Below are positions 1 through 64,000 of a DNA stretch of 64,000 bases, one piece after another. The stretch is taken from the NCBI RefSeq assembly GCF_009296315.1, contig NZ_WHLY01000002.1, positions 1,798,001 through 1,862,000 on the forward strand, written 5' to 3'. The notes under the pieces were generated by a model. It searched no databases. It was not told the DNA's origin and saw nothing but the letters and a program-made list of their open reading frames with translations. The DNA comes from Salmonirosea aquatica. GTDB taxonomy: Bacteria > Bacteroidota > Bacteroidia > Cytophagales > Spirosomataceae. Positions within the stretch are counted from its first letter, which is position 1, and every line of letters begins with the position of its first letter. Both the position numbers and the translations under genes were made by a program.

Positions 1-969
1 CACCCTACCGTCGCCTTGTTCCGGCTATTTACAATTCTGATTTACCTCTTTTACCTGGAATATTTTTTCCGTACCACCTCCACTTCACAATCTGCTCGGG
101 ATCGTCATTTCATTCTTATTGAAATTTTTCGTTTTGTCTATTTTGTTCCTATCGCTATTTATCTAATCAATACCCCAACTTTGGGTGAAACTAACATTTA
201 CGGCGAACAGAGCGATGACTTGGGCCTTACATCTAACAACTTTGGCTGGGCAGCATCCTTCTATTTTCTATTGACCATAGATCGTATCAAGAACTTTCCC
301 AACAGCAAGTTCTTGGCTCTTATTGATGTTCTTACACTTCCTATTGCCCTGTATCTGGTTATTATTAGCGGTAGTCGGAGCTCTACTCTCGCCATAGCAC
401 TCAGTGGTATGCTTTTGATCCTGCTTCGTAGAAACATCTCTCTTACCCTTAAAACAGGGTTGCTGATAGGTATGACTTTTATTTACTTATTGGTGTCGAG
501 TAGTCAAAACCTAGCGTTAAACAGGCATCAGGGTCACTCAAAGCAGGGTGTCGTTAACAAAGAATCCCGATTGCTTATTTGGAACGACATTTTTTCTATT
601 GTTTCAGAGAATCCCCAGCTGCTGCTTTTTGGTGTAGGGCCCGACAACTCGACGGAGGCTGTTAATAAATATAAACACCGCTTTTATAAGGTACATCCCC
701 ATAATACATATATTATTGTCCTTTTTGAGAGCGGTATCATCTGCTTCGCTTGGTTTGTACTTTTCTTTATCGCCAAACCTTTAATTTTTTATTTTAAAAA
801 TGATGCGTCACATTTTTCATATATTCTGCATCCATTTGTCATATCATTCTTTGATCATAACCTTGGACCAGGACAATTTCTGGCCTTCCCGCTTTTTTCA
901 TTGATCTTTTTCTACCTGTATCGTTCTTCTCCTAGCCTAGCTGTACGCGACATTGCAGTCCTGAAATAA
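1..969 (+). CDS. O-antigen ligase / polymerase family membrane protein (5' end outside window)
   Basis: The reading frame is open from base 1, so the start lies upstream of the window; the TTG at 16 is only the first possible in-window start. About 320 residues remain, with many hydrophobic segments. A periplasmic-loop region near the C-terminus holds RLLIW, a GVGPDNS turn and the HPHNTYIIVLFESG motif followed by another membrane segment, which is the usual Wzy_C/O-antigen ligase signature. Such proteins polymerise or ligate lipid-linked glycans in the inner membrane. Whether this is a ligase or a polymerase cannot be told. Its base composition is AT-rich, like the glycan operon at 12.7-20.3 kb. 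Confidence 0.8.
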   Translation, partial: HPTVALFRLFTILIYLFYLEYFFRTTSTSQSARDRHFILIEIFRFVYFVPIAIYLINTPTLGETNIYGEQSDDLGLTSNNFGWAASFYFLLTIDRIKNFPNSKFLALIDVLTLPIALYLVIISGSRSSTLAIALSGMLLILLRRNISLTLKTGLLIGMTFIYLLVSSSQNLALNRHQGHSKQGVVNKESRLLIWNDIFSIVSENPQLLLFGVGPDNSTEAVNKYKHRFYKVHPHNTYIIVLFESGIICFAWFVLFFIAKPLIFYFKNDASHFSYILHPFVISFFDHNLGPGQFLAFPLFSLIFFYLYRSSPSLAVRDIAVLK

Positions 970-972
970 ACA

Positions 973-997
973 AAGGCACGGAAAATTTCCATGCCTT
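973..997 (+). terminator. Possible terminator hairpin after the O-antigen ligase gene
   Basis: An imperfect inverted repeat begins 3 bases after the stop codon: arms AAGGCA and TGCCTT extended inward by GG-AA/TT-CC pairs across one mismatch. There is no good T-run after it, so termination is only a guess. Confidence 0.4.
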
Positions 998-1103
998 GTT
1001 CCACACTATACACACACTATTATCTTAAGTATCGGGAAGAGCTTTCAGATGCTCTGTCATTATCAAGTCCAGTTGGGGCTAGAGGATAGCAGAATTTGCC
1101 TTG

Positions 1104-1136
1104 ACCCTTATTATAACCCTTATTATAACCCTTATT
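1104..1136. repeat. 12-bp tandem repeat, 2.75 copies
   Basis: The unit ACCCTTATTATA occurs at 1104-1115 and 1116-1127, followed by a partial unit at 1128-1136. It sits in the AT-rich spacer between the O-antigen ligase gene and the decayed TerC gene. No function is evident. Confidence 0.85.
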
Positions 1137-1234
1137 TAGCAAAGACTGTGCCAAAATTAAGAATTCTATTGATCATAACCGAAAGGAAATTAAAATATTT
1201 TCATTTTTTTAATTAAGTGCCCTAAATATTCTTT

Positions 1235-1981
1235 GTGGCTTCCGCAGCAAGCCAGTACTTTCATCGATGGAAATCGCTAGAAACAGGTACTGCTGCCCTA
1301 GAATCCTTATTTACCAATTATTCAATCATTAATCTATTCACCCTCACGTGGTTAGAAGTAGGATTGGGAATAAATAACATAATTTTCATTATAATTGTTG
1401 CCGGTAAACTCCAAAAATTACATCAAGACAAAGCTTAAAAATTTTATCTAGGGTCGCGATAGTGCTAAGGCACTTCCATTGCTTACCATTTCGAGGAACG
1501 ATTCTGCTCGGTTCTCAATTTTGCTGCACCACCAGAAAAATTCACTACGGACTGGAAAAGGAATCCAATTTCTTGCCTTCTTAGTAACAGACTATCCTGT
1601 TAAGAAAGAGCGCTCCCCTTTGGACGTGCCCTAACCCAGATGGTCCTGCTCAATGTTATTTTTTCATTCGATAAGGTATTGATTGTGGTCGGATTGGCAG
1701 AAAACATACTAATCATAACTACCGCTTTTGTCTTTTCCACCCGTATCATGGTTATTCTGCGACGAGATTTGGCAATTTTTGCCAATGAAATCTTTCAATA
1801 AAAAAATCCTTGCCCTGTCGCTTCTGATAACGATTGGTACGCTTCTTGTGGCAAAGGCAGCCTATCATAAAATACCCCAATGCTACGTGTGTTTTGCCGT
1901 GCCCTTTTGGCAGTGGCGATCTTTAACATGCGTACGACAAGAGCAACAGAACTGATTAAACTAAAGGATCGAGTAGACTAG
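1235..1981 (+). pseudogene. Decayed TerC-family integral membrane protein gene
   Basis: Pieces of one TerC-type membrane protein lie in order but in broken frames. The piece at 1235-1438 reads LTWLEVGLGINNIIF then VAGKL, matching the first TerC motif, and ends at a stop. The piece at about 1637-1790 reads QMVLLNVIFSFDK then VVGLAEN, matching the central motif where the acidic residue is normally LDIVFSLDS. The piece at about 1785-1900 reads ILALSLLITIGTLLVAKA then HKIP. After another shift, 1905-1981 reads AVAIFNMRTTRAT and ends TAG. At least three disruptions are needed to join them, and the stretch 1439-1630 is poorly conserved. TerC proteins are linked to metal-ion export at the membrane. 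No intact protein can be made. Confidence 0.78.
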
Positions 1982-2000
1982 TGTTTCCACTTCTCTTTTC

Positions 2001-2049
2001 TTTAACGGTCCCATCGGCTAATTAATAATGCGCCGATGAGCCCGTTAAA
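2001..2049. terminator. Bidirectional terminator hairpin
   Basis: Arms at 2001-2018 and 2032-2049 pair in 16 of 18 positions, and the outer bases are TTT and AAA, so the hairpin carries T-rich tails on both strands. It separates the decayed TerC gene from the convergent pseudouridine synthase gene. Confidence 0.75.
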
Positions 2050-2067
2050 AATTCCTTTTATAGCCGA

Positions 2068-3801
2068 TTATAGCAGAAATTTAAGCTTAATTACTTCCTT
2101 TTCATTCAGAAAACGCCACTTTCCCCGAGGCAAGTCCTTCTTATTGAGTCCGGCAAAAACCGTCCGGTCCAACTTTTGTACTTCATAACCAAAGTGCTCG
2201 AACATACGGCGTACGATACGGTTCCGGCCACTATGGATTTCGAGGCCCACCACCATGGCGTCGGGGGTCACGATTCCAAGATCATCAGGTTTTACAAACC
2301 CGTCCTCCAGCTCAAATCCAGCCTGCATAGCTTCAAAATCCTCGGTTGTAATGGGCTTATCCAATTCAGCCTGATAGATTTTCTTCACATTACTTGATGG
2401 ATGCGTCAACTTTTTGGCCAGTTCACCATCATTGGTTAGCAAAAGCAGGCCCGTCGTATTGCGATCCAAGCGACCGACTGGGTATATACGTTCCTCACAG
2501 GCACCCGCTACCAGATCCATTACCGTCCTTCGGTCGTCAGGATCCTCGGTTGTGGTGATGTAATCCTTGGGTTTGTTAATCAGCAGATAGACCATCCGCT
2601 CGGGGTTGAGCAATTTCTTGCCATATTTCACTACATCCGAGCGCTTGACTTTGTAGCCCATCTCAGTCACTACAGCACCGTTCACAGTAATTTGCCCGGC
2701 TTCGATCAATTCGTCTGCTTCGCGGCGCGAACAGATACCAGCATTGGCGATGTAGCGGTTCAGACGCAGCACATCGTCGTCGGTATGTTTTTGAACTTTC
2801 GGTTTCCGGTCTTCATAATCGCTGAAATCATAGCGGGGAGGACGGCTGAAACGACCTGCCCGACGATTTTTGGCTTCACTTGGTCCATCTTGCTTTTCGT
2901 TGCGCCTGGAATCGCGGGGTACCTCGGAACGGGGGGGTTCTGTACGGTTGCGGTCAAATTTGCGATTCCCCTGTTCCAACCCCTTGCGAAAGGGACCACC
3001 GTCCCCTCGTGAACGGTCGTCACGCGTATCGCGGCGAGGGCGGTCAGAGGTACGCTCATCGCGGTCTCTATCAAAATTGCGGGTCGGGCGAGCCGAATCC
3101 CGCCGCTGGTCAGAACCTCCAGGGGTACCTTCCCGACGAAAATCGTTGCTACGTGCGCCACGCTCGTCGCGATTGCGGTCAAAGTCACGGGGTGCACGCT
3201 CGTTCCTACTGCTAGAAGCAGAACCTCTTTCATCGCGGCGGGGACCACTTTCTTCCCTAGGCCTATCGAAGTCACGGCGAGCCGGACGGTCAGAATCCCG
3301 GTCGCCCCGTCCCCTATCTTTGTTCCTGGGCCGATCAAAATCGCGCCGGGGTGAATCTTGCGGACGACTTCCGCGGTCGTCACGACGAGGTCGGTCAGAA
3401 CTTCTGTCGTCGCGATTGCGATCAAAACTGCGGCCCGACTCACTGCCCGATTTATAGCCTCCTGCCGGTTTGTTGAAATCTCGGGCGGGCCGTTCCCGGA
3501 ATGAATCACCTTCAGGGGTAGCCCGTTTGTCACGGAGTCGGTCGTCGCGGTCGAGCTTCCGCACCGGAGAATCCTCTGCTTTCAGCCGGTTGAAGTCTGA
3601 CTTTTTGAGGGTAGGTTTATTAAAAAGTTTTTCCGTTGTCTTCTTTCTGGATTTGAAGACCGGCCCCTCAGAGCGCCCTCCTTTTTCGGAGTCGCGCGCG
3701 GGACGGGCGGAGGTGTAACGTGATTCATCCTTGCCTTCCTGGCTGCGGGACGATGGGCGTGAAAACTTGGGATCTTTGAGAAATTCGTTTCGTTTTTTCA
3801 T
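2068..3801 (-). CDS. rluB: RsuA/RluB-family rRNA pseudouridine synthase with long low-complexity N-terminal extension
   Basis: The C-terminal part converts a uridine in large-subunit rRNA to pseudouridine. Residues about 345-395 form an S4 RNA-binding domain (RLNRYIANAGICSRREADEL), followed by the synthase domain with the catalytic aspartate in GRLDRNTTGLLLL near residue 445, and the late motif HSGRNRIVRRMFE. It resembles Bacillus RluB in order and length of these domains. Residues 1-340 are a charged tail dominated by R, D, S, G and P, with many RRD/DRP/RDFDR repeats. Such tails are common on this enzyme in Bacteroidota and probably disordered. The start ATG at 3801 keeps the whole extension; no internal start is better. 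The divergent neighbour is acetoacetate-CoA ligase. Confidence 0.9.
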   Translation of the reverse strand: MKKRNEFLKDPKFSRPSSRSQEGKDESRYTSARPARDSEKGGRSEGPVFKSRKKTTEKLFNKPTLKKSDFNRLKAEDSPVRKLDRDDRLRDKRATPEGDSFRERPARDFNKPAGGYKSGSESGRSFDRNRDDRSSDRPRRDDRGSRPQDSPRRDFDRPRNKDRGRGDRDSDRPARRDFDRPREESGPRRDERGSASSSRNERAPRDFDRNRDERGARSNDFRREGTPGGSDQRRDSARPTRNFDRDRDERTSDRPRRDTRDDRSRGDGGPFRKGLEQGNRKFDRNRTEPPRSEVPRDSRRNEKQDGPSEAKNRRAGRFSRPPRYDFSDYEDRKPKVQKHTDDDVLRLNRYIANAGICSRREADELIEAGQITVNGAVVTEMGYKVKRSDVVKYGKKLLNPERMVYLLINKPKDYITTTEDPDDRRTVMDLVAGACEERIYPVGRLDRNTTGLLLLTNDGELAKKLTHPSSNVKKIYQAELDKPITTEDFEAMQAGFELEDGFVKPDDLGIVTPDAMVVGLEIHSGRNRIVRRMFEHFGYEVQKLDRTVFAGLNKKDLPRGKWRFLNEKEVIKLKFLL

Positions 3802-4076
3802 AGGAATGCAGTATCGCTACTGGATGGTTGTTCCTTTTGCCGAATTATCGGTAAGTAGTAAATAATATAAAAATAACTGGGAGGTAGGTACTAAGGCCCC
3901 AGGATAACGCTCCTGACGGTCAGAAAATTACATATCCTCCTAAAAATGGAACGCAAAGGTACGGTATTTTCCTGAACGAATTATTTCTGGATTTCATATC
4001 CCAGAAAGCCCCTCTCTCTCGTTAGTACTAACTGAAATTAATGCAGGCCTTTGCCTGACAATATATCCTAAACCCC

Positions 4077-6065
4077 ATGACAACATCCGTACCGCCCTCC
4101 CCCCTATGGAAACCCAGCCGGGCTTTCGTGGAGCAGTCGAATCTGAAGAGCTACATGGACTGGCTTTTTGTCAAAAAAGGTCTTTTTTTTCGTGATTATC
4201 ATGATCTGTGGGAGTGGTCGGTGACCGATACCGAAGATTTCTGGGAAAGCCTTTGGCATTACTTTCAGATAAAATGCCACGACACGTATTTTGACGTCGT
4301 TCGGCCCGGCGAGAGCGATATGATCCATACGCAATGGTTCACCCGCGCTACGCTCAATTACACCGAACATGTTTTTCGCCACAAGACTAAAGAACGCCCC
4401 GCCCTGGTGTTTCAGTCGGAGCGACACGCACTGACCGAAATTTCTTGGGACGCATTAGAAAAGCAGGTGGCCGCCGTAGCTACCTGGCTGCGAAAACGGG
4501 GTGTACAGCGGGGCGACCGCGTGGCCGCCGTGCTACCCAATATCCCGCAGGCCGTGGTGGCCTTTCTGGCGACCAACGCCGTGGGAGCCGTGTGGTCGAG
4601 CTGCTCTCCCGATTTCGGACAAGCCAGTATCCTGGATCGCTTTGCCCAAATCGCTCCCAAGGTACTCATCATGGCCGATGGCTACCAATACAATGGCCGG
4701 ACCTACGATAAGACAACTGCCTTTCGTGCATTGCTCGATGCGCTTCCCTCGGTAGAGCTTCCGGTACTGGTACCTTACCTTGACGCCGAAGGTACCCTCG
4801 AAGGTACCATTTCGTGGGAGGACATTCTCCATAGCCCCAACACAGGTCTCGATTTTGAAGCGGTACCCTTTGACCATCCCATCTGGGTACTCTATTCATC
4901 GGGTACCACGGGCAAGCCTAAGGCCATTACGCATAGCGTGGGCGGCTGTCTGCTTGAGCATCTGAAAACGCTGGCTTTGCACCAGAACGTGAAGCCCGGC
5001 GACCGTTACTTCTGGTACTCCACCACGGGCTGGATGATGTGGAATTATTCGCTGGCTTCGCTGCTGACGGGCGCCACGCTGGTGCTGTACGACGGTGCGC
5101 CTGCCTTTCCTACCCTACAGGTACTATGGACTTTTGCCGAAAAGGCCCGGATCAACCACTTTGGGGGCGGGGCGGCCTACTTCATTGCCTGCCACAAAGC
5201 CAACCTGAGCCTGCCCAGCGAACGACTGAAGCACCTCATTTCCATTGGCTCTACGGGTTCGCCGCTGACTCCGGACGCCTGTACCTGGATTTATGAGGCG
5301 GTACGGAAAGATGTATGGCTCATTTCCCTGAGTGGTGGTACCGATGTGTGCAGCGCCTTTGTGGGCGGGTGCCCGCTACTGCCCGTATACGCGGGCGAAA
5401 TCCAGTGCCGGATGCTGGGCTGCCATTTGGAAGCTTTCGACGATGAGGGCGAGCCGGTCATTGATCAGCTAGGCGAAATGGTGATCCTCAAGCCCATGCC
5501 CTCAATGCCCATCTATTTCTGGAACGATCCCGACGATGAGCGCTACCGCAGCAGCTACTTCGAAACCTACCCCGGTGTATGGCGGCACGGCGACTGGATC
5601 AAGATCACCTCGCGCGGCTCTGTCATCATTTTCGGACGATCGGATGCTACCTTGAACCGCGGTGGCGTACGTATCGGTACTGCCGAGGTATACGCCGCCG
5701 TAGAAAGTATCCCCGAAATCAGGGACAGTCTGGTGGTGTATCTGGAAAATGAAGACGGCAGCGGCGACATGCCTTTGTTTGTGGTACTCAAAGAGGGAGG
5801 TACCTTAAACGACGAACTACGATCCCGCATCAATGCCACGCTCCGCCATCAATTTAGCCCCAGGCACGTACCCGACCGCATTGAGGAAATCGCAGAGGTA
5901 CCTTATACCATCAGTGGCAAAAAATTGGAAGCACCCGTTAAGAAAATCCTGATGGGGCGTGAGCCTGCCCGCGTAGCGAGCCGCGACACGATGCGTAATC
6001 CTGACGCTTTGGATATTTTTGTGCGCATGGCGGCCAAAAAGTCCCGTGCCGTAAAGCCGTTATGA
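4077..6065 (+). CDS. aacS: Acetoacetate--CoA ligase
   Basis: This enzyme activates acetoacetate with ATP and CoA to acetoacetyl-CoA in the cytoplasm, feeding ketone bodies into acyl-CoA metabolism. The 662 residues match the usual length of about 650. The N-terminal region (LWKPS, FWESLWHYFQI) is typical of acetoacetyl-CoA synthetase rather than acetyl-CoA synthetase. The AMP-binding core motif YSSGTTGKPKAITHS is near residue 280, the GGTDVCSAFVGG motif near 420, and the C-terminal lysine motif TISGKKLE near 620. It stands alone, divergent from the rluB-type gene with a 275-base spacer, and is followed by the S41 protease 99 bases later. Confidence 0.93.
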   Translation: MTTSVPPSPLWKPSRAFVEQSNLKSYMDWLFVKKGLFFRDYHDLWEWSVTDTEDFWESLWHYFQIKCHDTYFDVVRPGESDMIHTQWFTRATLNYTEHVFRHKTKERPALVFQSERHALTEISWDALEKQVAAVATWLRKRGVQRGDRVAAVLPNIPQAVVAFLATNAVGAVWSSCSPDFGQASILDRFAQIAPKVLIMADGYQYNGRTYDKTTAFRALLDALPSVELPVLVPYLDAEGTLEGTISWEDILHSPNTGLDFEAVPFDHPIWVLYSSGTTGKPKAITHSVGGCLLEHLKTLALHQNVKPGDRYFWYSTTGWMMWNYSLASLLTGATLVLYDGAPAFPTLQVLWTFAEKARINHFGGGAAYFIACHKANLSLPSERLKHLISIGSTGSPLTPDACTWIYEAVRKDVWLISLSGGTDVCSAFVGGCPLLPVYAGEIQCRMLGCHLEAFDDEGEPVIDQLGEMVILKPMPSMPIYFWNDPDDERYRSSYFETYPGVWRHGDWIKITSRGSVIIFGRSDATLNRGGVRIGTAEVYAAVESIPEIRDSLVVYLENEDGSGDMPLFVVLKEGGTLNDELRSRINATLRHQFSPRHVPDRIEEIAEVPYTISGKKLEAPVKKILMGREPARVASRDTMRNPDALDIFVRMAAKKSRAVKPL

Positions 6066-6164
6066 ACAAACCAATCCTGTTCCAAGCAACGTTTGGAAAT
6101 TTTTCGCGTTATTTATAGGTACATTTTTTGAAAATAAAACCCTACCTAAGCATAAAAAAGACCC

Positions 6165-7865
6165 ATGAGCCAGCCTACTCCCGACAAACCTATTCAAAAT
6201 TCACCGTACGTAGTGCGGCTTCCTATTATAATCAGCCTCACGCTGGCCGCCGGCATGTTGTTAGGGGCTACCTTTTTTAGTGGTGGCAAAAAACTGACCG
6301 ACGTAGCCAAGGGCTACGCCAAGTTCCGGGAAGTACTGATGCTGGTGGAGAATAATTACGTGGATTCGGTCAACACCGACGAACTGGTCGATTATTCCAT
6401 TGCCAAAATGCTGGAAAAGCTCGACCCACACACGTCCTATTTCAACGCCGAGGAAGCTACCACGGCCCGCTCACAATTGGAGTCGGGCTTTGATGGAATC
6501 GGCGTGGAGTTCAATATTTATAACGACACTGTCTATGTCGTGAGTCCCCTGAGCGGCGGGCCGTCCGAGTCCATCGGTATTCTGAGCGGTGACCGCATTT
6601 TGAAGGTGGACGGTGAAAATCTTTCCGGCCCCGGCGTGACCAACGCCAAGGTGTTCAAGCTACTGCGCGGCAAACGGGGCTCCGAAGTGAAACTACACAT
6701 TGGGCGCGGCAGCATGAAAGACGGACTGGACTTCACCGTCGTGCGCGACCGCATCCCTACCTACTCGGTGGACGCCGCCTATATGGTGGATCAGGAGATT
6801 GGCTATATCAAAGTGAGCCGCTTCTCGGAAACTACCTACGATGAATTCAAAACTGCACTCAGCTCTCTGAAAAGCGCCGGTCTGAAAAAGCTGATTCTCG
6901 ACCTGCGCGGGAACCCCGGCGGCTACATGGAACGGGCGACGAGTATTGCTGACGAGTTGATTTCGGGGAATAAGTTGCTGGTGTACACCGATGGCAAAGA
7001 CAGCCGTTTCGATCGGAAAACCAATGCCAAGTTTGACGGCATGTTTGAAGAAGGGCCGATTGTGGTTCTGGCGGACGAAGGTAGTGCTTCGGCTTCCGAA
7101 ATTCTGGCGGGTGCCCTGCAGGACCACGACCGCGCGCTGGTGGTAGGTCGCCGCACCTTTGGCAAAGGCCTGGTGCAGATGCCCATCAGACTTTCCGACG
7201 GCTCAGAACTACGCCTGACGATCTCGCGCTACTACACGCCCAGCGGCCGCAGCATCCAGAAACACTATGACCTGGGTAAAGGCGAAGTGTACAACGAAGA
7301 CCTAACCAACCGCTTCAACAGTGGCGAGTATTTTAGCGCCGACAGCATCAAGTTCGATTCTACCCTGAAGTACAAAACCGACGGTGGCCGGCTGGTGTAT
7401 GGCGGTGGCGGGATCATGCCCGACGTGTTCGTACCCCGCGACACCAGCATGAACAGCAAGTTCCTGTTTGAGCTATACGCCAAGAACATCATCCGCGAAT
7501 ACGCCCTGCGCTACGTGAACGATCACAAGAAGGTGTTGGAAAAGCAGAATTTCAACGAGTACCTCACCAAATTCAACGTTTCGGACGCAATGGTGAATGA
7601 ATTGGTGCAGGACGCGAAGAAGGCGGGAATCAAGTATAACGAAAAAGAACTTAATCGCTCCAAGCCCCTGATCCTGGCCCAAACCAAGGGCCTGATTGGC
7701 CGCTACCAGTGGGGACGCCAGCGGAAAGACGGCCTAAACAATGAAATATTCCAGGTACTCAATCCGATGGATAATGTGTACCAGGAAGCCATCAAGCAGT
7801 TTGGCAAAGCCACGGATTTGGAAAAAGGCGATTTCAGTAGTTTGAATATGACGAAGGAGAAGTAG
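6165..7865 (+). CDS. C-terminal processing peptidase, S41 family (CtpA/Prc-like)
   Basis: A periplasmic serine protease that trims or degrades envelope proteins from their C-termini. A single membrane anchor lies at residues about 16-36. A PDZ domain follows at about 100-190 (GIGVEFNIYNDTVYVV, SGDRILKVDGE). The S41 core has LRGNPGG and the motif GSASASE with catalytic Ser309, and GRRTFGKGL with Lys334; the 25-residue Ser-Lys spacing is that of Prc/CtpA. The 566-residue length is normal for Bacteroidota members, which carry an extra C-terminal helical region. The gene ends at a strong terminator. It contains no GGTACC site, unlike most neighbours. Confidence 0.94.
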   Translation: MSQPTPDKPIQNSPYVVRLPIIISLTLAAGMLLGATFFSGGKKLTDVAKGYAKFREVLMLVENNYVDSVNTDELVDYSIAKMLEKLDPHTSYFNAEEATTARSQLESGFDGIGVEFNIYNDTVYVVSPLSGGPSESIGILSGDRILKVDGENLSGPGVTNAKVFKLLRGKRGSEVKLHIGRGSMKDGLDFTVVRDRIPTYSVDAAYMVDQEIGYIKVSRFSETTYDEFKTALSSLKSAGLKKLILDLRGNPGGYMERATSIADELISGNKLLVYTDGKDSRFDRKTNAKFDGMFEEGPIVVLADEGSASASEILAGALQDHDRALVVGRRTFGKGLVQMPIRLSDGSELRLTISRYYTPSGRSIQKHYDLGKGEVYNEDLTNRFNSGEYFSADSIKFDSTLKYKTDGGRLVYGGGGIMPDVFVPRDTSMNSKFLFELYAKNIIREYALRYVNDHKKVLEKQNFNEYLTKFNVSDAMVNELVQDAKKAGIKYNEKELNRSKPLILAQTKGLIGRYQWGRQRKDGLNNEIFQVLNPMDNVYQEAIKQFGKATDLEKGDFSSLNMTKEK

Positions 7866-7887
7866 ATTATCAGATATGGGTTATGAA

Positions 7888-7916
7888 AATTCCCACCGAG
7901 AGACTCGGTGGGAATT
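7888..7916 (+). terminator. Rho-independent terminator after the S41 peptidase gene
   Basis: A perfect 13-bp stem (AATTCCCACCGAG at 7888-7900 with its complement at 7904-7916), loop AGA, followed by a run of six T. Confidence 0.92.
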
Positions 7917-7942
7917 TTTTGTTTGGGTATATCTCTTTTTGC

Positions 7943-7977
7943 AACTCCTTCCAACCTTTTTATCCAGGATAGGTTCC
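7943..7977 (+). promoter_or_regulatory. Leader element A, copy 1 (possible ECF-type promoter)
   Basis: This 34-base stretch matches 9702-9736 in about 28 positions. Both contain CCAACCTTTT, then about 9 variable bases, then TAGGTTC, and both start 25-35 bases after a terminator hairpin. The AACC and GGTTC blocks are spaced like the -35 and -10 of an ECF sigma promoter, which is my inference. It lies upstream of the SGNH-like lipoprotein gene. Confidence 0.5.
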
Positions 7978-8009
7978 ATGGTACTGAGGAAACACTGAAA
8001 ACAGCATTT

Positions 8010-8054
8010 TCATACCCGGGTATGAGGGCAGCACCTTCGCATTTTCTAAATTTG
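8010..8054 (+). promoter_or_regulatory. Element B, copy 1: 16-bp palindrome plus TAAATTTG promoter element
   Basis: TCATACCCGGGTATGA at 8010-8025 is a perfect palindrome. TAAATTTG at 8047-8054 fits the Bacteroidota -7 consensus TAnnTTTG and is followed by TCAC. The palindrome lies where the -33 box would be, and no TTTG box is present, so regulator-dependent transcription is likely. The same two parts recur at 10374-10418 with identical 37-base spacing. The coding start of the lipoprotein is about 50 bases downstream. Confidence 0.65.
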
Positions 8055-8102
8055 TCACTATCCGTTTCTAATTATAATCTAAATTCTTAACCTGATTTTA
8101 CT

Positions 8103-9512
8103 ATGAAGACACCCAACATCTTACTGGCAGCCAGCATCGCCCTCGGCGTGGTAGCCTGTAGCAACATCTTCCAGGGTGAGGACACACTCCTCCCCTACCA
8201 CTCGGAAGACCCTTTGAAGGCCGGGGAAATCTCGCTGCCTGTGAAGGTCGACCCAACGTTCGGTTGGGCTCCACAACCGGGTTCCGTCAATCTGGGGGGG
8301 CTGAAAAGCAAGACGGGCGGGGAGCCCGTGTTCGTAGTGCTTGGTGAGGGAGTAGCGGCTGGTTACCGCGACGGGGGGTTGTTCCGGGAGGGGCAGCTTA
8401 CCGCTTACCCTAACCTGGTAGCCCGGCAGATGGGGCTTACTAATTTTACTCAGCCGCTGTTCGAGCGGGCGAATGGCAACGGGACGGGGCGTTTGGTCAT
8501 TGATGAAGGCAGTGAGAACCTACGCTGGAAGGAAGTGACGAACAACCTGGCCTATAAGGAAAAAGGCTCCTCTATTGAATTTGAACCCTACACGGGCAAA
8601 TCGATCAATAACTTTTCGGCTCCTGGATTTCATCCTGGTTTTTTTGCTGCCAATCCTAGTGAACTGCTACTAAATGAGATTACTTACTTCAGGAATAATC
8701 CGTTGCCTATTGAAAAAAATAATATCAATTATCTATGGGATAAATATGCTATGCCAACCGCGTTAGCTAGTCGCTTCATTCCAGCTAATACGGGTACGGG
8801 CTGGGATCGAATCAATATGCTGAAACCTGATTTAGGGATAATCGATGCAGGCCTGGACATCAATATTCTAACTCATATCCAGGGAGCAGGAAAGGGATTA
8901 ACTATAAGCCAACGCTCACCGGACTGGGAATTACAGATTTTGAACAATATAGAAAAGACAGGAATGAAATATGTGTATATGACAATTCCTGACATTCTGG
9001 ATTTTCCGTATTTCAAGCTCTATACGTATGAAAGTATGGTAAAAAAGACGGGCAAAGTTCCGCAAATTATTCCAAATGGCACTACCGAAATTCGAAGCGT
9101 CGAACCAGGTGATATATTGCTACCTACGGCCAATGTGGTGAATTTGTATAATAGCACATTTCAGGGGCCGCTTACAGACGCTGACGTAGTCAGGGCACAA
9201 GAAGCGGGTCGTCCCGAATATTATAATGACTGGTTCATCAAAAAATTCGCAAAAGACTATGGGTATCCAATAGTTGATTTTTATTCGGTTTACAAAAAGA
9301 TAATGGCTGGGCAGTATGTCTCGGAGGACGGCTTCAGAATAGACCCCTCTTTCCCGAATGGAAACTTCTTTTCTGCTGATGGAATCTACCCATCGGCCAT
9401 CGGGCAGGCCGTGCTGGCTAATGAAGTCATCAAGGTCTTCAATACTTCCTACGGGATGCAGATTCCGTTGATTCATATTGGTAACTATGCTGCTGAGTTG
9501 GGCAAGAATTAA
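8103..9512 (+). CDS. Lipoprotein of SGNH/GDSL-hydrolase type with degenerate catalytic motifs
   Basis: A signal peptide with lipobox GVVAC (Cys19) sends this 469-residue protein to an envelope membrane. The fold assignment rests on a block-I-like VVLGEGVAAGYRDGG near residue 77 and a C-terminal block-V-like SADGIYPSAIGQAVLANEV near 420, both in the positions seen in Bacteroidota SGNH lipoproteins. The usual GDS nucleophile motif reads GEG and the usual DxxH reads DGIY, so the Ser and His are missing and hydrolase activity is doubtful. The first 540 bases are GC-rich and the rest is clearly AT-richer. Elements A and B lie just upstream. A binding or scaffolding role is possible; none is shown. 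Confidence 0.7.
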   Translation: MKTPNILLAASIALGVVACSNIFQGEDTLLPYHSEDPLKAGEISLPVKVDPTFGWAPQPGSVNLGGLKSKTGGEPVFVVLGEGVAAGYRDGGLFREGQLTAYPNLVARQMGLTNFTQPLFERANGNGTGRLVIDEGSENLRWKEVTNNLAYKEKGSSIEFEPYTGKSINNFSAPGFHPGFFAANPSELLLNEITYFRNNPLPIEKNNINYLWDKYAMPTALASRFIPANTGTGWDRINMLKPDLGIIDAGLDINILTHIQGAGKGLTISQRSPDWELQILNNIEKTGMKYVYMTIPDILDFPYFKLYTYESMVKKTGKVPQIIPNGTTEIRSVEPGDILLPTANVVNLYNSTFQGPLTDADVVRAQEAGRPEYYNDWFIKKFAKDYGYPIVDFYSVYKKIMAGQYVSEDGFRIDPSFPNGNFFSADGIYPSAIGQAVLANEVIKVFNTSYGMQIPLIHIGNYAAELGKN

Positions 9513-9635
9513 ACCACTTCCGAACTTCACTCTAACCCGGTCAGCTTATGAAACCAATTTCCATTTTTTCCTTCCCACGGGAAAACAAAGGGTTCCTTTT
9601 ATGCTGGTGAGGTGAGTTTGCGTTTTATATGAGAA

Positions 9636-9676
9636 GGTCAGGCGCTCGCTCCCCAACGCGTGCCTGACCCTTTTTT
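9636..9676 (+). terminator. Rho-independent terminator after the SGNH-like gene
   Basis: GGTCAGGC at 9636-9643 pairs with GCCTGACC at 9662-9669, followed by a run of six T at 9671-9676. The 18-base loop may hold a second small stem. Confidence 0.8.
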
Positions 9677-9701
9677 GTTTGAAATGCGGTCTTTTTTCAA
9701 T

Positions 9702-9736
9702 AACCCCCTCCAACCTTTTCAGCCGGGGTAGGTTCT
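9702..9736 (+). promoter_or_regulatory. Leader element A, copy 2, in front of the Crp-like gene
   Basis: Second copy of the element at 7943-7977, with the same CCAACCTTTT and TAGGTTC blocks. Here the GGTTC block ends about 33 bases before the ATG at 9769, a fitting distance for a promoter -10 region. Confidence 0.5.
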
Positions 9737-9768
9737 GCGTTACACAGCCCATCCACAACCACATCTTC

Positions 9769-10365
9769 ATGGAATTACTTCCCACCCTCGTTAAAATCAC
9801 CCATCTGCCGGAAAAAGAACTCATGCCCGTACTGAATCTCTTCGAGTCCATCGACGTGCCGGCCAAAACAGTGCTGCTGGTTCCGGGTAAGGTCTGCTCG
9901 CAGGTGTGGTTCGTAGGGAGTGGATCCCTTCGCGCCTACTACCAATTGGAAGAGCGAAAACGTACCAATCCGGGAATGAGCGAGGAGAAAATCACGCGCG
10001 AGGTAACGAACTGGCTCATCCCGACGGGCGGGCTGCACACCGCGATGCGGAGTTTTTCGCAGCAGGTACCGACCTTCTACTATGTCGAGACGCTGGAAGC
10101 GAGCCGATTGTTTACGTTGTCCTATCCGAACTATCGGCTCGCCCTGCGTTTACATCCTGAGGTAGTGTGGAAAATATTCGAATATGTCATCGTCATGGCC
10201 GATCTGCGGCTACATATCAGCAACCTCCGCTATCCCGAAGATCGTTTACGTGTGTTTGAGCTGACCTATCCTGGGACGATAAGCCAACTCCCTGTCCATA
10301 TTCAGGCCTCGTATCTCAACATCGATCCGAATACGTTGAGCAGACTGCGGGCGAAGCGACAGTAG
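9769..10365 (+). CDS. Crp/Fnr-family transcriptional regulator
   Basis: A 198-residue cytoplasmic regulator with an N-terminal cyclic-nucleotide-binding-like beta-roll (residues about 15-130, with VPAKTVLLVPGKVCSQVWFV) and a C-terminal helix-turn-helix ending in VHIQASYLNIDPNTLSRLR. This ending is the Bacteroidota form of the Crp recognition helix. The frame is open back to 9679, but the ATG at 9769 starts the family alignment and follows leader element A; the upstream residues are not family-like. The phosphate-binding residues of true cAMP receptors are not evident, so the ligand is unknown. Identically spaced palindromic promoters lie on both sides (8010 and 10374), so it may control them. 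Confidence 0.85.
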   Translation: MELLPTLVKITHLPEKELMPVLNLFESIDVPAKTVLLVPGKVCSQVWFVGSGSLRAYYQLEERKRTNPGMSEEKITREVTNWLIPTGGLHTAMRSFSQQVPTFYYVETLEASRLFTLSYPNYRLALRLHPEVVWKIFEYVIVMADLRLHISNLRYPEDRLRVFELTYPGTISQLPVHIQASYLNIDPNTLSRLRAKRQ

Positions 10366-10373
10366 CGTTATTT

Positions 10374-10418
10374 TCATACTCGGGTATAACTGTGACAGCT
10401 AGGCATTATTTAAATTTG
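10374..10418 (+). promoter_or_regulatory. Element B, copy 2: near-palindrome plus TAAATTTG
   Basis: TCATACTCGGGTATAA at 10374-10389 differs at two positions from the perfect palindrome at 8010. TAAATTTG at 10411-10418 is followed by TCAC, as in copy 1, at the same spacing. It lies 9 bases after the Crp-like stop codon and about 117 bases before the small lipoprotein gene. Confidence 0.62.
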
Positions 10419-10534
10419 TCACGGATGGAATGTCCGGTTTGCTTCTTGGCAAAGTGTATCACTTGAAGTTGGGATGTAGTGAATGTAATCCGTATAAAAT
10501 AAGCGAGCGAAACAAACAATAACAATTTAAACAT

Positions 10535-10972
10535 ATGACGATGCATATCTGGAAAATTGTAGTGCTATTCCTTATTTTTATTGGCTGCGCGGTGATGGGT
10601 TGTTCACAGGAAACCCTTAAAACCAGTCCTGAAAACCTGCTCGGTCGATGGCAAATGGTCAAAGCAATTCAAAGCGGCAATGAAGTCGATAAGCCTAACC
10701 CTTATTTAAGACGCTATGAAGTTGAAATAGAGTTTCTGCCGGACGGTAAACTCACTGGTACGTCTTCCGCAAATCCCATGGTCGGCCAATATGAAACTCA
10801 ATCCAGTAACTTTATTTCTATCCATTGCGGCTATGAGTCGAAAGTTGGCGAAAACGCATGGGGGGATTTGTTTGCCGATACAATAGAAAATGTGGATACC
10901 TATAAAATAAAAAATAATATGCTTTTCCTCAGTCACATGGACAATCAACTCATTTTCCAAAAAATAAAATAA
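10535..10972 (+). CDS. Small lipoprotein with META/lipocalin-like domain
   Basis: A 145-residue protein with a signal peptide and lipobox VMGC (Cys near residue 23). The mature part reads ENLLGRWQMV, then FLPDGKLTGTSSANP, then a late NNMLFLSH strand, the pattern of small beta-barrel META/HslJ-like or lipocalin-like lipoproteins. These are often stress-related, but no function can be assigned. A second possible start is the ATG two codons in. Its promoter is probably element B copy 2, so it likely shares control with the SGNH-like lipoprotein. Confidence 0.65.
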   Translation: MTMHIWKIVVLFLIFIGCAVMGCSQETLKTSPENLLGRWQMVKAIQSGNEVDKPNPYLRRYEVEIEFLPDGKLTGTSSANPMVGQYETQSSNFISIHCGYESKVGENAWGDLFADTIENVDTYKIKNNMLFLSHMDNQLIFQKIK

Positions 10973-11027
10973 AATGCCTTGATCTGTACTTGGTTAAGGT
11001 ACCTTTTCTTATGTAGCCATTCCTGGC

Positions 11028-11066
11028 CCGGAACAGGCTATCGTGCGTAGCGATAGCCTGTTCCGG
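11028..11066. repeat. Perfect 16-bp inverted repeat upstream of the sulfatase gene
   Basis: CCGGAACAGGCTATCG at 11028-11043 and its exact complement at 11051-11066, with a 7-base loop. No T-run follows at once. It lies 42 bases before the sulfatase ATG, so it could form a 5' UTR hairpin, act as a terminator for the gene upstream, or be a dispersed repeat. Confidence 0.85.
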
Positions 11067-11108
11067 TATAAAAGAGTAGCGGTTTGCTTTTTTACAGAAA
11101 GCGATTTT

Positions 11109-12485
11109 ATGAGAATTTTCCTCGGCTTTCTGCTAATGGTATTTTTTGGGGTAGGTACCTTGGCCCAAACCCTGCCGCCCGCAAGGCCCAACATTATCTA
11201 CATCATGGCCGACGACCTGGGGTACTTCGACCTGGGTTGCTACGGCAATCCCTATAATGAAACACCGCACCTGGATTCGCTGGCGCGGCACGGGCTGCGC
11301 TTCACGCAGGCCTACTCGGCCAGTCCGGTCTGCTCGCCCTCGCGGGCGGCGATTCTGACGGGTCGCCACCCGGCGCGTTATGGCCTTACTAACTTCATTG
11401 CGGGCAACCGCACCGATCCCGCCTCGCCCGTAAATCCCGCGCCCTGGAATCCCTTTCTACCCTCCTCGGCGACCACGCTGGCCGAATGGATCAAGCCGCT
11501 GGGTTACACCACGGGTATGGTGGGTAAGTGGCATCTGGGCGGTGCCGACAGCCTGGCACCCTGGAATCAGGGATTCGATTTCAGCCGGATGATCGGGAAA
11601 AATGGGCTCGACTACTACAACTACTCCATTTTTGAGGATAGCTATACGAAAGAATTCAAAGACGACGGCACCAAGTACCTCACCGACAAACTCTCGGATT
11701 ATGCGGTGGAGTTTGTGGAAATGAACGCTAAAAAGTCATTTTTCCTCTATCTCACCTACTCAACGCCGCATGTAATGCTGGTACCCCGAGGCGATAAACT
11801 GCGGAAGTACTTCATGAAGTACAATCAGTTTGAGGGCAAGTACAACCCCAACTACGCCGCCATGATCGAAAGCATGGACGAGGGCGTGGGCCGGTTGATG
11901 GAGACGCTGCAAAAGAACGGGCTGCTGGAAAATACGCTGGTCATATTCACCTCCGACAACGGAGGGGTAGGTCTGGACGAACTCGGCCCCATCCCGACCA
12001 ACATGGAGCCGCTGCGCAAGTGGAAGGGCCACATTTACGAAGGGGGTATCCGCATCCCGGCCATTGCGTTCTGGAAAGAGAAAATCGCGCCCGGTCAAAC
12101 CAGCGATCAGTACTTCAGCAATGTGGACTACTTCGCCACGTTCAGCGAGCTACTCAGGTACCCGATGCCGAACATCGAAATGGATAGCCGGAGCATTCTG
12201 GCCAACCTTCTCGATCCCAAAACAACGCGGCCCGATCAGCCCGCCTACTGGCACTACCCGCATTTCAGCAACCAGATGGGCCGCCCCGCCGGGGCCATGC
12301 GGCTGGGCGACTACAAGCTCACCGAAAGCTACGAGACCGGAGAAATGGAACTCTACAACCTGCGGGAGGACCTCAGCGAAAGCAAGAACTTGGCGGCTTC
12401 GATGCCGGAAAAAAAGCAGGAAATGGCCGCTCAGTGGAAAGCCTGGCAGCAGCAGGTGAAGGCCAATATGCCAGTGCGGAAGTAA
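11109..12485 (+). CDS. Sulfatase (arylsulfatase A-like, S1 family), secreted
   Basis: Removes sulfate esters, probably from sulfated glycans, outside the cytoplasm. The ATG at 11109 gives a clean signal peptide (MRIFLGFLLMVFFGVGTLAQ); the longer frame from 11043 would begin inside a hairpin and is unlikely. Metal-binding ADDLGYFD is at residues 34-41. The sulfatase signature CSPSRAAILTGR has Cys75, the residue oxidised to formylglycine. GKWHLGG follows near 140 and TSDNGG near 280. The 458-residue length is normal. No sulfatase-maturing enzyme and no SusC/SusD pair are in the window, so the substrate is unknown. Confidence 0.93.
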   Translation: MRIFLGFLLMVFFGVGTLAQTLPPARPNIIYIMADDLGYFDLGCYGNPYNETPHLDSLARHGLRFTQAYSASPVCSPSRAAILTGRHPARYGLTNFIAGNRTDPASPVNPAPWNPFLPSSATTLAEWIKPLGYTTGMVGKWHLGGADSLAPWNQGFDFSRMIGKNGLDYYNYSIFEDSYTKEFKDDGTKYLTDKLSDYAVEFVEMNAKKSFFLYLTYSTPHVMLVPRGDKLRKYFMKYNQFEGKYNPNYAAMIESMDEGVGRLMETLQKNGLLENTLVIFTSDNGGVGLDELGPIPTNMEPLRKWKGHIYEGGIRIPAIAFWKEKIAPGQTSDQYFSNVDYFATFSELLRYPMPNIEMDSRSILANLLDPKTTRPDQPAYWHYPHFSNQMGRPAGAMRLGDYKLTESYETGEMELYNLREDLSESKNLAASMPEKKQEMAAQWKAWQQQVKANMPVRK

Positions 12486-12771
12486 GGGGTACCCTAAAAT
12501 TTCTATCGGATTCTATGTATATTTCTGCTAGCGAGGCCTGTAATGCTTCAAATTGCGCCATTGAGTCCTATGCTCAGGATTTCCGGAATGAAGTCAATTG
12601 CCTCCCTCAAATTGACCTTACGCTTGTCGTTTAGGATTTGTTTTATAATTTGCCACAGCGCCAGCTAACTGGCAGGCATCGGACGGCTCGTTAAGATTGC
12701 CTATTAAAAAAATAAACAAGCACTTATTTTATCTTGTAGTATATGATCCAGTGCTTGCCACATTTTAACTG
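12486..12771. other. Spacer between sulfatase and glycan operon; possible insertion-sequence trace
   Basis: No intact gene is seen. On the minus strand about 12534-12640 reads KRKVNLREAIDFIPEIL and then a stop, faintly like the N-terminus of an IS5-type transposase; this is weak. An 8-bp inverted repeat (CAAGCACT at 12718, AGTGCTTG at 12751) lies just before the operon start. The composition falls to AT-rich across this spacer. Confidence 0.3.
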
Positions 12772-13524
12772 ATGAATGATCAAATAATATACATCCATAC
12801 CCCGGCTACCCATAATACGAGAGCCGCCAAAGCTTTTTTACCGATCCTGTTTGAGGAAATAAAATTACCACAATCCGTAGTAGATGTTGGCTGCGGCACA
12901 GGTACATGGCTTAGTGTTTTCAAGGAGATGGGTATAAAACGAGTTCTGGGTATCGACGGTAACAATGTGGATTTGGCACAACTACATATCGATCGAAACG
13001 AGTTCAAGGCTGTGAACCTGACCCAGCCAGTCAAGCTTAATGAAAGATTTGATTTGGCTGTGTGTCTGGAAGTAGCCGAACATTTGCCAGAAGCGTCAGC
13101 CGAGGTATTGGTCAGCACTTTATGCGACTTATCCGATCAGATTCTTTTTTCAGCTGCTTTGCCGGATCAGGGAGGGCAGAATCATCTCAACGAGCAATTT
13201 ATTGACTATTGGGTAAATAAATTCAATCAAAGGGGATACATATGTCGGGATTTATTCAGGGCTAAAATTTGGAATGATTCCCAGATAGACTGCTGGTATC
13301 GACAAAATATGTTTTTCTTCGAAAGAATACAAGAAAACCCCATAGTACAGGAGAAAATAAATGCTTATTATCATCCAGAAATATATGCTTTCAAACATTC
13401 ACAATATTCAAAAACCTTAGGTGCAAAACAAAAACTGATCAACGGAGAAATTTCAGTACTGAGCTCTTTAAAAATTCTAGTTAAATCTATATTTTTTAAT
13501 CTTAAAAAACTAGTAAACAATTAA
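12772..13524 (+). CDS. SAM-dependent class I methyltransferase (glycan locus)
   Basis: A 250-residue cytoplasmic methyltransferase. The SAM-binding motif VVDVGCGTGTWL is near residue 37, the acidic motif II GIDGNN near 60, and CLEVAEHL near 100. The substrate is probably a sugar or glycan precursor, judged only from the glycosyltransferases that follow. The C-terminal 60 residues are low-complexity and Lys-rich. The gene is AT-rich and starts the region poor in GGTACC sites. A 238-base AT-rich spacer with no recognisable gene separates it from the next gene, so it may be transcribed separately. Confidence 0.82.
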   Translation: MNDQIIYIHTPATHNTRAAKAFLPILFEEIKLPQSVVDVGCGTGTWLSVFKEMGIKRVLGIDGNNVDLAQLHIDRNEFKAVNLTQPVKLNERFDLAVCLEVAEHLPEASAEVLVSTLCDLSDQILFSAALPDQGGQNHLNEQFIDYWVNKFNQRGYICRDLFRAKIWNDSQIDCWYRQNMFFFERIQENPIVQEKINAYYHPEIYAFKHSQYSKTLGAKQKLINGEISVLSSLKILVKSIFFNLKKLVNN

Positions 13525-13762
13525 GGTTTCGTTGCCTAGCTCTTAAAGAATCGATTATTACCGTAATGCGGATTAGTAATATGCCAGATTAAATCCAGAA
13601 AGCTTAAAATTCAAACCAATCAAAGATTTACTAAATGGCATTTTAGATTTATTTAATCCCAATTATCGATCATTTAAAAGTTATACAACAAAGCCAATAA
13701 ATAATATAATTACCCCGCTGAACCATCGGTTGAATCTGCACCAGTAAGATGAGCTATGATTT

Positions 13763-14758
13763 ATGAAAATTAGCGTAATTATGCCGGTATACAATGGTGA
13801 ACTCTATCTTAGGGAGGCTATTGAGAGCATACTGGGACAGACTTATACTGATTTTGAATTTATCATCATTAATGATGGCTCAACGGATACCAGTGGAAGT
13901 ATAATAGATTCCTATAAAGACTCCCGGATTAAGCATATTAAAAATGAGAGAAACGCCGGCCTTGTCTCTGCGTTGAACGTAGGCATTGATCTGGCTCAGG
14001 GTGAGTATATAGCTCGAATGGATGCCGATGACATCAGTCTCCCGGAAAGATTTGCCAAACAGGTTGCTTTTATGAACCAGCATACTGAAGTAGGCGTCTG
14101 TGGTACTGCTTACCAATATATTGGAAATAGGAGCGGCACTATAACACTGCCAGAGAGTTTTGAAAAGTCTTTTACGTTTCTATCCAGCAATTCTTGCCTG
14201 GCTCACCCCACTGTTATGATCCGGCGGGCTGTCTTAGAACAGCATTCCATTCGTTACGAAAATGATTACCCTTACGCGGAGGACTATGCCTTTTGGATCA
14301 GGATCGGGCAGGTTGCCCATCTCACTTCTCTAAGTGAACCCCTACTGAGTTATCGATGGCACTCGGCCAATATCAGCCAGTCCACCAACAGACAGTCCCA
14401 AAGCCGGGCAAGGGCGCGCATACTATGGTATGAGTTGGCATTAAAATGTCCACTGAGTGATCTCCAAGCTAATTATTTGGAGAAAAAGAAACTTTCTTGG
14501 GAGGTATTTAAGGCCGGGAAAAAGCTTATAAAAAGCATACTAAGTGCTAAAATCACACTGCCTGTCGACTACGATTACTACGGCAAACTGGCCGTTACAG
14601 AGTGGGAACTGGAAATAATCGATCACTTTGGCCTTCGGGGCGTGATTGCTTGTCTTATAGATTTAGTATTTAGAAAAAAAGGTACTCCTACTGCCATAGG
14701 CCTAATCGCATACTATATTCATCGATTCGGCGTAAGTTTGGCATTGGGGATAAAATAA
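13763..14758 (+). CDS. Family 2 glycosyltransferase
   Basis: Transfers a sugar from a nucleotide donor to a growing glycan at the cytoplasmic face of the membrane. The GT-A start MKISVIMPVYNGELYLREAI, the NDGSTD motif near residue 37 and the metal-binding ARMDADD near 90 are all present. HPTVMIRR and EDYAFWIRIG follow in the expected acceptor region. The 331-residue length is normal. The next gene starts about 11 bases downstream, indicating an operon. Confidence 0.92.
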   Translation: MKISVIMPVYNGELYLREAIESILGQTYTDFEFIIINDGSTDTSGSIIDSYKDSRIKHIKNERNAGLVSALNVGIDLAQGEYIARMDADDISLPERFAKQVAFMNQHTEVGVCGTAYQYIGNRSGTITLPESFEKSFTFLSSNSCLAHPTVMIRRAVLEQHSIRYENDYPYAEDYAFWIRIGQVAHLTSLSEPLLSYRWHSANISQSTNRQSQSRARARILWYELALKCPLSDLQANYLEKKKLSWEVFKAGKKLIKSILSAKITLPVDYDYYGKLAVTEWELEIIDHFGLRGVIACLIDLVFRKKGTPTAIGLIAYYIHRFGVSLALGIK

Positions 14759-14769
14759 TATTGATATTC

Positions 14770-15956
14770 ATGCGTAAGCTGCAAGCCCTTGTCAACCATA
14801 TATTTCTGCTTCCCAAGTTGGCTTTTACTTGGTTTGGCATTAAGGCTATATCAGATCAAACCGGCTTGTTCTGCTTTTTTCCCTATTACCAGACCGGGGG
14901 TTCGGAACGCGTGCATGCCGATATTCTGCAAAGTGTGAGCGAAGCAATTCCTAGGGAACATCTAATTGTTTTTTTTACTAAGCCCTCAGATTCAAATACT
15001 TTCAAAAGTTTTTTTTACAGAGTTGCCCGGTGTTTCGAAATCGCAGGATTAGATCGCTCGAAATACCGCCAGATTTTTATCCGACTGATAAGTCGGGTTA
15101 TTAACAACTGTCCCAACCCAACCGTATTGGGTGCAAATGCCACTTATTTATACGAGATAATTCCCTATTTAAAAGCGTCAGTACGAGTGATTGACCTGAC
15201 ACATTCGTTTGTACCTGAATCCAATAACCCGATTGAGCTAGCTAGCCTACCCTACGTACACCGCCTGGCGAAGCGGGTGGTCATCAACCAGGCTGTCAAA
15301 CGGGATTACGAGCGCCTCTATACCAAGCACGGCCTAGCGCAAAAGGAATGGCTGGAGCGAATTGAAGTGATTCATAACCAGCTAAGCTGCCCGCCCTGGG
15401 ATCTTGCAAAAAAAAATTACGACATACCTCCTTTGAGAGTGCTGTTCGTAGGTCGGAATAGTCCTGAAAAGAGGATTTTGCTCCTAGGTCAAATTGCCCA
15501 CGAACTGCGTCATGAACCAGTGGAGTTTACCCTTGTCGGCCCCCAACTCGCTCAACGCGTTGATCCGGAGCATCGCGACTACTTTTCCTTCCAAGGAGAA
15601 ATTACCGATCCTGAAGTACTGATAAACCTATACAAAAAACATCATGTCGTTCTGATCACTTCACGACGGGAGGGCTTTCCATTGGTTCTGGCTGAGGGCA
15701 TGGCCCATGGAGCATTGCCAATGGCCACTAACGTGGGGGCATTGCTCAACATGTAACGCACCAGACGAACGGGTACCTTATTGAAAATCACACCGACGAA
15801 GCCAAAATCGTAAAAGAAGCAGCTGGCTATATAAGACAACTTCTTGCAAATCCTGGCAAGCTGTTGGCAATGGGAAAAGCGGCTCAGCAAGAGGCATACC
15901 ATAGCTTCAGCCCGGCGATTTTTGCCGAAAAATGGAATGAACTATTGAATACCTAG
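14770..15956 (+). pseudogene. Family 4 glycosyltransferase with single-base frameshift
   Basis: The frame from the ATG at 14770 encodes a GT4-like protein: glycine-rich YYQTGGSERVHADI near residue 40, LFVGRNSPEKR near 225, and the donor-site motif TSRREGFPLVLAEGMAHG near 300. It then runs into a stop at 15754-15756. The next expected residues, GGIAQHVTHQTNGYLIEN, continue in another frame and end naturally at TAG 15954-15956, 3 bases before the next gene. Adding one G to the five-G run at 15735-15739 restores the whole protein. The loss removes about 65 residues including part of the donor site. A sequencing or assembly error is also possible. Confidence 0.82.
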
Positions 15957-15959
15957 CCG

Positions 15960-17132
15960 ATGGAAAGTACTCCAGGAACCAAAGTCCTCATCATTCTTCC
16001 TCATACTGGTACCGGGGGCGATACGCAGGTTCTATATAACTTACTCTATGTGCTGAGCTCCGATTCCCTAAAATTCCATCTACTGGTCAGCCAGCGCGGG
16101 GCTATGCATGAGCATTTCCGGCAGTTCGGAGAAGTCTATACATTTCCAATAGACGACATGAAGTGGACCAGACGGTTTTTCCGCCGATTTCTGTTGCCTG
16201 TATTCGTCGGGCTGAAGAAACAGTACGGGCGCTACTTGCTCAGGAAGATCAACCCGGACTTGGTTTATATCAATACAGTCAATGAACATGAATTCAGTCA
16301 GATCGCAGTTCGATCGGACAAAAGACTTATTGTACACGTGCACGAAATGGGGTTTGTCGTAACTCAGCGGATGCGAACCCGTTGGATGGAAGCCCTTTTG
16401 TCAAAAGCCCATATAGTAGTTAGCCCGGCTCGGGCAGCAGCTGAGTTTTACCGCGATGTGTACGGAGTTCCCGAAGAAAAGATGAAGCTTATATACGAAA
16501 CTGTGAGTGAGAAGCGACTCAGCCAGCAACGTCTAAAGGGTGAGCAAGTTGAGCTGAGAACTGCCGCTGACATCCTGCTGATTGGGGCCGTTGGCTCGGT
16601 TATTTACAGAAAAGGCGTGGATACCTTTCTGCGGGCATGTAGTATTTTGAAAGACAAGCTGCCCAATCAGTCATTCGAGTTTTTGTGGTTAGGCGGGCCA
16701 TCCGAACTACAGGATAAGTCGATATATTACCGAGCTTTGCTCAAAAGCATCGAGCGCGAGGGACTGCAGTCGCACTTTCGTTTTCTGCCCCATTCCAGCG
16801 AAGTAGGTGATTTCTATGCTGATTTGGATATATTTGTTCTGCCTTCCCGAATGGAAGCCTTTCCGTTGGTGATTCTGGAAGCATGCCTGGCTGAAAAGCC
16901 CGTGGTAGCAATGGATGTCGCGGGCGTCCGTGAAGTAGTGGATGACGAAACCGGGTATCTGGTTCGGGATCAGACGCCTGAGGGCCTGGCACAGGGCATT
17001 GCTTATTTTATCCAAAATGCAGAACTTCGGCGGGTGGCGGGCCAAAATGGCCGGAAACGGGTTCTTGAAAAGTATGAGGCCACTGTGCAATCCTTCAAAT
17101 GGCGGCAATTGCTCATAGAAGCTACGTCGTAA
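15960..17132 (+). CDS. Family 4 glycosyltransferase
   Basis: A 390-residue GT-B enzyme acting on a nucleotide-sugar donor. The N-terminal acceptor domain holds ILPHTGTGGDTQVLYNLL. The C-terminal donor domain has GAVGSVIYRKGVDTFLRA near 215, FLWLGGP, and the EX7E motif in SRMEAFPLVILEACLAEKPVV near 300. VREVVDDETGYLV completes the GT4 pattern. It starts 3 bases after the restored stop of the preceding glycosyltransferase and is followed 12 bases later by the next gene, so it belongs to the same operon. Confidence 0.93.
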   Translation: MESTPGTKVLIILPHTGTGGDTQVLYNLLYVLSSDSLKFHLLVSQRGAMHEHFRQFGEVYTFPIDDMKWTRRFFRRFLLPVFVGLKKQYGRYLLRKINPDLVYINTVNEHEFSQIAVRSDKRLIVHVHEMGFVVTQRMRTRWMEALLSKAHIVVSPARAAAEFYRDVYGVPEEKMKLIYETVSEKRLSQQRLKGEQVELRTAADILLIGAVGSVIYRKGVDTFLRACSILKDKLPNQSFEFLWLGGPSELQDKSIYYRALLKSIEREGLQSHFRFLPHSSEVGDFYADLDIFVLPSRMEAFPLVILEACLAEKPVVAMDVAGVREVVDDETGYLVRDQTPEGLAQGIAYFIQNAELRRVAGQNGRKRVLEKYEATVQSFKWRQLLIEATS

Positions 17133-17144
17133 TAATTATTATCT

Positions 17145-18476
17145 ATGAAGATTGGCGTTCTGGCCCAATATCTTGATACCCGATCTGACGTACGGGAAAT
17201 GCTCCAAATTCTGGCCAAAAATCACCGTTTAATCGTTTATCTTAAGGCGTCCGATTCCTTTCGCATTGCGCCTATATTACCCACCGAAGTGGAGGTAACG
17301 GTTATTCCTCCCACAACTTCTTTTCTTACGAAACTTCTGCTAATCTTTTGGCAGTATATCTACCTTGTTTTCGGAAAAATCCCACGCAGCCGTTATAATT
17401 ATTACATGGTGGAGCATATAAGGCTCAGTGATCGGAATATGGGACATCTGGCCAGGTACACCCATGCATTTTTGGTTGGATTAAGTAAATATGTCCCTCA
17501 CTTCATCAGCTATGATACTTATCTTCAAGGGTTAGCTTGGCTACCTAAGCCACTCCCGCTGGACTCTGATATCGAGGTATTCTTTTGTAACACCCAAATC
17601 TACGACGACCGGCTGTATGCCCACATACTTAATCAGAACAAGCCCGTCTGGACCTATGTCTACAGTTGGGATCATCCCTGCAAGATGAAAACCTTCTCAA
17701 CACGTACCCGCTATCTGGTCTGGAATGAAGGGTTAAGGGAAGATCTAACCCAGTTGCAGAGGGTACCCCTCTCGCAGATTATCCTGTGGGGAGCCACACA
17801 ATTTTCGTATGTACAAGCGCACCTGCACCGGGATGGATTCCAGGAAAGCCCCTACCCTTTTCCTTATGTGTATCTGGGGTTTGCTACGGGCTATGACGAA
17901 CTGGTAGCGCAGGAAGTAAAGTACGTGGTAAGTATTGCTCGTGTGCTGGCCAAAGTACTACCTGAATGGAAGTTAGTGGTACGTCCATATCCTTTCCAGA
18001 AACAGTGGAACCTATATGCATCACTCAGGGATAGGGATAATGTGGTATTTGATGATCAGTTCCGAACTACTTCCCAGAGTTTTTCGGTAGAATATGACGG
18101 AGTACAAGACAAACTCTGGAAAATGCAGCACGCAAGAGCTTTTCTGCATTTCGGAACCACCATGGGCTATGAGGCCTGCTACTTTGATATCCCGTCCTGC
18201 CTGATGGCTTTCGTGCCACCACACTTGGACTCGTTACTACACGGTTTTGTGCATCAGTATCAAAACGGTAAGTACCTTCACCAGACGGACTTCCCAAATG
18301 TGGTTATTAACTCAGAACAGCTTGAACCCTTATTTGAGCTCATTGCGAATAGTCCCGAACAGCTGTTGAAGTACAACGAAAAAATCAGGCAACTTACACC
18401 GCTGCGTTCACTGGAAGCCATGAGTCGCGAACTATTGATGATGTTCGAGCCCGAAGTAAAATCCCCTAGCCCATGA
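17145..18476 (+). CDS. Probable GT-B-like glycan biosynthesis protein, family not recognised
   Basis: A 443-residue protein with no motif I can name. It opens MKIGVLAQYLDTRSDVREML and lacks a signal peptide. The second half has a Rossmann-like layout: PYVYLGFATGYDELVAQEV, then LVVRPYPFQKQW, then FLHFGTTMGYEACYFDIP, which looks like the nucleotide-sugar site of GT-B enzymes or of capsule polysaccharide synthesis proteins. Its place between glycosyltransferases supports a transferase role, but this is inference. The stop overlaps the start of the next gene by 4 bases (ATGA), implying translational coupling. Confidence 0.6.
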   Translation: MKIGVLAQYLDTRSDVREMLQILAKNHRLIVYLKASDSFRIAPILPTEVEVTVIPPTTSFLTKLLLIFWQYIYLVFGKIPRSRYNYYMVEHIRLSDRNMGHLARYTHAFLVGLSKYVPHFISYDTYLQGLAWLPKPLPLDSDIEVFFCNTQIYDDRLYAHILNQNKPVWTYVYSWDHPCKMKTFSTRTRYLVWNEGLREDLTQLQRVPLSQIILWGATQFSYVQAHLHRDGFQESPYPFPYVYLGFATGYDELVAQEVKYVVSIARVLAKVLPEWKLVVRPYPFQKQWNLYASLRDRDNVVFDDQFRTTSQSFSVEYDGVQDKLWKMQHARAFLHFGTTMGYEACYFDIPSCLMAFVPPHLDSLLHGFVHQYQNGKYLHQTDFPNVVINSEQLEPLFELIANSPEQLLKYNEKIRQLTPLRSLEAMSRELLMMFEPEVKSPSP

Positions 18477-19279
18477 CCCCTCACCTATCGGAATCGCTTC
18501 ACGCGACCAAAGATGCCATTCTGTACGATTTGCGGGATGCTCCGGCTACCCTCCGGGGTATGTTCCTGAAAAACTGGCTCCGTTATCGGGCTTCGGTACA
18601 CTATGTATTGAAAGCGCTACCCGACCCGAACCAAAAACGCCTACTAGACTATGGATGCGGACATCCGTTTATGACCCGCATCCTGACCGACCTCGGCTAC
18701 ACGATCACAGGCTACGAGCCTTATGCTACTGAGGCCGAATGGCAGACTGCCCGTTGGCTAGGTGTCGAGGATCGCTATACCACCCAACTGCAAGCCGACC
18801 AGGCCTATGATTTGGTATTGATGATCGATGTCATTGAACACCTCTCCGTCATTAAACCCATCATGATCGAGATTAATCAGTTGACCGCGCCGGACGGGTA
18901 CCTTGTGCTTTCTACGCCCAATGTTATGCGGATTGAAATGTGGCTGCTGTTTGTCCGGCGTCGAACTGGACATCCGCAGCCCCTTCGGCATTTTCTGGAG
19001 AGCAACGACAATTTCACGCACCACCAGCGAGAATTCACCCAAGCTGAGCTACGCCAAACGGCGCGGCATTTTGGCTATAAGGTCCTGCTTTCAGCATGCC
19101 AGTCCACGCGTGATCCTAAGGCATTGCGCGATTATCACGCCCTATTGACTGGATTGAATGAAACACCTTCGCCTAAATCGACACTATACAATGCGGTAGT
19201 TGACTTTCTATACCGATGGTTCCCCAATAGTCTAGCCAATAACCTTTTCCTGATTGGTCAGAAACCAGCGACCCTTTGA
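18473..19279 (+). CDS. SAM-dependent methyltransferase (glycan locus)
   Basis: A 268-residue class I methyltransferase. Motif I is LLDYGCGHPFMTRIL near residue 58, followed by ITGYEPY, then LVLMIDVIEHLS near 120 and DGYLVLSTPNVMRI near 145; this order is typical of the Methyltransf_11/23 group. An inserted segment with RRRTGHPQPLRHF and HHQREFTQAEL lies in the C-terminal half. Modification of a sugar or lipid-linked glycan is likely from context. It overlaps the gene before it by 4 bases and ends 3 bases before the next. Confidence 0.87.
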   Translation: MTPHLSESLHATKDAILYDLRDAPATLRGMFLKNWLRYRASVHYVLKALPDPNQKRLLDYGCGHPFMTRILTDLGYTITGYEPYATEAEWQTARWLGVEDRYTTQLQADQAYDLVLMIDVIEHLSVIKPIMIEINQLTAPDGYLVLSTPNVMRIEMWLLFVRRRTGHPQPLRHFLESNDNFTHHQREFTQAELRQTARHFGYKVLLSACQSTRDPKALRDYHALLTGLNETPSPKSTLYNAVVDFLYRWFPNSLANNLFLIGQKPATL

Positions 19280-19282
19280 ACC

Positions 19283-20230
19283 ATGCTCATCACCAATCCC
19301 CTGACCCCGACCGTATCGCCCAAAACTATTCCTGAACGGATAAAATCCAGGCTTCAAAACGATATTCGTCTTTTTTTTCGGCGGCGGATTCGCCAACAAA
19401 TAATGCCCTTATTACCCAAGTACCCGGCAAGCCAAAAAGGTTCTACACTGCACATGCTAGTAGGGGAACGCGACCACGAAATGGCCATCATCACAGCGTG
19501 CCTGTTTAATTATCATACCAATCACGCGCATCGCTTCGTATTTCATGACGATGGAAGTCTTTCTGAACGGGCGATTGAACAGTTTCAAGAGTTTTTGTCG
19601 GGAACCCGCATAATAGGACGCCGCGAGGCTGATGAAATAGCGCAAGAAAAACTTAAAGCGTTTCCCCGTACCCTCGCTTACCGTTACTCCCACGTAATGG
19701 CCCTGAAATTAATTGACGTAAAACTCTGGGGGCAAGGAGCCAGAATCGGTTATATGGATTCTGATATTCTTTTCTTTAAAAATCCTGAAGCTTTCGTAGA
19801 TACTCTCGTAAAACAGCGGGATTTCAATTATTTCAACCGCGACATCGAGGATGCGTATGTTACTGAACGGGAGGTTATTGTTCAAGAATTGGGCTATGGT
19901 CCAGCTTCTCGCATCAATGCCGGCCTGTGGGTAATGAACGCAAAAGACATCTGTTTGGAGCAAATTGAGATGTGGCTCAATCATCCATTTTTTGCCTCCT
20001 ATGCATCAAATTATCGTTTGGAGCAGACTTTTATTGCTATGCTCGCTCAACGCTCAGCGGAAGGTGTACGGCACCTGCCAGATACATACAATGTGGACTT
20101 TTATAAACCGGTGGAGCAGAATGTATGTAAGCACTACGTGGGTCGAATCCGTTATGGTTACGAACTCGAAGGCTTAAGTTACGTACTAAAAAAAGAGGAT
20201 TTGAAAAAGGAACGTCGAAAAGCCCTATGA
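19283..20230 (+). CDS. Putative GT-A nucleotide-sugar glycosyltransferase
   Basis: A 315-residue cytoplasmic protein. The metal-binding DxD motif is in ARIGYMDSDILFFKNPEAF near residue 155. FNYFNRDIEDAY, then SRINAGLWVMNAKDI and RLEQTFIAMLAQ follow, the pattern of GT8/GT77-like GT-A transferases. The first 60 residues are basic and may contact the membrane. It is the last gene of the glycan operon and is followed by a very strong terminator. Confidence 0.75.
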   Translation: MLITNPLTPTVSPKTIPERIKSRLQNDIRLFFRRRIRQQIMPLLPKYPASQKGSTLHMLVGERDHEMAIITACLFNYHTNHAHRFVFHDDGSLSERAIEQFQEFLSGTRIIGRREADEIAQEKLKAFPRTLAYRYSHVMALKLIDVKLWGQGARIGYMDSDILFFKNPEAFVDTLVKQRDFNYFNRDIEDAYVTEREVIVQELGYGPASRINAGLWVMNAKDICLEQIEMWLNHPFFASYASNYRLEQTFIAMLAQRSAEGVRHLPDTYNVDFYKPVEQNVCKHYVGRIRYGYELEGLSYVLKKEDLKKERRKAL

Positions 20231-20233
20231 ATT

Positions 20234-20297
20234 TACATAGATCAATAAGCTGGAATGATTCTCAAATCCTTCCAGCTTATTGATCTATGTATTTTTT
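20234..20297 (+). terminator. Strong terminator closing the glycan operon
   Basis: A perfect 22-bp stem between 20234-20255 and 20270-20291 with a 14-base loop, followed by six T at 20292-20297. It begins 3 bases after the stop codon of the last glycosyltransferase. Confidence 0.95.
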
Positions 20298-20650
20298 AGT
20301 TTAACGCCCCACTCTGGAAGTTCAAGGATGACGCTAGGTTGCGGATCTTTTAAAAAAATGAGTTTTAGTCCTATTAGGGAATTTGATTTAGCTCCATTTC
20401 ATGTAGACTAACATGAATATGTCCAAAATCAAAAGATGATATAGCATCACCAGAATAGCATTAGCGCTGACGAAGTGCGTTAAGTTCATGTGCTGCTGCA
20501 TGAAGAAGATTCCGCCTGGAATTCTCGGTAAATAACGATTCAACAGTTGCAAAACCACGCGTCCTTTTCAGGTTATGACATCCAAGAATTCAGCATTCAT
20601 CACCAACAGCACTCCATCCACCTAGGTATAGTACAAGGATTATTTGTCGT
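20298..20650. other. Spacer without a recognisable intact gene
   Basis: About 350 bases with stops in all frames. On the minus strand one frame reads RGFATVESLFTENSRR, then AAAHELNALRQR and a stop, which looks like a coding remnant, but I cannot name the family. It marks the right edge of the glycan region. Confidence 0.35.
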
Positions 20651-20809
20651 TCAGGCCACTGTGAAACTCTTGGGCTCTTGTATCGTTCTGTTATGTAGTG
20701 TGATACGCTGGATTTTGGCTTTGTAATACTTTTCTGCTTTTTGAGCCCTTACTGAAATTATCGTAGATAAAAATATCAGTATAAGGTACCTTAAGCTAGT
20801 TCTGCTCAT
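20651..20809 (-). pseudogene. Truncated small secreted protein
   Basis: The ATG at 20809 overlaps the last 14 bases of the upstream gene and gives a 52-residue product: a signal peptide (MSRTSLRYLILIFLSTIISV, cleavage after RAQ), then EKYYKAKIQRITLHNRTI. The mature start resembles Bacteroidota secreted proteins that begin YYKAKI and are much longer, so this looks like a remnant cut short at 20651. It could still be a real small peptide. Confidence 0.4.
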
Positions 20810-21335
20810 TAAATTCCTTCTCCCTTTTCCGAAACACATACACCACCCCAAAGTGGCTTTTCAGCACGCCGCTGGCAAAATCATCCTTCACGTAAGGGTT
20901 CACTTCCAGCGCTACCTGAATCTGGCGGTTTTGGGCAAAAGGTGCGGCCCGCACGCCGAAGTTGATGGAATAGCCATCTACGGTCAATAGTTTTGCTTTG
21001 GGATCGGCGATGCGGTAGAGTGGATTGACCCGCAGGCCACCGCCAAGGTACCACTGTGCTACCTCACCTCTTTTCAAATTGATTAACGGCAGCAAATCCA
21101 CACTCAGGCTGCTGAACAGCGAGTTGGTCTGCACGCGGGTATCGAGCCAAATGGCTTTTTGGGGGTTGGTACCGAACGAAAGCAATCCGCTCCACGGATA
21201 ATACCCTATTGACCCCTGGGCGTGGGTACCATACGAAAATCCAATGAAGAGCAAAACGAGCAGGATGCCTTTTTTGATAAGGTTCTGTGAGGACACAGGC
21301 CACGGATAGGCCCATTTTCCATTTTCCATTCTCAA
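20796..21335 (-). CDS. Putative outer-membrane beta-barrel protein, family not recognised
   Basis: A 179-residue protein with a hydrophobic signal segment at about 21-38 (KKGILLVLLFIGFSYGTHAQ), then alternating strands typical of small outer-membrane barrels: YPWSGLLSFG, WYLGGGLRVNPLYR and VALEVNPYVKDDF, ending SHFGVVYVFRKRE. The N-terminal 18 residues before the signal are unusual, so translation may begin later, but no in-frame ATG fits better. Downstream it overlaps a truncated secreted peptide by 14 bases; upstream lies the ffh terminator. Confidence 0.55.
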   Translation of the reverse strand: MRMENGKWAYPWPVSSQNLIKKGILLVLLFIGFSYGTHAQGSIGYYPWSGLLSFGTNPQKAIWLDTRVQTNSLFSSLSVDLLPLINLKRGEVAQWYLGGGLRVNPLYRIADPKAKLLTVDGYSINFGVRAAPFAQNRQIQVALEVNPYVKDDFASGVLKSHFGVVYVFRKREKEFNEQN

Positions 21336-21349
21336 TTTTCAATTAACAT

Positions 21350-21383
21350 AAAAAACCTCCGAAGATACTGAAATCTCCGGAGG
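21350..21383 (-). terminator. Terminator after ffh
   Basis: Read on the minus strand, CCTCCGGAGAT pairs with ATCTTCGGAGG around a 6-base loop (21356-21383), followed by six T (A-run at 21350-21355 on the plus strand). Confidence 0.85.
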
Positions 21384-21409
21384 TCGGTATTTCCTGAAAA
21401 GCAAACCAC

Positions 21410-22732
21410 CTAACGCCGTATGGCTTTCTTCAAGGCTGCGGGCGTTTGCATGGTGTTCATTTTCTTCATCATGCGGCGCATTTCGTCAAATTGCTTCAGT
21501 AGGTTATTGACTTCCTGAATGGAGGTACCACTGCCGTTGGCAATGCGTTTCTTACGGCTGCCGTCGATGAGGCTCGGAGTTTCGCGCTCTTTTTTGGTCA
21601 TGGATTGGATAATGGCCTCGATGGGCTTGAACGAATCGTTGTCCACATCCAGATCCTTCATGGCCGCGCCCATGCCGGGAATCATGCCTACGAGATCCTT
21701 GATATTGCCCATTTTCTTGATCTGTTGTAGCTGCCCTAGAAAGTCGTCGAAATCGAACTTGTTCTGGCGCATTTTAGCGTTGATGCGCTTGGCTTCGTCT
21801 TCATCGAAGGCTTGCTGCGCGCGTTCCACCAGCGAAATCACGTCACCCATGCCGAGGATTCGGCTGGCCATCCGGTCGGGGTAGAAAGCGTCGAGCGCTT
21901 CCATTTTCTCACCCGTACTGATGAATTTAATGGGTTTCTCCACCACCTGACGGATGGATAGCGCCGCCCCACCGCGCGCGTCGCCGTCGAGCTTGGTTAG
22001 CACCACCCCGTCAAAATTCAGGCGTTCGTTGAAGGTTTTGGCCGTGTTGACAGCATCCTGTCCCGTCATGGAATCCACCACAAACAGAATTTCAGTCGGT
22101 TTCACCGCTTTCTTGATGTCCTCGACCTCCCGCATCATCACTTCGTCCACGGCCAGGCGTCCGGCCGTATCCACGATCACAATTTTCTTGTTGGTCTTGC
22201 GGGCGTGGGCAATGGCGTTGGTAGCAATCTCTACCGCACTCTTGTTATCAGGCTCGGCGTATACTTCCACCCCGATCTGTTCGCCCAGTACCTTCAGCTG
22301 CTCGATGGCCGCCGGCCGGTAAATGTCGCAAGCTGTCAACAGTACGTTACGGCCCTGCTTTTTCAGCATCATGGCCAGCTTGCCCGAGAAGGTGGTCTTA
22401 CCCGAACCCTGCAAACCCGCGATGAGGATCACGGCGGGGTCGCCCTTGATGTCGATGCTCTCGGCCTGTCCGCCCATCAGTTCGGTCAGTTCCTCCTGCA
22501 CGATCTTGACGAACATCTGTCCCGGTTCCACCGAAATCAGAATCTTGCGATCCAGCGCTTTTTCCCGAATGCGGTCGGTGATTTCCTTGGCAACCTTGAA
22601 GTTCACATCGGCGTCTACCAGCGCGCGGCGTACTTCTTTGGTCGTGGCGGCCACGTTAATATCCGAAATCCGGTCCTTGCCTTTCAAGGTACGGAAGGCG
22701 GTGTTCAATTTATCTTGTAAGCTTTCAAACAT
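21410..22732 (-). CDS. ffh: Signal recognition particle protein Ffh (SRP54)
   Basis: The GTPase of the signal recognition particle, which binds signal sequences with 4.5S RNA and delivers ribosomes to FtsY at the membrane. The N-terminal helical domain (residues 1-90) is followed by the G domain with GLQGSGKTT near 107, DTAGR near 190, TKLDGDARGG near 248 and GMGDV. The methionine-rich M domain has GMIPGMG near 345 and ends NLLKQFDEMRRMMKKMN. The 440-residue length is normal. No 4.5S RNA gene was recognised in the window. It stands alone with its own terminator. Confidence 0.97.
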   Translation of the reverse strand: MFESLQDKLNTAFRTLKGKDRISDINVAATTKEVRRALVDADVNFKVAKEITDRIREKALDRKILISVEPGQMFVKIVQEELTELMGGQAESIDIKGDPAVILIAGLQGSGKTTFSGKLAMMLKKQGRNVLLTACDIYRPAAIEQLKVLGEQIGVEVYAEPDNKSAVEIATNAIAHARKTNKKIVIVDTAGRLAVDEVMMREVEDIKKAVKPTEILFVVDSMTGQDAVNTAKTFNERLNFDGVVLTKLDGDARGGAALSIRQVVEKPIKFISTGEKMEALDAFYPDRMASRILGMGDVISLVERAQQAFDEDEAKRINAKMRQNKFDFDDFLGQLQQIKKMGNIKDLVGMIPGMGAAMKDLDVDNDSFKPIEAIIQSMTKKERETPSLIDGSRKKRIANGSGTSIQEVNNLLKQFDEMRRMMKKMNTMQTPAALKKAIRR

Positions 22733-22929
22733 GGGTCAATTGTTACGGCGGGGCGTCCCCGTGGCGGTCGCCCGCGCGATGAGTGAATGTCGGAATGAGT
22801 GAATATTTCTTCCAGGAGAAACTCAATTCACCTTTTAATCCTGACAAAGTTAAGAAAAAGACGTGCAAATCATTTCATAAGCTTTGAGCGTCACGAGGCT
22901 TTCCCTTGATGGTTAAGCTTTCTTCCATT

Positions 22930-24132
22930 TCATAACTTCTTCCGCTTGATGCGTTTGAGCTTTTCTTCTTGATCGGCCAAGCTCTCGTCGTTGCTGTTTC
23001 GGGCAATTTCCACGGCCCGGGTTTGGGCGGCTACTGCGTTTTCAAAATCGCCCTGTTTGTAGAGCAAAGAGGCGTAGTGGCTTAAAAGAACAGAATTCTG
23101 CTCCTTCTCGATAACGTCCGCGACGCAGTCGCATACCTTGGTGAGGCGGTCTTTTTTTACATACTCACTGTACAGCCAACAAACGCTGGATAATCGGTCG
23201 ATGGCCTTCTGATAAGCTTCGGGATTAGCTCGCTGGCTATCGGCTGAAAGCGAAGGTATGATTTCCTGCTCGAGGTATTGTTCGGCGGCATCGGCCAGTT
23301 GGTCAAAATCTCGGGTGGCAGCGGAAAAATCCATCGTGTAACGTGTCTTGAGTTCGCGCGCCTTTTCGGAAACTTCGACGGAATCCACGTAGGTCAGTGC
23401 TTTTTGGAAGAGCTTTTTGTCCTTCTCTTCCTGCGCCCGAACGACGGTATTGCTAATAATAAATTCGATTTTATTCTTAATGTTGGGGGTACCTTTCTGC
23501 ATCAACAGCCAGTCGAAACCTTTTCCTTCCGTCCATTGTGTGTTCTCGATCACCACCCGCTGCCAGTGGGGAAGTTGAAGCGAATCATCCGGCATTTTTT
23601 TCAAAACCTTTTCCAGCAAATCATGCGTGGGTAGGTTATAGATCCGACGGAATTTGAGGTAGGTATATACCAGGTCAACGTTGCGGTTTCCCTGTTCGTA
23701 AGCATTTTCGTATAGGGTAAAAATCCGGCCGTTTTCGGTAGCCTGCATCGCCTGATTGGCCTCCACAATAAATTCCGGTACTGGCCTAAAACCGATGAAG
23801 CTATGCACCAAATTGCCATCCGCATCCATGAAAAGGCCCGTCGGAAAAGCGTTTACCCCGTATTTGACAGCCAGTGCCCGCCCCTGCGATTCGGCATCGG
23901 CTTTGTAGCTTACAAAAAAAGCATTCATGCGCCGTCCCGTTTCCCGATCGCTGAATACCTGGCTGTCCAGCATTTTGCAGGGGCCGCACCAAGTGGTGTA
24001 TACATCCACAAAAATGAGTTTCTTTTCTGCTTTGGCCTTGGCTTTTATTTTCTCCCAGGAAGCTTTCTCAAAATCGATTTGCCCAAAGGCCGTAAACCCA
24101 GTACCTAGAATGAGTAGAATTATGCGGAACAT
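22930..24132 (-). CDS. Secreted thioredoxin-fold protein with helical C-terminal region
   Basis: The ATG at 24132 gives a signal peptide (MFRIILLILGTGFTAFGQ); the frame is open further upstream, but that stretch is AT-rich and not protein-like. A thioredoxin domain follows, with active site WCGPC at residues 48-52 and the cis-Pro region NAFPTGLFMD near 100, so it is a periplasmic thiol-disulfide oxidoreductase or reductase of the Bacteroidota DUF255-like type. Residues 140-400 are helical with TPR-like segments (SHYASLLYKQGDFENAVAAQ) and end KRIKRKKL. The partner is unknown. The copper-linked operon begins 163 bases away on the same strand. Confidence 0.8.
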   Translation of the reverse strand: MFRIILLILGTGFTAFGQIDFEKASWEKIKAKAKAEKKLIFVDVYTTWCGPCKMLDSQVFSDRETGRRMNAFFVSYKADAESQGRALAVKYGVNAFPTGLFMDADGNLVHSFIGFRPVPEFIVEANQAMQATENGRIFTLYENAYEQGNRNVDLVYTYLKFRRIYNLPTHDLLEKVLKKMPDDSLQLPHWQRVVIENTQWTEGKGFDWLLMQKGTPNIKNKIEFIISNTVVRAQEEKDKKLFQKALTYVDSVEVSEKARELKTRYTMDFSAATRDFDQLADAAEQYLEQEIIPSLSADSQRANPEAYQKAIDRLSSVCWLYSEYVKKDRLTKVCDCVADVIEKEQNSVLLSHYASLLYKQGDFENAVAAQTRAVEIARNSNDESLADQEEKLKRIKRKKL

Positions 24133-24295
24133 TTTCGTGCAGTTAAGTTGTGTATATATGCCTAATAGATAAGCAAATAAAATAACTTTTGCAGAAAAAC
24201 AAAATAACAAAAAAATATAGTTACAATAAAATAACACCTAGCTTCTCCACCATTTGGTTGTAGCGCCCTCAGGTGCGAAGCCTGTGGACGCACCC

Positions 24296-25204
24296 TCAAA
24301 ACAGCCACACCACCTGCACCAGCGCCCGCGCTTTGCTCACAACTTCGCCACCCGAAAGATTCTGCGCCAAAGGCTTTTGATAACTTACGCCCGCCGTCCA
24401 GCGGTTGGCAAACAGTGAAACACCCGCCGTGCCGTTGAGCAGGTCGCCGCCTGATTCATGAACGGTTTTTCCATCCTGCCTACCGTAGGCCGAATGCTCG
24501 GCGTACAAGCCCAGGTGCGGCATAACGGACAGGGTACCCTTCGTGAAAGTCCGGTACACATCCACGCTACCGTAGGTTTGGTTGCCGAAGCGGTAGCCGC
24601 GGGCGTTGGTAGTGTTCAGTTTGTGCGAAGTCGTTAGCAAGGTACCCCATTTCCCTGCGGTCAGAGTATAGAAAGCATTCACAATAAAATCGGTACTGCC
24701 CGTGCCGGGCTGGAAATTGGCGTTGGCAACGGCCAGCGGATCGTTCTCGTCGTAGCGGAACCGACCCGTGGGTACCTTCACGCCACCGCCGAGTTGCAGA
24801 CTGTGGTTGAATCGGTGATTTTCTTCGCTATCCATGAACGTATTCAGCACGTTGTAGTTGACCAGCACCGTGGCGTCGCCCAAGCCCCGTTGCTTCTTGA
24901 CGCCGCCCTCTACCAGCTGCTCATCCATCCGATAGGGCAGAAAAACCATCGCCTGCACGCGCTTGGCCGGATAAAACCGCCCGTACAGTTCGGTGATCCG
25001 GAAGGTTCCCTCGGTGCGAGAATAAAAACTGGTGGGATGCGTCTCAAAATTCAGGTGCGAATAGCGCAGACCGACCATGGATTTGTGCGATTGCGGCATC
25101 AGACCAAAGTAGGAGCCGCTGTTGGCACAGCCGCACATGTCGCAGGCCTGGGAAGGTACCCCCATGCCTAAGGCTGCTATTACAAAAAGTAGTTTTTTCA
25201 TCAT
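24296..25204 (-). CDS. CDMCGC-type outer-membrane beta-barrel protein of a copper operon
   Basis: After a signal peptide (cleavage near residue 20) the mature protein starts CDMCGCANSGSYFGLMP, a cysteine-rich metal-binding-like start, then many amphipathic strands (GLRYSHLNFETH, LYGRFYPAKRVQAMVFLPY, GVKVPTGRF) and a terminal strand ending VVWLF, as in outer-membrane barrels. This family recurs in Bacteroidota next to MbnP and di-haem peroxidase genes. Its start codon shares one base with the stop of the upstream peroxidase gene (TGATG), so the two are translationally coupled. A role in copper or other metal passage is inferred. Confidence 0.68.
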   Translation of the reverse strand: MMKKLLFVIAALGMGVPSQACDMCGCANSGSYFGLMPQSHKSMVGLRYSHLNFETHPTSFYSRTEGTFRITELYGRFYPAKRVQAMVFLPYRMDEQLVEGGVKKQRGLGDATVLVNYNVLNTFMDSEENHRFNHSLQLGGGVKVPTGRFRYDENDPLAVANANFQPGTGSTDFIVNAFYTLTAGKWGTLLTTSHKLNTTNARGYRFGNQTYGSVDVYRTFTKGTLSVMPHLGLYAEHSAYGRQDGKTVHESGGDLLNGTAGVSLFANRWTAGVSYQKPLAQNLSGGEVVSKARALVQVVWLF

Positions 25205-26226
25205 CAGGGAGTTGAAAATCGTTTGTCTTTCAGGAAAGTATCATCCGTCAGCGTTTTGAGAAAGGCGATTACCTGCCGCTTTTCTTCGGTCGAGAGCGCA
25301 ATGCCCCGCTGTCCGTTTTTTATCAATAAAGAATCGAGATTGGGGGTACCCTGCACGCCCTCCGCGTAGTGATCCAGGACGGCTTCCAGCGTGTAAAAAC
25401 GCCCGTCGTGCATGTAGGGGCCAGTCACGGCCACGTTGCGCAGGCTAGGTACCCTGAATTTGTTACGGTCGGCTTCGTTTTCGGTGATCCGGTAGCGGCC
25501 AGCGTCATCGCCCTGAATGGTGAGGCCGTTGTTGCGGTAGCTGCGATCGGTGAAAAGTTCGCCCGCGTGGCAGCTAGCGCATTTTTGCTTAAAAACCGTC
25601 AGTCCCGCCGCTTCGTCTGGCGTCAGGGTACCCCCTTCATTGCGCACAAATTTATCGTAGCGCGAATCCGCCGATACCAGCGTGAGCATGAATTGCGAGA
25701 GTGATTTCAGAAACCTGGCTGACGTGATTTCTTCCGAACCGTAGGCCCGTTTGAACATCGCTGGATAGCGGGGTGATTTTCGTAGTTTTTCGAGTACGTT
25801 GCCCGTTTTCTCATCCATTTCCACCGGATTTTCGATGGGCGCAATGGGTACGAAATCCAGGTCACCTACCCCGCCGTCCCAGAAAAACTCCGACTCCCAG
25901 GCCAGATTCTGTACGGGCAGCGAATTGCGGGTACCCTTTCGGTTGTCGATGCCGTGGCTCAAATCGTGGCCATGATGGGTAAAACCCGACGGCTGACTGT
26001 GGCATTCGGCGCAGGAAATCGTCAGATCACGCGAGAGAATGGGATCGTTGAACAGCGCTTTTCCCAACTCAAAACCATCTTTTGTGATTGGGTTCTTCTC
26101 CAAATCGTAAAGCGGCTTGGGAAAATTGGCTGGTACCCTGAACAGGATTTCCGGCTCTGTGGACTCCGTAGGGGTACAGCCCACGACCAGCAACAGCAAG
26201 AAACCCAATAGTAGAAAGTGCTTCAT
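25204..26226 (-). CDS. Di-haem cytochrome c peroxidase / MauG-MbnH family lipoprotein
   Basis: The ATG at 26226 gives a signal peptide with lipobox VVGC (Cys17). Two haem c sites are visible, CAECH at residues 72-76 and CASCH near 220, and the distal ligand region GPYMHDGRF near 280. LFNDPILSRD and GTRNSLPVQNLAWE are typical of the MauG/CcpA family. Family members either reduce peroxide or oxidise residues in a partner protein. Lying 52 bases after the MbnP gene, an MbnH-like role (oxidising a tryptophan of MbnP) is likely but not proved. It ends in overlap with the outer-membrane barrel gene. Confidence 0.88.
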   Translation of the reverse strand: MKHFLLLGFLLLLVVGCTPTESTEPEILFRVPANFPKPLYDLEKNPITKDGFELGKALFNDPILSRDLTISCAECHSQPSGFTHHGHDLSHGIDNRKGTRNSLPVQNLAWESEFFWDGGVGDLDFVPIAPIENPVEMDEKTGNVLEKLRKSPRYPAMFKRAYGSEEITSARFLKSLSQFMLTLVSADSRYDKFVRNEGGTLTPDEAAGLTVFKQKCASCHAGELFTDRSYRNNGLTIQGDDAGRYRITENEADRNKFRVPSLRNVAVTGPYMHDGRFYTLEAVLDHYAEGVQGTPNLDSLLIKNGQRGIALSTEEKRQVIAFLKTLTDDTFLKDKRFSTP

Positions 26227-26278
26227 TTTTGAATCCAGAAAAAACCGCGGGGCGGTATTACTGCCGCCCCGTGATTGC

Positions 26279-27088
26279 TCAATCATTATGCACATGATCC
26301 ACCACGAACATCTTCATGTAATTGTCGGCAATCGGCCCGGCCACGGCAGGGTTATGCACGCTGTTGGTCTCGGCCAGCTTGATCGTATTCGGGCCATCAA
26401 ATACTTTCATAAAATCGGCCACCAAGTGTATCGTAGGGGCAATGTCCTTGCGTACCATAGCTGTACCATTCAGCGGCAGAGTCACACTGCGGAGATTATT
26501 GGGCGCTGTAGCTTCACGACCCCCGTAACCACCGATGTGAAGTTCAAAGGCGCGCTTACCCGCCGAATTGAGCGGAACGACGGGTGAGGTACCCTCCATT
26601 TTCACAAAAATATAGCCCGAATTCCATGACCAGTACATCCCGTCGTCGCCGTAGGAAGTGGGGTCCAGTACACCGGTGCGGGCCGATATATCGGACACGG
26701 AGCGGGTACTGTCCACCCCGATGGTGAAGCTGATCTCACTATAATCGGCAGCGGGTACGTCTTTCAATTCAGGCTCCCAGCTGGTAGGGTCAGACTGGCG
26801 GATGAGGAAGTACTGATCCGGGAACTTCACCACGGTACCATCGGCTTTTTTCAACGCTACGTTGCTGATGAAGTAGTTGAACCGGGTCAGCGTAAATTCC
26901 TCACCGGAGGCATTCTTATAGGTGGTATTACCCAAAGCCATCTTCTGAGCACCCACGCGGTTATCGAATTCCAGCGTGACGCTATTTTTGTCATGGGTAC
27001 CGACGGGTTCTACATCGTCGTTAGTACAGGCCAGCATCAGGGCCGAGGCAAAAACAGCGGCCAGTATGGAGTTAATTATTCTTTTCAT
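26279..27088 (-). CDS. mbnP: MbnP-family copper-binding lipoprotein
   Basis: A 269-residue lipoprotein (lipobox MLAC, Cys21). The MbnP fold is suggested by FDNRVGAQKMALG, then LTRFNYFISNVALKKADGT, then SEISFTIGVDS and the family motif MYWSWNSGYIFVK with Trp153 and Trp155. In methanobactin operons the partner MbnH turns a tryptophan of MbnP into kynurenine, which helps bind copper; which Trp corresponds here must be aligned. The C-terminus ends with a His pair in VVDHVHND. It is flanked by two di-haem peroxidases on the same strand. No methanobactin precursor was seen. Confidence 0.82.
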   Translation of the reverse strand: MKRIINSILAAVFASALMLACTNDDVEPVGTHDKNSVTLEFDNRVGAQKMALGNTTYKNASGEEFTLTRFNYFISNVALKKADGTVVKFPDQYFLIRQSDPTSWEPELKDVPAADYSEISFTIGVDSTRSVSDISARTGVLDPTSYGDDGMYWSWNSGYIFVKMEGTSPVVPLNSAGKRAFELHIGGYGGREATAPNNLRSVTLPLNGTAMVRKDIAPTIHLVADFMKVFDGPNTIKLAETNSVHNPAVAGPIADNYMKMFVVDHVHND

Positions 27089-27130
27089 TATCGTAAGAAT
27101 TCTTTTTTATAAATTAAGTTATTTGCAGCC

Positions 27131-28240
27131 TTACAGACTGGGAAACCCGTCCGGTTCGGCGAAGCGTTTGTCTTTTAAAAAATCAGTATCCGTTAGTGTA
27201 TTGAGGAAAGCAATGAGTTTTGTTTTTTCATCCTCGCTCAACGGGATCCCCAGCGAGCCATTGGCTTGCCGGAAAAAAGGGTCCAAAGTAGGGCTGTCGA
27301 TCATGCCGCTGTCGTAAAAATCGAGTACTTCGCGCAGCGTCTTGAAGCGGCCATCGTGCATATAGGGTAGCGTAGCGGCAATATTGCGCAGACTGGGTAC
27401 CACAAATTTGAAGCGGTCGGCGGCCTGCCCCGTAATCCGGTAGCGGCCTTCGTCCACCACCACGCGCACCATAGGCTTTCCATCCACATATTCTACCTTG
27501 GTACGTTCGAAAGGCGACAGGCCATTGTTGCGGAAACTCTGGTCGGTGAACAATTCGCCCGCGTGGCAGTTTTGGCACCCTTTGCTGGCAAACAGTTTTT
27601 GTCCTGCCAGTTCGTCGGCCGTGAAGGTCGCGGCGTTCTCCTTCCGCACCACCTGATCGTACTTGGTGTTGGCCGATACCAGCGTGAGCATGAATTGCGT
27701 GAGCGATTTCAGCATCTTTTCGGAAGTGATTTCTTCGCTTCCGTAGGCGGCTTTAAACAAAGCAGGATAGGTTTTGCTGCCTTGCAGTTTCTTCACCACA
27801 TTATCCATCGTGTCGTCCATTTCGTCGGGATGTTCGATGGGGAAAATCGGCTGTTCGTCCAATTTCTCGATACCCCCATCCCATTGAAAGCGCCGCAACC
27901 AGGCCAGGTTCTGCAGGGGTAGCGCGTTGCGTAGGCCCGTGCGGCCGCCGATACCGTGGCTGATGTCGTGCAGGTGGTGCGTGAAGCCGTAGTACTGCCG
28001 ATGGCACTCGCCGCAGGCAATGGTACTGTCGCGCGACAGAATGCCATCGTAAAAGAGCGTCTTACCCAAAGCTACCCCGGCTTCCGTCGGTTGATTGCTA
28101 TCGATCAGATACACCGGCTCAGGAAAGTTAGCCGGACGTGCAAACAAAGGCTTCTCCTCCGCCGGAGCGGGAGGAGGATTATCCTTGGGCTGACACGCCA
28201 CGATGAGCAATCCGAGAAGCAGTACGAGTGATGCTTTCAT
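27131..28240 (-). CDS. Second di-haem cytochrome c peroxidase / MauG-family lipoprotein
   Basis: The ATG at 28240 gives a signal peptide with lipobox IVAC (Cys16); the longer frame adds residues without a signal. Haem c sites are CGECH at 76-80 and CQNCH near 223, with the late ligand region LPYMHDGRF near 310. It is a clear paralogue of the protein at 25204-26226 (both share SQFMLTLVSA/TQFMLTLVSA, GSEEIT and FLKDKRF), with an insert after NNGLSPFER. It is the first gene of the run peroxidase-MbnP-peroxidase-barrel, 42 bases before MbnP. The duplication suggests different partner residues or redox roles. Confidence 0.88.
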   Translation of the reverse strand: MKASLVLLLGLLIVACQPKDNPPPAPAEEKPLFARPANFPEPVYLIDSNQPTEAGVALGKTLFYDGILSRDSTIACGECHRQYYGFTHHLHDISHGIGGRTGLRNALPLQNLAWLRRFQWDGGIEKLDEQPIFPIEHPDEMDDTMDNVVKKLQGSKTYPALFKAAYGSEEITSEKMLKSLTQFMLTLVSANTKYDQVVRKENAATFTADELAGQKLFASKGCQNCHAGELFTDQSFRNNGLSPFERTKVEYVDGKPMVRVVVDEGRYRITGQAADRFKFVVPSLRNIAATLPYMHDGRFKTLREVLDFYDSGMIDSPTLDPFFRQANGSLGIPLSEDEKTKLIAFLNTLTDTDFLKDKRFAEPDGFPSL

Positions 28241-28380
28241 AAAATAGCCAGTGGCCATTAGCTGATGGCTTATAGCTTTTTGAAGTGAAATCAAATACGG
28301 GAGCGGCAGAAATTGCGCTAAACAACAATGCAATCCGCAGAATATTTCGGCGGAAAAAATCAGAAAGTGAGAAGAAAAAA

Positions 28381-28830
28381 TCAGCCTAACTGCGGGGGAT
28401 GAAAAACGCCCGACAGAGATGCATTAGGGAAGAAAGAGGAAACGTAATAAAAAGAAGAGGGTACCTGTTCGTCAAACGCGTAATCAGGAGCGGAAAAAGA
28501 GGCAAAGAAAGTCTGGCAATCGGTGATGTTTTCGAGCAGCTTGAACATAAAATTACGCTCAGCCTGCTGCTGTTCCTGCTTTTGTACGGCGGCCAGACGG
28601 ATAGCTAGATAGCACTTACCGTCGCAGTGGAGTTCAGGGCGGTCTTTATTGACGCAAAAATTGTCGATGATGAATTCCTTGCGAAGCTCGAAGTCGAGGT
28701 ACAACAGCGGCATCACCCATGCTTTGATACACAGGAGCAACAAAAAGCCAACGGCCACGCCTTGTTTTAACGATTGCTTCACAACATGAGTAACGCCTGG
28801 TGATCGGGCATTCGTATTTTTACAGGGCAA
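28381..28830 (-). CDS. Small membrane-anchored cysteine-motif protein (CDGKCYL)
   Basis: A 149-residue protein with one hydrophobic segment near residues 25-46 and the motif NFCVNKDRPELHCDGKCYL near 60-75, containing three closely placed cysteines. Proteins with this motif are frequent in Bacteroidota near copper or iron genes; the function is unknown. A Gln-rich helix (QKQEQQQAERNF) follows. It lies 140 bases upstream of the MauG/MbnP genes on the same strand and may share their metal context. The exact start is uncertain. Confidence 0.6.
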   Translation of the reverse strand: MPCKNTNARSPGVTHVVKQSLKQGVAVGFLLLLCIKAWVMPLLYLDFELRKEFIIDNFCVNKDRPELHCDGKCYLAIRLAAVQKQEQQQAERNFMFKLLENITDCQTFFASFSAPDYAFDEQVPSSFYYVSSFFPNASLSGVFHPPQLG

Positions 28831-28863
28831 AGATAAACGCTAAAACGAGCGAAAGGTACCCTG

Positions 28864-29292
28864 CTAGCTCAGTTTTTTGATTTTCACCGTCCTGATGATC
28901 CAATACAGCAACAGGCCGATGGGCCCCAGCATAAAGCAGAAGAAAATGGGTACCACCACCCACCAGTGCGGGATTCCGCGTTCCTGCGCATCGCGCATCA
29001 CGACGCTTCCCACGACGAGGTCGAAGGCCAGGTAGTGAATCCAGCCCGCCAGCATGACACCATCGCCCCCATTCTGGAACAGACCTTGCACCCCTTCCAG
29101 GGTACCGAATGCACCGAAGTCGATAGGCCCGCCCGCAAAAAGATAGTAGGCATACAATACGGCCAGAATCACCGGAATCAGGAAAGATTTTACTAAAAAT
29201 TGGGTAACAAACCAGCGCGGGGCAAAAGCCATCAGCAGCCACTGCGGCAGGACGATGGTACTGGCGATCTGAAATACCTGGTCGGGCGTCAT
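28864..29292 (-). CDS. ABA4-like (DUF4281) membrane protein
   Basis: A 142-residue protein with four membrane segments. The family signature is GWIHYLAFDLVVGSVVMRDAQERGI near residue 85, followed by FMLGPIGLLLYWIIR. ABA4 in plants acts in neoxanthin formation; the bacterial members are uncharacterised, so a carotenoid-related role is only suggestive. No carotenoid genes are in the window. Confidence 0.8.
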   Translation of the reverse strand: MTPDQVFQIASTIVLPQWLLMAFAPRWFVTQFLVKSFLIPVILAVLYAYYLFAGGPIDFGAFGTLEGVQGLFQNGGDGVMLAGWIHYLAFDLVVGSVVMRDAQERGIPHWWVVVPIFFCFMLGPIGLLLYWIIRTVKIKKLS

Positions 29293-29326
29293 GGGAGGGA
29301 GGGGTTTAGGTTGTACAAATATAGGT

Positions 29327-30046
29327 TCAGCGTTCGGGTCGGAAGCGGTAATGGAGTTGCAGGGTGGTACCTCCCGACACGATGAGGTTATAGCTTGCGG
29401 GTACGTTTCCTATTCCCGGATAATAAGGCGTATATCCTTCGCCCGTTAACCGTTGCTGAAAACTTACGCGGGTAATCCAACGCAGCATCCATCGAGAATT
29501 TGGAAAAAAATCGTAGGCAAAGTAAGGTTCTCCCCCAATTCCGGCATTGACGATTTCCCGGGTTTCTGTGTAGTCGCCAAAAGTCGGGCCCCTGAAACGC
29601 AAAGCGGTGCGATAGTGAACATACGTAACGATGCCCAACAGCCCGATTTTGGTATGGTTGCCCCTAAACACTGCCCATTCCTTTCCTCCTTTGCCATACC
29701 AGCCCCAAAACTTGTTATTCTCCTCTACGTCGTTACTGTAATATATTTCGCCCTTCGCGTAGCCCAGCAAACCGACCCAACTTTGGTCTGGATTTAGTTT
29801 CTTGCGGAAGGTACCCTCGAAAATAAGTCGGTTGCGCAGCTCACCTCCCATGATAAGTGCCGCATGATTACCCAGCAGCAAAAAAGGAATATTCCTGAAT
29901 ACATCTATTCCCACGCTGAATTCTTTGGATGGAGGAACAACAGCCGAATCAGTAGCGGTTGTGCTATCGCTACGTATGCGCTGCGCTGATACGGATAATG
30001 CGAGTACATGCCCAAGAATCATCAAAAAATATGTCCGGTTTAGCAT
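29327..30046 (-). CDS. Secreted putative outer-membrane protein, not recognised
   Basis: A signal peptide (MLNRTYFLMILGHVLALSVS, cleavage after SAQ) leads a 239-residue protein. The mature part has a short Ser/Thr-rich linker, then alternating strands with many aromatic residues (NNKFWGWYGKGGKEWAV, YTPYYPGIGNVP), ending LHYRFRPER. This suggests a small envelope barrel. It starts 7 bases after the stop of the lipoprotein gene upstream, so the two form an operon. Confidence 0.55.
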   Translation of the reverse strand: MLNRTYFLMILGHVLALSVSAQRIRSDSTTATDSAVVPPSKEFSVGIDVFRNIPFLLLGNHAALIMGGELRNRLIFEGTFRKKLNPDQSWVGLLGYAKGEIYYSNDVEENNKFWGWYGKGGKEWAVFRGNHTKIGLLGIVTYVHYRTALRFRGPTFGDYTETREIVNAGIGGEPYFAYDFFPNSRWMLRWITRVSFQQRLTGEGYTPYYPGIGNVPASYNLIVSGGTTLQLHYRFRPER

Positions 30047-30053
30047 GGAGTAC

Positions 30054-30524
30054 TTATCTACGATTGCTAATATTCACCCTGATTCCTGGCCCACCATATT
30101 GCTTGTTGATGACCACAGGCCCCCGGTACGATCCAAACTCAACCCATACACTCTCAAAGGTGCTTTTGAAGCTTCGTCCTTCAATATCGACATAATAGCC
30201 GCACTTGCTATCCGTATCGAATATCCGCTCGTAAAAGAGTGTCAATGTGTCTGTTCGGTTAGCGGCGTAAAAGATAAAGGTAGTACTGTCTTGCAAGAGC
30301 GAGATTGGGTATTGGCCGTGCCTAGACCAGGATAGATATGGTTCGTATTGCCTAAAAACTGAATCAGATTTGGCACCTAAAGCGCTCACTTTTTTTAATC
30401 CGTACAAAGAATCGAAGCTCATATTGAACTCTACCGTCGGCTCCGCTCGGGGTCCGCAGTCGTAACAGCTTACCACTGCACAAGATAGAAGTAAGAAAAG
30501 GGAAATAGAGGTAAACCGTTTCAT
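30054..30524 (-). CDS. Hypothetical lipoprotein
   Basis: A 156-residue protein with a signal peptide and lipobox VVSC (Cys20), followed at once by YDCGPRAEPTVEF. The body looks beta-rich (DSTTFIFYAANRTDTLTLFY). Gene families starting CYDCGP after a lipobox exist in Bacteroidota as uncharacterised lipoproteins often paired with a barrel, as here. No function can be given. Confidence 0.6.
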   Translation of the reverse strand: MKRFTSISLFLLLSCAVVSCYDCGPRAEPTVEFNMSFDSLYGLKKVSALGAKSDSVFRQYEPYLSWSRHGQYPISLLQDSTTFIFYAANRTDTLTLFYERIFDTDSKCGYYVDIEGRSFKSTFESVWVEFGSYRGPVVINKQYGGPGIRVNISNRR

Positions 30525-30693
30525 TATCTGATGTGAATTAGTGGCCTGGGCAGTCGAGAGTTAAACTTACACAGAAGTGGCTACCGTTGAAATACAACGA
30601 CAATAATTTAACAAGAACTTCTTTCTCGTGATGGGGTGGGTAAGTTAGAAAACAAATCGGAGTATTTGGAAACCCCCTATTGCTCAAAAGTCC

Positions 30694-31029
30694 TCACAAA
30701 AAAGCCCGTTTCATAAAGGCACCCATAAAGCTCCCTGCCAGGGTAGGTACAGCGGCCAGGTAGGTGGCAAATTTGGCTACATCGGGACGTTCGGCAACTA
30801 CAAAGCCGCTAAACACGTAGTAACCAACGAAAATCACGACAACCTGCATTAGAGCCAACGCCCAGCCTTTTTTGGGTTCCAGCCAACCCAGGCCCACGCT
30901 GAACAGCATATTGAACAGGAAAGGTACGTGCACGCCCTCGCTTCGGAACCCTGAAAAAGAGATAATCAGTCCACTGATTGCGGCGATAAAGAGGTTTCGG
31001 ATAAAGGCGGGTGTAAAAAATGAGCTCAT
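30694..31029 (-). CDS. Small membrane protein, not recognised
   Basis: About 111 residues with three or four membrane helices (FIRNLFIAAISGLIISFSGF, FLFNMLFSVGLGWLE, WALALMQVVVIFVGYYVFSG, and a last GSFMGAF segment). The second ATG at 31029 was chosen because the family-like hydrophobic start follows it; 31047 is also possible. It is divergent from exbB, with a 190-base spacer. Confidence 0.5.
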   Translation of the reverse strand: MSSFFTPAFIRNLFIAAISGLIISFSGFRSEGVHVPFLFNMLFSVGLGWLEPKKGWALALMQVVVIFVGYYVFSGFVVAERPDVAKFATYLAAVPTLAGSFMGAFMKRAFL

Positions 31030-31127
31030 GGCTGGGAAAGACGTCAATTGGGTAGGTCAAAGGTATTATACCCGTTGCGAAAAAAGGAATTGCAAAAGCA
31101 AAATGCGCGCCCGAGGGTATTTTTTCT

Positions 31128-31135
31128 ATCTTTGG
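31128..31135 (+). promoter_or_regulatory. Candidate -7 promoter element for exbB
   Basis: TATCTTTG matches the Bacteroidota -7 consensus TAnnTTTG. It lies about 100 bases before the exbB start. A good TTTG at -33 is not seen. Confidence 0.4.
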
Positions 31136-31237
31136 AGCTTGAACAATAAGGCCCAAGTCCAGCCGTTTATTTCAGAAGTCACTCTGCCGGCTGTGGCTTA
31201 GTCCTTTTCACGTATCACTATTCACTTTTACTCCATT

Positions 31238-31918
31238 ATGATGCTGCTGCAAGCACTTACCGATTCTACTATGGCTGCCCCGGTGGCGGATCAGGGCCTT
31301 TCCCTTCTTGACTTGTTGATGAAAGGCGGCTGGGTAATGCTGCCACTCGGTTTCCTGTTCCTGGTAACGATTTTCCTGATGGTGGAGCGCTGGATCGGCA
31401 TCAATGCCAATGCCAAAATCGAAGATTCGTTTGTGGATAATGTGAAGGATTTTATTCAGCAGGGCAACCTCAAGTCGGCCGAGTCGCTGTGCCGCAATCA
31501 GAAAAACGCCGCCGGACGCATTCTGGAGCGCGCCACCGGACGCATCGGGTACCCTATCAAGGATATCGAGACGACCATCGAAAACGCCAGCCAGATCGAG
31601 TTGCAGCGGATGGAGGGCAACCTGTCCTACCTGGGCGTCATCGCGGGTATCGCACCCATGCTGGGTTTTGTAGGTACCATTGCGGGAATCATCCGGATTT
31701 TTTATGATATCTCCATTTCCAACGATTTCAATATCAGTACCATTTCGGGTGGTATGTACGAGAAAATGATCACCTCGGGTTCAGGTCTGATCATCGGTCT
31801 GATCGCCTACGCAGGGTACCACCTGCTCAATATGAAGATCGACCGCTTTGCGCTGAAATTACAGATGGCCGCTTCGGACTTCCTGGACGTACTGCAACGC
31901 CCCGTCGCTTCGCGGTAG
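31238..31918 (+). CDS. exbB: ExbB/TolQ/MotA-family proton channel protein
   Basis: Inner-membrane proton-channel subunit that, with ExbD, powers TonB or Tol proteins. Three membrane helices are visible: GGWVMLPLGFLFLVTIFLM near residue 30, LGVIAGIAPMLGFVGTIAGII near 130 and SGLIIGLIAYAGYHLL near 185. The conserved GMLGFVGT-like region reads PMLGFVGTIAGI. The 226 residues match the family. exbD follows 149 bases later on the same strand, and the TonB-domain array lies convergently beyond it. Confidence 0.92.
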   Translation: MMLLQALTDSTMAAPVADQGLSLLDLLMKGGWVMLPLGFLFLVTIFLMVERWIGINANAKIEDSFVDNVKDFIQQGNLKSAESLCRNQKNAAGRILERATGRIGYPIKDIETTIENASQIELQRMEGNLSYLGVIAGIAPMLGFVGTIAGIIRIFYDISISNDFNISTISGGMYEKMITSGSGLIIGLIAYAGYHLLNMKIDRFALKLQMAASDFLDVLQRPVASR

Positions 31919-32067
31919 TTTTTAAGCGTAGTTCCTCGTTTAGAGTTCCATGATTTGCAACGCAAATACCGGAACTTGGCCATTAAAACAAATTCAGAAG
32001 ATATGAATACCAGCATATCGGTTCAGGTATCTCATCCTTCATATCTCATAACTCATATCTAACAGAC

Positions 32068-32460
32068 GTGAAAATACGCAGAAAAGCCCGGTTTGCACCC
32101 GAAGTGTTCACGCACTCGCTGAACGACATCATGTTCTTCCTGCTGCTGTTCTTTTTGATCATCTCCACGATGGCCAACCCGAACGTCATCAAGCTGATGC
32201 TGCCCAAAGCATCGTCGTCGCAGCAGGTCTATAAGAAGCAGATCACCTTGTCGGTGGACGAACAGAAGAATTACTACATTGATAAGGACCCAATTCCGGT
32301 TGGACAACTGGAATCGCAGTTAGCCTCCATTTTTGCCAATGTGGAGGAACGTACCGTGGTACTGCGGGTAGATAAGAATCTGGCAGTACAGGACCTGGTA
32401 GACGTACTGGAAATCGGCGCCAAGCTGGATATCAAAATGGTAATGGCTACGGCGCGTTAA
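32068..32460 (+). CDS. exbD: ExbD/TolR-family biopolymer transport protein
   Basis: Partner of ExbB. A short basic cytoplasmic start is followed by the single membrane helix HSLNDIMFFLLLFFLIIS with the proton-path aspartate Asp20, and then the periplasmic TolR-like domain (KKQITLSVDEQKNYYIDKD, VLRVDKNLAVQDLVDVL). The frame starts at GTG 32068, and no ATG lies upstream in frame, so GTG is the start. The 130-residue length is normal. A strong bidirectional terminator follows. Confidence 0.92.
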   Translation: MKIRRKARFAPEVFTHSLNDIMFFLLLFFLIISTMANPNVIKLMLPKASSSQQVYKKQITLSVDEQKNYYIDKDPIPVGQLESQLASIFANVEERTVVLRVDKNLAVQDLVDVLEIGAKLDIKMVMATAR

Positions 32461-32485
32461 AAAGATTCTCACCCAATCTTCACAA

Positions 32486-32520
32486 AAAAGCCCCGGAACG
32501 TCAGACGTTCCGGGGCTTTT
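32486..32520. terminator. Bidirectional terminator between exbD and the oxidoreductase gene
   Basis: A perfect 16-bp stem (32486-32501 with 32505-32520), loop CAG, with A-run and T-run ends, so it can work for both convergent genes. Confidence 0.93.
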
Positions 32521-32534
32521 CTATGTAGGTAAAG

Positions 32535-33989
32535 CTAAACTTTCAAGTCGCCCCAGCCGTCGCGGTAGTCGCGCTTGACGAATTGGTTGGCTGCGTCGTA
32601 ATTCGTCACCTTCATATTCTGGGCGTCCCAGAACAGCTTTTTGCGGCCCGTATACTTATCTACGGCACGTTTGGCCGTAGGATTGTCGCGCAGCATCCAG
32701 CTCCGAATCGCCAGGTTGCCGATCAGGATACTTTCCGTGAACGGCCCGGCGTATTCGAACGGCGAGCTCGTAACGCCCTTGCCGTAGCCTTCCAGGCAGG
32801 CATTGACCCATTGCAGGTAGTGGTTTTCGTCGGGTACGCGCGCGATGGTTTCCGGAACATTCACAATATCGTTGGCTTTCAAAGGTACCAGCCGGGGATT
32901 GGCACCGTAGCAGTCGGCCATCAGCTTACCTTTTGACCCAATGAAAAGTACCCCGCCGTCGGAGTTGCCGAAGGCTTCGCCGGGCAGCAGATCTTCGGGG
33001 AGTTCGGGCAAAATGCCGCCGTCGTACCAGCTGACCTTGATATTGCCCTTGCCATCATTGCGGGGATAATCAAGGTGAATCGACGTTGTGAAGGGTGTCC
33101 AGGCGGGATTATCGTCTTTTTCGCGCAGGGTGAACGTCCAGGTACCTCCCACACTACATTCCACCGAAGTAGGGTACAGGATGGGCAGGATGCGGTAGAC
33201 CGGGTCCATGATGTGGCAGGCCATATCGCCCAACGCGCCCGTACCGTAAGGCCACCAACCGCGCCAGTTCCAGGGTAGGTACTCTTTGTTGTAGGGTACC
33301 TTGGGCGAAGGACCCAGCCAGAGGTCAAAATCCAGTTCTTTCGGTACCGGATCGACGTTGTCGGTAGGTACCGCCTGGGGCCACACGGGGCGGTTGGTCC
33401 AGCAAAGTACCTTGTGCACATCGCCGATGATCCCCGATTCGTAGAGTTCCTTCATGCGGCGTACGCCGTTGCCCGAACCACCCTGATTGCCCATTTGAGT
33501 AATCACCTTGTACTTTTTGGCGGCTTGTCCCAGCATCCGCGCTTCGTAGATGTCATGCGTCAGCGGTTTTTGGGTATAGACGTGCTTGCCTAGCTGCATG
33601 GCGGCCAGGGTAGCTACGGCATGCGTGTTGTCGGGCGTGGAAATAGAGCAGGCGTCGATGTTCTTGTTCTCCTTGCGGAGCATCTCCCGAAAATCCTTGT
33701 AGTAGGTAGCCTTGGGAAAACTCTCCCGCGAGGTAACGGCCTGCCGGTCGTCCACGTCGCACAGCGCCACGATGTTGACGTTGGGGCTTTTGGCAAAATT
33801 GGCCAGATCGCTTTTGCCCTTACCGCCTACGCCAATCCCGGCAATGTTGAGTTTATCACTGGGCGCGACGTACCCCTTGCCCAATACATGGCGGGGTACA
33901 ATGAAAAAAGAGGAAGCCGCCGCCAGCGACGAGGCTTTGATAAAAGTACGGCGGGTAGGTTGATCAGTGGGTTTCTTGGGTTCACTCAT
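32535..33989 (-). CDS. Gfo/Idh/MocA-family oxidoreductase, Tat-exported
   Basis: A 484-residue NAD(P)-dependent sugar or cyclitol oxidoreductase. A twin-arginine signal (TRRTFIKASSLAAASSFFIV) leads the protein, typical of Bacteroidota members acting in the periplasm. The nucleotide-binding GIGVGGKGKSDL is near residue 52, DNTHAVATLAAMQLGKHVYTQKPL near 120 holds the EKP-like motif with Lys, and GTGALGDMACHIMDPVYRIL near 250 is the C-terminal substrate region. The substrate cannot be told. It is the last gene downstream of the TonB-domain array, 182 bases from its neighbour. Confidence 0.9.
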   Translation of the reverse strand: MSEPKKPTDQPTRRTFIKASSLAAASSFFIVPRHVLGKGYVAPSDKLNIAGIGVGGKGKSDLANFAKSPNVNIVALCDVDDRQAVTSRESFPKATYYKDFREMLRKENKNIDACSISTPDNTHAVATLAAMQLGKHVYTQKPLTHDIYEARMLGQAAKKYKVITQMGNQGGSGNGVRRMKELYESGIIGDVHKVLCWTNRPVWPQAVPTDNVDPVPKELDFDLWLGPSPKVPYNKEYLPWNWRGWWPYGTGALGDMACHIMDPVYRILPILYPTSVECSVGGTWTFTLREKDDNPAWTPFTTSIHLDYPRNDGKGNIKVSWYDGGILPELPEDLLPGEAFGNSDGGVLFIGSKGKLMADCYGANPRLVPLKANDIVNVPETIARVPDENHYLQWVNACLEGYGKGVTSSPFEYAGPFTESILIGNLAIRSWMLRDNPTAKRAVDKYTGRKKLFWDAQNMKVTNYDAANQFVKRDYRDGWGDLKV

Positions 33990-34171
33990 GAGCGGAAAGG
34001 GTTTAGTTGGATACTGGAAAAGTAGGACGACCGATTACAATACGGCCGGAGTATGAAATAAGGCTACGCAGAGTTGCCACTTCTAAACCGAAAAAGCGCA
34101 GAACCTTTCGATTCTACGCTTGCGATTTTTGCACTTCTTCTGAAAGACTTGCCGTCAGGTTTATCGGAAAG

Positions 34172-34621
34172 TTAGATAGTGGGTTGCTTTTTCAACTGAA
34201 AGACAACCGGCAGGTTGTACCTTACGGCCACCTCCTTACCATCTTCCCGACCGGGTTGCCATTTCGGCATCTTTTTCACCACGCGTTCGGCTTCTTCATC
34301 CAGGCCATAACCGACGCCTTTCAGGACTTTCACATCGCGGATTTCGCCGGTGGAGCTTACCACAAAAGATAGAAATACCTTGCCCTGTACATTGGCTTTC
34401 CTGGCCTGTTCGGGATACAGGATGTTGTTGCCCAAAAACTCGTACATGGATTGAAAGCCGCCGGGGAATTCGGGTTGCTCGTCCACTAGGGTATATACCT
34501 TTTCGTCGAGCGGGGAATTTTCCGTTTCAAGATTGGTGCCCGAGGCCATTTCCGAGTTATTGTTGCAGCCATAAAAAGTCAGGGCGCAGGCCGCCAGTAG
34601 CGTTAGCAGTTTCTTTTTCAT
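34172..34621 (-). CDS. Lipoprotein with TonB C-terminal domain
   Basis: A 149-residue lipoprotein (lipobox FYGC, Cys19) made almost only of a TonB_C domain: EQPEFPGGFQSMYEFLGNNI, YPEQARKANVQGKVFLSFVV, GEIRDVKVLKGVGYGLDEEA and MPKWQPGREDGK. It lacks the transmembrane anchor and Pro-rich arm of a real TonB, so it cannot span to ExbB. It is the smallest member of the TonB_C array and starts 26 bases after the adjoining M56 gene, so is probably co-transcribed. Confidence 0.85.
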   Translation of the reverse strand: MKKKLLTLLAACALTFYGCNNNSEMASGTNLETENSPLDEKVYTLVDEQPEFPGGFQSMYEFLGNNILYPEQARKANVQGKVFLSFVVSSTGEIRDVKVLKGVGYGLDEEAERVVKKMPKWQPGREDGKEVAVRYNLPVVFQLKKQPTI

Positions 34622-34647
34622 GGTATTTCCTTCATAAGTACCTTAGA

Positions 34648-36528
34648 TTAATCTTTCTTGAACCGGCTAGCGGGAAAAATGATCATGGTCGGAGGAGTCA
34701 CATCAGAAAATACCTTTTGGGAAGAATAAGGAGAATAATTGGAAAACCGCATTCTTGAGGTACCCCCCATGCCGGGAATATTGACTTCCGGCGCACCCAA
34801 ATCTCTGATGCTTGCCGGCGAGCCGGAATCAAATGCATTTTCAAACTTGAACTCAGGCATCTGATAATTAAAGTATTTGGTGGCGTTCCCCTGCCGCTTT
34901 TCCTTGTCTTCTTTTGATTCAGGCTTTTCCAGTTTGAATTCGATCGGTAGCACATACTCCATCGCTACCGGGCGCCCATTCTGTTGAGCGGGCTTCCAGG
35001 AGGGCATATTCAGCACCACGCGCAGGGCTTCCTCGTCGGTGCCATCGCCCAGTCTTTGGGTCACCTGCGGATCACGGATACGGCCCTTTTCGCTCACGGT
35101 AAAGGCAATTACCACTTTCCCTTCCACGTCGTTCCGTACCGCGTCGGTAGGGTACTTGATGTTGCGGCCCAGGAATTTGTACATTTCCTGAATCCCACCC
35201 GGAAACTCGGGCATTTGTTCTACTATCGTGAATCCATCTTTGGCTGGGCTCGATGGGGTATTATCGGCACCGGGTTGAGGTTTCAATCCTGTTATCGGGG
35301 GGTAGGCGACCACCACCACATCTTGCAGAGGATTCTGCTGCCATGCCAACACCACATTCACGGCCTGATTTTTCTTGGTGATCTCCACCACCCTCGTTTC
35401 GTACCCCACGTAGCTGATCGCCAGTTTGCTGTCGAGGGGTACCTCTTTTAGCTCAAAGGCCCCGTTGGCATCCGTGGTAGCTCCGCGTGAGGTACCTGCC
35501 ACGATGACGTTGGCACCCGGCAAGAGTTCTTTGGTTTTGGAACTACGGACGGTACCTTTCACCGTTGTGGTTTCGGCCAGGGGTACCTCCGGTAGTGGTG
35601 CCCGCGAAGAAGTGGCCGAGGGCAAAACCCGTGTATTATTTCCCAGTGCATCCGTAACGCGTTCGCGGGCGGCGGTAAGCATCAGTACGAGGCCAACCAA
35701 CGGGACTATGGCGAGGTACTTACCCAGGGCCCATTTCGAGTTTTTGTTTTTGTAAAGCATGGTAATTCGGTTTTTGACGAAGGAAGATGTAAAAAATTGA
35801 TTGGTCAGGTCGGGTACGGATGTGTGGAAGGCGTACTCCATCAGGAAACGGGCGTAGCCGTCGCGTGATATAGCGGTTTCGCGGTCGGCGAGGTACTCGT
35901 GGATTTGTTGCAACGATTTTTTGTATAAAATTAAAACCGGATTGAACCAGAAAACTACCCGAAGTACCTCCACCAAAAGTATATCCCAGCTGTGCCGCTG
36001 CTGTACATGTACCAGCTCGTGGTTCAGAATAGTGTCAAGATTTTCGGCGTAGTCGGTGCGATTGATGACAATCCATTTCATAAAAGAGAAAGAACCAGTA
36101 CGGTCGTCATCTAGCAAGACCAGCATGTATCCATCCATCGGGATGCGTTCGCCTTTTTGCAGAAACGAAAAGAGCGTTCGGAATTGTAGCCCCAGCCGGA
36201 CAAGCAGCAACATCGCTCCGACTGTATACACAACCCACAAAAGTACCGGCCAGGAAAGCATCACTTCCTCGGATTGAGAATACACCACAAAAGCAGGGGG
36301 CGCACTCACTGCGACGGGTAGTGTTGCGGCAGCGTAGGCGACTGTCGGCATCACGGGAGCCGCTTCGGGGTACTGTACCATCGGCAAACCCAACGACAGC
36401 AACAAAGCCCCAAGCAGGTAGGCACGATTCCAGCCGAAAAAGGTGTGGCGGCCGAGCAAAATCCAGTAACAACCGTACAGCACGATCCAGTACAAGCTTA
36501 CTTTTCCGAGGTAAATGAAGAATTCCAT
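34648..36528 (-). CDS. M56/BlaR1 peptidase - carboxypeptidase-regulatory - TonB C-terminal fusion (array copy 4)
   Basis: A membrane sensor-protease of 626 residues. Membrane helices lie at about 5-23, 34-50, 92-116 and 270-287. The zinc site HELVHV (His170, Glu171, His174) is in HELVHVQQRH, with the downstream HEYLADRE region near 210 supplying another ligand. A carboxypeptidase-regulatory-like repeat follows at about 322-405 (GTVRSSKTKELLPGANVIV), then a TonB_C domain at about 445-530 (EQMPEFPGGIQEMYKFLG). The last 90 residues are low complexity and, unlike copies 1 and 3, have no plug-like ending. BlaR1 homologues cleave BlaI-type repressors on sensing an envelope signal. Confidence 0.9.
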   Translation of the reverse strand: MEFFIYLGKVSLYWIVLYGCYWILLGRHTFFGWNRAYLLGALLLSLGLPMVQYPEAAPVMPTVAYAAATLPVAVSAPPAFVVYSQSEEVMLSWPVLLWVVYTVGAMLLLVRLGLQFRTLFSFLQKGERIPMDGYMLVLLDDDRTGSFSFMKWIVINRTDYAENLDTILNHELVHVQQRHSWDILLVEVLRVVFWFNPVLILYKKSLQQIHEYLADRETAISRDGYARFLMEYAFHTSVPDLTNQFFTSSFVKNRITMLYKNKNSKWALGKYLAIVPLVGLVLMLTAARERVTDALGNNTRVLPSATSSRAPLPEVPLAETTTVKGTVRSSKTKELLPGANVIVAGTSRGATTDANGAFELKEVPLDSKLAISYVGYETRVVEITKKNQAVNVVLAWQQNPLQDVVVVAYPPITGLKPQPGADNTPSSPAKDGFTIVEQMPEFPGGIQEMYKFLGRNIKYPTDAVRNDVEGKVVIAFTVSEKGRIRDPQVTQRLGDGTDEEALRVVLNMPSWKPAQQNGRPVAMEYVLPIEFKLEKPESKEDKEKRQGNATKYFNYQMPEFKFENAFDSGSPASIRDLGAPEVNIPGMGGTSRMRFSNYSPYSSQKVFSDVTPPTMIIFPASRFKKD

Positions 36529-36584
36529 GTGACGCGTGGGCTTGTCTTATTATATAATCATATTCTATATATGGATTTCGAATG

Positions 36585-36615
36585 GCTGTGGCACGGGTTT
36601 GAGCCGTGCCACAGC
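36585..36615. repeat. REP-like palindrome, copy 1
   Basis: GCTGTGGCACGG at 36585-36596 and its complement at 36604-36615 around a 7-base loop, in the gap between two M56 genes. Its GTGGCACGG core recurs at 38410-38442 and 41491-41523. Confidence 0.8.
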
Positions 36616-36631
36616 TTGCTCCATTCAGAAA

Positions 36632-38377
36632 CTAGTTCTTGTCCGATTTTTTGGTAAAAACCTGCACAACCCCATTTGCTCCTTTTTCACCGTAGAGCCG
36701 CCGGGCCGTAGTACTATTGAGTACCCTAACCGATTGCAATTCGTCCATCGTGAGGTCTTTCATGAAATCCCGGTTTTTCATGGGCATAGCGTTCAAAATG
36801 TACAGGGCATTTTGCAAGGTGTCGTTATGGAATATGCGATAGTTTACGGTACGCCGGTCCCGGTTGTATTTGGGGTAATATTTGACTACCGCCACACGGC
36901 TTCTCTCTCCATCCAGATTCACCTGCGTCTCCAGGGTACCTACCTTGGCGGGTGCAACGATTGTTTTGTAATCAGACAGTTGAAAATCAAGCGTCATTTC
37001 GTAATGCATGGCTACGTTCTTACCATCTTTCTGGCCGGGTACCCAAGCTGGCATGGCAGCTATAAGCCGTAGCGATTCTTCTTTAAGCCCGAAGCCCGGA
37101 TCTTTCAAAATCTCCACATTTTGTATTTCTCCGGCCTCCGAAACCACAAAATTCAGCAGCACTTTCCCCTGCACATTCGAACGGACTGCGCTCGCCGGAT
37201 AGGTTACCTTTTGGCCCATGAACTTCTGCATGGCTTCGTTTCCACCAGGAAACGAAGGGGAGTAATTTTTGTCTCTAATAAAGTGGTAAGCAAATTGTTC
37301 AGGCTCGGATTTCAACGGAATTTCGTCAGAAAATAGGTTAGGAATGAACTGACCGAATCGTGTGTCTCCTACCCCAGCCAGAATTATCCTTTCTTCTAAT
37401 TTGGCTATAGTACTCTCAGAAGGAATAGAAAGCGTATCGTTTTTAGAAAGATCGGACTTCACAACGGCTGGCTTAAAAGCCATCATTAACGATACGAAAC
37501 TTATCAGCACGACCACGGCGGCGTACTTGCCCAGTGCCCAATTTGAGTTTCGGTTTTTGTAAAGCATCATAATGCGGCTTTTTAAGTGGGAAGGATTTAG
37601 GAAATTATTGGTCAGCATATTCGCCGGATTGTTCAGCGCGTAGGCTAGCAGGAAATGGGCGTAAGCTTCGCGTGCGAGGGCGGTTTCACGGTCGGCCAGG
37701 TACTCATGGATTTGCTGCAACGATTTTTTATACAAAATCAAAACCGGGTTGAACCAGAAAAGTACCCCCAGTACCTCCACCAGCAGAATATCCCAACTGT
37801 GCCGCTGCCGTACGTGCACCAGCTCGTGGCTCAGAATAGTGTCGAAATTATGGGCGTAATCGGCGGGGCTAATGACAACCCAGCGCAGAAACGAAAAGGA
37901 ACCGCGCACGCCCAGGTCACCAGGGTGCGAAAGAACCAGCGTATAGTCTTCCATGTCAATCCGCTCACCTTTTTGGATGGAGGAAAAAAGCACCCGGCCT
38001 TGAAACACCAGCCTCCCCAGCATAAACAACGCACCGGCCAGGTATGATGCCCCTAAAACATCTGCCCACGGGAAGGGCAAGTCGGTGGGAGCATCAGTAT
38101 TTGCTACAATGCGGGAGACTGGAGCCGAAGTAGTTTCTACTACCGCAGTCGTCGCAGTTTTCAGCGGCAGGGCAGTCAGTTCATAAACCGCCGCCGGAAC
38201 TGGTGGGACAGTGTCGGTATAATTCACCAATGGTAAGCCTAAGGATACAATCAGTGCGCCCAGCAGGTAGGTGCGGTTGAGGATGAAAAAGGTGTGACGG
38301 CGCAGCACGAGCCAGTAGCAAGCATACAGGATTACCCAGTAGAGGCTGACTTTGGCGATGTAGGTGAGGATTTCCAT
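36632..38377 (-). CDS. M56/BlaR1 peptidase - TonB C-terminal - plug-like fusion (array copy 3)
   Basis: A 581-residue paralogue. The start at 38377 (MEILTYIAKVSLYW) aligns with the other copies; the longer frame begins in a repeat-bearing gap. Zinc motif HELVHVRQRH has His184, Glu185 and His188. A membrane helix near 292-310 (ALGKYAAVVVLISFVSLMMA) precedes a linker, then the TonB_C domain (PSFPGGNEAMQKFMGQKV, near 400-490). The last 55 residues, with ALYILNAMPM and LQSVRVLNSTTARRLYGEKG then ANGVVQVFTKK, resemble the plug of SusC-type TonB receptors. No carboxypeptidase-regulatory repeat is seen in this copy. Confidence 0.9.
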   Translation of the reverse strand: MEILTYIAKVSLYWVILYACYWLVLRRHTFFILNRTYLLGALIVSLGLPLVNYTDTVPPVPAAVYELTALPLKTATTAVVETTSAPVSRIVANTDAPTDLPFPWADVLGASYLAGALFMLGRLVFQGRVLFSSIQKGERIDMEDYTLVLSHPGDLGVRGSFSFLRWVVISPADYAHNFDTILSHELVHVRQRHSWDILLVEVLGVLFWFNPVLILYKKSLQQIHEYLADRETALAREAYAHFLLAYALNNPANMLTNNFLNPSHLKSRIMMLYKNRNSNWALGKYAAVVVLISFVSLMMAFKPAVVKSDLSKNDTLSIPSESTIAKLEERIILAGVGDTRFGQFIPNLFSDEIPLKSEPEQFAYHFIRDKNYSPSFPGGNEAMQKFMGQKVTYPASAVRSNVQGKVLLNFVVSEAGEIQNVEILKDPGFGLKEESLRLIAAMPAWVPGQKDGKNVAMHYEMTLDFQLSDYKTIVAPAKVGTLETQVNLDGERSRVAVVKYYPKYNRDRRTVNYRIFHNDTLQNALYILNAMPMKNRDFMKDLTMDELQSVRVLNSTTARRLYGEKGANGVVQVFTKKSDKN

Positions 38378-38409
38378 GTGGTTAGTAACTAGTCTTTTTA
38401 TGAAATGAT

Positions 38410-38442
38410 AGCTGTGGCACGGCTCAAAGCCCTGGCACAGCT
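38410..38442. repeat. REP-like palindrome, copy 2
   Basis: Arms 38410-38424 and 38428-38442 pair with two mismatches around a 3-base loop; the left arm contains the shared GTGGCACGGCT core. It lies in the gap between an M56 gene and the CarboxypepD-TonB gene. Confidence 0.78.
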
Positions 38443-38456
38443 GGCTTCGCATAGAT

Positions 38457-39374
38457 TCAGTCTCGGGTGTTTGGAGTAATCAGGATTACCCCCTTCTGAC
38501 CTTGTTCACCGAATTGATCAGTGGCCGCTTTGCCTTTAAAAGCCTCCAGTTTCTTGATACCGAAACCCTGCAAGCCATCGCCTATTTCCTTCCCTTGTAC
38601 AATTTTTCCGTGTAGTATAAAAACCGGGTCCGATGGCGGGGTTTCCGTACTTCCGGAGGTAGCTGATGGCGAAGACTTTTCTTTCAGAACAAACCAAACG
38701 GGCAGCGTGAAAGGTACGGGTACCGTCTTACCATTCTGAATGCCGGGGTGCCAGCGCGGCATGGATAGCACGGCTTTCATCACTTCCTCATCGCAGCCGT
38801 AGCCCAGACTTTTGGTAATGCGCGGGCTACGGATATCACCGTTTTCATTGACGACAAACGAGATTTCTACCATACCCTGAATATCATTTTTTGCAGCCTC
38901 GGCGGGGTAACTCATCGTTTTGGCCAGGAATTGAACCAGGCCCAGATCTCCCGCTAAGTAAGACGGAGGCATCCTTAGGGCCACCATTCCCGGCTTTTCG
39001 ATCTCCCCAAACATATTTCGAATGGGGGGAGGTGGATCAAGGCGGGTGGAATAGTCCACCAATGTAAAGGAAAGCAACCTATCCTGTCTGCGCGGTAACT
39101 GGATGATCATCCGCTTTTGTCCGGCAGCGGCTACGTGGATTCGTCCGTAGGCCACGTGGTCAACTACCAGACTGTCGTCAGGATCTACCCTAGCCAGGGA
39201 AAAATAGCCCGTAGCATCCGTCATGGTGTACCCATGCCCCATATTCAGGACGCTCACCATCACGTCTTTGATAGGTTCACCCTGCTCGTCGTACACAAAA
39301 CCCTCGAAGGCGGAATTTTGCGCCCAAGCCGCTGGCAGCGTAAAAATAAATAGCAGGATGAGTAAGGCTTTCAT
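38457..39374 (-). CDS. Secreted carboxypeptidase-regulatory - TonB C-terminal - plug-like protein
   Basis: A 305-residue array member lacking the M56 part. A signal peptide (MKALLILLFIFTLPAAWAQ) precedes a carboxypeptidase-regulatory-like domain (EGFVYDEQGEPIKDVMVSVL, about 23-90), a TonB_C domain (YPAEAAKNDIQGMVEISFVV, GYGCDEEVMKAVLSMPRWHP, about 125-225) and a plug-like ending (FILHGKIVQGKEIGDGL, then LEAFKGKAATDQFGEQG and KGVILITPN). It reads as the periplasmic half of its M56 neighbours made as a separate exported protein, perhaps after loss of the membrane part. Same strand as the flanking M56 genes, with gaps of 37 and 79 bases. Confidence 0.8.
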   Translation of the reverse strand: MKALLILLFIFTLPAAWAQNSAFEGFVYDEQGEPIKDVMVSVLNMGHGYTMTDATGYFSLARVDPDDSLVVDHVAYGRIHVAAAGQKRMIIQLPRRQDRLLSFTLVDYSTRLDPPPPIRNMFGEIEKPGMVALRMPPSYLAGDLGLVQFLAKTMSYPAEAAKNDIQGMVEISFVVNENGDIRSPRITKSLGYGCDEEVMKAVLSMPRWHPGIQNGKTVPVPFTLPVWFVLKEKSSPSATSGSTETPPSDPVFILHGKIVQGKEIGDGLQGFGIKKLEAFKGKAATDQFGEQGQKGVILITPNTRD

Positions 39375-39411
39375 GAGTCTTTGGGTTTAGGCTTCAGCTC
39401 CTTTCCTCATT

Positions 39412-41397
39412 TCAAAACTTCAACCCAACCAGCCTATCCACCTCAGTGTTTACGCTGTTTGATTGTTCGGTGGCAACTACGTTTGCTTTGGATTTTTTCG
39501 AACGCGCCGAAAGTCCCTTTTCTTTTTTAGGAAGTACAAACGAAATCGGAAGGTTGTATTTCACGTTGACTTTCTGGCCATTATCCAATTCGCCGGGCTT
39601 CCATTTGGGCATGGCCGACACCACGCGAATGGCCTCCTCGTCTGTACCAAAACCCCTACCTTTCAGAATTTTGACTTGTGTAATTGCTCCATCGGCCCGT
39701 ACCACAAAAGTCAGGAATACCTTACCCTCCACATTGGCCCGACGGGCGGCGGCGGGGTACTTGACGTTATCCTGAATGAATTGGTACATGGCTTTGATCC
39801 CTCCGGGGAACTCGGGGTTTTCAGCGACGACAGTATATACGGAGTCTTGGGGGGAGTTGAGGGTAGGTTGAGAAATCGCATATTTAGAGCCTATATCTTT
39901 CTCTACACTAGCTGACACCCACCGGGCTGTAGAAGAGCTGGGCAATCCGTCCTGGATCAAAGTGGCATTGACAGTACCTTGCCCCTCAATTATAGCCACT
40001 GCCTTTTTATAGCCTGTAAAAGAATATTCCAACCATCCTTTCTTGGGGACTTCAATTCTGTACTCTCCTCTACTATCGGTAGTGGTACCCCTTTGTGTGT
40101 GCCTTATTGTAACAGAAGTTCCCGGAAGTGGTTTACCATCGGCACCAGATACATTTCCCTTAACGTAAACCAATGGCCCATTTTCTCCGGGGAAAGGTAC
40201 AGATGAATAGGAACCAGGTGAATCTGTACTTAATTCCAAGAGGTAGTCTACCTTTTTCTCTTCTTTCAAAACATTAAACGAAAAGGAGTTAAAGCCCGGA
40301 TAACCAACCACTACCTTTCCGCCGACAGGAGCTACTATTTTAAATCTGCCATCAGAATCCGTTTTTGTAATTAGTTCTGTTCCTTCTACTTCTATCGAAG
40401 CTCCTGGAATAGGCATCTGATCATCTCTAACTACCATTCCTTCAATTGTGACCTCCTTATCCGTTATAGCAGCTGTACTTTCATCGGCTTCACTAACCTT
40501 CCCCGCCTTCTGTTCGCAGGAAGCGGCCAATAGCGATACAAAGCCAACGAGCAGGGCAACGGCGGCGTACTTGCCCAGCGACCAGTTTGAATTTCGGTTT
40601 TTGTACAACATCATGATGCGGTCTTTTAGAAATGACGAGTTAAAAAAGGGATTAGCCAGTGCCGCCATCGGACTTCCTAACGAATACGAAACCATAAACT
40701 CGGCGTAGCGGTCGCGGGGTGTGGCGTCCCAGGCGCACACTTCCCGATCAGCAAGGTACTCGTGGACTTGCTGCAATGATTTTTTATACAAAATCAAAAC
40801 CGGATTGAACCAGAAAACCACCCGAAGTACCTCCACCAAAAGTATGTCCCAGCTATGCCGCTGCCGCACGTGTACCAGCTCGTGACTCAGAATGGTGTCG
40901 AAATTCTCGGCATAGTCGGTGCGGTTGATGACGATATAGTTCAGGAATGAGAAGGACCCCAGATGGTCATTCTCCAGCAAGCAGAGGCGGTAGAAGTCCA
41001 TGTCCAGGTAGGTACCCTGCTGGATAAAAGTCAAAAGCTGGCGAATATGGCGGAACAGGCGGACTGCCATTACCAGCCCCCCCAGCACGTAAACCATCCA
41101 AAGAAAGGTACCCCACGGGAACGGCTCAGTGACCGCAGAGGGTAGCGCCATAGCATTTTGCGGCGCTACGATTATGGTTTCAATCGGCTGGGTGGCCATC
41201 TCATACACGACCCCTGGTACGGGCGGAGCTACCTCGGGGTAGGGTACCTGAGGCAATATAAATGCCACTCCCAGCGCGCCGAGCAGGTAGACACGGTTGA
41301 GCACAAAAAAGGTGTGACGACGCAGCACGAGCCAGTAGCAGCCGTACAGCAGGAGCCAGTACAGGCTCACTTCACCGAAGTAGGTAGCCAGTTCCAT
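39412..41397 (-). CDS. M56/BlaR1 peptidase - two carboxypeptidase-regulatory repeats - TonB C-terminal fusion (array copy 2)
   Basis: The longest copy at 661 residues. Zinc motif HELVHVRQRH has His172, Glu173 and His176, with HEYLADRE downstream. A helix ending LAASCEQ resembles a lipoprotein-like junction and separates the protease from two carboxypeptidase-regulatory-like domains (about 297-375 and 395-475: GMVVRDDQMPIPGASIEVEG, VKGNVSGADGKPLPGTSVTI). The TonB_C domain at about 525-625 has ENPEFPGGIKAMYQFIQDNV. It ends in a basic tail without a plug-like region. At DNA level its catalytic segment is almost identical to that of copy 4. Confidence 0.9.
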   Translation of the reverse strand: MELATYFGEVSLYWLLLYGCYWLVLRRHTFFVLNRVYLLGALGVAFILPQVPYPEVAPPVPGVVYEMATQPIETIIVAPQNAMALPSAVTEPFPWGTFLWMVYVLGGLVMAVRLFRHIRQLLTFIQQGTYLDMDFYRLCLLENDHLGSFSFLNYIVINRTDYAENFDTILSHELVHVRQRHSWDILLVEVLRVVFWFNPVLILYKKSLQQVHEYLADREVCAWDATPRDRYAEFMVSYSLGSPMAALANPFFNSSFLKDRIMMLYKNRNSNWSLGKYAAVALLVGFVSLLAASCEQKAGKVSEADESTAAITDKEVTIEGMVVRDDQMPIPGASIEVEGTELITKTDSDGRFKIVAPVGGKVVVGYPGFNSFSFNVLKEEKKVDYLLELSTDSPGSYSSVPFPGENGPLVYVKGNVSGADGKPLPGTSVTIRHTQRGTTTDSRGEYRIEVPKKGWLEYSFTGYKKAVAIIEGQGTVNATLIQDGLPSSSTARWVSASVEKDIGSKYAISQPTLNSPQDSVYTVVAENPEFPGGIKAMYQFIQDNVKYPAAARRANVEGKVFLTFVVRADGAITQVKILKGRGFGTDEEAIRVVSAMPKWKPGELDNGQKVNVKYNLPISFVLPKKEKGLSARSKKSKANVVATEQSNSVNTEVDRLVGLKF

Positions 41398-41490
41398 AGG
41401 TTTAGGGTTGAATGGTCGATGGATAAAAGGTCAAGGACTATACTTTGCCTCTTTCTCAGGGTACCCTCAGTAGATCCATGAGCTTTTTTT

Positions 41491-41523
41491 ACTCGTGCCA
41501 CGGCTCATAGCCGTGGCACGAGT
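41491..41523. repeat. REP-like palindrome, copy 3
   Basis: A perfect 15-bp stem (ACTCGTGCCACGGCT at 41491-41505 with its complement at 41509-41523), loop CAT. On the gene strand it is followed by an A-run rather than a T-run, so it is not a classic terminator. Shares the GTGCCACGGCT core with the other two copies. Confidence 0.88.
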
Positions 41524-41533
41524 AGCGGAGGCT

Positions 41534-43369
41534 TTACTTTTTCTTCATATAAATCTCTATTACTCCGTTGGCCCCTTTTTCACCATAGGCTTTCGTGGCG
41601 CTTTCGCCTTTCAAAACATTGACTTTCTGTACATTATCAGGACCAACCTCCTTGATATCGTAGCCTTCTTTTTGCATCACCCCATCAATCACGACTCTTG
41701 CCTGGCCTACACCCGTGTAAATCATAGTCGGGCCCTCGGTTGATGGACCATTGAGGGTACCTTGCTCAACAAGTCCAACTTTCTTAGCGCTTTCATTGGC
41801 TTTTATTTCCTTAGTATTATCCAATTGAAAAGCAATAGGCAGGTTATACCGCACATTGACAGGCCTTCCGCTTTGCATACCCGGTTCCCACCGCGGCATT
41901 TTGGACATAACGCGAACCGATTCCTGGTCGGCCCCAAAGCCCAGTCCTTTCATAATCTGAATATCCTTGATTTCTCCTTCGCTGGTCACTATAAAGGTCA
42001 AAAATACCTTCCCTTGTACATTGGCTTTGGCCGCTGCCTCGGGGTACTTGATGTTTTCACCCAGAAATTTGTACATCGCCTGAATCCCACCGGGAAATTC
42101 GGGAGCTTTCTCGACTACTGTGAAAATGGGCGAACCGCCGAATGTTGAGGTTTGACCAGTAATTTTCACGGACTGCCCATCTGCCGACGGCGTGGACACC
42201 ATGTTGCTGGGTTTGTCGCCTTTGGAAGGCATCGTGAGGTCATAGTCTGTATTTTTGTACTTTCCGCTAATACCCATGATTATTTGACCATAGTCAGGGT
42301 GGCTCAACGTTAGGGCGCTGCCCGCCGGAACTTTGAGCGAAAACCTTCCGGCTTCATCGGTGATTGCGCCTTTCTTACCCTTACTATCCGTGATGACTGC
42401 TCCCCGCAGTGGTTTGTGGTCGGGAGTGTTGACGATACCCGTGATATTGATATCGCCTTTAACCATAGCCTCGCCATTGGCGGAGGTAGGCATTACTTCG
42501 CGTTCGCAGGAGGCCACCATCAGCGAGGCAAAGCCCACCAGCAGAGCCACGGCGGCGTACTTGCCCAGTGACCATTTCGAGTTTTTGTTTTTGTAAAGCA
42601 TAGCGATTCGAGGTTTTAAGAGTTTAGAATTGAAAAATTGGTTGGTCAACATGCTGGCAGGGGCGCCCAAAGCATACGATACCAGAAACTCGGCGTAGCG
42701 GTCGCGGTTGTCGGTCTGGGTCTGCTCCTGGACCGCCTGCCGGTCGGCCAGGTACTCGTGAACTTGTTGTATAGTTTTCTTATATATTATCAAAATCGGA
42801 TTGAACCAGAAAACTACTTGCAGGATTTCTAAAAAAAGAATGTCCCAGCTGTGCCGTTGCCGTACATGAGCTAATTCGTGGCTGAGAATCGTATCGAAAT
42901 TATGGGCGTAGTCGGCAGGACTAATGAAGATCCACTTCATGAAAGAAAAAGAACCGGTACGGGTCTGGTTATCACCCAGCAAAACCAGGGTATAATGGTC
43001 CATCGGAATGCATTCGCCTTCTTGCAGAAATGAATTCAAATGGCGGAAATGCTGGACCAACCGCACCGACATCACCACTACGCCGATGCCATAGACCAGC
43101 CAAACCAGGTTTTCCCACGTCAATAGCGAAGGCGATGGGGCTGCTGTGACCACTGAAAACGATACCGCCGAAACCTGGTACACGACGGGCATAGGCGGAG
43201 CGGATTCGGGATACTGCACCAGCGGCAACGCAAACGACAGTACCAGCGAACCGAGCAGATAGGTACGGTTCCAGCGCAGGAACGTGTGGTGGCGCAGGAA
43301 AAGTGCGTATAAAATGTACAGCGCAATCCAGTACGCGCTGAGTTTGGCAACATAGATGAGTAATTCCAT
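41534..43369 (-). CDS. M56/BlaR1 peptidase - carboxypeptidase-regulatory - TonB C-terminal - plug-like fusion (array copy 1)
   Basis: The first M56 gene after the BlaI repressor, 611 residues. The ATG at 43369 aligns with the MEL/MEI/MEF starts of its paralogues; 43375 adds two residues. Zinc motif HELAHVRQRH (His164, Glu165, His168 counting from this start), then a helix ending VASCE. A carboxypeptidase-regulatory-like domain (NITGIVNTPDHKPLRGAVI) precedes the TonB_C domain (EKAPEFPGGIQAMYKFLG, about 420-515). The end, with VVIDGVMQKEGYDIKEVGP, then VLKGESATKAYGEKG and ANGVIEIYMKKK, closely follows the SusC plug motif pattern. It is probably transcribed with blaI from the promoter at 43841-43870. 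Confidence 0.92.
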   Translation of the reverse strand: MELLIYVAKLSAYWIALYILYALFLRHHTFLRWNRTYLLGSLVLSFALPLVQYPESAPPMPVVYQVSAVSFSVVTAAPSPSLLTWENLVWLVYGIGVVVMSVRLVQHFRHLNSFLQEGECIPMDHYTLVLLGDNQTRTGSFSFMKWIFISPADYAHNFDTILSHELAHVRQRHSWDILFLEILQVVFWFNPILIIYKKTIQQVHEYLADRQAVQEQTQTDNRDRYAEFLVSYALGAPASMLTNQFFNSKLLKPRIAMLYKNKNSKWSLGKYAAVALLVGFASLMVASCEREVMPTSANGEAMVKGDINITGIVNTPDHKPLRGAVITDSKGKKGAITDEAGRFSLKVPAGSALTLSHPDYGQIIMGISGKYKNTDYDLTMPSKGDKPSNMVSTPSADGQSVKITGQTSTFGGSPIFTVVEKAPEFPGGIQAMYKFLGENIKYPEAAAKANVQGKVFLTFIVTSEGEIKDIQIMKGLGFGADQESVRVMSKMPRWEPGMQSGRPVNVRYNLPIAFQLDNTKEIKANESAKKVGLVEQGTLNGPSTEGPTMIYTGVGQARVVIDGVMQKEGYDIKEVGPDNVQKVNVLKGESATKAYGEKGANGVIEIYMKKK

Positions 43370-43428
43370 GATCATTTTAAGAGTTTAGTTTTAGGGCATA
43401 GGTCGAGCGCCGAGCATCAAAATATCCA

Positions 43429-43797
43429 TTACTCCTTCCCCTTTTTCATGATTTTCATGATCTCATCCAGTTCCTTTTGGTCGAGCGATTCTTCTTTTAC
43501 GAAGAACGATACCAGCTGCGGCAGGGAATTGTCGAAGTAGTTTTCCATCAACTGCTTCATCTCATAGCGCTTGTACTCGGCCCGGCTGATGAGCGGATAG
43601 TACTCGTGGGTTTTGCCGTAAGCCGTGTAGCCCACCACGCCTTTCTTTTCCAGAATGCGGATGATGGTCGAAACGGTATTATAGGCCGGCTTGGGCTCGG
43701 GCATTTCGGCTAGTACGTCCTTGACGAAACCTTTACCCATTTGCCACAGGATGAGCATGATCTCTTCCTCGGCGCGGGTTAGTGAGCGAATTTCCAT
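43429..43797 (-). CDS. blaI: BlaI/MecI/CopY-family transcriptional repressor
   Basis: A 122-residue DNA-binding repressor. The winged helix is in LTRAEEEIMLILWQMGKG and PAYNTVSTIIRILEKKGVVG; the C-terminal helices form the dimer. In the BlaR1/BlaI scheme the M56 protease cleaves the repressor between the two parts. It heads the array on the same strand, 59 bases before M56 copy 1. An inverted repeat covering its own -33 promoter box indicates autorepression. Confidence 0.93.
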   Translation of the reverse strand: MEIRSLTRAEEEIMLILWQMGKGFVKDVLAEMPEPKPAYNTVSTIIRILEKKGVVGYTAYGKTHEYYPLISRAEYKRYEMKQLMENYFDNSLPQLVSFFVKEESLDQKELDEIMKIMKKGKE

Positions 43798-43840
43798 AGG
43801 GGTGTATTAATTTAGTAGGTACTGAAATGGTTTACTTTTT

Positions 43841-43902
43841 CAAAGTTATCACTATTCAGTTAGTTTCAAAACTAAATGATTAGTTTTTTATATAAGTTAG
43901 TT
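43841..43902 (-). promoter_or_regulatory. blaI promoter with overlapping BlaI operator
   Basis: On the minus strand, TTTG at 43870-43867, 18 bases, then TAACTTTG at 43848-43841 fits the Bacteroidota promoter TTTG-N19-TAnnTTTG. The palindrome TTAGTTT-CA-AAACTAA at 43860-43875 overlaps the -33 box. Further TTAGTT half-sites lie at 43880 and 43897 on the plus strand. Repressor binding here would block RNA polymerase. Confidence 0.68.
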
Positions 43903-43915
43903 GATTAGAAAAAGC

Positions 43916-43950
43916 AAAAAGCCGCTTTGCGAAACGCAAAGCGGCTTTTT
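43916..43950. terminator. Terminator downstream of pyk (works on both strands)
   Basis: A perfect 16-bp stem, AAAAAGCCGCTTTGCG at 43916-43931 with its complement at 43935-43950, loop AAA, with A-run and T-run ends. It lies between the pyk stop and the blaI operator. Confidence 0.93.
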
Positions 43951-44094
43951 GGCCGAAAAAAATTCTAAGCTTTTCTCAGTTAACCAAAGGCCAAAGCCTC
44001 TGGCAATTGAGTACTTTCAGTTTACTTTCTGATAGGTACCCCAGTCGCAAGGTACCTTAGTAAGAAGGTACCTTTTCAACTGCGTGCTAAAAAA

Positions 44095-45531
44095 CTACTC
44101 CACCACGCTTAGTTTCAGGGCGTTGGTTTTGCGGTGACGCGAGATGGGCATACTCAGCGTATTGATAAACACATCACCGGAAGCCAGTTCGCCGCGCTCG
44201 ACGAGGAATTGCTTGATGTCGTCGATCAGGTCATCCGTGGAGGATGTTTCTTCACCTTCGTAAAAGATGGCCTTGGTACCCCAGTAAAGTCCCAGCGTAG
44301 TCATCAGGCGACGGTTGGATGTAAAAACCAGCAAGTTGGCTTTGGGGCGGTGGTGCGACAGACGCTGGGCGGTGTAGCCCGAACGCGTAATGCCAATGAT
44401 AGCTCTTGCGTTGGTGTCCCGGGCCAGGCGGCAGGCACTCATCACCACGTTGTCGTTCAGTTTATCTGCTCCAGGTTTTTCGTTCACGTGGGCGTGGTAC
44501 TTAAAGTAGATGTCGCCGCTTTTTTCCACCTGCTCGATGGTCTTGGTCATGTTCTCCACGGCTAATACAGGGTACCTGCCCGAGGCAGTTTCGGCGCTGA
44601 GCATCACTGCATCGGCACCGTCAAGCACCGAGTTGGCTACGTCGTTGACCTCCGCACGGGTCGGGCGCGGGCTTTCGATCATACTTTCCAGCATCTGGGT
44701 AGCCACAATCACCGGCTTGCCCGCCTTGTTGCATTTCTCGACAATCATTTTCTGGATCATAGGTACCTCTTCGGCGGGCAGTTCCACGCCCAGGTCCCCG
44801 CGCGCTACCATGATACCGTCCGTAACGGCGATAATTTCGTCGATATTAGTAATGGCCTCAGGCTTCTCGATTTTGGCCACCACACGGGTATCCTTGCCTT
44901 TGGACTTGATATAATCCTTTACCTCCTGAATGTCCGAAGCCCGGCGCACGAACGACAGCGCGATCCACTCCACATCGTGTTCCAGCCCGAATTCCAGATC
45001 TTCGTAGTCTTTCTCGGTGACGGAAGGCATCGATACCTGCGTGTTGGGTAGGTTGACCCCCTTCTTGGATTTGAGATAACCGCCGTATACTACCTCGGTT
45101 ATCACATCGCTTTTATCGATGCCTGTCACTTTCACTTCCAGCTTGCCATCATCCATCAGGATGCGGTCGCCAATCTGCACGTCGTTGTACATGCCGTCGT
45201 AAGGGGTACTCACTTTTTCGGCCGTACCCAGTACTTCCACATTCGTCAGAATCAGCTTGTGACCCGACGTGATGAGTACCCCGTCTTTTTCAGCCACATT
45301 GCCAATACGAATTTTGGGGCCCTGCAAATCCTGCAATACGCACAGATTCAGGCCATACTCATCATTGATTTCCCGAATGCGGTTCAGGCGTTCGAGATGG
45401 TCGGCGTGGGTACCATGGGAGAAATTAAGGCGGAACACATTGACTCCGGCATGGGCCAGGGCCAGCAACTGATCTTTACTTTCGGAAGTAGGGCCAACGG
45501 TGGCAACAATCTTGGTTTTCTTGGAAGACAT
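44095..45531 (-). CDS. pyk: Pyruvate kinase
   Basis: Last step of glycolysis, phosphoenolpyruvate and ADP to pyruvate and ATP. The ATG at 45531 (MSSKKTKIVATVGPTSES) matches family starts; the longer open frame is not conserved. FRLNFSHG near residue 35, LQDLQGPKIRIG near 68, KIEKPEA near 215 and the active-site MVARGDLGVELP near 240 are present. The 478-residue length is standard. The C-terminal domain holds IIGITRSGYTAQRLSHHRP. It has its own terminator at 43916-43950. Confidence 0.96.
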   Translation of the reverse strand: MSSKKTKIVATVGPTSESKDQLLALAHAGVNVFRLNFSHGTHADHLERLNRIREINDEYGLNLCVLQDLQGPKIRIGNVAEKDGVLITSGHKLILTNVEVLGTAEKVSTPYDGMYNDVQIGDRILMDDGKLEVKVTGIDKSDVITEVVYGGYLKSKKGVNLPNTQVSMPSVTEKDYEDLEFGLEHDVEWIALSFVRRASDIQEVKDYIKSKGKDTRVVAKIEKPEAITNIDEIIAVTDGIMVARGDLGVELPAEEVPMIQKMIVEKCNKAGKPVIVATQMLESMIESPRPTRAEVNDVANSVLDGADAVMLSAETASGRYPVLAVENMTKTIEQVEKSGDIYFKYHAHVNEKPGADKLNDNVVMSACRLARDTNARAIIGITRSGYTAQRLSHHRPKANLLVFTSNRRLMTTLGLYWGTKAIFYEGEETSSTDDLIDDIKQFLVERGELASGDVFINTLSMPISRHRKTNALKLSVVE

Positions 45532-45621
45532 TTTTGCTAATTGAATATTGAAAAGGGAAAGTTGAAAATCAGTAGGAGTGACAAAACTTACACAGTAAGC
45601 AATTTTCAACTTTCAATTGAA

Positions 45622-48129
45622 TTACATGCTGTCTACATCCACCACGACATTGATATTTTTCAGGGTTTTATCGGTCAAAATATCGGTGACTTTGTCCTGG
45701 ATGAATGACTTTGCGGCCTTAAAATTAATCTTTTCCCGTTCAAGTTTGATGAGAATCTCAAACAAAAACTGATTTCGGACGCGCTCCACCAGCGGTGGCT
45801 CGGGCCCAAGTACCCGACTGGGGCCGAGTTCGGCCAGCAGTTTTTCGGCCAGTTGGGCGGCGGCCCGCTGCGCGGTATCACGGTCGGTATGCTTCACAAT
45901 CAGCTTGATGAGGCGCGTGAAAGGCGGATAATTATACTGCTCGCGTTCGCTGATCTCAGTATCGTACATCCGCCGGTAATCGTTCTGGATCACCCAGCTC
46001 AGAATTTCCTGGGCAGGATTGTGGGTCTGGATCAGCACCTTACCGGGCCGTCCGGCGCGGCGGCCCGCGCGTCCGCTTACCTGCGTCAGCATCTGGAACG
46101 CCCGCTCCGAAGCGCGAAACTCCGGAAAATGGATCATGCGGTCGGCGTCGAAGATGCCTACTACGCTCACATTACCAAAATCCAGCCCCTTGCTCACCAT
46201 TTGGGTACCTACCAGAATGTCGATCTGCTCATTCTCAAAATCCTGAATAATTTGCTGATAGGCGTTTTTGGCGCGGGTCGTGTCCATATCCATGCGCTGC
46301 ACGCGGGCGTTGGGATAAATTAGGTGCAGTTCATCCTCAATTTTTTCGGTCCCGAAGCCCATCGTCTTCACCTTCGGCGAACCGCAATTGGGACAAGTAC
46401 GGGGTACCTGCTCCTTGTGCCCGCAGTAATGGCAGCGCAATTCGGCCACCTTCATGTGGTAGGTCAGGCTGACGTCGCAATTGTTACATTCAGCGATCCA
46501 GTTGCACTCTTCGCATTGAATATAAGGCGAGTAGCCACGTCGGTTTTGGAAGAGGATCGTCTGTTCGTCGTGTTCGAGATTATACTGCATGTAGTCCAGT
46601 AGCACCGACGAGAATTCATTCTTCATCTTACGCTGCTTTTTCTCGAGTTTTATATCGATCAGCAGAAACTCCGGCAAGGCCGCATCGCCGTAGCGTTCAA
46701 ACATTTCCACCAGCCCGTAGCGCCCCTGTTGGGCGTGGTAGTAGCTTTCCAGCGAAGGGGTAGCCGAGCCGAGCAGTACCTTGCCGTGGTGCATGTAAGC
46801 CATCACGACGGCCACATCGCGGGCATGATAGCGCGGCGCGGGATCGAATTGCTTGTAGGAAGTTTCGTGCTCTTCGTCCACGATAATAAGGCCGAGATTG
46901 GTAAAGGGCAGAAACACGGCCGAACGTACGCCCACCACGAACTGGAATTTCCCCTCGATGATGCCCTTCCAGACTTCCACCCGCTCATTGTCCGAAAATT
47001 TGGAGTGGTAGATACCCATCTTGTCACCAAACACCTTGCGCAGGCGCACCACGATCTGGGTCGTTAGGGCGATTTCAGGTAATAGAAACAGTACCTGCGT
47101 GCCGCTTTCGAGGGCCTGCCGGATCATGTGAATGTAGACCTCGGTCTTGCCGCTGCCCGTGATGCCGTGCAGCAACACCACCTCCTTGTCCTGAAAATGC
47201 TCCTGAATCTGCCGCACGGCTCCCTGCTGGCTTGCACTCAGTTTGATTTCTACAGTAGGCGTATCGGGAATGTCAGCAAAGCGCGACACGGTAATTTCGA
47301 ATGGCTCGAATATCCCGTGCTTCATCAGCGTATTTAGGGAGGATGAAAGCGAATTCTCCTCTTGGGTGAAGACCGCCTTATCCAGTCCTTTCTGGTTCAG
47401 AGCCGGATTGTTCTGCACAGGCACGAAGCTGAGGTACCTTAAAAGTACCTCCTGCTGTTTGGGCTGTTTTTCCAGTTCTTTCATCAGAACATTCAGCGCC
47501 GCTCCTGAAGCGTAGGCGGGAGTGAGCCGCACCTTGCGGGCGATCTTGGGCTTGTACTTTTCCTTGACCTGTTCAAACAGGATGACCGCCCGCTTGCCCA
47601 CCAACGACTTAATCACCGCGTTGACGTTGGTATCCTCTACCAGCCGGGCGACTTCTTCGTAAGAGAGGGCCTGATGCTTTTTTATTTCTTCCAGCAGACC
47701 TACCTCTTCTTCGGTAAGCAGTTCGGCGTAATCGAAGTCGGGATTATACTGTACCTTGGATTGGCTGGTGATTTTCAGGCCCGACGGTAGGGCCACGTTC
47801 ATGACTTCACCAATGGTACATAGGTAGTACTCGGCCATCCAGCGGAACAGTTCCAGTTGGCTGGCCATCACAAGCGGCTCTTCATCGAGGAGTTCGAGGA
47901 TGTACTTGGCCTGATAATTAGTGGGTGGTGTGTTATGTAGCTTACCTACTACGGCGGTAATGACGCGGTTTTTGCCAAACTGCACAATCACCCGCGCTCC
48001 TACCTTAATCAAACCGTTCATGGCCCGCGAAACCCGATAGGTAAACAATTTCGGGATGGGAACGGGTAGGATCAGGTCCGCAAAAACCGTGGTTTCTTCT
48101 TCAAAAGGGAGGGAATTCTGTACGTACAT
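45622..48129 (-). CDS. priA: Primosomal protein N' (replication restart helicase PriA)
   Basis: A 3'-5' DNA helicase that reloads the replisome at stalled forks. An N-terminal DNA-binding domain (FADLILPVPIPKLFTYRV) precedes the helicase: Walker A GITGSGKTEVYIHM near residue 325, VDEEHETSYKQ near 425, LLGSATPSLESYYHA near 460. Two zinc sites come from CEECNWIAECNNCDVS and CHYCGHKEQVPRTCPNCGS (near 550-590). GTQMVSKGLDF and QVSGRAGR follow. The 835-residue length is normal. Confidence 0.96.
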   Translation of the reverse strand: MYVQNSLPFEEETTVFADLILPVPIPKLFTYRVSRAMNGLIKVGARVIVQFGKNRVITAVVGKLHNTPPTNYQAKYILELLDEEPLVMASQLELFRWMAEYYLCTIGEVMNVALPSGLKITSQSKVQYNPDFDYAELLTEEEVGLLEEIKKHQALSYEEVARLVEDTNVNAVIKSLVGKRAVILFEQVKEKYKPKIARKVRLTPAYASGAALNVLMKELEKQPKQQEVLLRYLSFVPVQNNPALNQKGLDKAVFTQEENSLSSSLNTLMKHGIFEPFEITVSRFADIPDTPTVEIKLSASQQGAVRQIQEHFQDKEVVLLHGITGSGKTEVYIHMIRQALESGTQVLFLLPEIALTTQIVVRLRKVFGDKMGIYHSKFSDNERVEVWKGIIEGKFQFVVGVRSAVFLPFTNLGLIIVDEEHETSYKQFDPAPRYHARDVAVVMAYMHHGKVLLGSATPSLESYYHAQQGRYGLVEMFERYGDAALPEFLLIDIKLEKKQRKMKNEFSSVLLDYMQYNLEHDEQTILFQNRRGYSPYIQCEECNWIAECNNCDVSLTYHMKVAELRCHYCGHKEQVPRTCPNCGSPKVKTMGFGTEKIEDELHLIYPNARVQRMDMDTTRAKNAYQQIIQDFENEQIDILVGTQMVSKGLDFGNVSVVGIFDADRMIHFPEFRASERAFQMLTQVSGRAGRRAGRPGKVLIQTHNPAQEILSWVIQNDYRRMYDTEISEREQYNYPPFTRLIKLIVKHTDRDTAQRAAAQLAEKLLAELGPSRVLGPEPPLVERVRNQFLFEILIKLEREKINFKAAKSFIQDKVTDILTDKTLKNINVVVDVDSM

Positions 48130-48327
48130 GGGGGGTACTACCTCTGTTTCAGGTCAGGGTGCAAGGTACAAACTTTTGAGTAGATGGTACCTGTTGCACC
48201 GGGCACGGAGCTTGCGCTTGCTGCCGACGAGGCCTTTTATTTTCTGGATAAAATTGGATAACTTGCTGTGGATTCAGGGAGTTAGGAGATGAGTCAAAAC
48301 TGAACAATTTAAACAAGAGCATACGCT

Positions 48328-48546
48328 ATGTATACGGCCATAAAAGGTATTTACGAAAACGGAAAACTCACCCTGCTGGAACCCGCGCCTGATGTGGAGA
48401 AAGCAGAGGTGTTGGTGACTTTTTTAGAAGAGACAACACACTCTTTTCGAAAGAAAAAGCGGACACTGGGTGGTCTAAAAAGTTTAGGGGGAAGCATTCC
48501 GGAAGATTTCAACGAACCGCTCGATGATCTTAAAGATTATGTGTGA
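48328..48546 (+). CDS. Antitoxin-like partner of the PIN toxin
   Basis: A 72-residue acidic protein starting MYTAIKGIYENGKLTLLEPA, a start common in small antitoxins next to PIN toxins in Bacteroidota and cyanobacteria. The C-terminal half (GSIPEDFNEPLDDLKDYV) is acidic and likely wraps the toxin. No DNA-binding motif is evident. Its stop overlaps the toxin start (TGATG), the usual coupled arrangement. Confidence 0.75.
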   Translation: MYTAIKGIYENGKLTLLEPAPDVEKAEVLVTFLEETTHSFRKKKRTLGGLKSLGGSIPEDFNEPLDDLKDYV

Positions 48547-48944
48547 TGAGGTTAATCGTTGATACACAAATCCTGATCAGGTTATTGCTTGATGAATCAA
48601 TTAGCGATAAAGTTCGTACCCTGCTGACCGATCCTGATAATGACGTTTTGATTCCCCATATTTGTCTCTTTGAAATAGTCATCAAGCAGAAAATTGGCAA
48701 GCTTCCTAAACTCTCGTGGCCGACTCTTATTATTGTGCAACAACTCTTGCGGGATGGTTTCGCATTATTGCCGGTGAATGTAGAGCATATAGCCGCCTAC
48801 GATCAGATTCCACTTTTTACCGACCACCGTGACCCTTTCGACAGGCTACTCATCGCTACGGCTCTTGCCGAAAATATTCCCATCATTTCGGCTGACAAAA
48901 ATTTCAAACTCTACACTGCTCAGATTGCACTAATAGAAACGTAA
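48546..48944 (+). CDS. vapC: PIN-domain ribonuclease toxin (VapC-like)
   Basis: A 132-residue PIN-domain protein, expected to cut RNA using Mg2+. Acidic residues of the site are visible: the Asp in LIVDTQILIRLL, the Glu in CLFEIVIKQKIGKL, the Asp in DPFDRLLIATALAE and the Asp in IISADKNF. The ATG at 48546 shares a base with the antitoxin stop; the GTG at 48543 is less likely. The pair stands alone between priA and the pab genes. Confidence 0.88.
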   Translation: MRLIVDTQILIRLLLDESISDKVRTLLTDPDNDVLIPHICLFEIVIKQKIGKLPKLSWPTLIIVQQLLRDGFALLPVNVEHIAAYDQIPLFTDHRDPFDRLLIATALAENIPIISADKNFKLYTAQIALIET

Positions 48945-48950
48945 CTTACC

Positions 48951-49562
48951 CTACCTGATCGTTTTCTCTACTGCTAACTGCGCTCCTTCTTCCCAACTTA
49001 CCATCGCATTAAACAACTTCACTTCGCTGTACCGAGATAGATCATCTACCCTGATTTCCCTCGGAATAAGTACCCTTTCATCCAGCAAACGGGCTCGCTG
49101 CGTACCAGGAAGGAGGGGTACCTTGGGTGTGTACCAGGACGAGCCATCGAACAAAGCGACGTTGGCGTAGGAGGTGTCGGTGATCAGGCCATTTTTGACA
49201 ATCAGTACATCGTCGCAGTCGCCGCGTTGGGCGTGGAGCTGATTCAGGTGGTCACGGTTTTTGTATTTATAGGCGTACTCGATGGTATTATCCTCCACCA
49301 ATTGCAAGCGGCTGATTGAACGCGGCAAATACCTTTCCCATTCAATGTTTACGATATCCGGTCCGTAGGTTACGCGGCATTTGTGTTTTCCTGCATCCAC
49401 TGTATCTGGGATTTCGAGAATATCGCGCAAATTCAGTGGCTCGGCGATACCGTACAATTCCCGCCGGGTGCGGTTGAGGCGCGCCTGGTGGTAGGGCATT
49501 AAATCACTGAACTGGCGCTGCTGCACGCAAATCGTCTCGAAGCACGGGGTAGGTAGGTTCAT
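48951..49562 (-). CDS. pabC: Class IV aminotransferase, probable aminodeoxychorismate lyase
   Basis: A 203-residue PLP enzyme that would split 4-amino-4-deoxychorismate into p-aminobenzoate and pyruvate for folate. The likely catalytic Lys is in EYAYKYKNRDHLNQ near residue 98; VKNGLITDTSYANVALFDGS and LPGTQRARLL are class IV motifs. It is shorter than most class IV enzymes (about 270) but in the range of Bacteroidota PabC-like proteins. It overlaps the end of pabB by 59 bases on the same strand, which supports the assignment. Confidence 0.85.
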   Translation of the reverse strand: MNLPTPCFETICVQQRQFSDLMPYHQARLNRTRRELYGIAEPLNLRDILEIPDTVDAGKHKCRVTYGPDIVNIEWERYLPRSISRLQLVEDNTIEYAYKYKNRDHLNQLHAQRGDCDDVLIVKNGLITDTSYANVALFDGSSWYTPKVPLLPGTQRARLLDERVLIPREIRVDDLSRYSEVKLFNAMVSWEEGAQLAVEKTIR

Positions 49563-50607
49563 GTGCGAAGGGTAGGTACACTTTATCGATCATTTCCTGG
49601 TATTCGGTTTCGGTCCGGCTGCGGGCGGTGATGCCGCCGCCACTTTTAAAGACAAGCCCGTCGCGTTGCTGCTCGATGTATCGAATCATAACCGCACTTT
49701 CAAAAACCTCACCATCGAAAGCGCCCATGACGCCCGTATAGTAGCCGCGTTCGTAGCCTTCGGCTTCCCGGATTATTTTCAGCGTAGCAGGTTTGGGCGC
49801 GCCGCTGATGGAACCGGCCGGCAGGAGTTTTAGCAGTAAATCACCGTAAGCGCCGGCAAAATCGTCGGGCAATAGTCCCGCAATTTCTGAGCTGACTTGT
49901 AATAGGGTACCCTGATTGGTGGCAATGCGATCGAGGTACCTGTAGCGCTCCACCCACACTTTATCGGCAACGCGGCTCAGGTCGTTCCGAATCAGATCCA
50001 CAATGGTGGCGTGCTCAGCGGCTTCCTTAGCATCGACCAGAATGATGCGCTCCGCCTGGGGTACCTCCGCCGAAATGGTACCCTTCATCGGAAAAGATGC
50101 AATACGGTTTTTCTGAATCCGGACAAAAATCTCGGGCGAAAAACACACGAACCGATCCCGCAGCCAAAAACGGTACGGCGCGCGGCTATGTTGGTAAATT
50201 TCGGAAAGCGAGAGGTTGGTTTCGATGGGGGTAGGTGCCGACAGGTTGACCAAAAAGGAATTGCCCCGTTGAATGTTCTTCACTACCTGCTCAAAGCGTG
50301 AGCGATATTGGTCCAGCGATATGGGATTTTTGTGAAAATAATAAGGGGGTACCTCTGATGAAGAAACGAGGGGTGCCTCATTAGTAATGCCATTCAGGTC
50401 GAAGCGAAGTTCCGCCGGGTCGGCTTCATTCAGCCGCCAAGCGCGGGGCTCTTTTCCCAAAAAATCGATCAGAAACACAAACGGGGTACCCTTGCGCCCC
50501 CAGTCGTTGAGACACTTTACAAACAGATCGTTTGGATGTAATATAGAATCAGACAAGGTACCCGGTCGGTTTACAAGATGCTGTTTAAACAGCCCGGTTT
50601 CGCGCAA
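49504..50607 (-). CDS. pabB: Aminodeoxychorismate synthase component I
   Basis: Converts chorismate, with ammonia from a glutamine amidotransferase, to aminodeoxychorismate. Chorismate-binding motifs are clear: FSPEIFVRIQKNRIASFPMKG, DLIRNDLSRVADKV, LLPAGSISGAPKPATLKII and GYYTGVMGAFDGE. The 367-residue length fits the catalytic part; the first 60 residues before the core are poorly conserved, so the start is not certain. Its 3' end overlaps pabC by 59 bases, an unusually long coupling. Confidence 0.92.
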   Translation of the reverse strand: MRETGLFKQHLVNRPGTLSDSILHPNDLFVKCLNDWGRKGTPFVFLIDFLGKEPRAWRLNEADPAELRFDLNGITNEAPLVSSSEVPPYYFHKNPISLDQYRSRFEQVVKNIQRGNSFLVNLSAPTPIETNLSLSEIYQHSRAPYRFWLRDRFVCFSPEIFVRIQKNRIASFPMKGTISAEVPQAERIILVDAKEAAEHATIVDLIRNDLSRVADKVWVERYRYLDRIATNQGTLLQVSSEIAGLLPDDFAGAYGDLLLKLLPAGSISGAPKPATLKIIREAEGYERGYYTGVMGAFDGEVFESAVMIRYIEQQRDGLVFKSGGGITARSRTETEYQEMIDKVYLPFAHEPTYPVLRDDLRAAAPVQ

Positions 50608-50666
50608 AGTTCAGAAACCATTCGACCGCACCGGGTGTTGGGTAGGTGTATTTTTAGAAAAAATTC

Positions 50667-51674
50667 ATGCACCTACACGACGTAATTATCATCGGTGGCG
50701 GGCCCTGCGGCCTGGCGATGGGAATAGAAGCTGCCAAAAGCGGACTGGATCATCTGATTCTGGAAAAAGGCAGCGTCACCGAGTCCATCCGGCGCTATCC
50801 GAAACGGATGCGTTTTTTCTCCACCGCCGAGAATATCGAAATCGGTGGTATCCCCTTCCCTATTTCGGGCGTGAAGGCCAACCGCGACGAGGCCCTGCAG
50901 TACTATCGCAAGGTGGCCGGCTACTATCACCTCAATTTTAAATTGTTTGTAGAAGTAGATCGAGCAGAGAAACAGGACGATGGTACTTTTTTCGTGTACA
51001 CGACCACCGGCGAAACTTTTCACGCCAAAAACGTCGTACTGGCCACAGGCTATTTCGACATACCCCGGCTGCTGAATATTCCGGGTGAAGACCTGCCGCA
51101 CGTGTCGCATTATTATGATGAGCCTTTCCGGTATTCTTACACGAATGTGGTGATTGTGGGCGGCTCCAATTCGGCCGTCGAGGCGGCTTTGGAACTCTAC
51201 CGCCACGATGTGAATATTACGATTGTCCACAAAGAAGAGGACTTCCGCCGGACGGTCAAGTACTGGTTGGTACCCGATGTGAAAAACCGGGTAAAAGAAG
51301 GCAAGATCAATACCCGTTTCAACAGCATCGCCAAAGCCATCGAAGCCGATCGGATTTTAATCGAAAACACCGTGACGGGTGAGCAGGAGTGGCTACCCGC
51401 CAATTTTGTTTTTCTGCTGGTAGGGTACATTCCCGACGAACACCTGCTGCACCGCTGCGGCGTGGAACTCGACCCGGCAAGCAAGGTACCTGTGTACGAC
51501 CGCGAAACCTTCGAAACCAACGTGCCCGGCCTGTACTTATGCGGTACCGTAATGGCGGGCGTATTTACCGAAAAAGTATTTATCGAAAATGGCCGCGACC
51601 ACGCCGCCGCCATCGCCGACCACCTCTCAGGCCGCGAAGTACGGGTGGTGAAGGAGTTGATTGAACGGATTTAG
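50667..51674 (+). CDS. ypdA: YpdA-family FAD-dependent disulfide reductase
   Basis: A flavoprotein related to bacillithiol disulfide reductase. FAD-binding DVIIIGGGPCGLAMGIEA is at the N-terminus, followed by the family-specific RRYPKRMRFFSTAENIEIGG. The NADPH site is VVIVGGSNSAVEAALELY near residue 170, and LYLCGTVMAGV near 295 closes the FAD site. The 335 residues match YpdA. It is divergent from pabB with a 59-base gap. Some bacteria with YpdA lack known bacillithiol genes, so the substrate is open. Confidence 0.9.
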   Translation: MHLHDVIIIGGGPCGLAMGIEAAKSGLDHLILEKGSVTESIRRYPKRMRFFSTAENIEIGGIPFPISGVKANRDEALQYYRKVAGYYHLNFKLFVEVDRAEKQDDGTFFVYTTTGETFHAKNVVLATGYFDIPRLLNIPGEDLPHVSHYYDEPFRYSYTNVVIVGGSNSAVEAALELYRHDVNITIVHKEEDFRRTVKYWLVPDVKNRVKEGKINTRFNSIAKAIEADRILIENTVTGEQEWLPANFVFLLVGYIPDEHLLHRCGVELDPASKVPVYDRETFETNVPGLYLCGTVMAGVFTEKVFIENGRDHAAAIADHLSGREVRVVKELIERI

Positions 51675-51739
51675 TTTTGGCGTTGGAAGCCAATGCGTTT
51701 ATAGTAAGAGAATTTGTGATTATTCACAACCCCATAGGA

Positions 51740-51943
51740 CTATAATTCATTCGAATTTGTATCTGTTTTTTTGAGAATGGCCTTAAAAAGGCCACTCGGA
51801 ATATCTTTATTGCCATGTACCGGAATTGGCATTGTTTGCTTCCTTTCGGGATGGTACAAGATATGGTGACTACCGCTAATCCTCTTTACTATCCACCCTT
51901 TTGATTCCATGACCCTAATCAAGTTTTTGGGAGATTGATTCAT
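51740..51943 (-). CDS. hicA: HicA-family mRNA interferase toxin
   Basis: A 67-residue protein of the HicA/YcfA fold, which cuts mRNA. The double-stranded-RNA-binding-like fold is visible in KNLIRVMESKGWIVKRISGS with the catalytic His in GSHHILYHP, then PIPVHGNKDIPSGLFKAILK. It follows hicB on the same strand after 14 bases, antitoxin first, which is one of the two known orders. Confidence 0.92.
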   Translation of the reverse strand: MNQSPKNLIRVMESKGWIVKRISGSHHILYHPERKQTMPIPVHGNKDIPSGLFKAILKKTDTNSNEL

Positions 51944-51957
51944 TATACGTCAGGAGG

Positions 51958-52224
51958 TCAGGAGGTAGCAAAGTCAGAAGCTGAGCGAGAGAATAATGAA
52001 GCAGGTACGTTAATAGAGTATTCAACGACATTGTTATCATCAGGAATTGGTAAGCCTTCTTCTTCCATGACAAGTAAAACCCCCTCTAATGCCTCTCGAA
52101 TGTTTTGCATCGCTTCTTCCATAGTAGAGCCATAAGAAACACAGTGTCTCAGCGTAGGAATCTCAGCGACATAGGTTCCATCTTCATCTTTATTGATAAC
52201 AACCCTGTAAGTTCGATCAGCCAT
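51958..52224 (-). CDS. hicB: HicB-family antitoxin
   Basis: An 88-residue partner of HicA with the partial RNase H-like fold: YRVVINKDEDGTYVAEIPTL then HCVSYGSTMEEAMQNIREAL. It has no added helix-turn-helix or ribbon-helix-helix domain, so DNA binding is uncertain. An 8-bp tandem repeat (GTCAGGAG twice on the plus strand, about 51948-51963) spans its stop codon and the gap to hicA. Confidence 0.9.
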   Translation of the reverse strand: MADRTYRVVINKDEDGTYVAEIPTLRHCVSYGSTMEEAMQNIREALEGVLLVMEEEGLPIPDDNNVVEYSINVPASLFSRSASDFATS

Positions 52225-52281
52225 ATTTGTAAAATTTTGTGTTAAAGCAAGATTCCAATATAAAAAAAAACGCTTAGCCTT

Positions 52282-53382
52282 CTATCGCTTCTTCCGCTTT
52301 TTAGGGAATTTCTCCAATTTCCCGATTAATCCCTTGCCACCTACGGCGTAGCCGGTGGGCCCGGCGAAGCTGGTAGCGTGGAAGGGTTCTTTGCCAAGCA
52401 GCGACCAGCTTTTGCCAAAATCCGTGGAGTAGCCGCTGCCGGAGGCCCCCACGGCCACGAGCCGGTAGCGATGCCGAGTAGGGCGCTGCCCGCCGGCATA
52501 TTTCACAAACTGCGAATGATACAACCCCACAGCTTCTTTCAGGCCGGGAGGTACCATACTGTCAGTAAGTTGCCAGGTTGCGCCGCCGTCGCGGGTTAGC
52601 AGCACGTTGGCCGATTTTTTATCTACATCCTTATAATCGCCTCCCACGGCAACACCATGCTTGTTGGACCAGAACTGCAAACCAAATATTCCACTCGTCG
52701 GACCAGCCGGCAAGGAAGTTTCCGAAGCCTGCCAGGTACGTCCGTTATCCTCGGAGCGCAGTACCCGAGCCATCGGAGCCCCGCCCGTTCCGATGAAGGC
52801 TTGATGGTTCCCAACCGTAAGCAACGAACTATTACTGGCCGCAAAGGCCGCTTCCTTTTCCTGAGCTACGGGACGGTTTTCCAACGGAAGCTCCTGCCAG
52901 GTACGGCCACCGTCGTCGGTGGTTAGGATAAAAAAATGCCCCTCAATCGGGTCACCGAAACTGATGCCTTCCTTATTGTTCCAGAAAGAAATACCGTCCA
53001 GAAAAACGCCTTTCTGCGTTGTCTGATAAACTAACTGCCAAGAGTCGCCACCATCTTCGGTGCGATAGATACGCGCCTTGCCCTCCTCGGCTACGCCCGC
53101 GCTCATGGCTACGGCCGTTTCGCGGTCGAAGCCGTAGATACCCCGAAAATCCAACGAATCGGCTTGGGGTACCTTCATGATATCCCATACCTCGCCGCCA
53201 TCGGTGGTGCGCAGGACGGTACCGCCGCTGCCCCCGATCCAGCACACGTTGGGCTGGGGCGCGTGTACGGCCCGGAAATTGGCCTGAGTGTCGAGTTTCA
53301 GGACTTTCCACTGGGCAAAAGTTGCGTGCGTAATGCACAGTAAGCCGCAAAGTATCCAACCTGAGTGAATTGATAAGCGCAT
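52282..53382 (-). CDS. Secreted YCF48/BNR-repeat beta-propeller protein
   Basis: A signal peptide (cleavage after THATFAQ) precedes a propeller with repeated Asp-Gly-Gly-x-x-W units: TTDGGEVWD, TEDGGDSWQ, TDDGGRTWQ, SEDNGRTWQ, TRDGGATWQ and STDFGKSWS. This is the pattern of YCF48/photosystem II stability-like or sialidase-type propellers found as secreted proteins in Bacteroidota. The C-terminus is very basic (KKRKKR). The ligand is unknown. It lies 62 bases downstream of dnaG on the same strand. Confidence 0.82.
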   Translation of the reverse strand: MRLSIHSGWILCGLLCITHATFAQWKVLKLDTQANFRAVHAPQPNVCWIGGSGGTVLRTTDGGEVWDIMKVPQADSLDFRGIYGFDRETAVAMSAGVAEEGKARIYRTEDGGDSWQLVYQTTQKGVFLDGISFWNNKEGISFGDPIEGHFFILTTDDGGRTWQELPLENRPVAQEKEAAFAASNSSLLTVGNHQAFIGTGGAPMARVLRSEDNGRTWQASETSLPAGPTSGIFGLQFWSNKHGVAVGGDYKDVDKKSANVLLTRDGGATWQLTDSMVPPGLKEAVGLYHSQFVKYAGGQRPTRHRYRLVAVGASGSGYSTDFGKSWSLLGKEPFHATSFAGPTGYAVGGKGLIGKLEKFPKKRKKR

Positions 53383-53444
53383 GGTTGTTTCAGAGAATTG
53401 AGAGTAAGGTACCTTGTTCTGTCGCTTGCTTTATTTTTGCTTTG

Positions 53445-55424
53445 CTACGACACCACCGTACCGAGCAGTTGGGCAATTTCTTTTTCAATTTTCTTGTGGA
53501 CCATGAACCGCATCAACAGGCTATCCGTTTCGTCCGGGTCATTTGTTTTTTGCAAGCCTTCGTTTATTTCTTTCATAATCACCTCGTTATAACCCTTTTT
53601 CAGGCGAAGGATATTGGAGAAAGCCAGCTCGTGTAGTTTGTCAAGTTCGGTAGGGACGATGATCTCGTACTTTTCTTTCCACTGGTCGCTCAACTGGTAG
53701 CGCGACGTCACCAGATCGATCGTCTCGCTTTTGATGTCTGGATCAGGATGATTGAGAAAGTAGTCCGTATCAGGAACTTCGCCCCGGTTGAACGCTTCCC
53801 GAAAAACTGTCAACAAATGCTGGTACATAGGATGATGAAACTCGATGCCCGACAGTTCGCTGAGCATGTAATGGCAGAGCGATATGTTGGGTTCCAGTTC
53901 GATCCGCCCAAAATTCACCAGCAGGCGGATACACTCTTGCTCGTGAAGCGTCACAGGGTCGCGTTGCGCCAGTTGATCAGGAGTGGCGAAGGGTGAAGGA
54001 GCAGCGTCCGGCTCCGAACCCACAAACAAGTCGTGAGGACTTGCCGGCGGGGGCGATGAGGTACCCCTATGTTCCTGCGCTTTGGCCTGATCGGCTTTCT
54101 CTTTGCGCAGAATTTTGTTTCCTTCCGTAATGAGCATTTGCTCGTCCACACGCATCATTTCGGCAGTGCGGCGGAAGAAAATCTGCCGCTTGATCGCGTC
54201 GGGAATTTTGACAATACTTCCCACCACATCCGTAATCACGGCGGCTTTACGGAACGGGTCATCGCCCGCGTCTTCGAGCAGCGTCTGGGTTTTGAAGGTA
54301 ATGAAGTCCCGCGCCGCCGACTGCAAATGCTTTTTAAATGCCTCCGCCCCTACCCGCTGTACGTAGCTGTCGGGATCTTCGCCGTTGGGAAATGTCACGA
54401 TGCTTACATTCAGACCCTCTTCCAGCACCAGGTCGAGGCCGCGCAGGGCCGCTTTGATCCCCGCCGGGTCACCATCGTACAAAATCGTGACGTTGGGTGT
54501 AAAGCGGCCGATGAGCCGAATCTGCTCCACCGTCAGGGAGGTACCTGAGGAAGCCACCACGTTCTCGATGCCCGCCTGATGCAGCGAGACCACGTCGGTG
54601 TAGCCTTCCACCAGGTAGCATACGTCCAGTTGGCGGATGGTATTCTTGGCCTGGTAGATCCCGTAAAGGACATCACTCTTATGGTAGACATCGGTTTCGG
54701 GTGAGTTGAGGTACTTAGGTTGATGCCCCTTAGCGTTCGGATCTGTTTTAAGAATCCGGGCGCCGAAAGCAATCACCTTACCCGCTACGTTATGAATAGG
54801 AAATATGACCCTACCCCGGAACCGGTCGTAGCCACCCGAGTTGCTACCCTCACGGCGGATGAGTAGCCCGGCCTTTTCCAGCAGATCTGCATTATAGCCC
54901 TTGGCGATGGCCGCCTGCGTGAGAGCGTCCCATACGTCGGGGCTATAGCCCAGCTCGAATTTTTTGCGGATGGTATCGTTGAAGCCCCGTTCTTTGAGGT
55001 AGCTCAGGCCGATGGCTTGGCCTTCTTCGGTAGCATTCAGTTGTTCCTGAAAGAAGTTCTTGGCAAAATTGAGGATAATGTACAGGCTTTCGCGCTCGTT
55101 CTGACGCTGCTCCTGCTCGTCGGTCAGCTTTTCTTCCTGTACCTCGATACTGTACTTTTGCGCCAAGTGGCGCAGGGCTTCGCCGTAGCCGATGCCGTCA
55201 ATATCCATGACGAATTTCACAGCGTCACCCGCGGCCCCGCAACCGAAGCACTTGAAGATCTGCCGGGCAGGGTTGACGTTGAAGGAGGGCGTTTTTTCGT
55301 TGTGGAACGGGCAGCAGGCCGTGTAGTTGGAGCCGCGCTTTTTGAGCGACACGTAGTCGCCCACCACCTCTACAATGTCAGCGGCCTGTTTGATCCGGTC
55401 AACCGTTTCGGGATTGATGCGCAT
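53445..55424 (-). CDS. dnaG: DNA primase
   Basis: Makes RNA primers for replication. The CHC2 zinc finger has Cys38, His41, Cys59 and Cys62 in CCPFHNEKTPSF and IFKCFGCGA. The catalytic core has ILNFAKNFFQEQL and SGGYDRFRGRVIFPI. The TOPRIM motifs are LVEGYTDVVSLHQAG near residue 272 and ILYDGDPAGIKAA near 315. A Ser/Pro-rich linker separates the C-terminal helicase-binding domain. The 659-residue length is normal. The start ATG at 55424 gives the expected MRINPETVDRIKQAADIVEV. Confidence 0.97.
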   Translation of the reverse strand: MRINPETVDRIKQAADIVEVVGDYVSLKKRGSNYTACCPFHNEKTPSFNVNPARQIFKCFGCGAAGDAVKFVMDIDGIGYGEALRHLAQKYSIEVQEEKLTDEQEQRQNERESLYIILNFAKNFFQEQLNATEEGQAIGLSYLKERGFNDTIRKKFELGYSPDVWDALTQAAIAKGYNADLLEKAGLLIRREGSNSGGYDRFRGRVIFPIHNVAGKVIAFGARILKTDPNAKGHQPKYLNSPETDVYHKSDVLYGIYQAKNTIRQLDVCYLVEGYTDVVSLHQAGIENVVASSGTSLTVEQIRLIGRFTPNVTILYDGDPAGIKAALRGLDLVLEEGLNVSIVTFPNGEDPDSYVQRVGAEAFKKHLQSAARDFITFKTQTLLEDAGDDPFRKAAVITDVVGSIVKIPDAIKRQIFFRRTAEMMRVDEQMLITEGNKILRKEKADQAKAQEHRGTSSPPPASPHDLFVGSEPDAAPSPFATPDQLAQRDPVTLHEQECIRLLVNFGRIELEPNISLCHYMLSELSGIEFHHPMYQHLLTVFREAFNRGEVPDTDYFLNHPDPDIKSETIDLVTSRYQLSDQWKEKYEIIVPTELDKLHELAFSNILRLKKGYNEVIMKEINEGLQKTNDPDETDSLLMRFMVHKKIEKEIAQLLGTVVS

Positions 55425-55551
55425 AGGGTACCTTGATTCTTTTCTGCTTTTACAAAGTTAGAAGGCTCCCCGGATTTTTTGCCCTCGACTGCCGTACTCT
55501 GCCGGAAAGTAAGATAGATTTTTATTGTAGCTTTTCCGTTAATCGGTCTCT

Positions 55552-55588
55552 TTTGATTTAATTCGAAGAAAACATCCCATTATCTTTG
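55552..55588 (+). promoter_or_regulatory. Candidate promoter for the DinB-family gene
   Basis: TTTG at 55552-55555 and TATCTTTG at 55581-55588. The -7 element is a perfect match to TAnnTTTG; the 25-base spacing is longer than usual. It lies 32 bases before the ATG. Confidence 0.55.
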
Positions 55589-55620
55589 TTGCCTATAGCT
55601 ACCAAACCCTACCTACATCA

Positions 55621-56088
55621 ATGAAGCAGGAAATAAAAAATATCAAGACAGTCAGGCTGTCCATCCTTGACCAAGTCAAAAACCTTTCCAATGAGCAGTT
55701 GAATGAAATTCCGGCGGGCTTCAACAACAACATCATCTGGAACCTGGCGCATCTGGTTTCGGCGCAGCAGGGGTTATGTTATCTGCGGTCAGGGTTGGAA
55801 ATCACGATCGACGACAGGTACTTCTCGCCCTACCGGCCAGGGACCAAGCCCGAAAAAGTAGTAGAACCCGCCGAGGTTGAAACCATAAAACAATTAATGA
55901 TTTCAACCACTGCCCAACTGGAAGCCGATTATGCGGCGCAGGTGTTTTCTAACTATTCGTCCTTCACGACACGCTACGGCGTCGAGCTGACCACCATCGA
56001 AGAAGCCATCCGCTTTGTGCTGTTCCATGAGGGTTTTCACTTTGGCTATATTCTGGCGCTGAAAAGAATTCTGACGACTTCTGTGTAA
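55621..56088 (+). CDS. DinB-like four-helix metal-dependent protein
   Basis: A 155-residue DinB/YfiT-type four-helix bundle. The metal-binding histidines are in NIIWNLAHLVSAQQ near residue 43 and in FVLFHEGFHFGYI near 140. Members include thiol-dependent S-transferases, but the substrate of this one is unknown. It is a single gene with its own promoter and terminator. Confidence 0.85.
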   Translation: MKQEIKNIKTVRLSILDQVKNLSNEQLNEIPAGFNNNIIWNLAHLVSAQQGLCYLRSGLEITIDDRYFSPYRPGTKPEKVVEPAEVETIKQLMISTTAQLEADYAAQVFSNYSSFTTRYGVELTTIEEAIRFVLFHEGFHFGYILALKRILTTSV

Positions 56089-56100
56089 GGATTGGACAAC

Positions 56101-56130
56101 AAAAAGCCCCCGGCCTGCCGGGGGCTTTTT
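56101..56130. terminator. Bidirectional terminator between dinB-like and FKBP genes
   Basis: AAAAAGCCCCCGGC at 56101-56114 pairs with 56117-56130 around a very short loop, with A-run and T-run ends. Confidence 0.9.
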
Positions 56131-56160
56131 GTTGTAATGAATAGTTGATTCAGGAAAAAA

Positions 56161-57036
56161 CTATTGCGTCACTTCTACCTCAAACGCCAGGGGAGCATAG
56201 GGAAGCACCACATAAGCACCTGTCTGTTGGTTTTTTGCACCTGCCGCTCCGTAACCTAGCGAAGAGGGAAAAATCAGAATGGCCTTTTCGCCTTTGTGCA
56301 GGCGACGTACCCCTTCATCAAACCCTTTTACCGCGGCTCCCGTGCCGGTCACGAACTGGAAGGTACCACTATCGAACTGGGTACCCGCCAGGTTTTTACC
56401 TACGTAGGTCACGCTTACGCTTTTACCTTTACCCAGCGTATCGCCCGCCACGGTATTCTGCCGGACAATGGTAATACCACTCGGCGTGGTTTCAGACACG
56501 AAGTAATCTTTATTTTTTATATAATCGGCAATCTGTCGGGCCTCCGTCCGCACATCGGCCAGTTGCATCTCTACGCGAATGGGTGAGTAAGCCGGGACTT
56601 TCTGGTAGCCAACGTTACCGAAAGCCAGATAAAAAGGCAGCAATACAGTCATTTTTTCACCCGTACGCATCAGGCTAATACCCCGTTCCATGCCTGGAAG
56701 CAGATAATTCACTCCCAAAGGGAACTTCAGCGGCTTTTTAGCTACAGTCTCGGTGCTGTCAATCAGGGTACCATCCAGGGTGTACATCTGGTAATACACC
56801 GAAACCTCGTCGCCCAGGTTGGGCTTCACCCCCTGTGGGTTAGTCTCTTTTTTGACGAAATAAAGCCCCGATGTATCACGGGTTGCCGACAAATTGTTGG
56901 CAGTGAGGTAGTTTTGAATGCTTTCTTCATTCTTAGTCAATTGGTCCTCATCGGTATTGTCTAACTTATCCTGGCATGCTGCTATTCCCAACACCGCCAT
57001 CATCATCAAACAATACCCACTTATTTTACGCTTCAT
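56161..57036 (-). CDS. Lipoprotein with two FKBP-type peptidyl-prolyl isomerase domains
   Basis: A 291-residue lipoprotein (lipobox IAAC, Cys21) with two FKBP domains, about 60-160 (DEVSVYYQMYTLDGTLIDS, LPGMERGISLMRTGEKMTVL) and 190-291 (VSVTYVGKNLAGTQFDSG, GFDEGVRRLHKGEKAILIFP, SLGYGAAG). The second keeps more active-site residues than the first. It is related to GldI-type lipoproteins of gliding Bacteroidota, though a gliding role is not shown. It likely helps fold envelope proteins. Confidence 0.9.
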   Translation of the reverse strand: MKRKISGYCLMMMAVLGIAACQDKLDNTDEDQLTKNEESIQNYLTANNLSATRDTSGLYFVKKETNPQGVKPNLGDEVSVYYQMYTLDGTLIDSTETVAKKPLKFPLGVNYLLPGMERGISLMRTGEKMTVLLPFYLAFGNVGYQKVPAYSPIRVEMQLADVRTEARQIADYIKNKDYFVSETTPSGITIVRQNTVAGDTLGKGKSVSVTYVGKNLAGTQFDSGTFQFVTGTGAAVKGFDEGVRRLHKGEKAILIFPSSLGYGAAGAKNQQTGAYVVLPYAPLAFEVEVTQ

Positions 57037-57229
57037 ACTTACAGTTTAATTGTTACTACTATACATTTCAATTTGTTCCCTCGGTCGGCACTTCAATTGA
57101 CCCCTACGCGGAAAGTGTTAAAAATAACGCAGGGAATCAGGAAAAATTCTTTCGTCGGGAATTTCACCTTTCCTTAGTGAGCCTGTCCGGCGCAGAAAGG
57201 TTGGAAAATGGGTAAAAAAAAGCCAGCTC

Positions 57230-57883
57230 TCAGATTTTCTGCTGCTGGAGCTTTTCAAAATATTTGCAAAGATGCGTCAGTTGACATTCGTGACACTTGG
57301 GGCTACGAGCCACGCACACGTACCGTCCGTGCAGGATAAGCCAGTGGTGGGATTTGGGAACGAGCGCTTTGGGAATATACGCCATGAGGCATTTTTCCAC
57401 CGCCAGGGGCGTGGTAGCCGTCATCGGCGCCAGCCCGATACGGTGCGACACGCGAAACACGTGCGTGTCCACCGCTAGGGTAGGTTGGTTGAATATCACG
57501 GAGGCAATCACGTTAGCCGTTTTACGACCTACCCCCGGCAGGCGTTGCAGGGCGTCCACCTGCGGTGGTACCTCGGAGTTGAACTCCTCCACCAGCATTC
57601 GCCCCGTACCTACCAGATGCTTGCTTTTGTTGTTAGGATATGAAACCGACCGGATGTAGGTGAAAACTTCCTCGGCGGTGGAGGCCGCCAGAGTAGCCGG
57701 ATCGGGAAAGCGCTCAAACAGGGCTGGTGTCACCATATTGACGCGCTTGTCGGTACACTGCGCCGACAAAATCACCGAAATCAGCAGTTCGTAGGGATTA
57801 CGGTAATGGAGTTCGGTTTCCGGTTCGGGAAAATGGGTACTGAAGTATTCGATCAAAAGCCGGAATCGTTCTTTTTTTAGCAT
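57230..57883 (-). CDS. nth: Endonuclease III
   Basis: DNA glycosylase/AP lyase that removes oxidised pyrimidines. The ATG at 57883 gives MLKKERFRLLIEYFSTHFPE, the usual start; the open frame continues 14 codons upstream without conservation. LISVILSAQCTDKRVN, the helix-hairpin-helix LPGVGRKTANVI with catalytic Lys, and VDTHVFRVSHR with catalytic Asp are present. The 4Fe-4S ligands follow the C-x6-C-x2-C-x5-C pattern in CVARSPKCHECQLTHLC. The 217-residue length is standard. Confidence 0.96.
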   Translation of the reverse strand: MLKKERFRLLIEYFSTHFPEPETELHYRNPYELLISVILSAQCTDKRVNMVTPALFERFPDPATLAASTAEEVFTYIRSVSYPNNKSKHLVGTGRMLVEEFNSEVPPQVDALQRLPGVGRKTANVIASVIFNQPTLAVDTHVFRVSHRIGLAPMTATTPLAVEKCLMAYIPKALVPKSHHWLILHGRYVCVARSPKCHECQLTHLCKYFEKLQQQKI

Positions 57884-57950
57884 AGGTAGTGTTCTGAAGC
57901 AAGAGAGTTGGGTCGTGGTTTGCAAGCCTGTGACCTCTAATACAAAAAAC

Positions 57951-57991
57951 GGCTAGTGGTCTCTTCTCAAAAATGGAAGAGACCACTAGCC
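57951..57991 (-). terminator. Terminator after the sigma-factor operon
   Basis: A 16-bp stem (57951-57966 with 57976-57991) with a 9-base loop. Read on the minus strand it is followed by GTTTTTTG, so it ends the sigma-factor operon. Confidence 0.88.
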
Positions 57992-58021
57992 TTCACAAAA
58001 AAAGCCAACCGGCTAGGATGC

Positions 58022-58270
58022 CTATACGGGCAAATCGGCCGGTTGGTTCATGGGGTACTGTCGTGAATAAAGAAGGATATTTTCGGTGGCCCGGCTGGAG
58101 GGCGTCCGAACGATGCGATCCATTTGGGCCTGTAATTCCAGGGAATCCAGATAGAAAGCCAGCATGTCGAAATCGGAGGCTAATGCCTCAACGATGTCAT
58201 CATTTTCTTGAGGGGATGTTTCGGCATAAAGATACCGGACTACATCATCGTAGGTAAACGTTTTTGTCAT
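58022..58270 (-). CDS. Small acidic protein coupled to the sigma-factor gene
   Basis: An 82-residue cytosolic protein (TYDDVVRYLYAETSPQENDD, then LDSLELQAQMDRIV) without a membrane segment. Its start lies inside the sigma gene's last 26 bases in another frame, so it is translationally coupled. The position suggests an anti-sigma or accessory role, although it lacks the zinc motif of ZAS anti-sigma factors. I do not recognise the family. Confidence 0.7.
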   Translation of the reverse strand: MTKTFTYDDVVRYLYAETSPQENDDIVEALASDFDMLAFYLDSLELQAQMDRIVRTPSSRATENILLYSRQYPMNQPADLPV

Positions 58271-58844
58271 ATTGCGGAGTACGTTGGCTGAATTGCTTGC
58301 GCAAATTAATCAACGCGTAACGCATTCTCCCCAGTGCCGTATTGATACTCACACCTGTGGCATCGGCAATTTCCTGAAAACTCATGTCCTCATAGTGGCG
58401 CATGATCAGAACTTGCCTTTGTACGTCCGGCAACCGTTGGATCATCTCCCGCAGCTGCTCATGAGTTTCTTGGCGGATTTGGATGGATTCAACCGAATCC
58501 TCCGAGAAGTCCAGTGTATTGAACACGTTACTTCCATCCTCAAACACTACATTGGGGTAGCGTTTATCGCGTCTAAAATAATCAATAGCGAGGTTGTGAG
58601 CGATTCGGATAATCCATGGCAAAAATTTACCCTCCTCATTATACCGACCGGACTTAATCGTGTCCACCGCTTTGATGAAGGTATCCTGCATCAAATCTTC
58701 GGCAACGTATTGGTCCTTGACAATTAAATAAATAGTGGTATATATTCTGGACTTGTGGCGTTGAACCAGCTTCTCAAAGGCTTTTTCGTCTCCACGGATG
58801 TACAGCGATACCAGCTCACTGTCGCTAACCTGAACTTTGTGCAT
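58245..58844 (-). CDS. ECF-type RNA polymerase sigma factor
   Basis: A 199-residue sigma-70 family protein. Region 2 is seen in FEKLVQRHKSRIYTTIYLIV, YVAEDLMQDTFIKA and GKFLPWIIRIAHNLAIDYFR; region 4 in LPDVQRQVLIMRHYEDMSFQ then EIADATGVSINTALGRMRYA. The linker holds an acidic stretch. This form is widespread in Cytophagales. It directs transcription to unknown targets. The small downstream protein overlaps its end and may control it. Confidence 0.94.
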   Translation of the reverse strand: MHKVQVSDSELVSLYIRGDEKAFEKLVQRHKSRIYTTIYLIVKDQYVAEDLMQDTFIKAVDTIKSGRYNEEGKFLPWIIRIAHNLAIDYFRRDKRYPNVVFEDGSNVFNTLDFSEDSVESIQIRQETHEQLREMIQRLPDVQRQVLIMRHYEDMSFQEIADATGVSINTALGRMRYALINLRKQFSQRTPQYDKNVYLR

Positions 58845-59238
58845 TGTATTTATTCGATTTAGTTAACGTAGAGCCGTGTATCTATATTGTACCTCCTTTC
58901 TGTTTTGGGTGAGTGCCTAGAAGCTTTCGCATTCTGCTGGATTTCAAATGTGGATCAAAGTAATACGTTTAACAACTATTTTACAAACGTTTCTTCCGCT
59001 TTTTTTAAATTTCACCTAGCGTTAACGCCTGTTAACAAATTATTTACGCGCAGGAGAGCAAAAAGGTTGCGTAATTTATATTTTTTTTTAAACATAAGGC
59101 CATTTTGAGAAAAAATAGCACTTAACAGATAATGCCGGGACTATTCAAACCCGGTCCCATAAAAATTAGTTCATGAATTTAACAGCAGTTTTCGTTCCAA
59201 AGTGATAGTTTTACCATTCCATTTTCAAAAAATACCCA
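58845..59238. other. Spacer between sigma-factor and ferredoxin genes
   Basis: A 394-base AT-rich divergent promoter region. No gene was recognised. It contains poly-T/poly-A tracts near 59080-59095 and no clear TAnnTTTG element on either strand. Confidence 0.4.
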
Positions 59239-59544
59239 ATGAAGTATCAGAAACACGTTTTTATCTGCACCAATCAGAAAGAAGCTCCCAAAAAATGTTG
59301 CGGCGAAGCCCACGGCATGGAGCTGGTGGAGGCTTTCAAACAGAGCATGAAAGATCGGAACCTGGTTCCCACCATGCGCGCTCAACGTACGGGCTGCCTC
59401 GACATGTGCGCCAAAGGCCCCGCTGTAGTGGTGTACCCTGAGGGCGTTTTCTATGGCAATGTGCAGCTTTCGGATGTCGAAGAGATCGTGGAAAGTCATC
59501 TGGTCAATAATCAGCCCGTCGAACGGCTTCGGCTGGAGGTTTAA
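59239..59544 (+). CDS. Thioredoxin-fold [2Fe-2S] ferredoxin
   Basis: A 101-residue small iron-sulfur protein of the thioredoxin-like 2Fe-2S group. Cys10, Cys20 or 21, Cys53 and Cys57 lie in HVFICTN, KKCCGE and RTGCLDMCAKGP, giving the usual C-x10-12-C ... C-x3-C pattern. VVVYPEGVFYGNV follows. It probably carries electrons in the cytoplasm. It is a single gene. Confidence 0.93.
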   Translation: MKYQKHVFICTNQKEAPKKCCGEAHGMELVEAFKQSMKDRNLVPTMRAQRTGCLDMCAKGPAVVVYPEGVFYGNVQLSDVEEIVESHLVNNQPVERLRLEV

Positions 59545-59741
59545 CGGGTGTACTTAGCTCCGTCTAAGTAGTGTACCGACCGGTTTTTTATGAATACACC
59601 TGAAACTTTTCAGTTTGCCTTTGTATTTTTACCCCGTTTGGTTTTATCAGCTTTCGGACGGACTTTACTTTACTCACTGAACACTTCCTATCAGAGATTG
59701 CTCCCGAAACCACGATTGACTTCTAATGTGCAGTTTCCTAC

Positions 59742-60146
59742 ATGAATAGCGTAAAGACCCTTTATCTGGTAGATGATGATCAGGACGATCGGTTCTTTAT
59801 TCGGCAGGCTATTCGGGATGCAGGGGCACAGGTGGAAATTATTGAGGCCGAAGATGGACTCGAACTGCTTGGTTTGATTCGTCAGCAGGAAAACATTGAG
59901 GCGGCATTGATCTTGCTGGACATGAATATGCCCAAAATGAACGGCCTTGAAACCATTTCTGCCCTCCGTTCTGACCCCCGGATGGCCACCACCCCCATCG
60001 TGATGATTTCCACCTCTTCCAGTCCTTCTCTCATCGAAACCGCCTATCAGGCAGGTGTCGACAATTTTGTCACAAAACCCAGTTCTTTCGAAGGGTTCAA
60101 CCATCTGGGTCACCAGTTGACCACCAGCTACCTTTCTCAAAGCTAG
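59742..60146 (+). CDS. Single-domain response regulator
   Basis: A 134-residue CheY-like receiver without output domain. Acidic residues Asp11/Asp12 are in YLVDDDQDD, the phospho-acceptor Asp60 in LLDMNMPKMNG, the conserved Thr/Ser near 91 in VMISTSS, and Lys112 in FVTKPSS. It lies 115 bases upstream of kaiC on the same strand, so it is a likely partner of the histidine kinase encoded after the kaiB genes. Confidence 0.93.
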   Translation: MNSVKTLYLVDDDQDDRFFIRQAIRDAGAQVEIIEAEDGLELLGLIRQQENIEAALILLDMNMPKMNGLETISALRSDPRMATTPIVMISTSSSPSLIETAYQAGVDNFVTKPSSFEGFNHLGHQLTTSYLSQS

Positions 60147-60261
60147 GTGGTGAGAAGATCTTACCCTAAACTTTTTGAAAGGCTCGGGGTTCTTTAGTAA
60201 GTACCCTATCTTGTTGAAACATAAAATCCAAACATCCTGTTTTTAGACACTCCGTTTGCTA

Positions 60262-61965
60262 ATGGATCGTAAAACACCCAAATCACCCCTACCCACTTTA
60301 CCAAAGGCTCCCTCGGGCATAAAAGGGCTGGATGAAATTACCGAAGGCGGACTCCCCAAGGGACGCCCTACCTTGATATGCGGAGCAGCGGGCTCGGGCA
60401 AAACCATTTTCTCCATGGAATTCCTGGTGCATGGTGCTTTGGAGTTCAATGAGCCGGGCGTGTTCATGGCTTTTGAGGAACATACCGAAGAACTCACGGT
60501 CAATGTAGCCTCGCTGGGATTCGATCTCGAACAATTACAAAAAGATAAGTTGATTCGGCTCGACCATGTGCATATTGACCGGAGCGAAATTGAAGAAACC
60601 GGCGAATATGACCTCAATGGCCTATTTATTCGTCTGGGCTATGCCATTGACAGCATTGGAGCCAAGCGCGTGGTACTAGATACCATCGAGAGCCTTTTTT
60701 CTGGGCTCAACAACCAGGCTATTTTGCGGGCCGAACTACGACGGCTCTTCGAGTGGCTGAAAGAAAAAGGCGTAACTACTGTCATAACCGGTGAAAAGGG
60801 GGATGGTACCCTGACCCGGCAAGGGCTAGAGGAGTATGTTTCTGACTGCGTAATCCTGCTCGACCATCGGATCAACAATAAGATTTCGACCCGTATTCTG
60901 AGGATCATCAAGTACCGGGGTTCGGTGCATGGTACCAATGAGTACCCTTTCCTGATCGACAAGGAAGGCTTTTCGGTGCTGCCTGTGACCTCGCTCATGC
61001 TTTCTCATGAGGTATCGAGCCAGCGCATCTCGTCGGGCATTACAGCCCTCGACCAGATGCTGGGCGGAGAAGGTTTTTTTCGGGGCGGTAGCGTACTGGT
61101 TTCGGGAACTGCGGGAACCGGTAAAACCAGTATCGCGGGTAGTTTTGCCGACCAAACCTGCCGTGACGGTGGACGGTGCATGTACTTTGCCTTTGAGGAG
61201 TCGCCCCAGCAGATCATCCGGAACATGAGCTCCATCGGCATGAACCTGCAAAGCCACATTGACAAGGGAATACTCGAATTCCAGGCTGCCCGGCCTACGT
61301 TTCATGGACTGGAACTACACCTGCTATCCATCGTAAAGGAGGTGACCCGCTTCAAACCCAGTGTGGTAATCCTTGATCCTATCACCAATCTGGTGACGGT
61401 GGGTTCGGTCAGCGAAGTCAAGAGCCTGCTGATTCGGTTGATCGATTTTTTGCAGAATACCAATATAACTGTAATGTTTACCGCGCTTTCCCTCACCGAT
61501 ACTGCCACTGAACAAACCGATGAGAGCATATCCTCGCTCGTAGACGCCTGGCTGTTGGTGCGTGACATTGAGTCCAATGGCGAACGAAACCGGGGCTTGT
61601 ACGTAATGAAATCGCGTGGGATGAAGCACTCCAACCAGATACGCGAGTTCGTGATTTCGGATAGTGGCCTAAGCCTGGTGGATGTATTCATTGGCCCCGA
61701 GGGAGTACTTACGGGGTCATCTCGGGAGGCACAACAATTGCTGGAGAAAACAGGAGTTGTGCTATGGGATAACGCCGTGTCACGGAAGGATCGGGAAATC
61801 GAGCGGAAACGCATGGTACTGGAAGCAAAAATCGCTACCATGAAGGAAGAGTTTGAGTCGGTAAGAGAGGAACTCAATAAAACTTATATCGAGGAAGAAC
61901 TCAAAAAAGATGTAATGGAAAAAAATCGAAAAGAGATTGCCCGTAACCGTGACAGCCGGAAGTAG
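60262..61965 (+). CDS. kaiC: KaiC-like double-domain ATPase
   Basis: A 567-residue circadian-clock-type protein with two RecA-like domains. Walker A of domain I is GAAGSGKT at residues 41-48, with paired glutamates in FEEHTEE. Walker A of domain II is GTAGTGKT at 282-289, with FEESPQQ near 311. In domain II the segment aligned with the phosphorylation site of cyanobacterial KaiC (Ser431-Thr432) reads ISSLVD, giving Ser424-Ser425, so autophosphorylation is plausible. The C-terminal 60 residues are a charged coiled-coil-like tail instead of the KaiA-binding tail. The ATG at 60262 was chosen over TTG 60256. It is followed 28 bases later by kaiB. Confidence 0.94.
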   Translation: MDRKTPKSPLPTLPKAPSGIKGLDEITEGGLPKGRPTLICGAAGSGKTIFSMEFLVHGALEFNEPGVFMAFEEHTEELTVNVASLGFDLEQLQKDKLIRLDHVHIDRSEIEETGEYDLNGLFIRLGYAIDSIGAKRVVLDTIESLFSGLNNQAILRAELRRLFEWLKEKGVTTVITGEKGDGTLTRQGLEEYVSDCVILLDHRINNKISTRILRIIKYRGSVHGTNEYPFLIDKEGFSVLPVTSLMLSHEVSSQRISSGITALDQMLGGEGFFRGGSVLVSGTAGTGKTSIAGSFADQTCRDGGRCMYFAFEESPQQIIRNMSSIGMNLQSHIDKGILEFQAARPTFHGLELHLLSIVKEVTRFKPSVVILDPITNLVTVGSVSEVKSLLIRLIDFLQNTNITVMFTALSLTDTATEQTDESISSLVDAWLLVRDIESNGERNRGLYVMKSRGMKHSNQIREFVISDSGLSLVDVFIGPEGVLTGSSREAQQLLEKTGVVLWDNAVSRKDREIERKRMVLEAKIATMKEEFESVREELNKTYIEEELKKDVMEKNRKEIARNRDSRK

Positions 61966-61993
61966 GTACCCTTAGCCACTGATTATCAATAAA

Positions 61994-62293
61994 ATGGAAG
62001 ACAACAAAGAACTTTGGGAGTTGCGACTCTACATAGCCGGCAAGACTGCCAAGTCTGTGACTGCTCTGAAAAATCTGAAAAAGTACTGCGAACAACACCT
62101 GAAAGATCAATATGTGATTGAAGTGATTGACTTGCTGGTGCAACCGCAACTGGCCGAGGGAGATCAGATTCTGGCGATTCCCACATTGGTAAAAAAAGTA
62201 CCCGAACCTATTCGGAAAATCATTGGCGATCTTTCTAACGAAGAAAAAGTTCTGGTAGGATTGAACATACGCCCTATTAAACAATTGGAATGA
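61994..62293 (+). CDS. kaiB: KaiB-like protein 1
   Basis: A 99-residue thioredoxin-like Kai[41 protein letters not shown] and the family end [16 protein letters not shown] agree closely with cyanobacterial KaiB. KaiB binds the KaiC ring to change its phosphorylation phase. Its stop overlaps the next kaiB start by 4 bases (ATGA). Confidence 0.95.
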
Positions 62294-62607
62294 GCCACAC
62301 CCCGGAGATAGCGCTATGCGAAGATGACGACAAAGGGCGTCATTATGTACTACGCTTATTCATCGCGGGGGCTTCGGTCAATTCACGCCACGCTGTTGCT
62401 AATCTGAAAGAACTATGTGAGGCACATATTAAAGATCAATATTCACTCGATATCATTGATATCCATCAACAGAAAGAAGTTGCCGAGCAGGAACAAATTA
62501 TTGCTCTACCGCTACTGATAAAAATCCATCCCCTGCCGGAACGCCGGTTGATCGGGGATATGTCCGACACGGAAAAAGTACTCAAAGGCCTCGGCATAAC
62601 TCCATAG
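62290..62607 (+). CDS. kaiB: KaiB-like protein 2
   Basis: A 105-residue second KaiB, more divergent: [40 protein letters not shown] and [19 protein letters not shown]. The first 17 residues ([14 protein letters not shown]) are an acidic extension absent from copy 1. Overlap with copy 1 and a 5-base gap to the kinase show one operon. Two different KaiB proteins may compete for KaiC or serve different outputs. Confidence 0.93.
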
Positions 62608-62612
62608 TCCCG

Positions 62613-63905
62613 ATGAATACTTTCAAGACATACGAACAACTCGTAAAAGAAAACGAAGATTTACGCGAGCAACTCGAGGAAGCCGCGGAGACCATCGATG
62701 CGATCCGCACGGGACAAGTGGATGCGATCGTAGTGAAAGGGCCTAACGAGGAACATCAACTTTACACTCTCAAAACAGCTGATCAGAACTACCGGGTTTT
62801 TATCGAAAAAATGAACGAAGGCGCCGTGACCCTCAACGAACAGGGGCTCATCGTCTACTGCAATACCATGTTTGCTTCCGTGGTGGGGCTACCTCTTTCC
62901 AAAATCATCGGCTTGCATTTTGAATTGCTGATTCCTGCCGACTGCCTTGAAACCTACCGGAACATATTCAAGCGTGGTTGGTCCGAAGATTGCAAAACCG
63001 AAATCAGTATACTCAATGGTACCACAAGGGTACCCTGCCAACTTTCGGTTACCACACTGCTGCTGGACGAAGGAAGCGCTTTGAGTGTCATTATTACAGA
63101 CCTTACTTTCCAGAAGGAAATTCAGCATCTTCTGAAGCAGAATAATCGCAAGCTCGAGATCATCAATGCAGAGCTGGAAACCAGCAACCACGACCTGCAG
63201 CAGTTTGCCTCGGTAGCTTCCCATGACTTGCAGGAACCACTGCGCAAGATCCTGATTTTCTCGACCCTGCTGCGGGATAAGCACAAGCACGAGTTCTCGA
63301 CGGAAAGTGCCACCTACCTGGACAAAATCATTGCTTCGTCGGAACGGATGCGATCGATGATCGTGGATATTCTGGGCTATTCACGGCTTTCCACGAATGT
63401 CAGTCCCTTTACACTCACAAATCTGCGGGAAGTAGTCAATGAAGTCATAGAGGATTACGAAATCCTGATTAAAGAGAAAAAGGCTACGATTTTGGTTCAA
63501 AACCTACCGGAAATAGAAGCTAACCGGGGGCAGATGAAGCAGGTGTTCCAAAACCTGATCAGCAATTCAATCAAATTCAGTAAGCCTAACAACGCTCCTG
63601 TCATCACGATTACGGGTGGGGGTCCAGACCATAACCAGCCTTCACCGGAATCGACACCTCAGACGCCCACGTGCTGCATCACCATTTCGGACAACGGTAT
63701 CGGCTTCAATGACCAGTACCGGGACAAGATATTTTCTCTTTTTGAAAGGCTCAATACAAAAGACAAATACGAAGGCTCGGGCATTGGCCTAGCCATCACC
63801 AAAAAAATCATCGACAAACATAACGGTACCATTCGCGCTACCAGCCAGGAAGGACAAGGCTCTCAGTTTATGATCACTCTGCCCCTGCGGCAAAAAAGCG
63901 CGTAA
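62613..63905 (+). CDS. PAS-domain sensor histidine kinase of the Kai cluster
   Basis: A 430-residue cytoplasmic kinase with no membrane segment. An N-terminal coiled coil (residues 5-35) leads to a PAS domain at about 58-165 (NEQGLIVYCNTMFASVVGLP). The dimerisation domain carries phospho-His204 in VASHDLQEPLRKIL, and the ATPase domain has the N box QNLISNSIKFS, DNGIGF and EGSGIGLAI. A short Pro/Thr insert (QPSPESTPQTPT) lies in the ATPase domain. KaiC-KaiB-KaiB-kinase order suggests it passes clock or stress state to a receiver, possibly the one at 59742. Confidence 0.94.
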   Translation: MNTFKTYEQLVKENEDLREQLEEAAETIDAIRTGQVDAIVVKGPNEEHQLYTLKTADQNYRVFIEKMNEGAVTLNEQGLIVYCNTMFASVVGLPLSKIIGLHFELLIPADCLETYRNIFKRGWSEDCKTEISILNGTTRVPCQLSVTTLLLDEGSALSVIITDLTFQKEIQHLLKQNNRKLEIINAELETSNHDLQQFASVASHDLQEPLRKILIFSTLLRDKHKHEFSTESATYLDKIIASSERMRSMIVDILGYSRLSTNVSPFTLTNLREVVNEVIEDYEILIKEKKATILVQNLPEIEANRGQMKQVFQNLISNSIKFSKPNNAPVITITGGGPDHNQPSPESTPQTPTCCITISDNGIGFNDQYRDKIFSLFERLNTKDKYEGSGIGLAITKKIIDKHNGTIRATSQEGQGSQFMITLPLRQKSA

Positions 63906-63927
63906 ACCCCTTACCTACCTATACTCT

Positions 63928-64000
63928 TTGAAATACAAGCACCTTTTCTTCGACCTTGACCATACCCTGTGGGATTTTGAACGCAGTTCTGCTGAATCAC
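63928..64000 (+). CDS. HAD-superfamily phosphatase, YjjG-like (3' end outside window)
   Basis: The last 73 bases encode KYKHLFFDLDHTLWDFERSS, which holds HAD motif I (DLDHT) and the WDFE start of YjjG-type 5'-nucleotidases. The only start in reach is TTG at 63928, 22 bases after the kinase stop. The rest of the gene is missing. Confidence 0.72.
   Translation, partial: MKYKHLFFDLDHTLWDFERSSAES

Follow-up and report, generated by a model that had tools for sequence, protein, structure and literature searches.

Bacteroidota rely on TonB-dependent uptake. In many cases they possess numerous receptors along with several TonBs, and we know of no answer to the question of how cells match TonB to their receptors. 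A gene array in the 7.07 Mb genome of Salmonirosea aquatica poses a related question: what do four BlaR1-type membrane proteases sense if each of them carries a TonB C-terminal domain and all of them stand behind one BlaI-type repressor? We analyzed this array within a window of 64,000 nucleotides (G000:C2:1798001-1862000; positions below are those of the window unless stated otherwise) and compared it with loci of other genomes.

Organization of the array

The array comprises seven genes, all on the minus strand, with blaI at 43429-43797 and the TonB_C genes at 34172-43375. The 122-aa product of blaI is a BlaI/MecI-type repressor (Penicillinase_R, 1.7e-32) that aligns with MecI and BlaI through the cleavage region. 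It is followed by M4 (41534-43375, 613 aa), which combines an M56 protease with a SusC-NTE-like domain, a TonB_C domain and a SusC-plug-like tail, and by M3 (39412-41397, 661 aa), composed of M56, two SusC-NTE-like domains and TonB_C. C305 (38457-39374) lacks the protease and consists of a signal peptide, a SusC-NTE-like domain, TonB_C and a plug-like tail. M2 (36632-38377, 581 aa) carries M56, TonB_C and a plug-like tail; its ORF is open to 38452, and paralogue alignment suggests that the protein (MEILTY...) probably starts at 38377 instead. M1 (34648-36528, 626 aa) contains M56, a SusC-NTE-like domain and TonB_C, while T149 (34172-34621) is a predicted lipoprotein with TonB_C as its only domain. 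Pfam assigned TonB_C (PF03544) to six proteins with E-values from 7e-14 to 8e-22 and Peptidase_M56 (PF05569) above cut-off to M1, M2, M3 and M4. ORFs and Pfam thus confirmed, at these coordinates, the gene content given by a sequence-only reading of this DNA: six TonB_C genes, four of them with M56, and one BlaI. That reading had overlooked the SusC-type domains next to TonB_C, the twin operator with its promoter, the nearby exbB/exbD-type pair (31238-32460) and the occurrence of arrays in further genera, all described below.

Intergenic gaps within the array measure 26-136 bp, no terminator was found inside it on the coding strand, and the only promoter-like site precedes blaI. Terminator-like hairpins flank both ends, one followed by a T run beyond the last gene (34092-34121, minus strand) and one that belongs to the upstream pyk gene (43916-43950, minus strand). 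Taken together, these features make a single transcription unit plausible. Related palindromes with the core TGGCACGG...CCGTGCCA occupy three of the gaps (41490-41524, 38415-38437 and 36585-36615), each before an M56 gene; they are possibly mRNA processing or stabilizing elements. Allowing up to two mismatches, the 7 Mb genome holds four such palindromes and the reversed control five. Another locus (L020) has a similar hairpin behind its first M56 gene.

The arrangement in the array is not due to chance: of M56 genes the whole genome encodes nine and of blaI genes six, every M56 gene adjoins a blaI gene, and the ratio is 1:1 at five loci and 4:1 at the array. A scan of the genome contigs with one protein returned four distant loci only.

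Conservation of the protease and repressor residues

The mechanism of BlaR1-BlaI has been reviewed (PMC7593790), and we carry it over to the array by homology. Across 83 M56-TonB_C proteins, the HExxH motif, the downstream Glu-x-x-Ala-Asp motif and a Phe aligned with F284 of BlaR1 were kept in 98-100% of the sequences. The zinc site (H164, E165, H168 and E205) was present in 100% of them, and HExxH as well as the downstream Glu and Asp were invariant. F245, which aligns with F284 at the autocleavage site of BlaR1, the residue mutated in structure 8exs, was conserved in 98%. One locus (L090, G031:C3) has its M56 gene broken into parts of 249 and 328 aa; one in-frame TAG was counted in the family search.

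On the repressor side, the BlaI of the array could be aligned end to end with MecI, whereby F99 falls on MecI F102. The cleavage site of MecI is N101-F102. The array protein, a winged-helix Penicillinase_R protein with a cleavage-site Phe, has the features of a BlaI/MecI repressor. We infer that the array proteases would cleave it. This homology might suggest a conventional antibiotic sensor of the BlaR1 kind. By Pfam and structure matches, none of the four M56 proteins has a sensor domain of the penicillin-binding kind (class D beta-lactamase-like), and the operon contains no beta-lactamase. Because the sensor domain is absent, we rejected beta-lactam sensing, and an antibiotic-type sensor in general appears hardly credible.

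A twin operator overlaps the promoter of blaI

Two ACTAN6TAGT operators precede blaI on the minus strand, exactly 20 bp apart: a proximal one (ACTAACTGAATAGT, 43851-43864) and a distal one (ACTAATCATTTAGT, 43871-43884). The proximal operator is flanked by TTTG (43867-43870) and TAACTTTG (43841-43848), which correspond to the -33 and -7 elements of Bacteroidota. The TAnnTTTG promoter, like the SusC-type domains, fits this phylum. The predicted promoter (43841-43870, minus strand) thus overlaps the proximal operator, which lies between -33 and -7 in the same place and with the same spacing at every array locus read. A TAnnTT(T/C)(G/A) box follows exactly 2 nt past the operator in 53 of 66 blaI loci, and a twin operator with equal spacing stands at blaI of all array loci read. 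These findings support the prediction that BlaI binds at the twin operator of the array.

The exact twin operator occurs twice in the whole genome, at the array and at a second blaI-M56 locus at 1211667 (L030, G000:C2:1211667-1213000), which lacks TonB_C. As both loci share the operator, their two BlaI proteins may cross-regulate. No twin sites with one or two mismatches were found genome-wide, and sites with three mismatches were fewer than in the reversed control. At the remaining four blaI genes, the twin pair is absent and other dyads are seen instead. A genome scan for a single operator plus promoter returned two exact sites, at the same two loci; as weaker matches were no commoner than in the reversed control, we do not claim a wider regulon.

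Beyond this genome, the twin operator was detected in 97 of 121 genomes of the host's family (reversed control: one genome) and in 31 of 247 genomes of the phylum, every one of them in the host's class. When sites were fetched by the operator alone, 49 out of 58 lay before blaI, eight before a true tonB and one before neither. Among 29 further sites across the class, 27 had blaI-M56 behind them, mostly with one M56 gene. The twin operator is a mark of blaI-M56 loci throughout the class. It is also found at BlaI-M56 pairs without TonB_C; being general to such pairs, the operator alone is uninformative with regard to TonB.

Several individual loci deserve mention. At four of them (L067, L071, L073 and L090), the twin operator has blaI-M56 without TonB_C on one side and, 57-83 bp away on the other, a SusC-like receptor gene in divergent orientation, so that a single site may regulate a TonB-dependent receptor. 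At L099, two genes lie behind a run of blaI-M56 in the same orientation, a SusC-like one of 1085 aa and another of 511 aa. One twin operator (L117, around 9994) has no adjoining blaI, M56 or tonB; a very small ORF comes after it.

The outer domains resemble TonB and SusC

Comparison of M4 with solved structures yielded, in this order, BlaR1 (residues 142-267), the N-terminal region of SusC (309-373), the TonB C-terminal domain (440-512) and the SusC plug (560-611), and NCBIfam models gave the identical domain order. The outer parts of the proteases are thus chimeras of a SusC N-terminal extension (NTE) and a TonB tip, joined in two of them by a SusC plug; M3 has two NTE-like domains and M2 none. 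The top PDB matches of an AlphaFold model were the S. aureus BlaR1 structures 8exq and 8exp (Z about 14), followed by the NTE domain of SusC (9hfj) and the FoxA-bound TonB tip 6i97_D (Z 11.1). As the model was built on a shallow alignment of 12 rows (mean pLDDT 66, pTM 0.38), we used the domain folds and left the domain arrangement aside.

How close are these tips to TonB itself? Compared with the own TonB of the genome (L133), the TonB_C domain was 70% identical in M4, 68% in M3 and 63% in both M1 and T149. Between the two true TonBs of the genome, identity is 60%, and the own TonB shares 55-72% identity with TonBs of other genomes. Most array tips are therefore as close to TonB as TonBs are to one another. 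The tips of M2 (46%) and C305 (39%) have drifted from TonB. The array proteins have no single N-terminal helix of the ExbB-ExbD type and no proline-rich linker; their N-terminal part is either the M56 membrane domain or a secretion signal.

C305, with its signal peptide, and T149, with a lipoprotein-type signal, both lack the protease part. The sequence-only reading calls for correction here, as both would be secreted proteins better understood as outputs or decoys than as sensors.

Homogenized proteases and distinct sensors

Arrays of M56-TonB_C genes, for which a search had been suggested along with the original reading, were indeed found in other genera. Relatives possess one to five M56-TonB_C genes at comparable loci, several of them also beside pyk. 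With five M56 copies in one relative, the array studied here is not unique. The five-protease array (L017) also includes, at 13945-14952, a 335-aa protein without array domains.

For gene pairs within an array, M56 identity exceeded TonB_C identity in 32 of 36 cases (medians 61 vs 49; Wilcoxon p = 1.4e-7, for pairs that are not independent). Positional orthologues of the present array showed the reverse in four comparisons, with M56/TonB_C identities of 74/84, 64/73, 64/81 and 63/76; a fifth pair, from close relatives, was not reversed (90/86). Furthermore, five loci (L018, L021, L025, L039 and L114) showed a steep drop in nucleotide identity where the M56 domain ends, and at the first four of these synonymous divergence was far lower inside the M56 domain, as gene conversion or repeated replacement of the sensor would produce. 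The protease half is thus homogenized within arrays while the sensor halves stay distinct, and between genomes the TonB_C part of the sensor is better conserved. This is the pattern predicted by several inputs and one output, and we regard it as the strongest indication that one repressor receives the signals of different sensors. The earlier proposal of several sensors behind a single repressor gains support both from the homogenized proteases and from positional orthologues that keep their own sensor.

The same data bear on the idea that the proteins act mainly as effectors, with TonB tips in excess that would titrate TonB-dependent receptors or modulate them, and an M56-BlaI pair that serves merely for autoregulation. 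Such a role would suit an exact twin operator that is confined in this genome to the array and one other blaI-M56 locus, and it would also suit the recurrence of protease-less TonB_C members across many arrays. The zinc site retained in 83 of 83 M56-TonB_C proteins and the homogenized protease part speak against it, since they point to selection on protease activity, and we consider it quite improbable.

The operator precedes tonB and exbD in relatives

At eight loci, the operator pair was located 8-91 bp ahead of a true tonB, defined by a membrane helix, a proline-rich linker and TonB_C (one of them, L137, is cut by a contig end). At those of the loci that were read completely, the sequence immediately upstream codes for a C-terminus that is ExbD-like. 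Ten further loci show the operon order blaI, exbD, M56-TonB_C, with tonB next in several. Each of the two arrangements occurs in four genera. In the M56 tree, the sampled members of the tonB/exbD type (L104, L105 and L122) form one clade with 99% support, so that the regulatory link may have arisen once. No twin operator was found at the genome's own main exbB-exbD-exbD-tonB cluster, and the tonB output thus holds in relatives only. The link to the TonB system suggested by the sequence-only reading is supported by tip identities of up to 70% and by the tonB/exbD operators of relatives.

The array also faces, in convergent orientation, genes for an ExbB/TolQ-family proton channel protein (31238-31918, plus strand; PF01618, 4.1e-20) and an ExbD/TolR-family protein (32068-32460, plus strand; PF02472, 5.2e-27). 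Such a pair recurs at eight other loci. Here it stays below cut-off with the equivalog models for ExbB/ExbD as well as with those for TolQ/TolR, and no operator was found upstream of the exbB-type gene at 31238.

The genes behind the operator also help to weigh a stress-sensing role, in which the TonB_C and SusC-like domains would bind loose beta-strands, or receptors that are misfolded or have not been assembled, rather than working TonB boxes, with the BlaI switch unchanged. The PDZ domain of DegS offers an analogue for the binding of misfolded or unassembled outer-membrane proteins. The NTE-like fold is also seen in a chain of the F. johnsoniae BAM complex (9n2d_E), and the beta-strand addition by which TonB_C domains bind their partners (PMC12204202) would suit exposed strands. 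Most tips, on the other hand, differ from the own TonB no more than TonBs differ between genera, and relatives carry the operator on tonB and exbD, with no chaperone or BAM gene seen behind it. We thus judge a sensor of envelope or outer-membrane-assembly stress to be unlikely.

A proposed switch for TonB capacity

We lean, by a narrow measure of confidence, towards the view that the operon is a proteolytic switch of the BlaR1/BlaI type, reworked to monitor the TonB import system and to tune TonB capacity to receptor demand. In the ground state, BlaI would sit on the two ACTAN6TAGT operators and block the array promoter, as the overlap of operator and promoter suggests. The four inner-membrane M56 proteases would share one type of cytoplasmic protease, with its catalytic residues intact, and differ in their outer parts, each predicted to present a TonB tip, close to real TonB in three of them, together with pieces derived from the SusC N-terminal extension or plug. 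As ligands we envisage TonB boxes or periplasmic receptor faces; the trigger may be engagement by the tip or, in the opposite direction of response, its failure to engage as TonB occupies these sites. A triggered protease would then cut BlaI at the conserved Phe and derepress the operon. The output in S. aquatica would be the array itself, including the two secreted TonB_C proteins, which might compete with TonB at receptors as decoys; in related genera, judging from their operators, it would also include tonB and exbD. The evolutionary pattern described above is in line with several such sensors acting on one repressor.

An extended version is tentative, and we would sooner doubt than adopt it: a multi-input circuit in which TonB look-alikes compete with TonB for receptors, gauge TonB supply against demand for each receptor class and, through the shared BlaI, reset TonB/ExbD in relatives or a TonB decoy here. 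The array is a concrete candidate for the matching of TonB to receptors: its repressor and operator are both defined, and it has a direct genetic link with tonB/exbD. If this is true, the BlaR1 protease-repressor module would be a general chassis for transenvelope signaling with a swappable sensor, rather than an antibiotic-resistance device.

Comparison with known systems

The M56-TonB_C family is already known from domain annotation. We found no paper in the open-access literature searched that reports experimental work on M56-TonB_C proteins or on control of tonB by BlaI. Three points are presented as new: the twin operator marks blaI-M56 loci throughout the class, relatives carry it at tonB/exbD, and within arrays a homogenized protease contrasts with distinct sensors.

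The closest counterparts are BlaR1-BlaI and MecR1-MecI of Staphylococcus (MEROPS M56), with which the array shares a transmembrane M56 protease with an extracytoplasmic sensor, an adjoining BlaI-type repressor, operators over its own promoter, a conserved zinc site and cleavage-site Phe residues. It differs from them in that the sensor is derived from TonB and SusC and is not penicillin-binding, four proteases are encoded per repressor, the operator is a tandem of ACTAN6TAGT, and a beta-lactamase target is lacking. TonB, which works with ExbB-ExbD, and the TonB paralogues of Bacteroidota have a C-terminal domain up to 70% identical to that of the array proteins, and the operator is common to the tonB/exbD genes of relatives; unlike TonB, however, the array tips are mounted on a protease and not on an ExbB-ExbD-driven helix with a proline-rich linker. 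With TonB-dependent receptors of the SusC/RagA type, the array proteins have in common the N-terminal extension and part of the plug domain, but they possess no barrel and carry these domains on an inner-membrane protease. Finally, in FecR/FecA-type transenvelope signaling and in DegS-RseP, an inner-membrane protein reads the state of the outer membrane and relays it. The array resembles these systems in such a reading from the inner membrane, whereas its relay would be a one-step protease-repressor switch with no sigma/anti-sigma pair in the operon.
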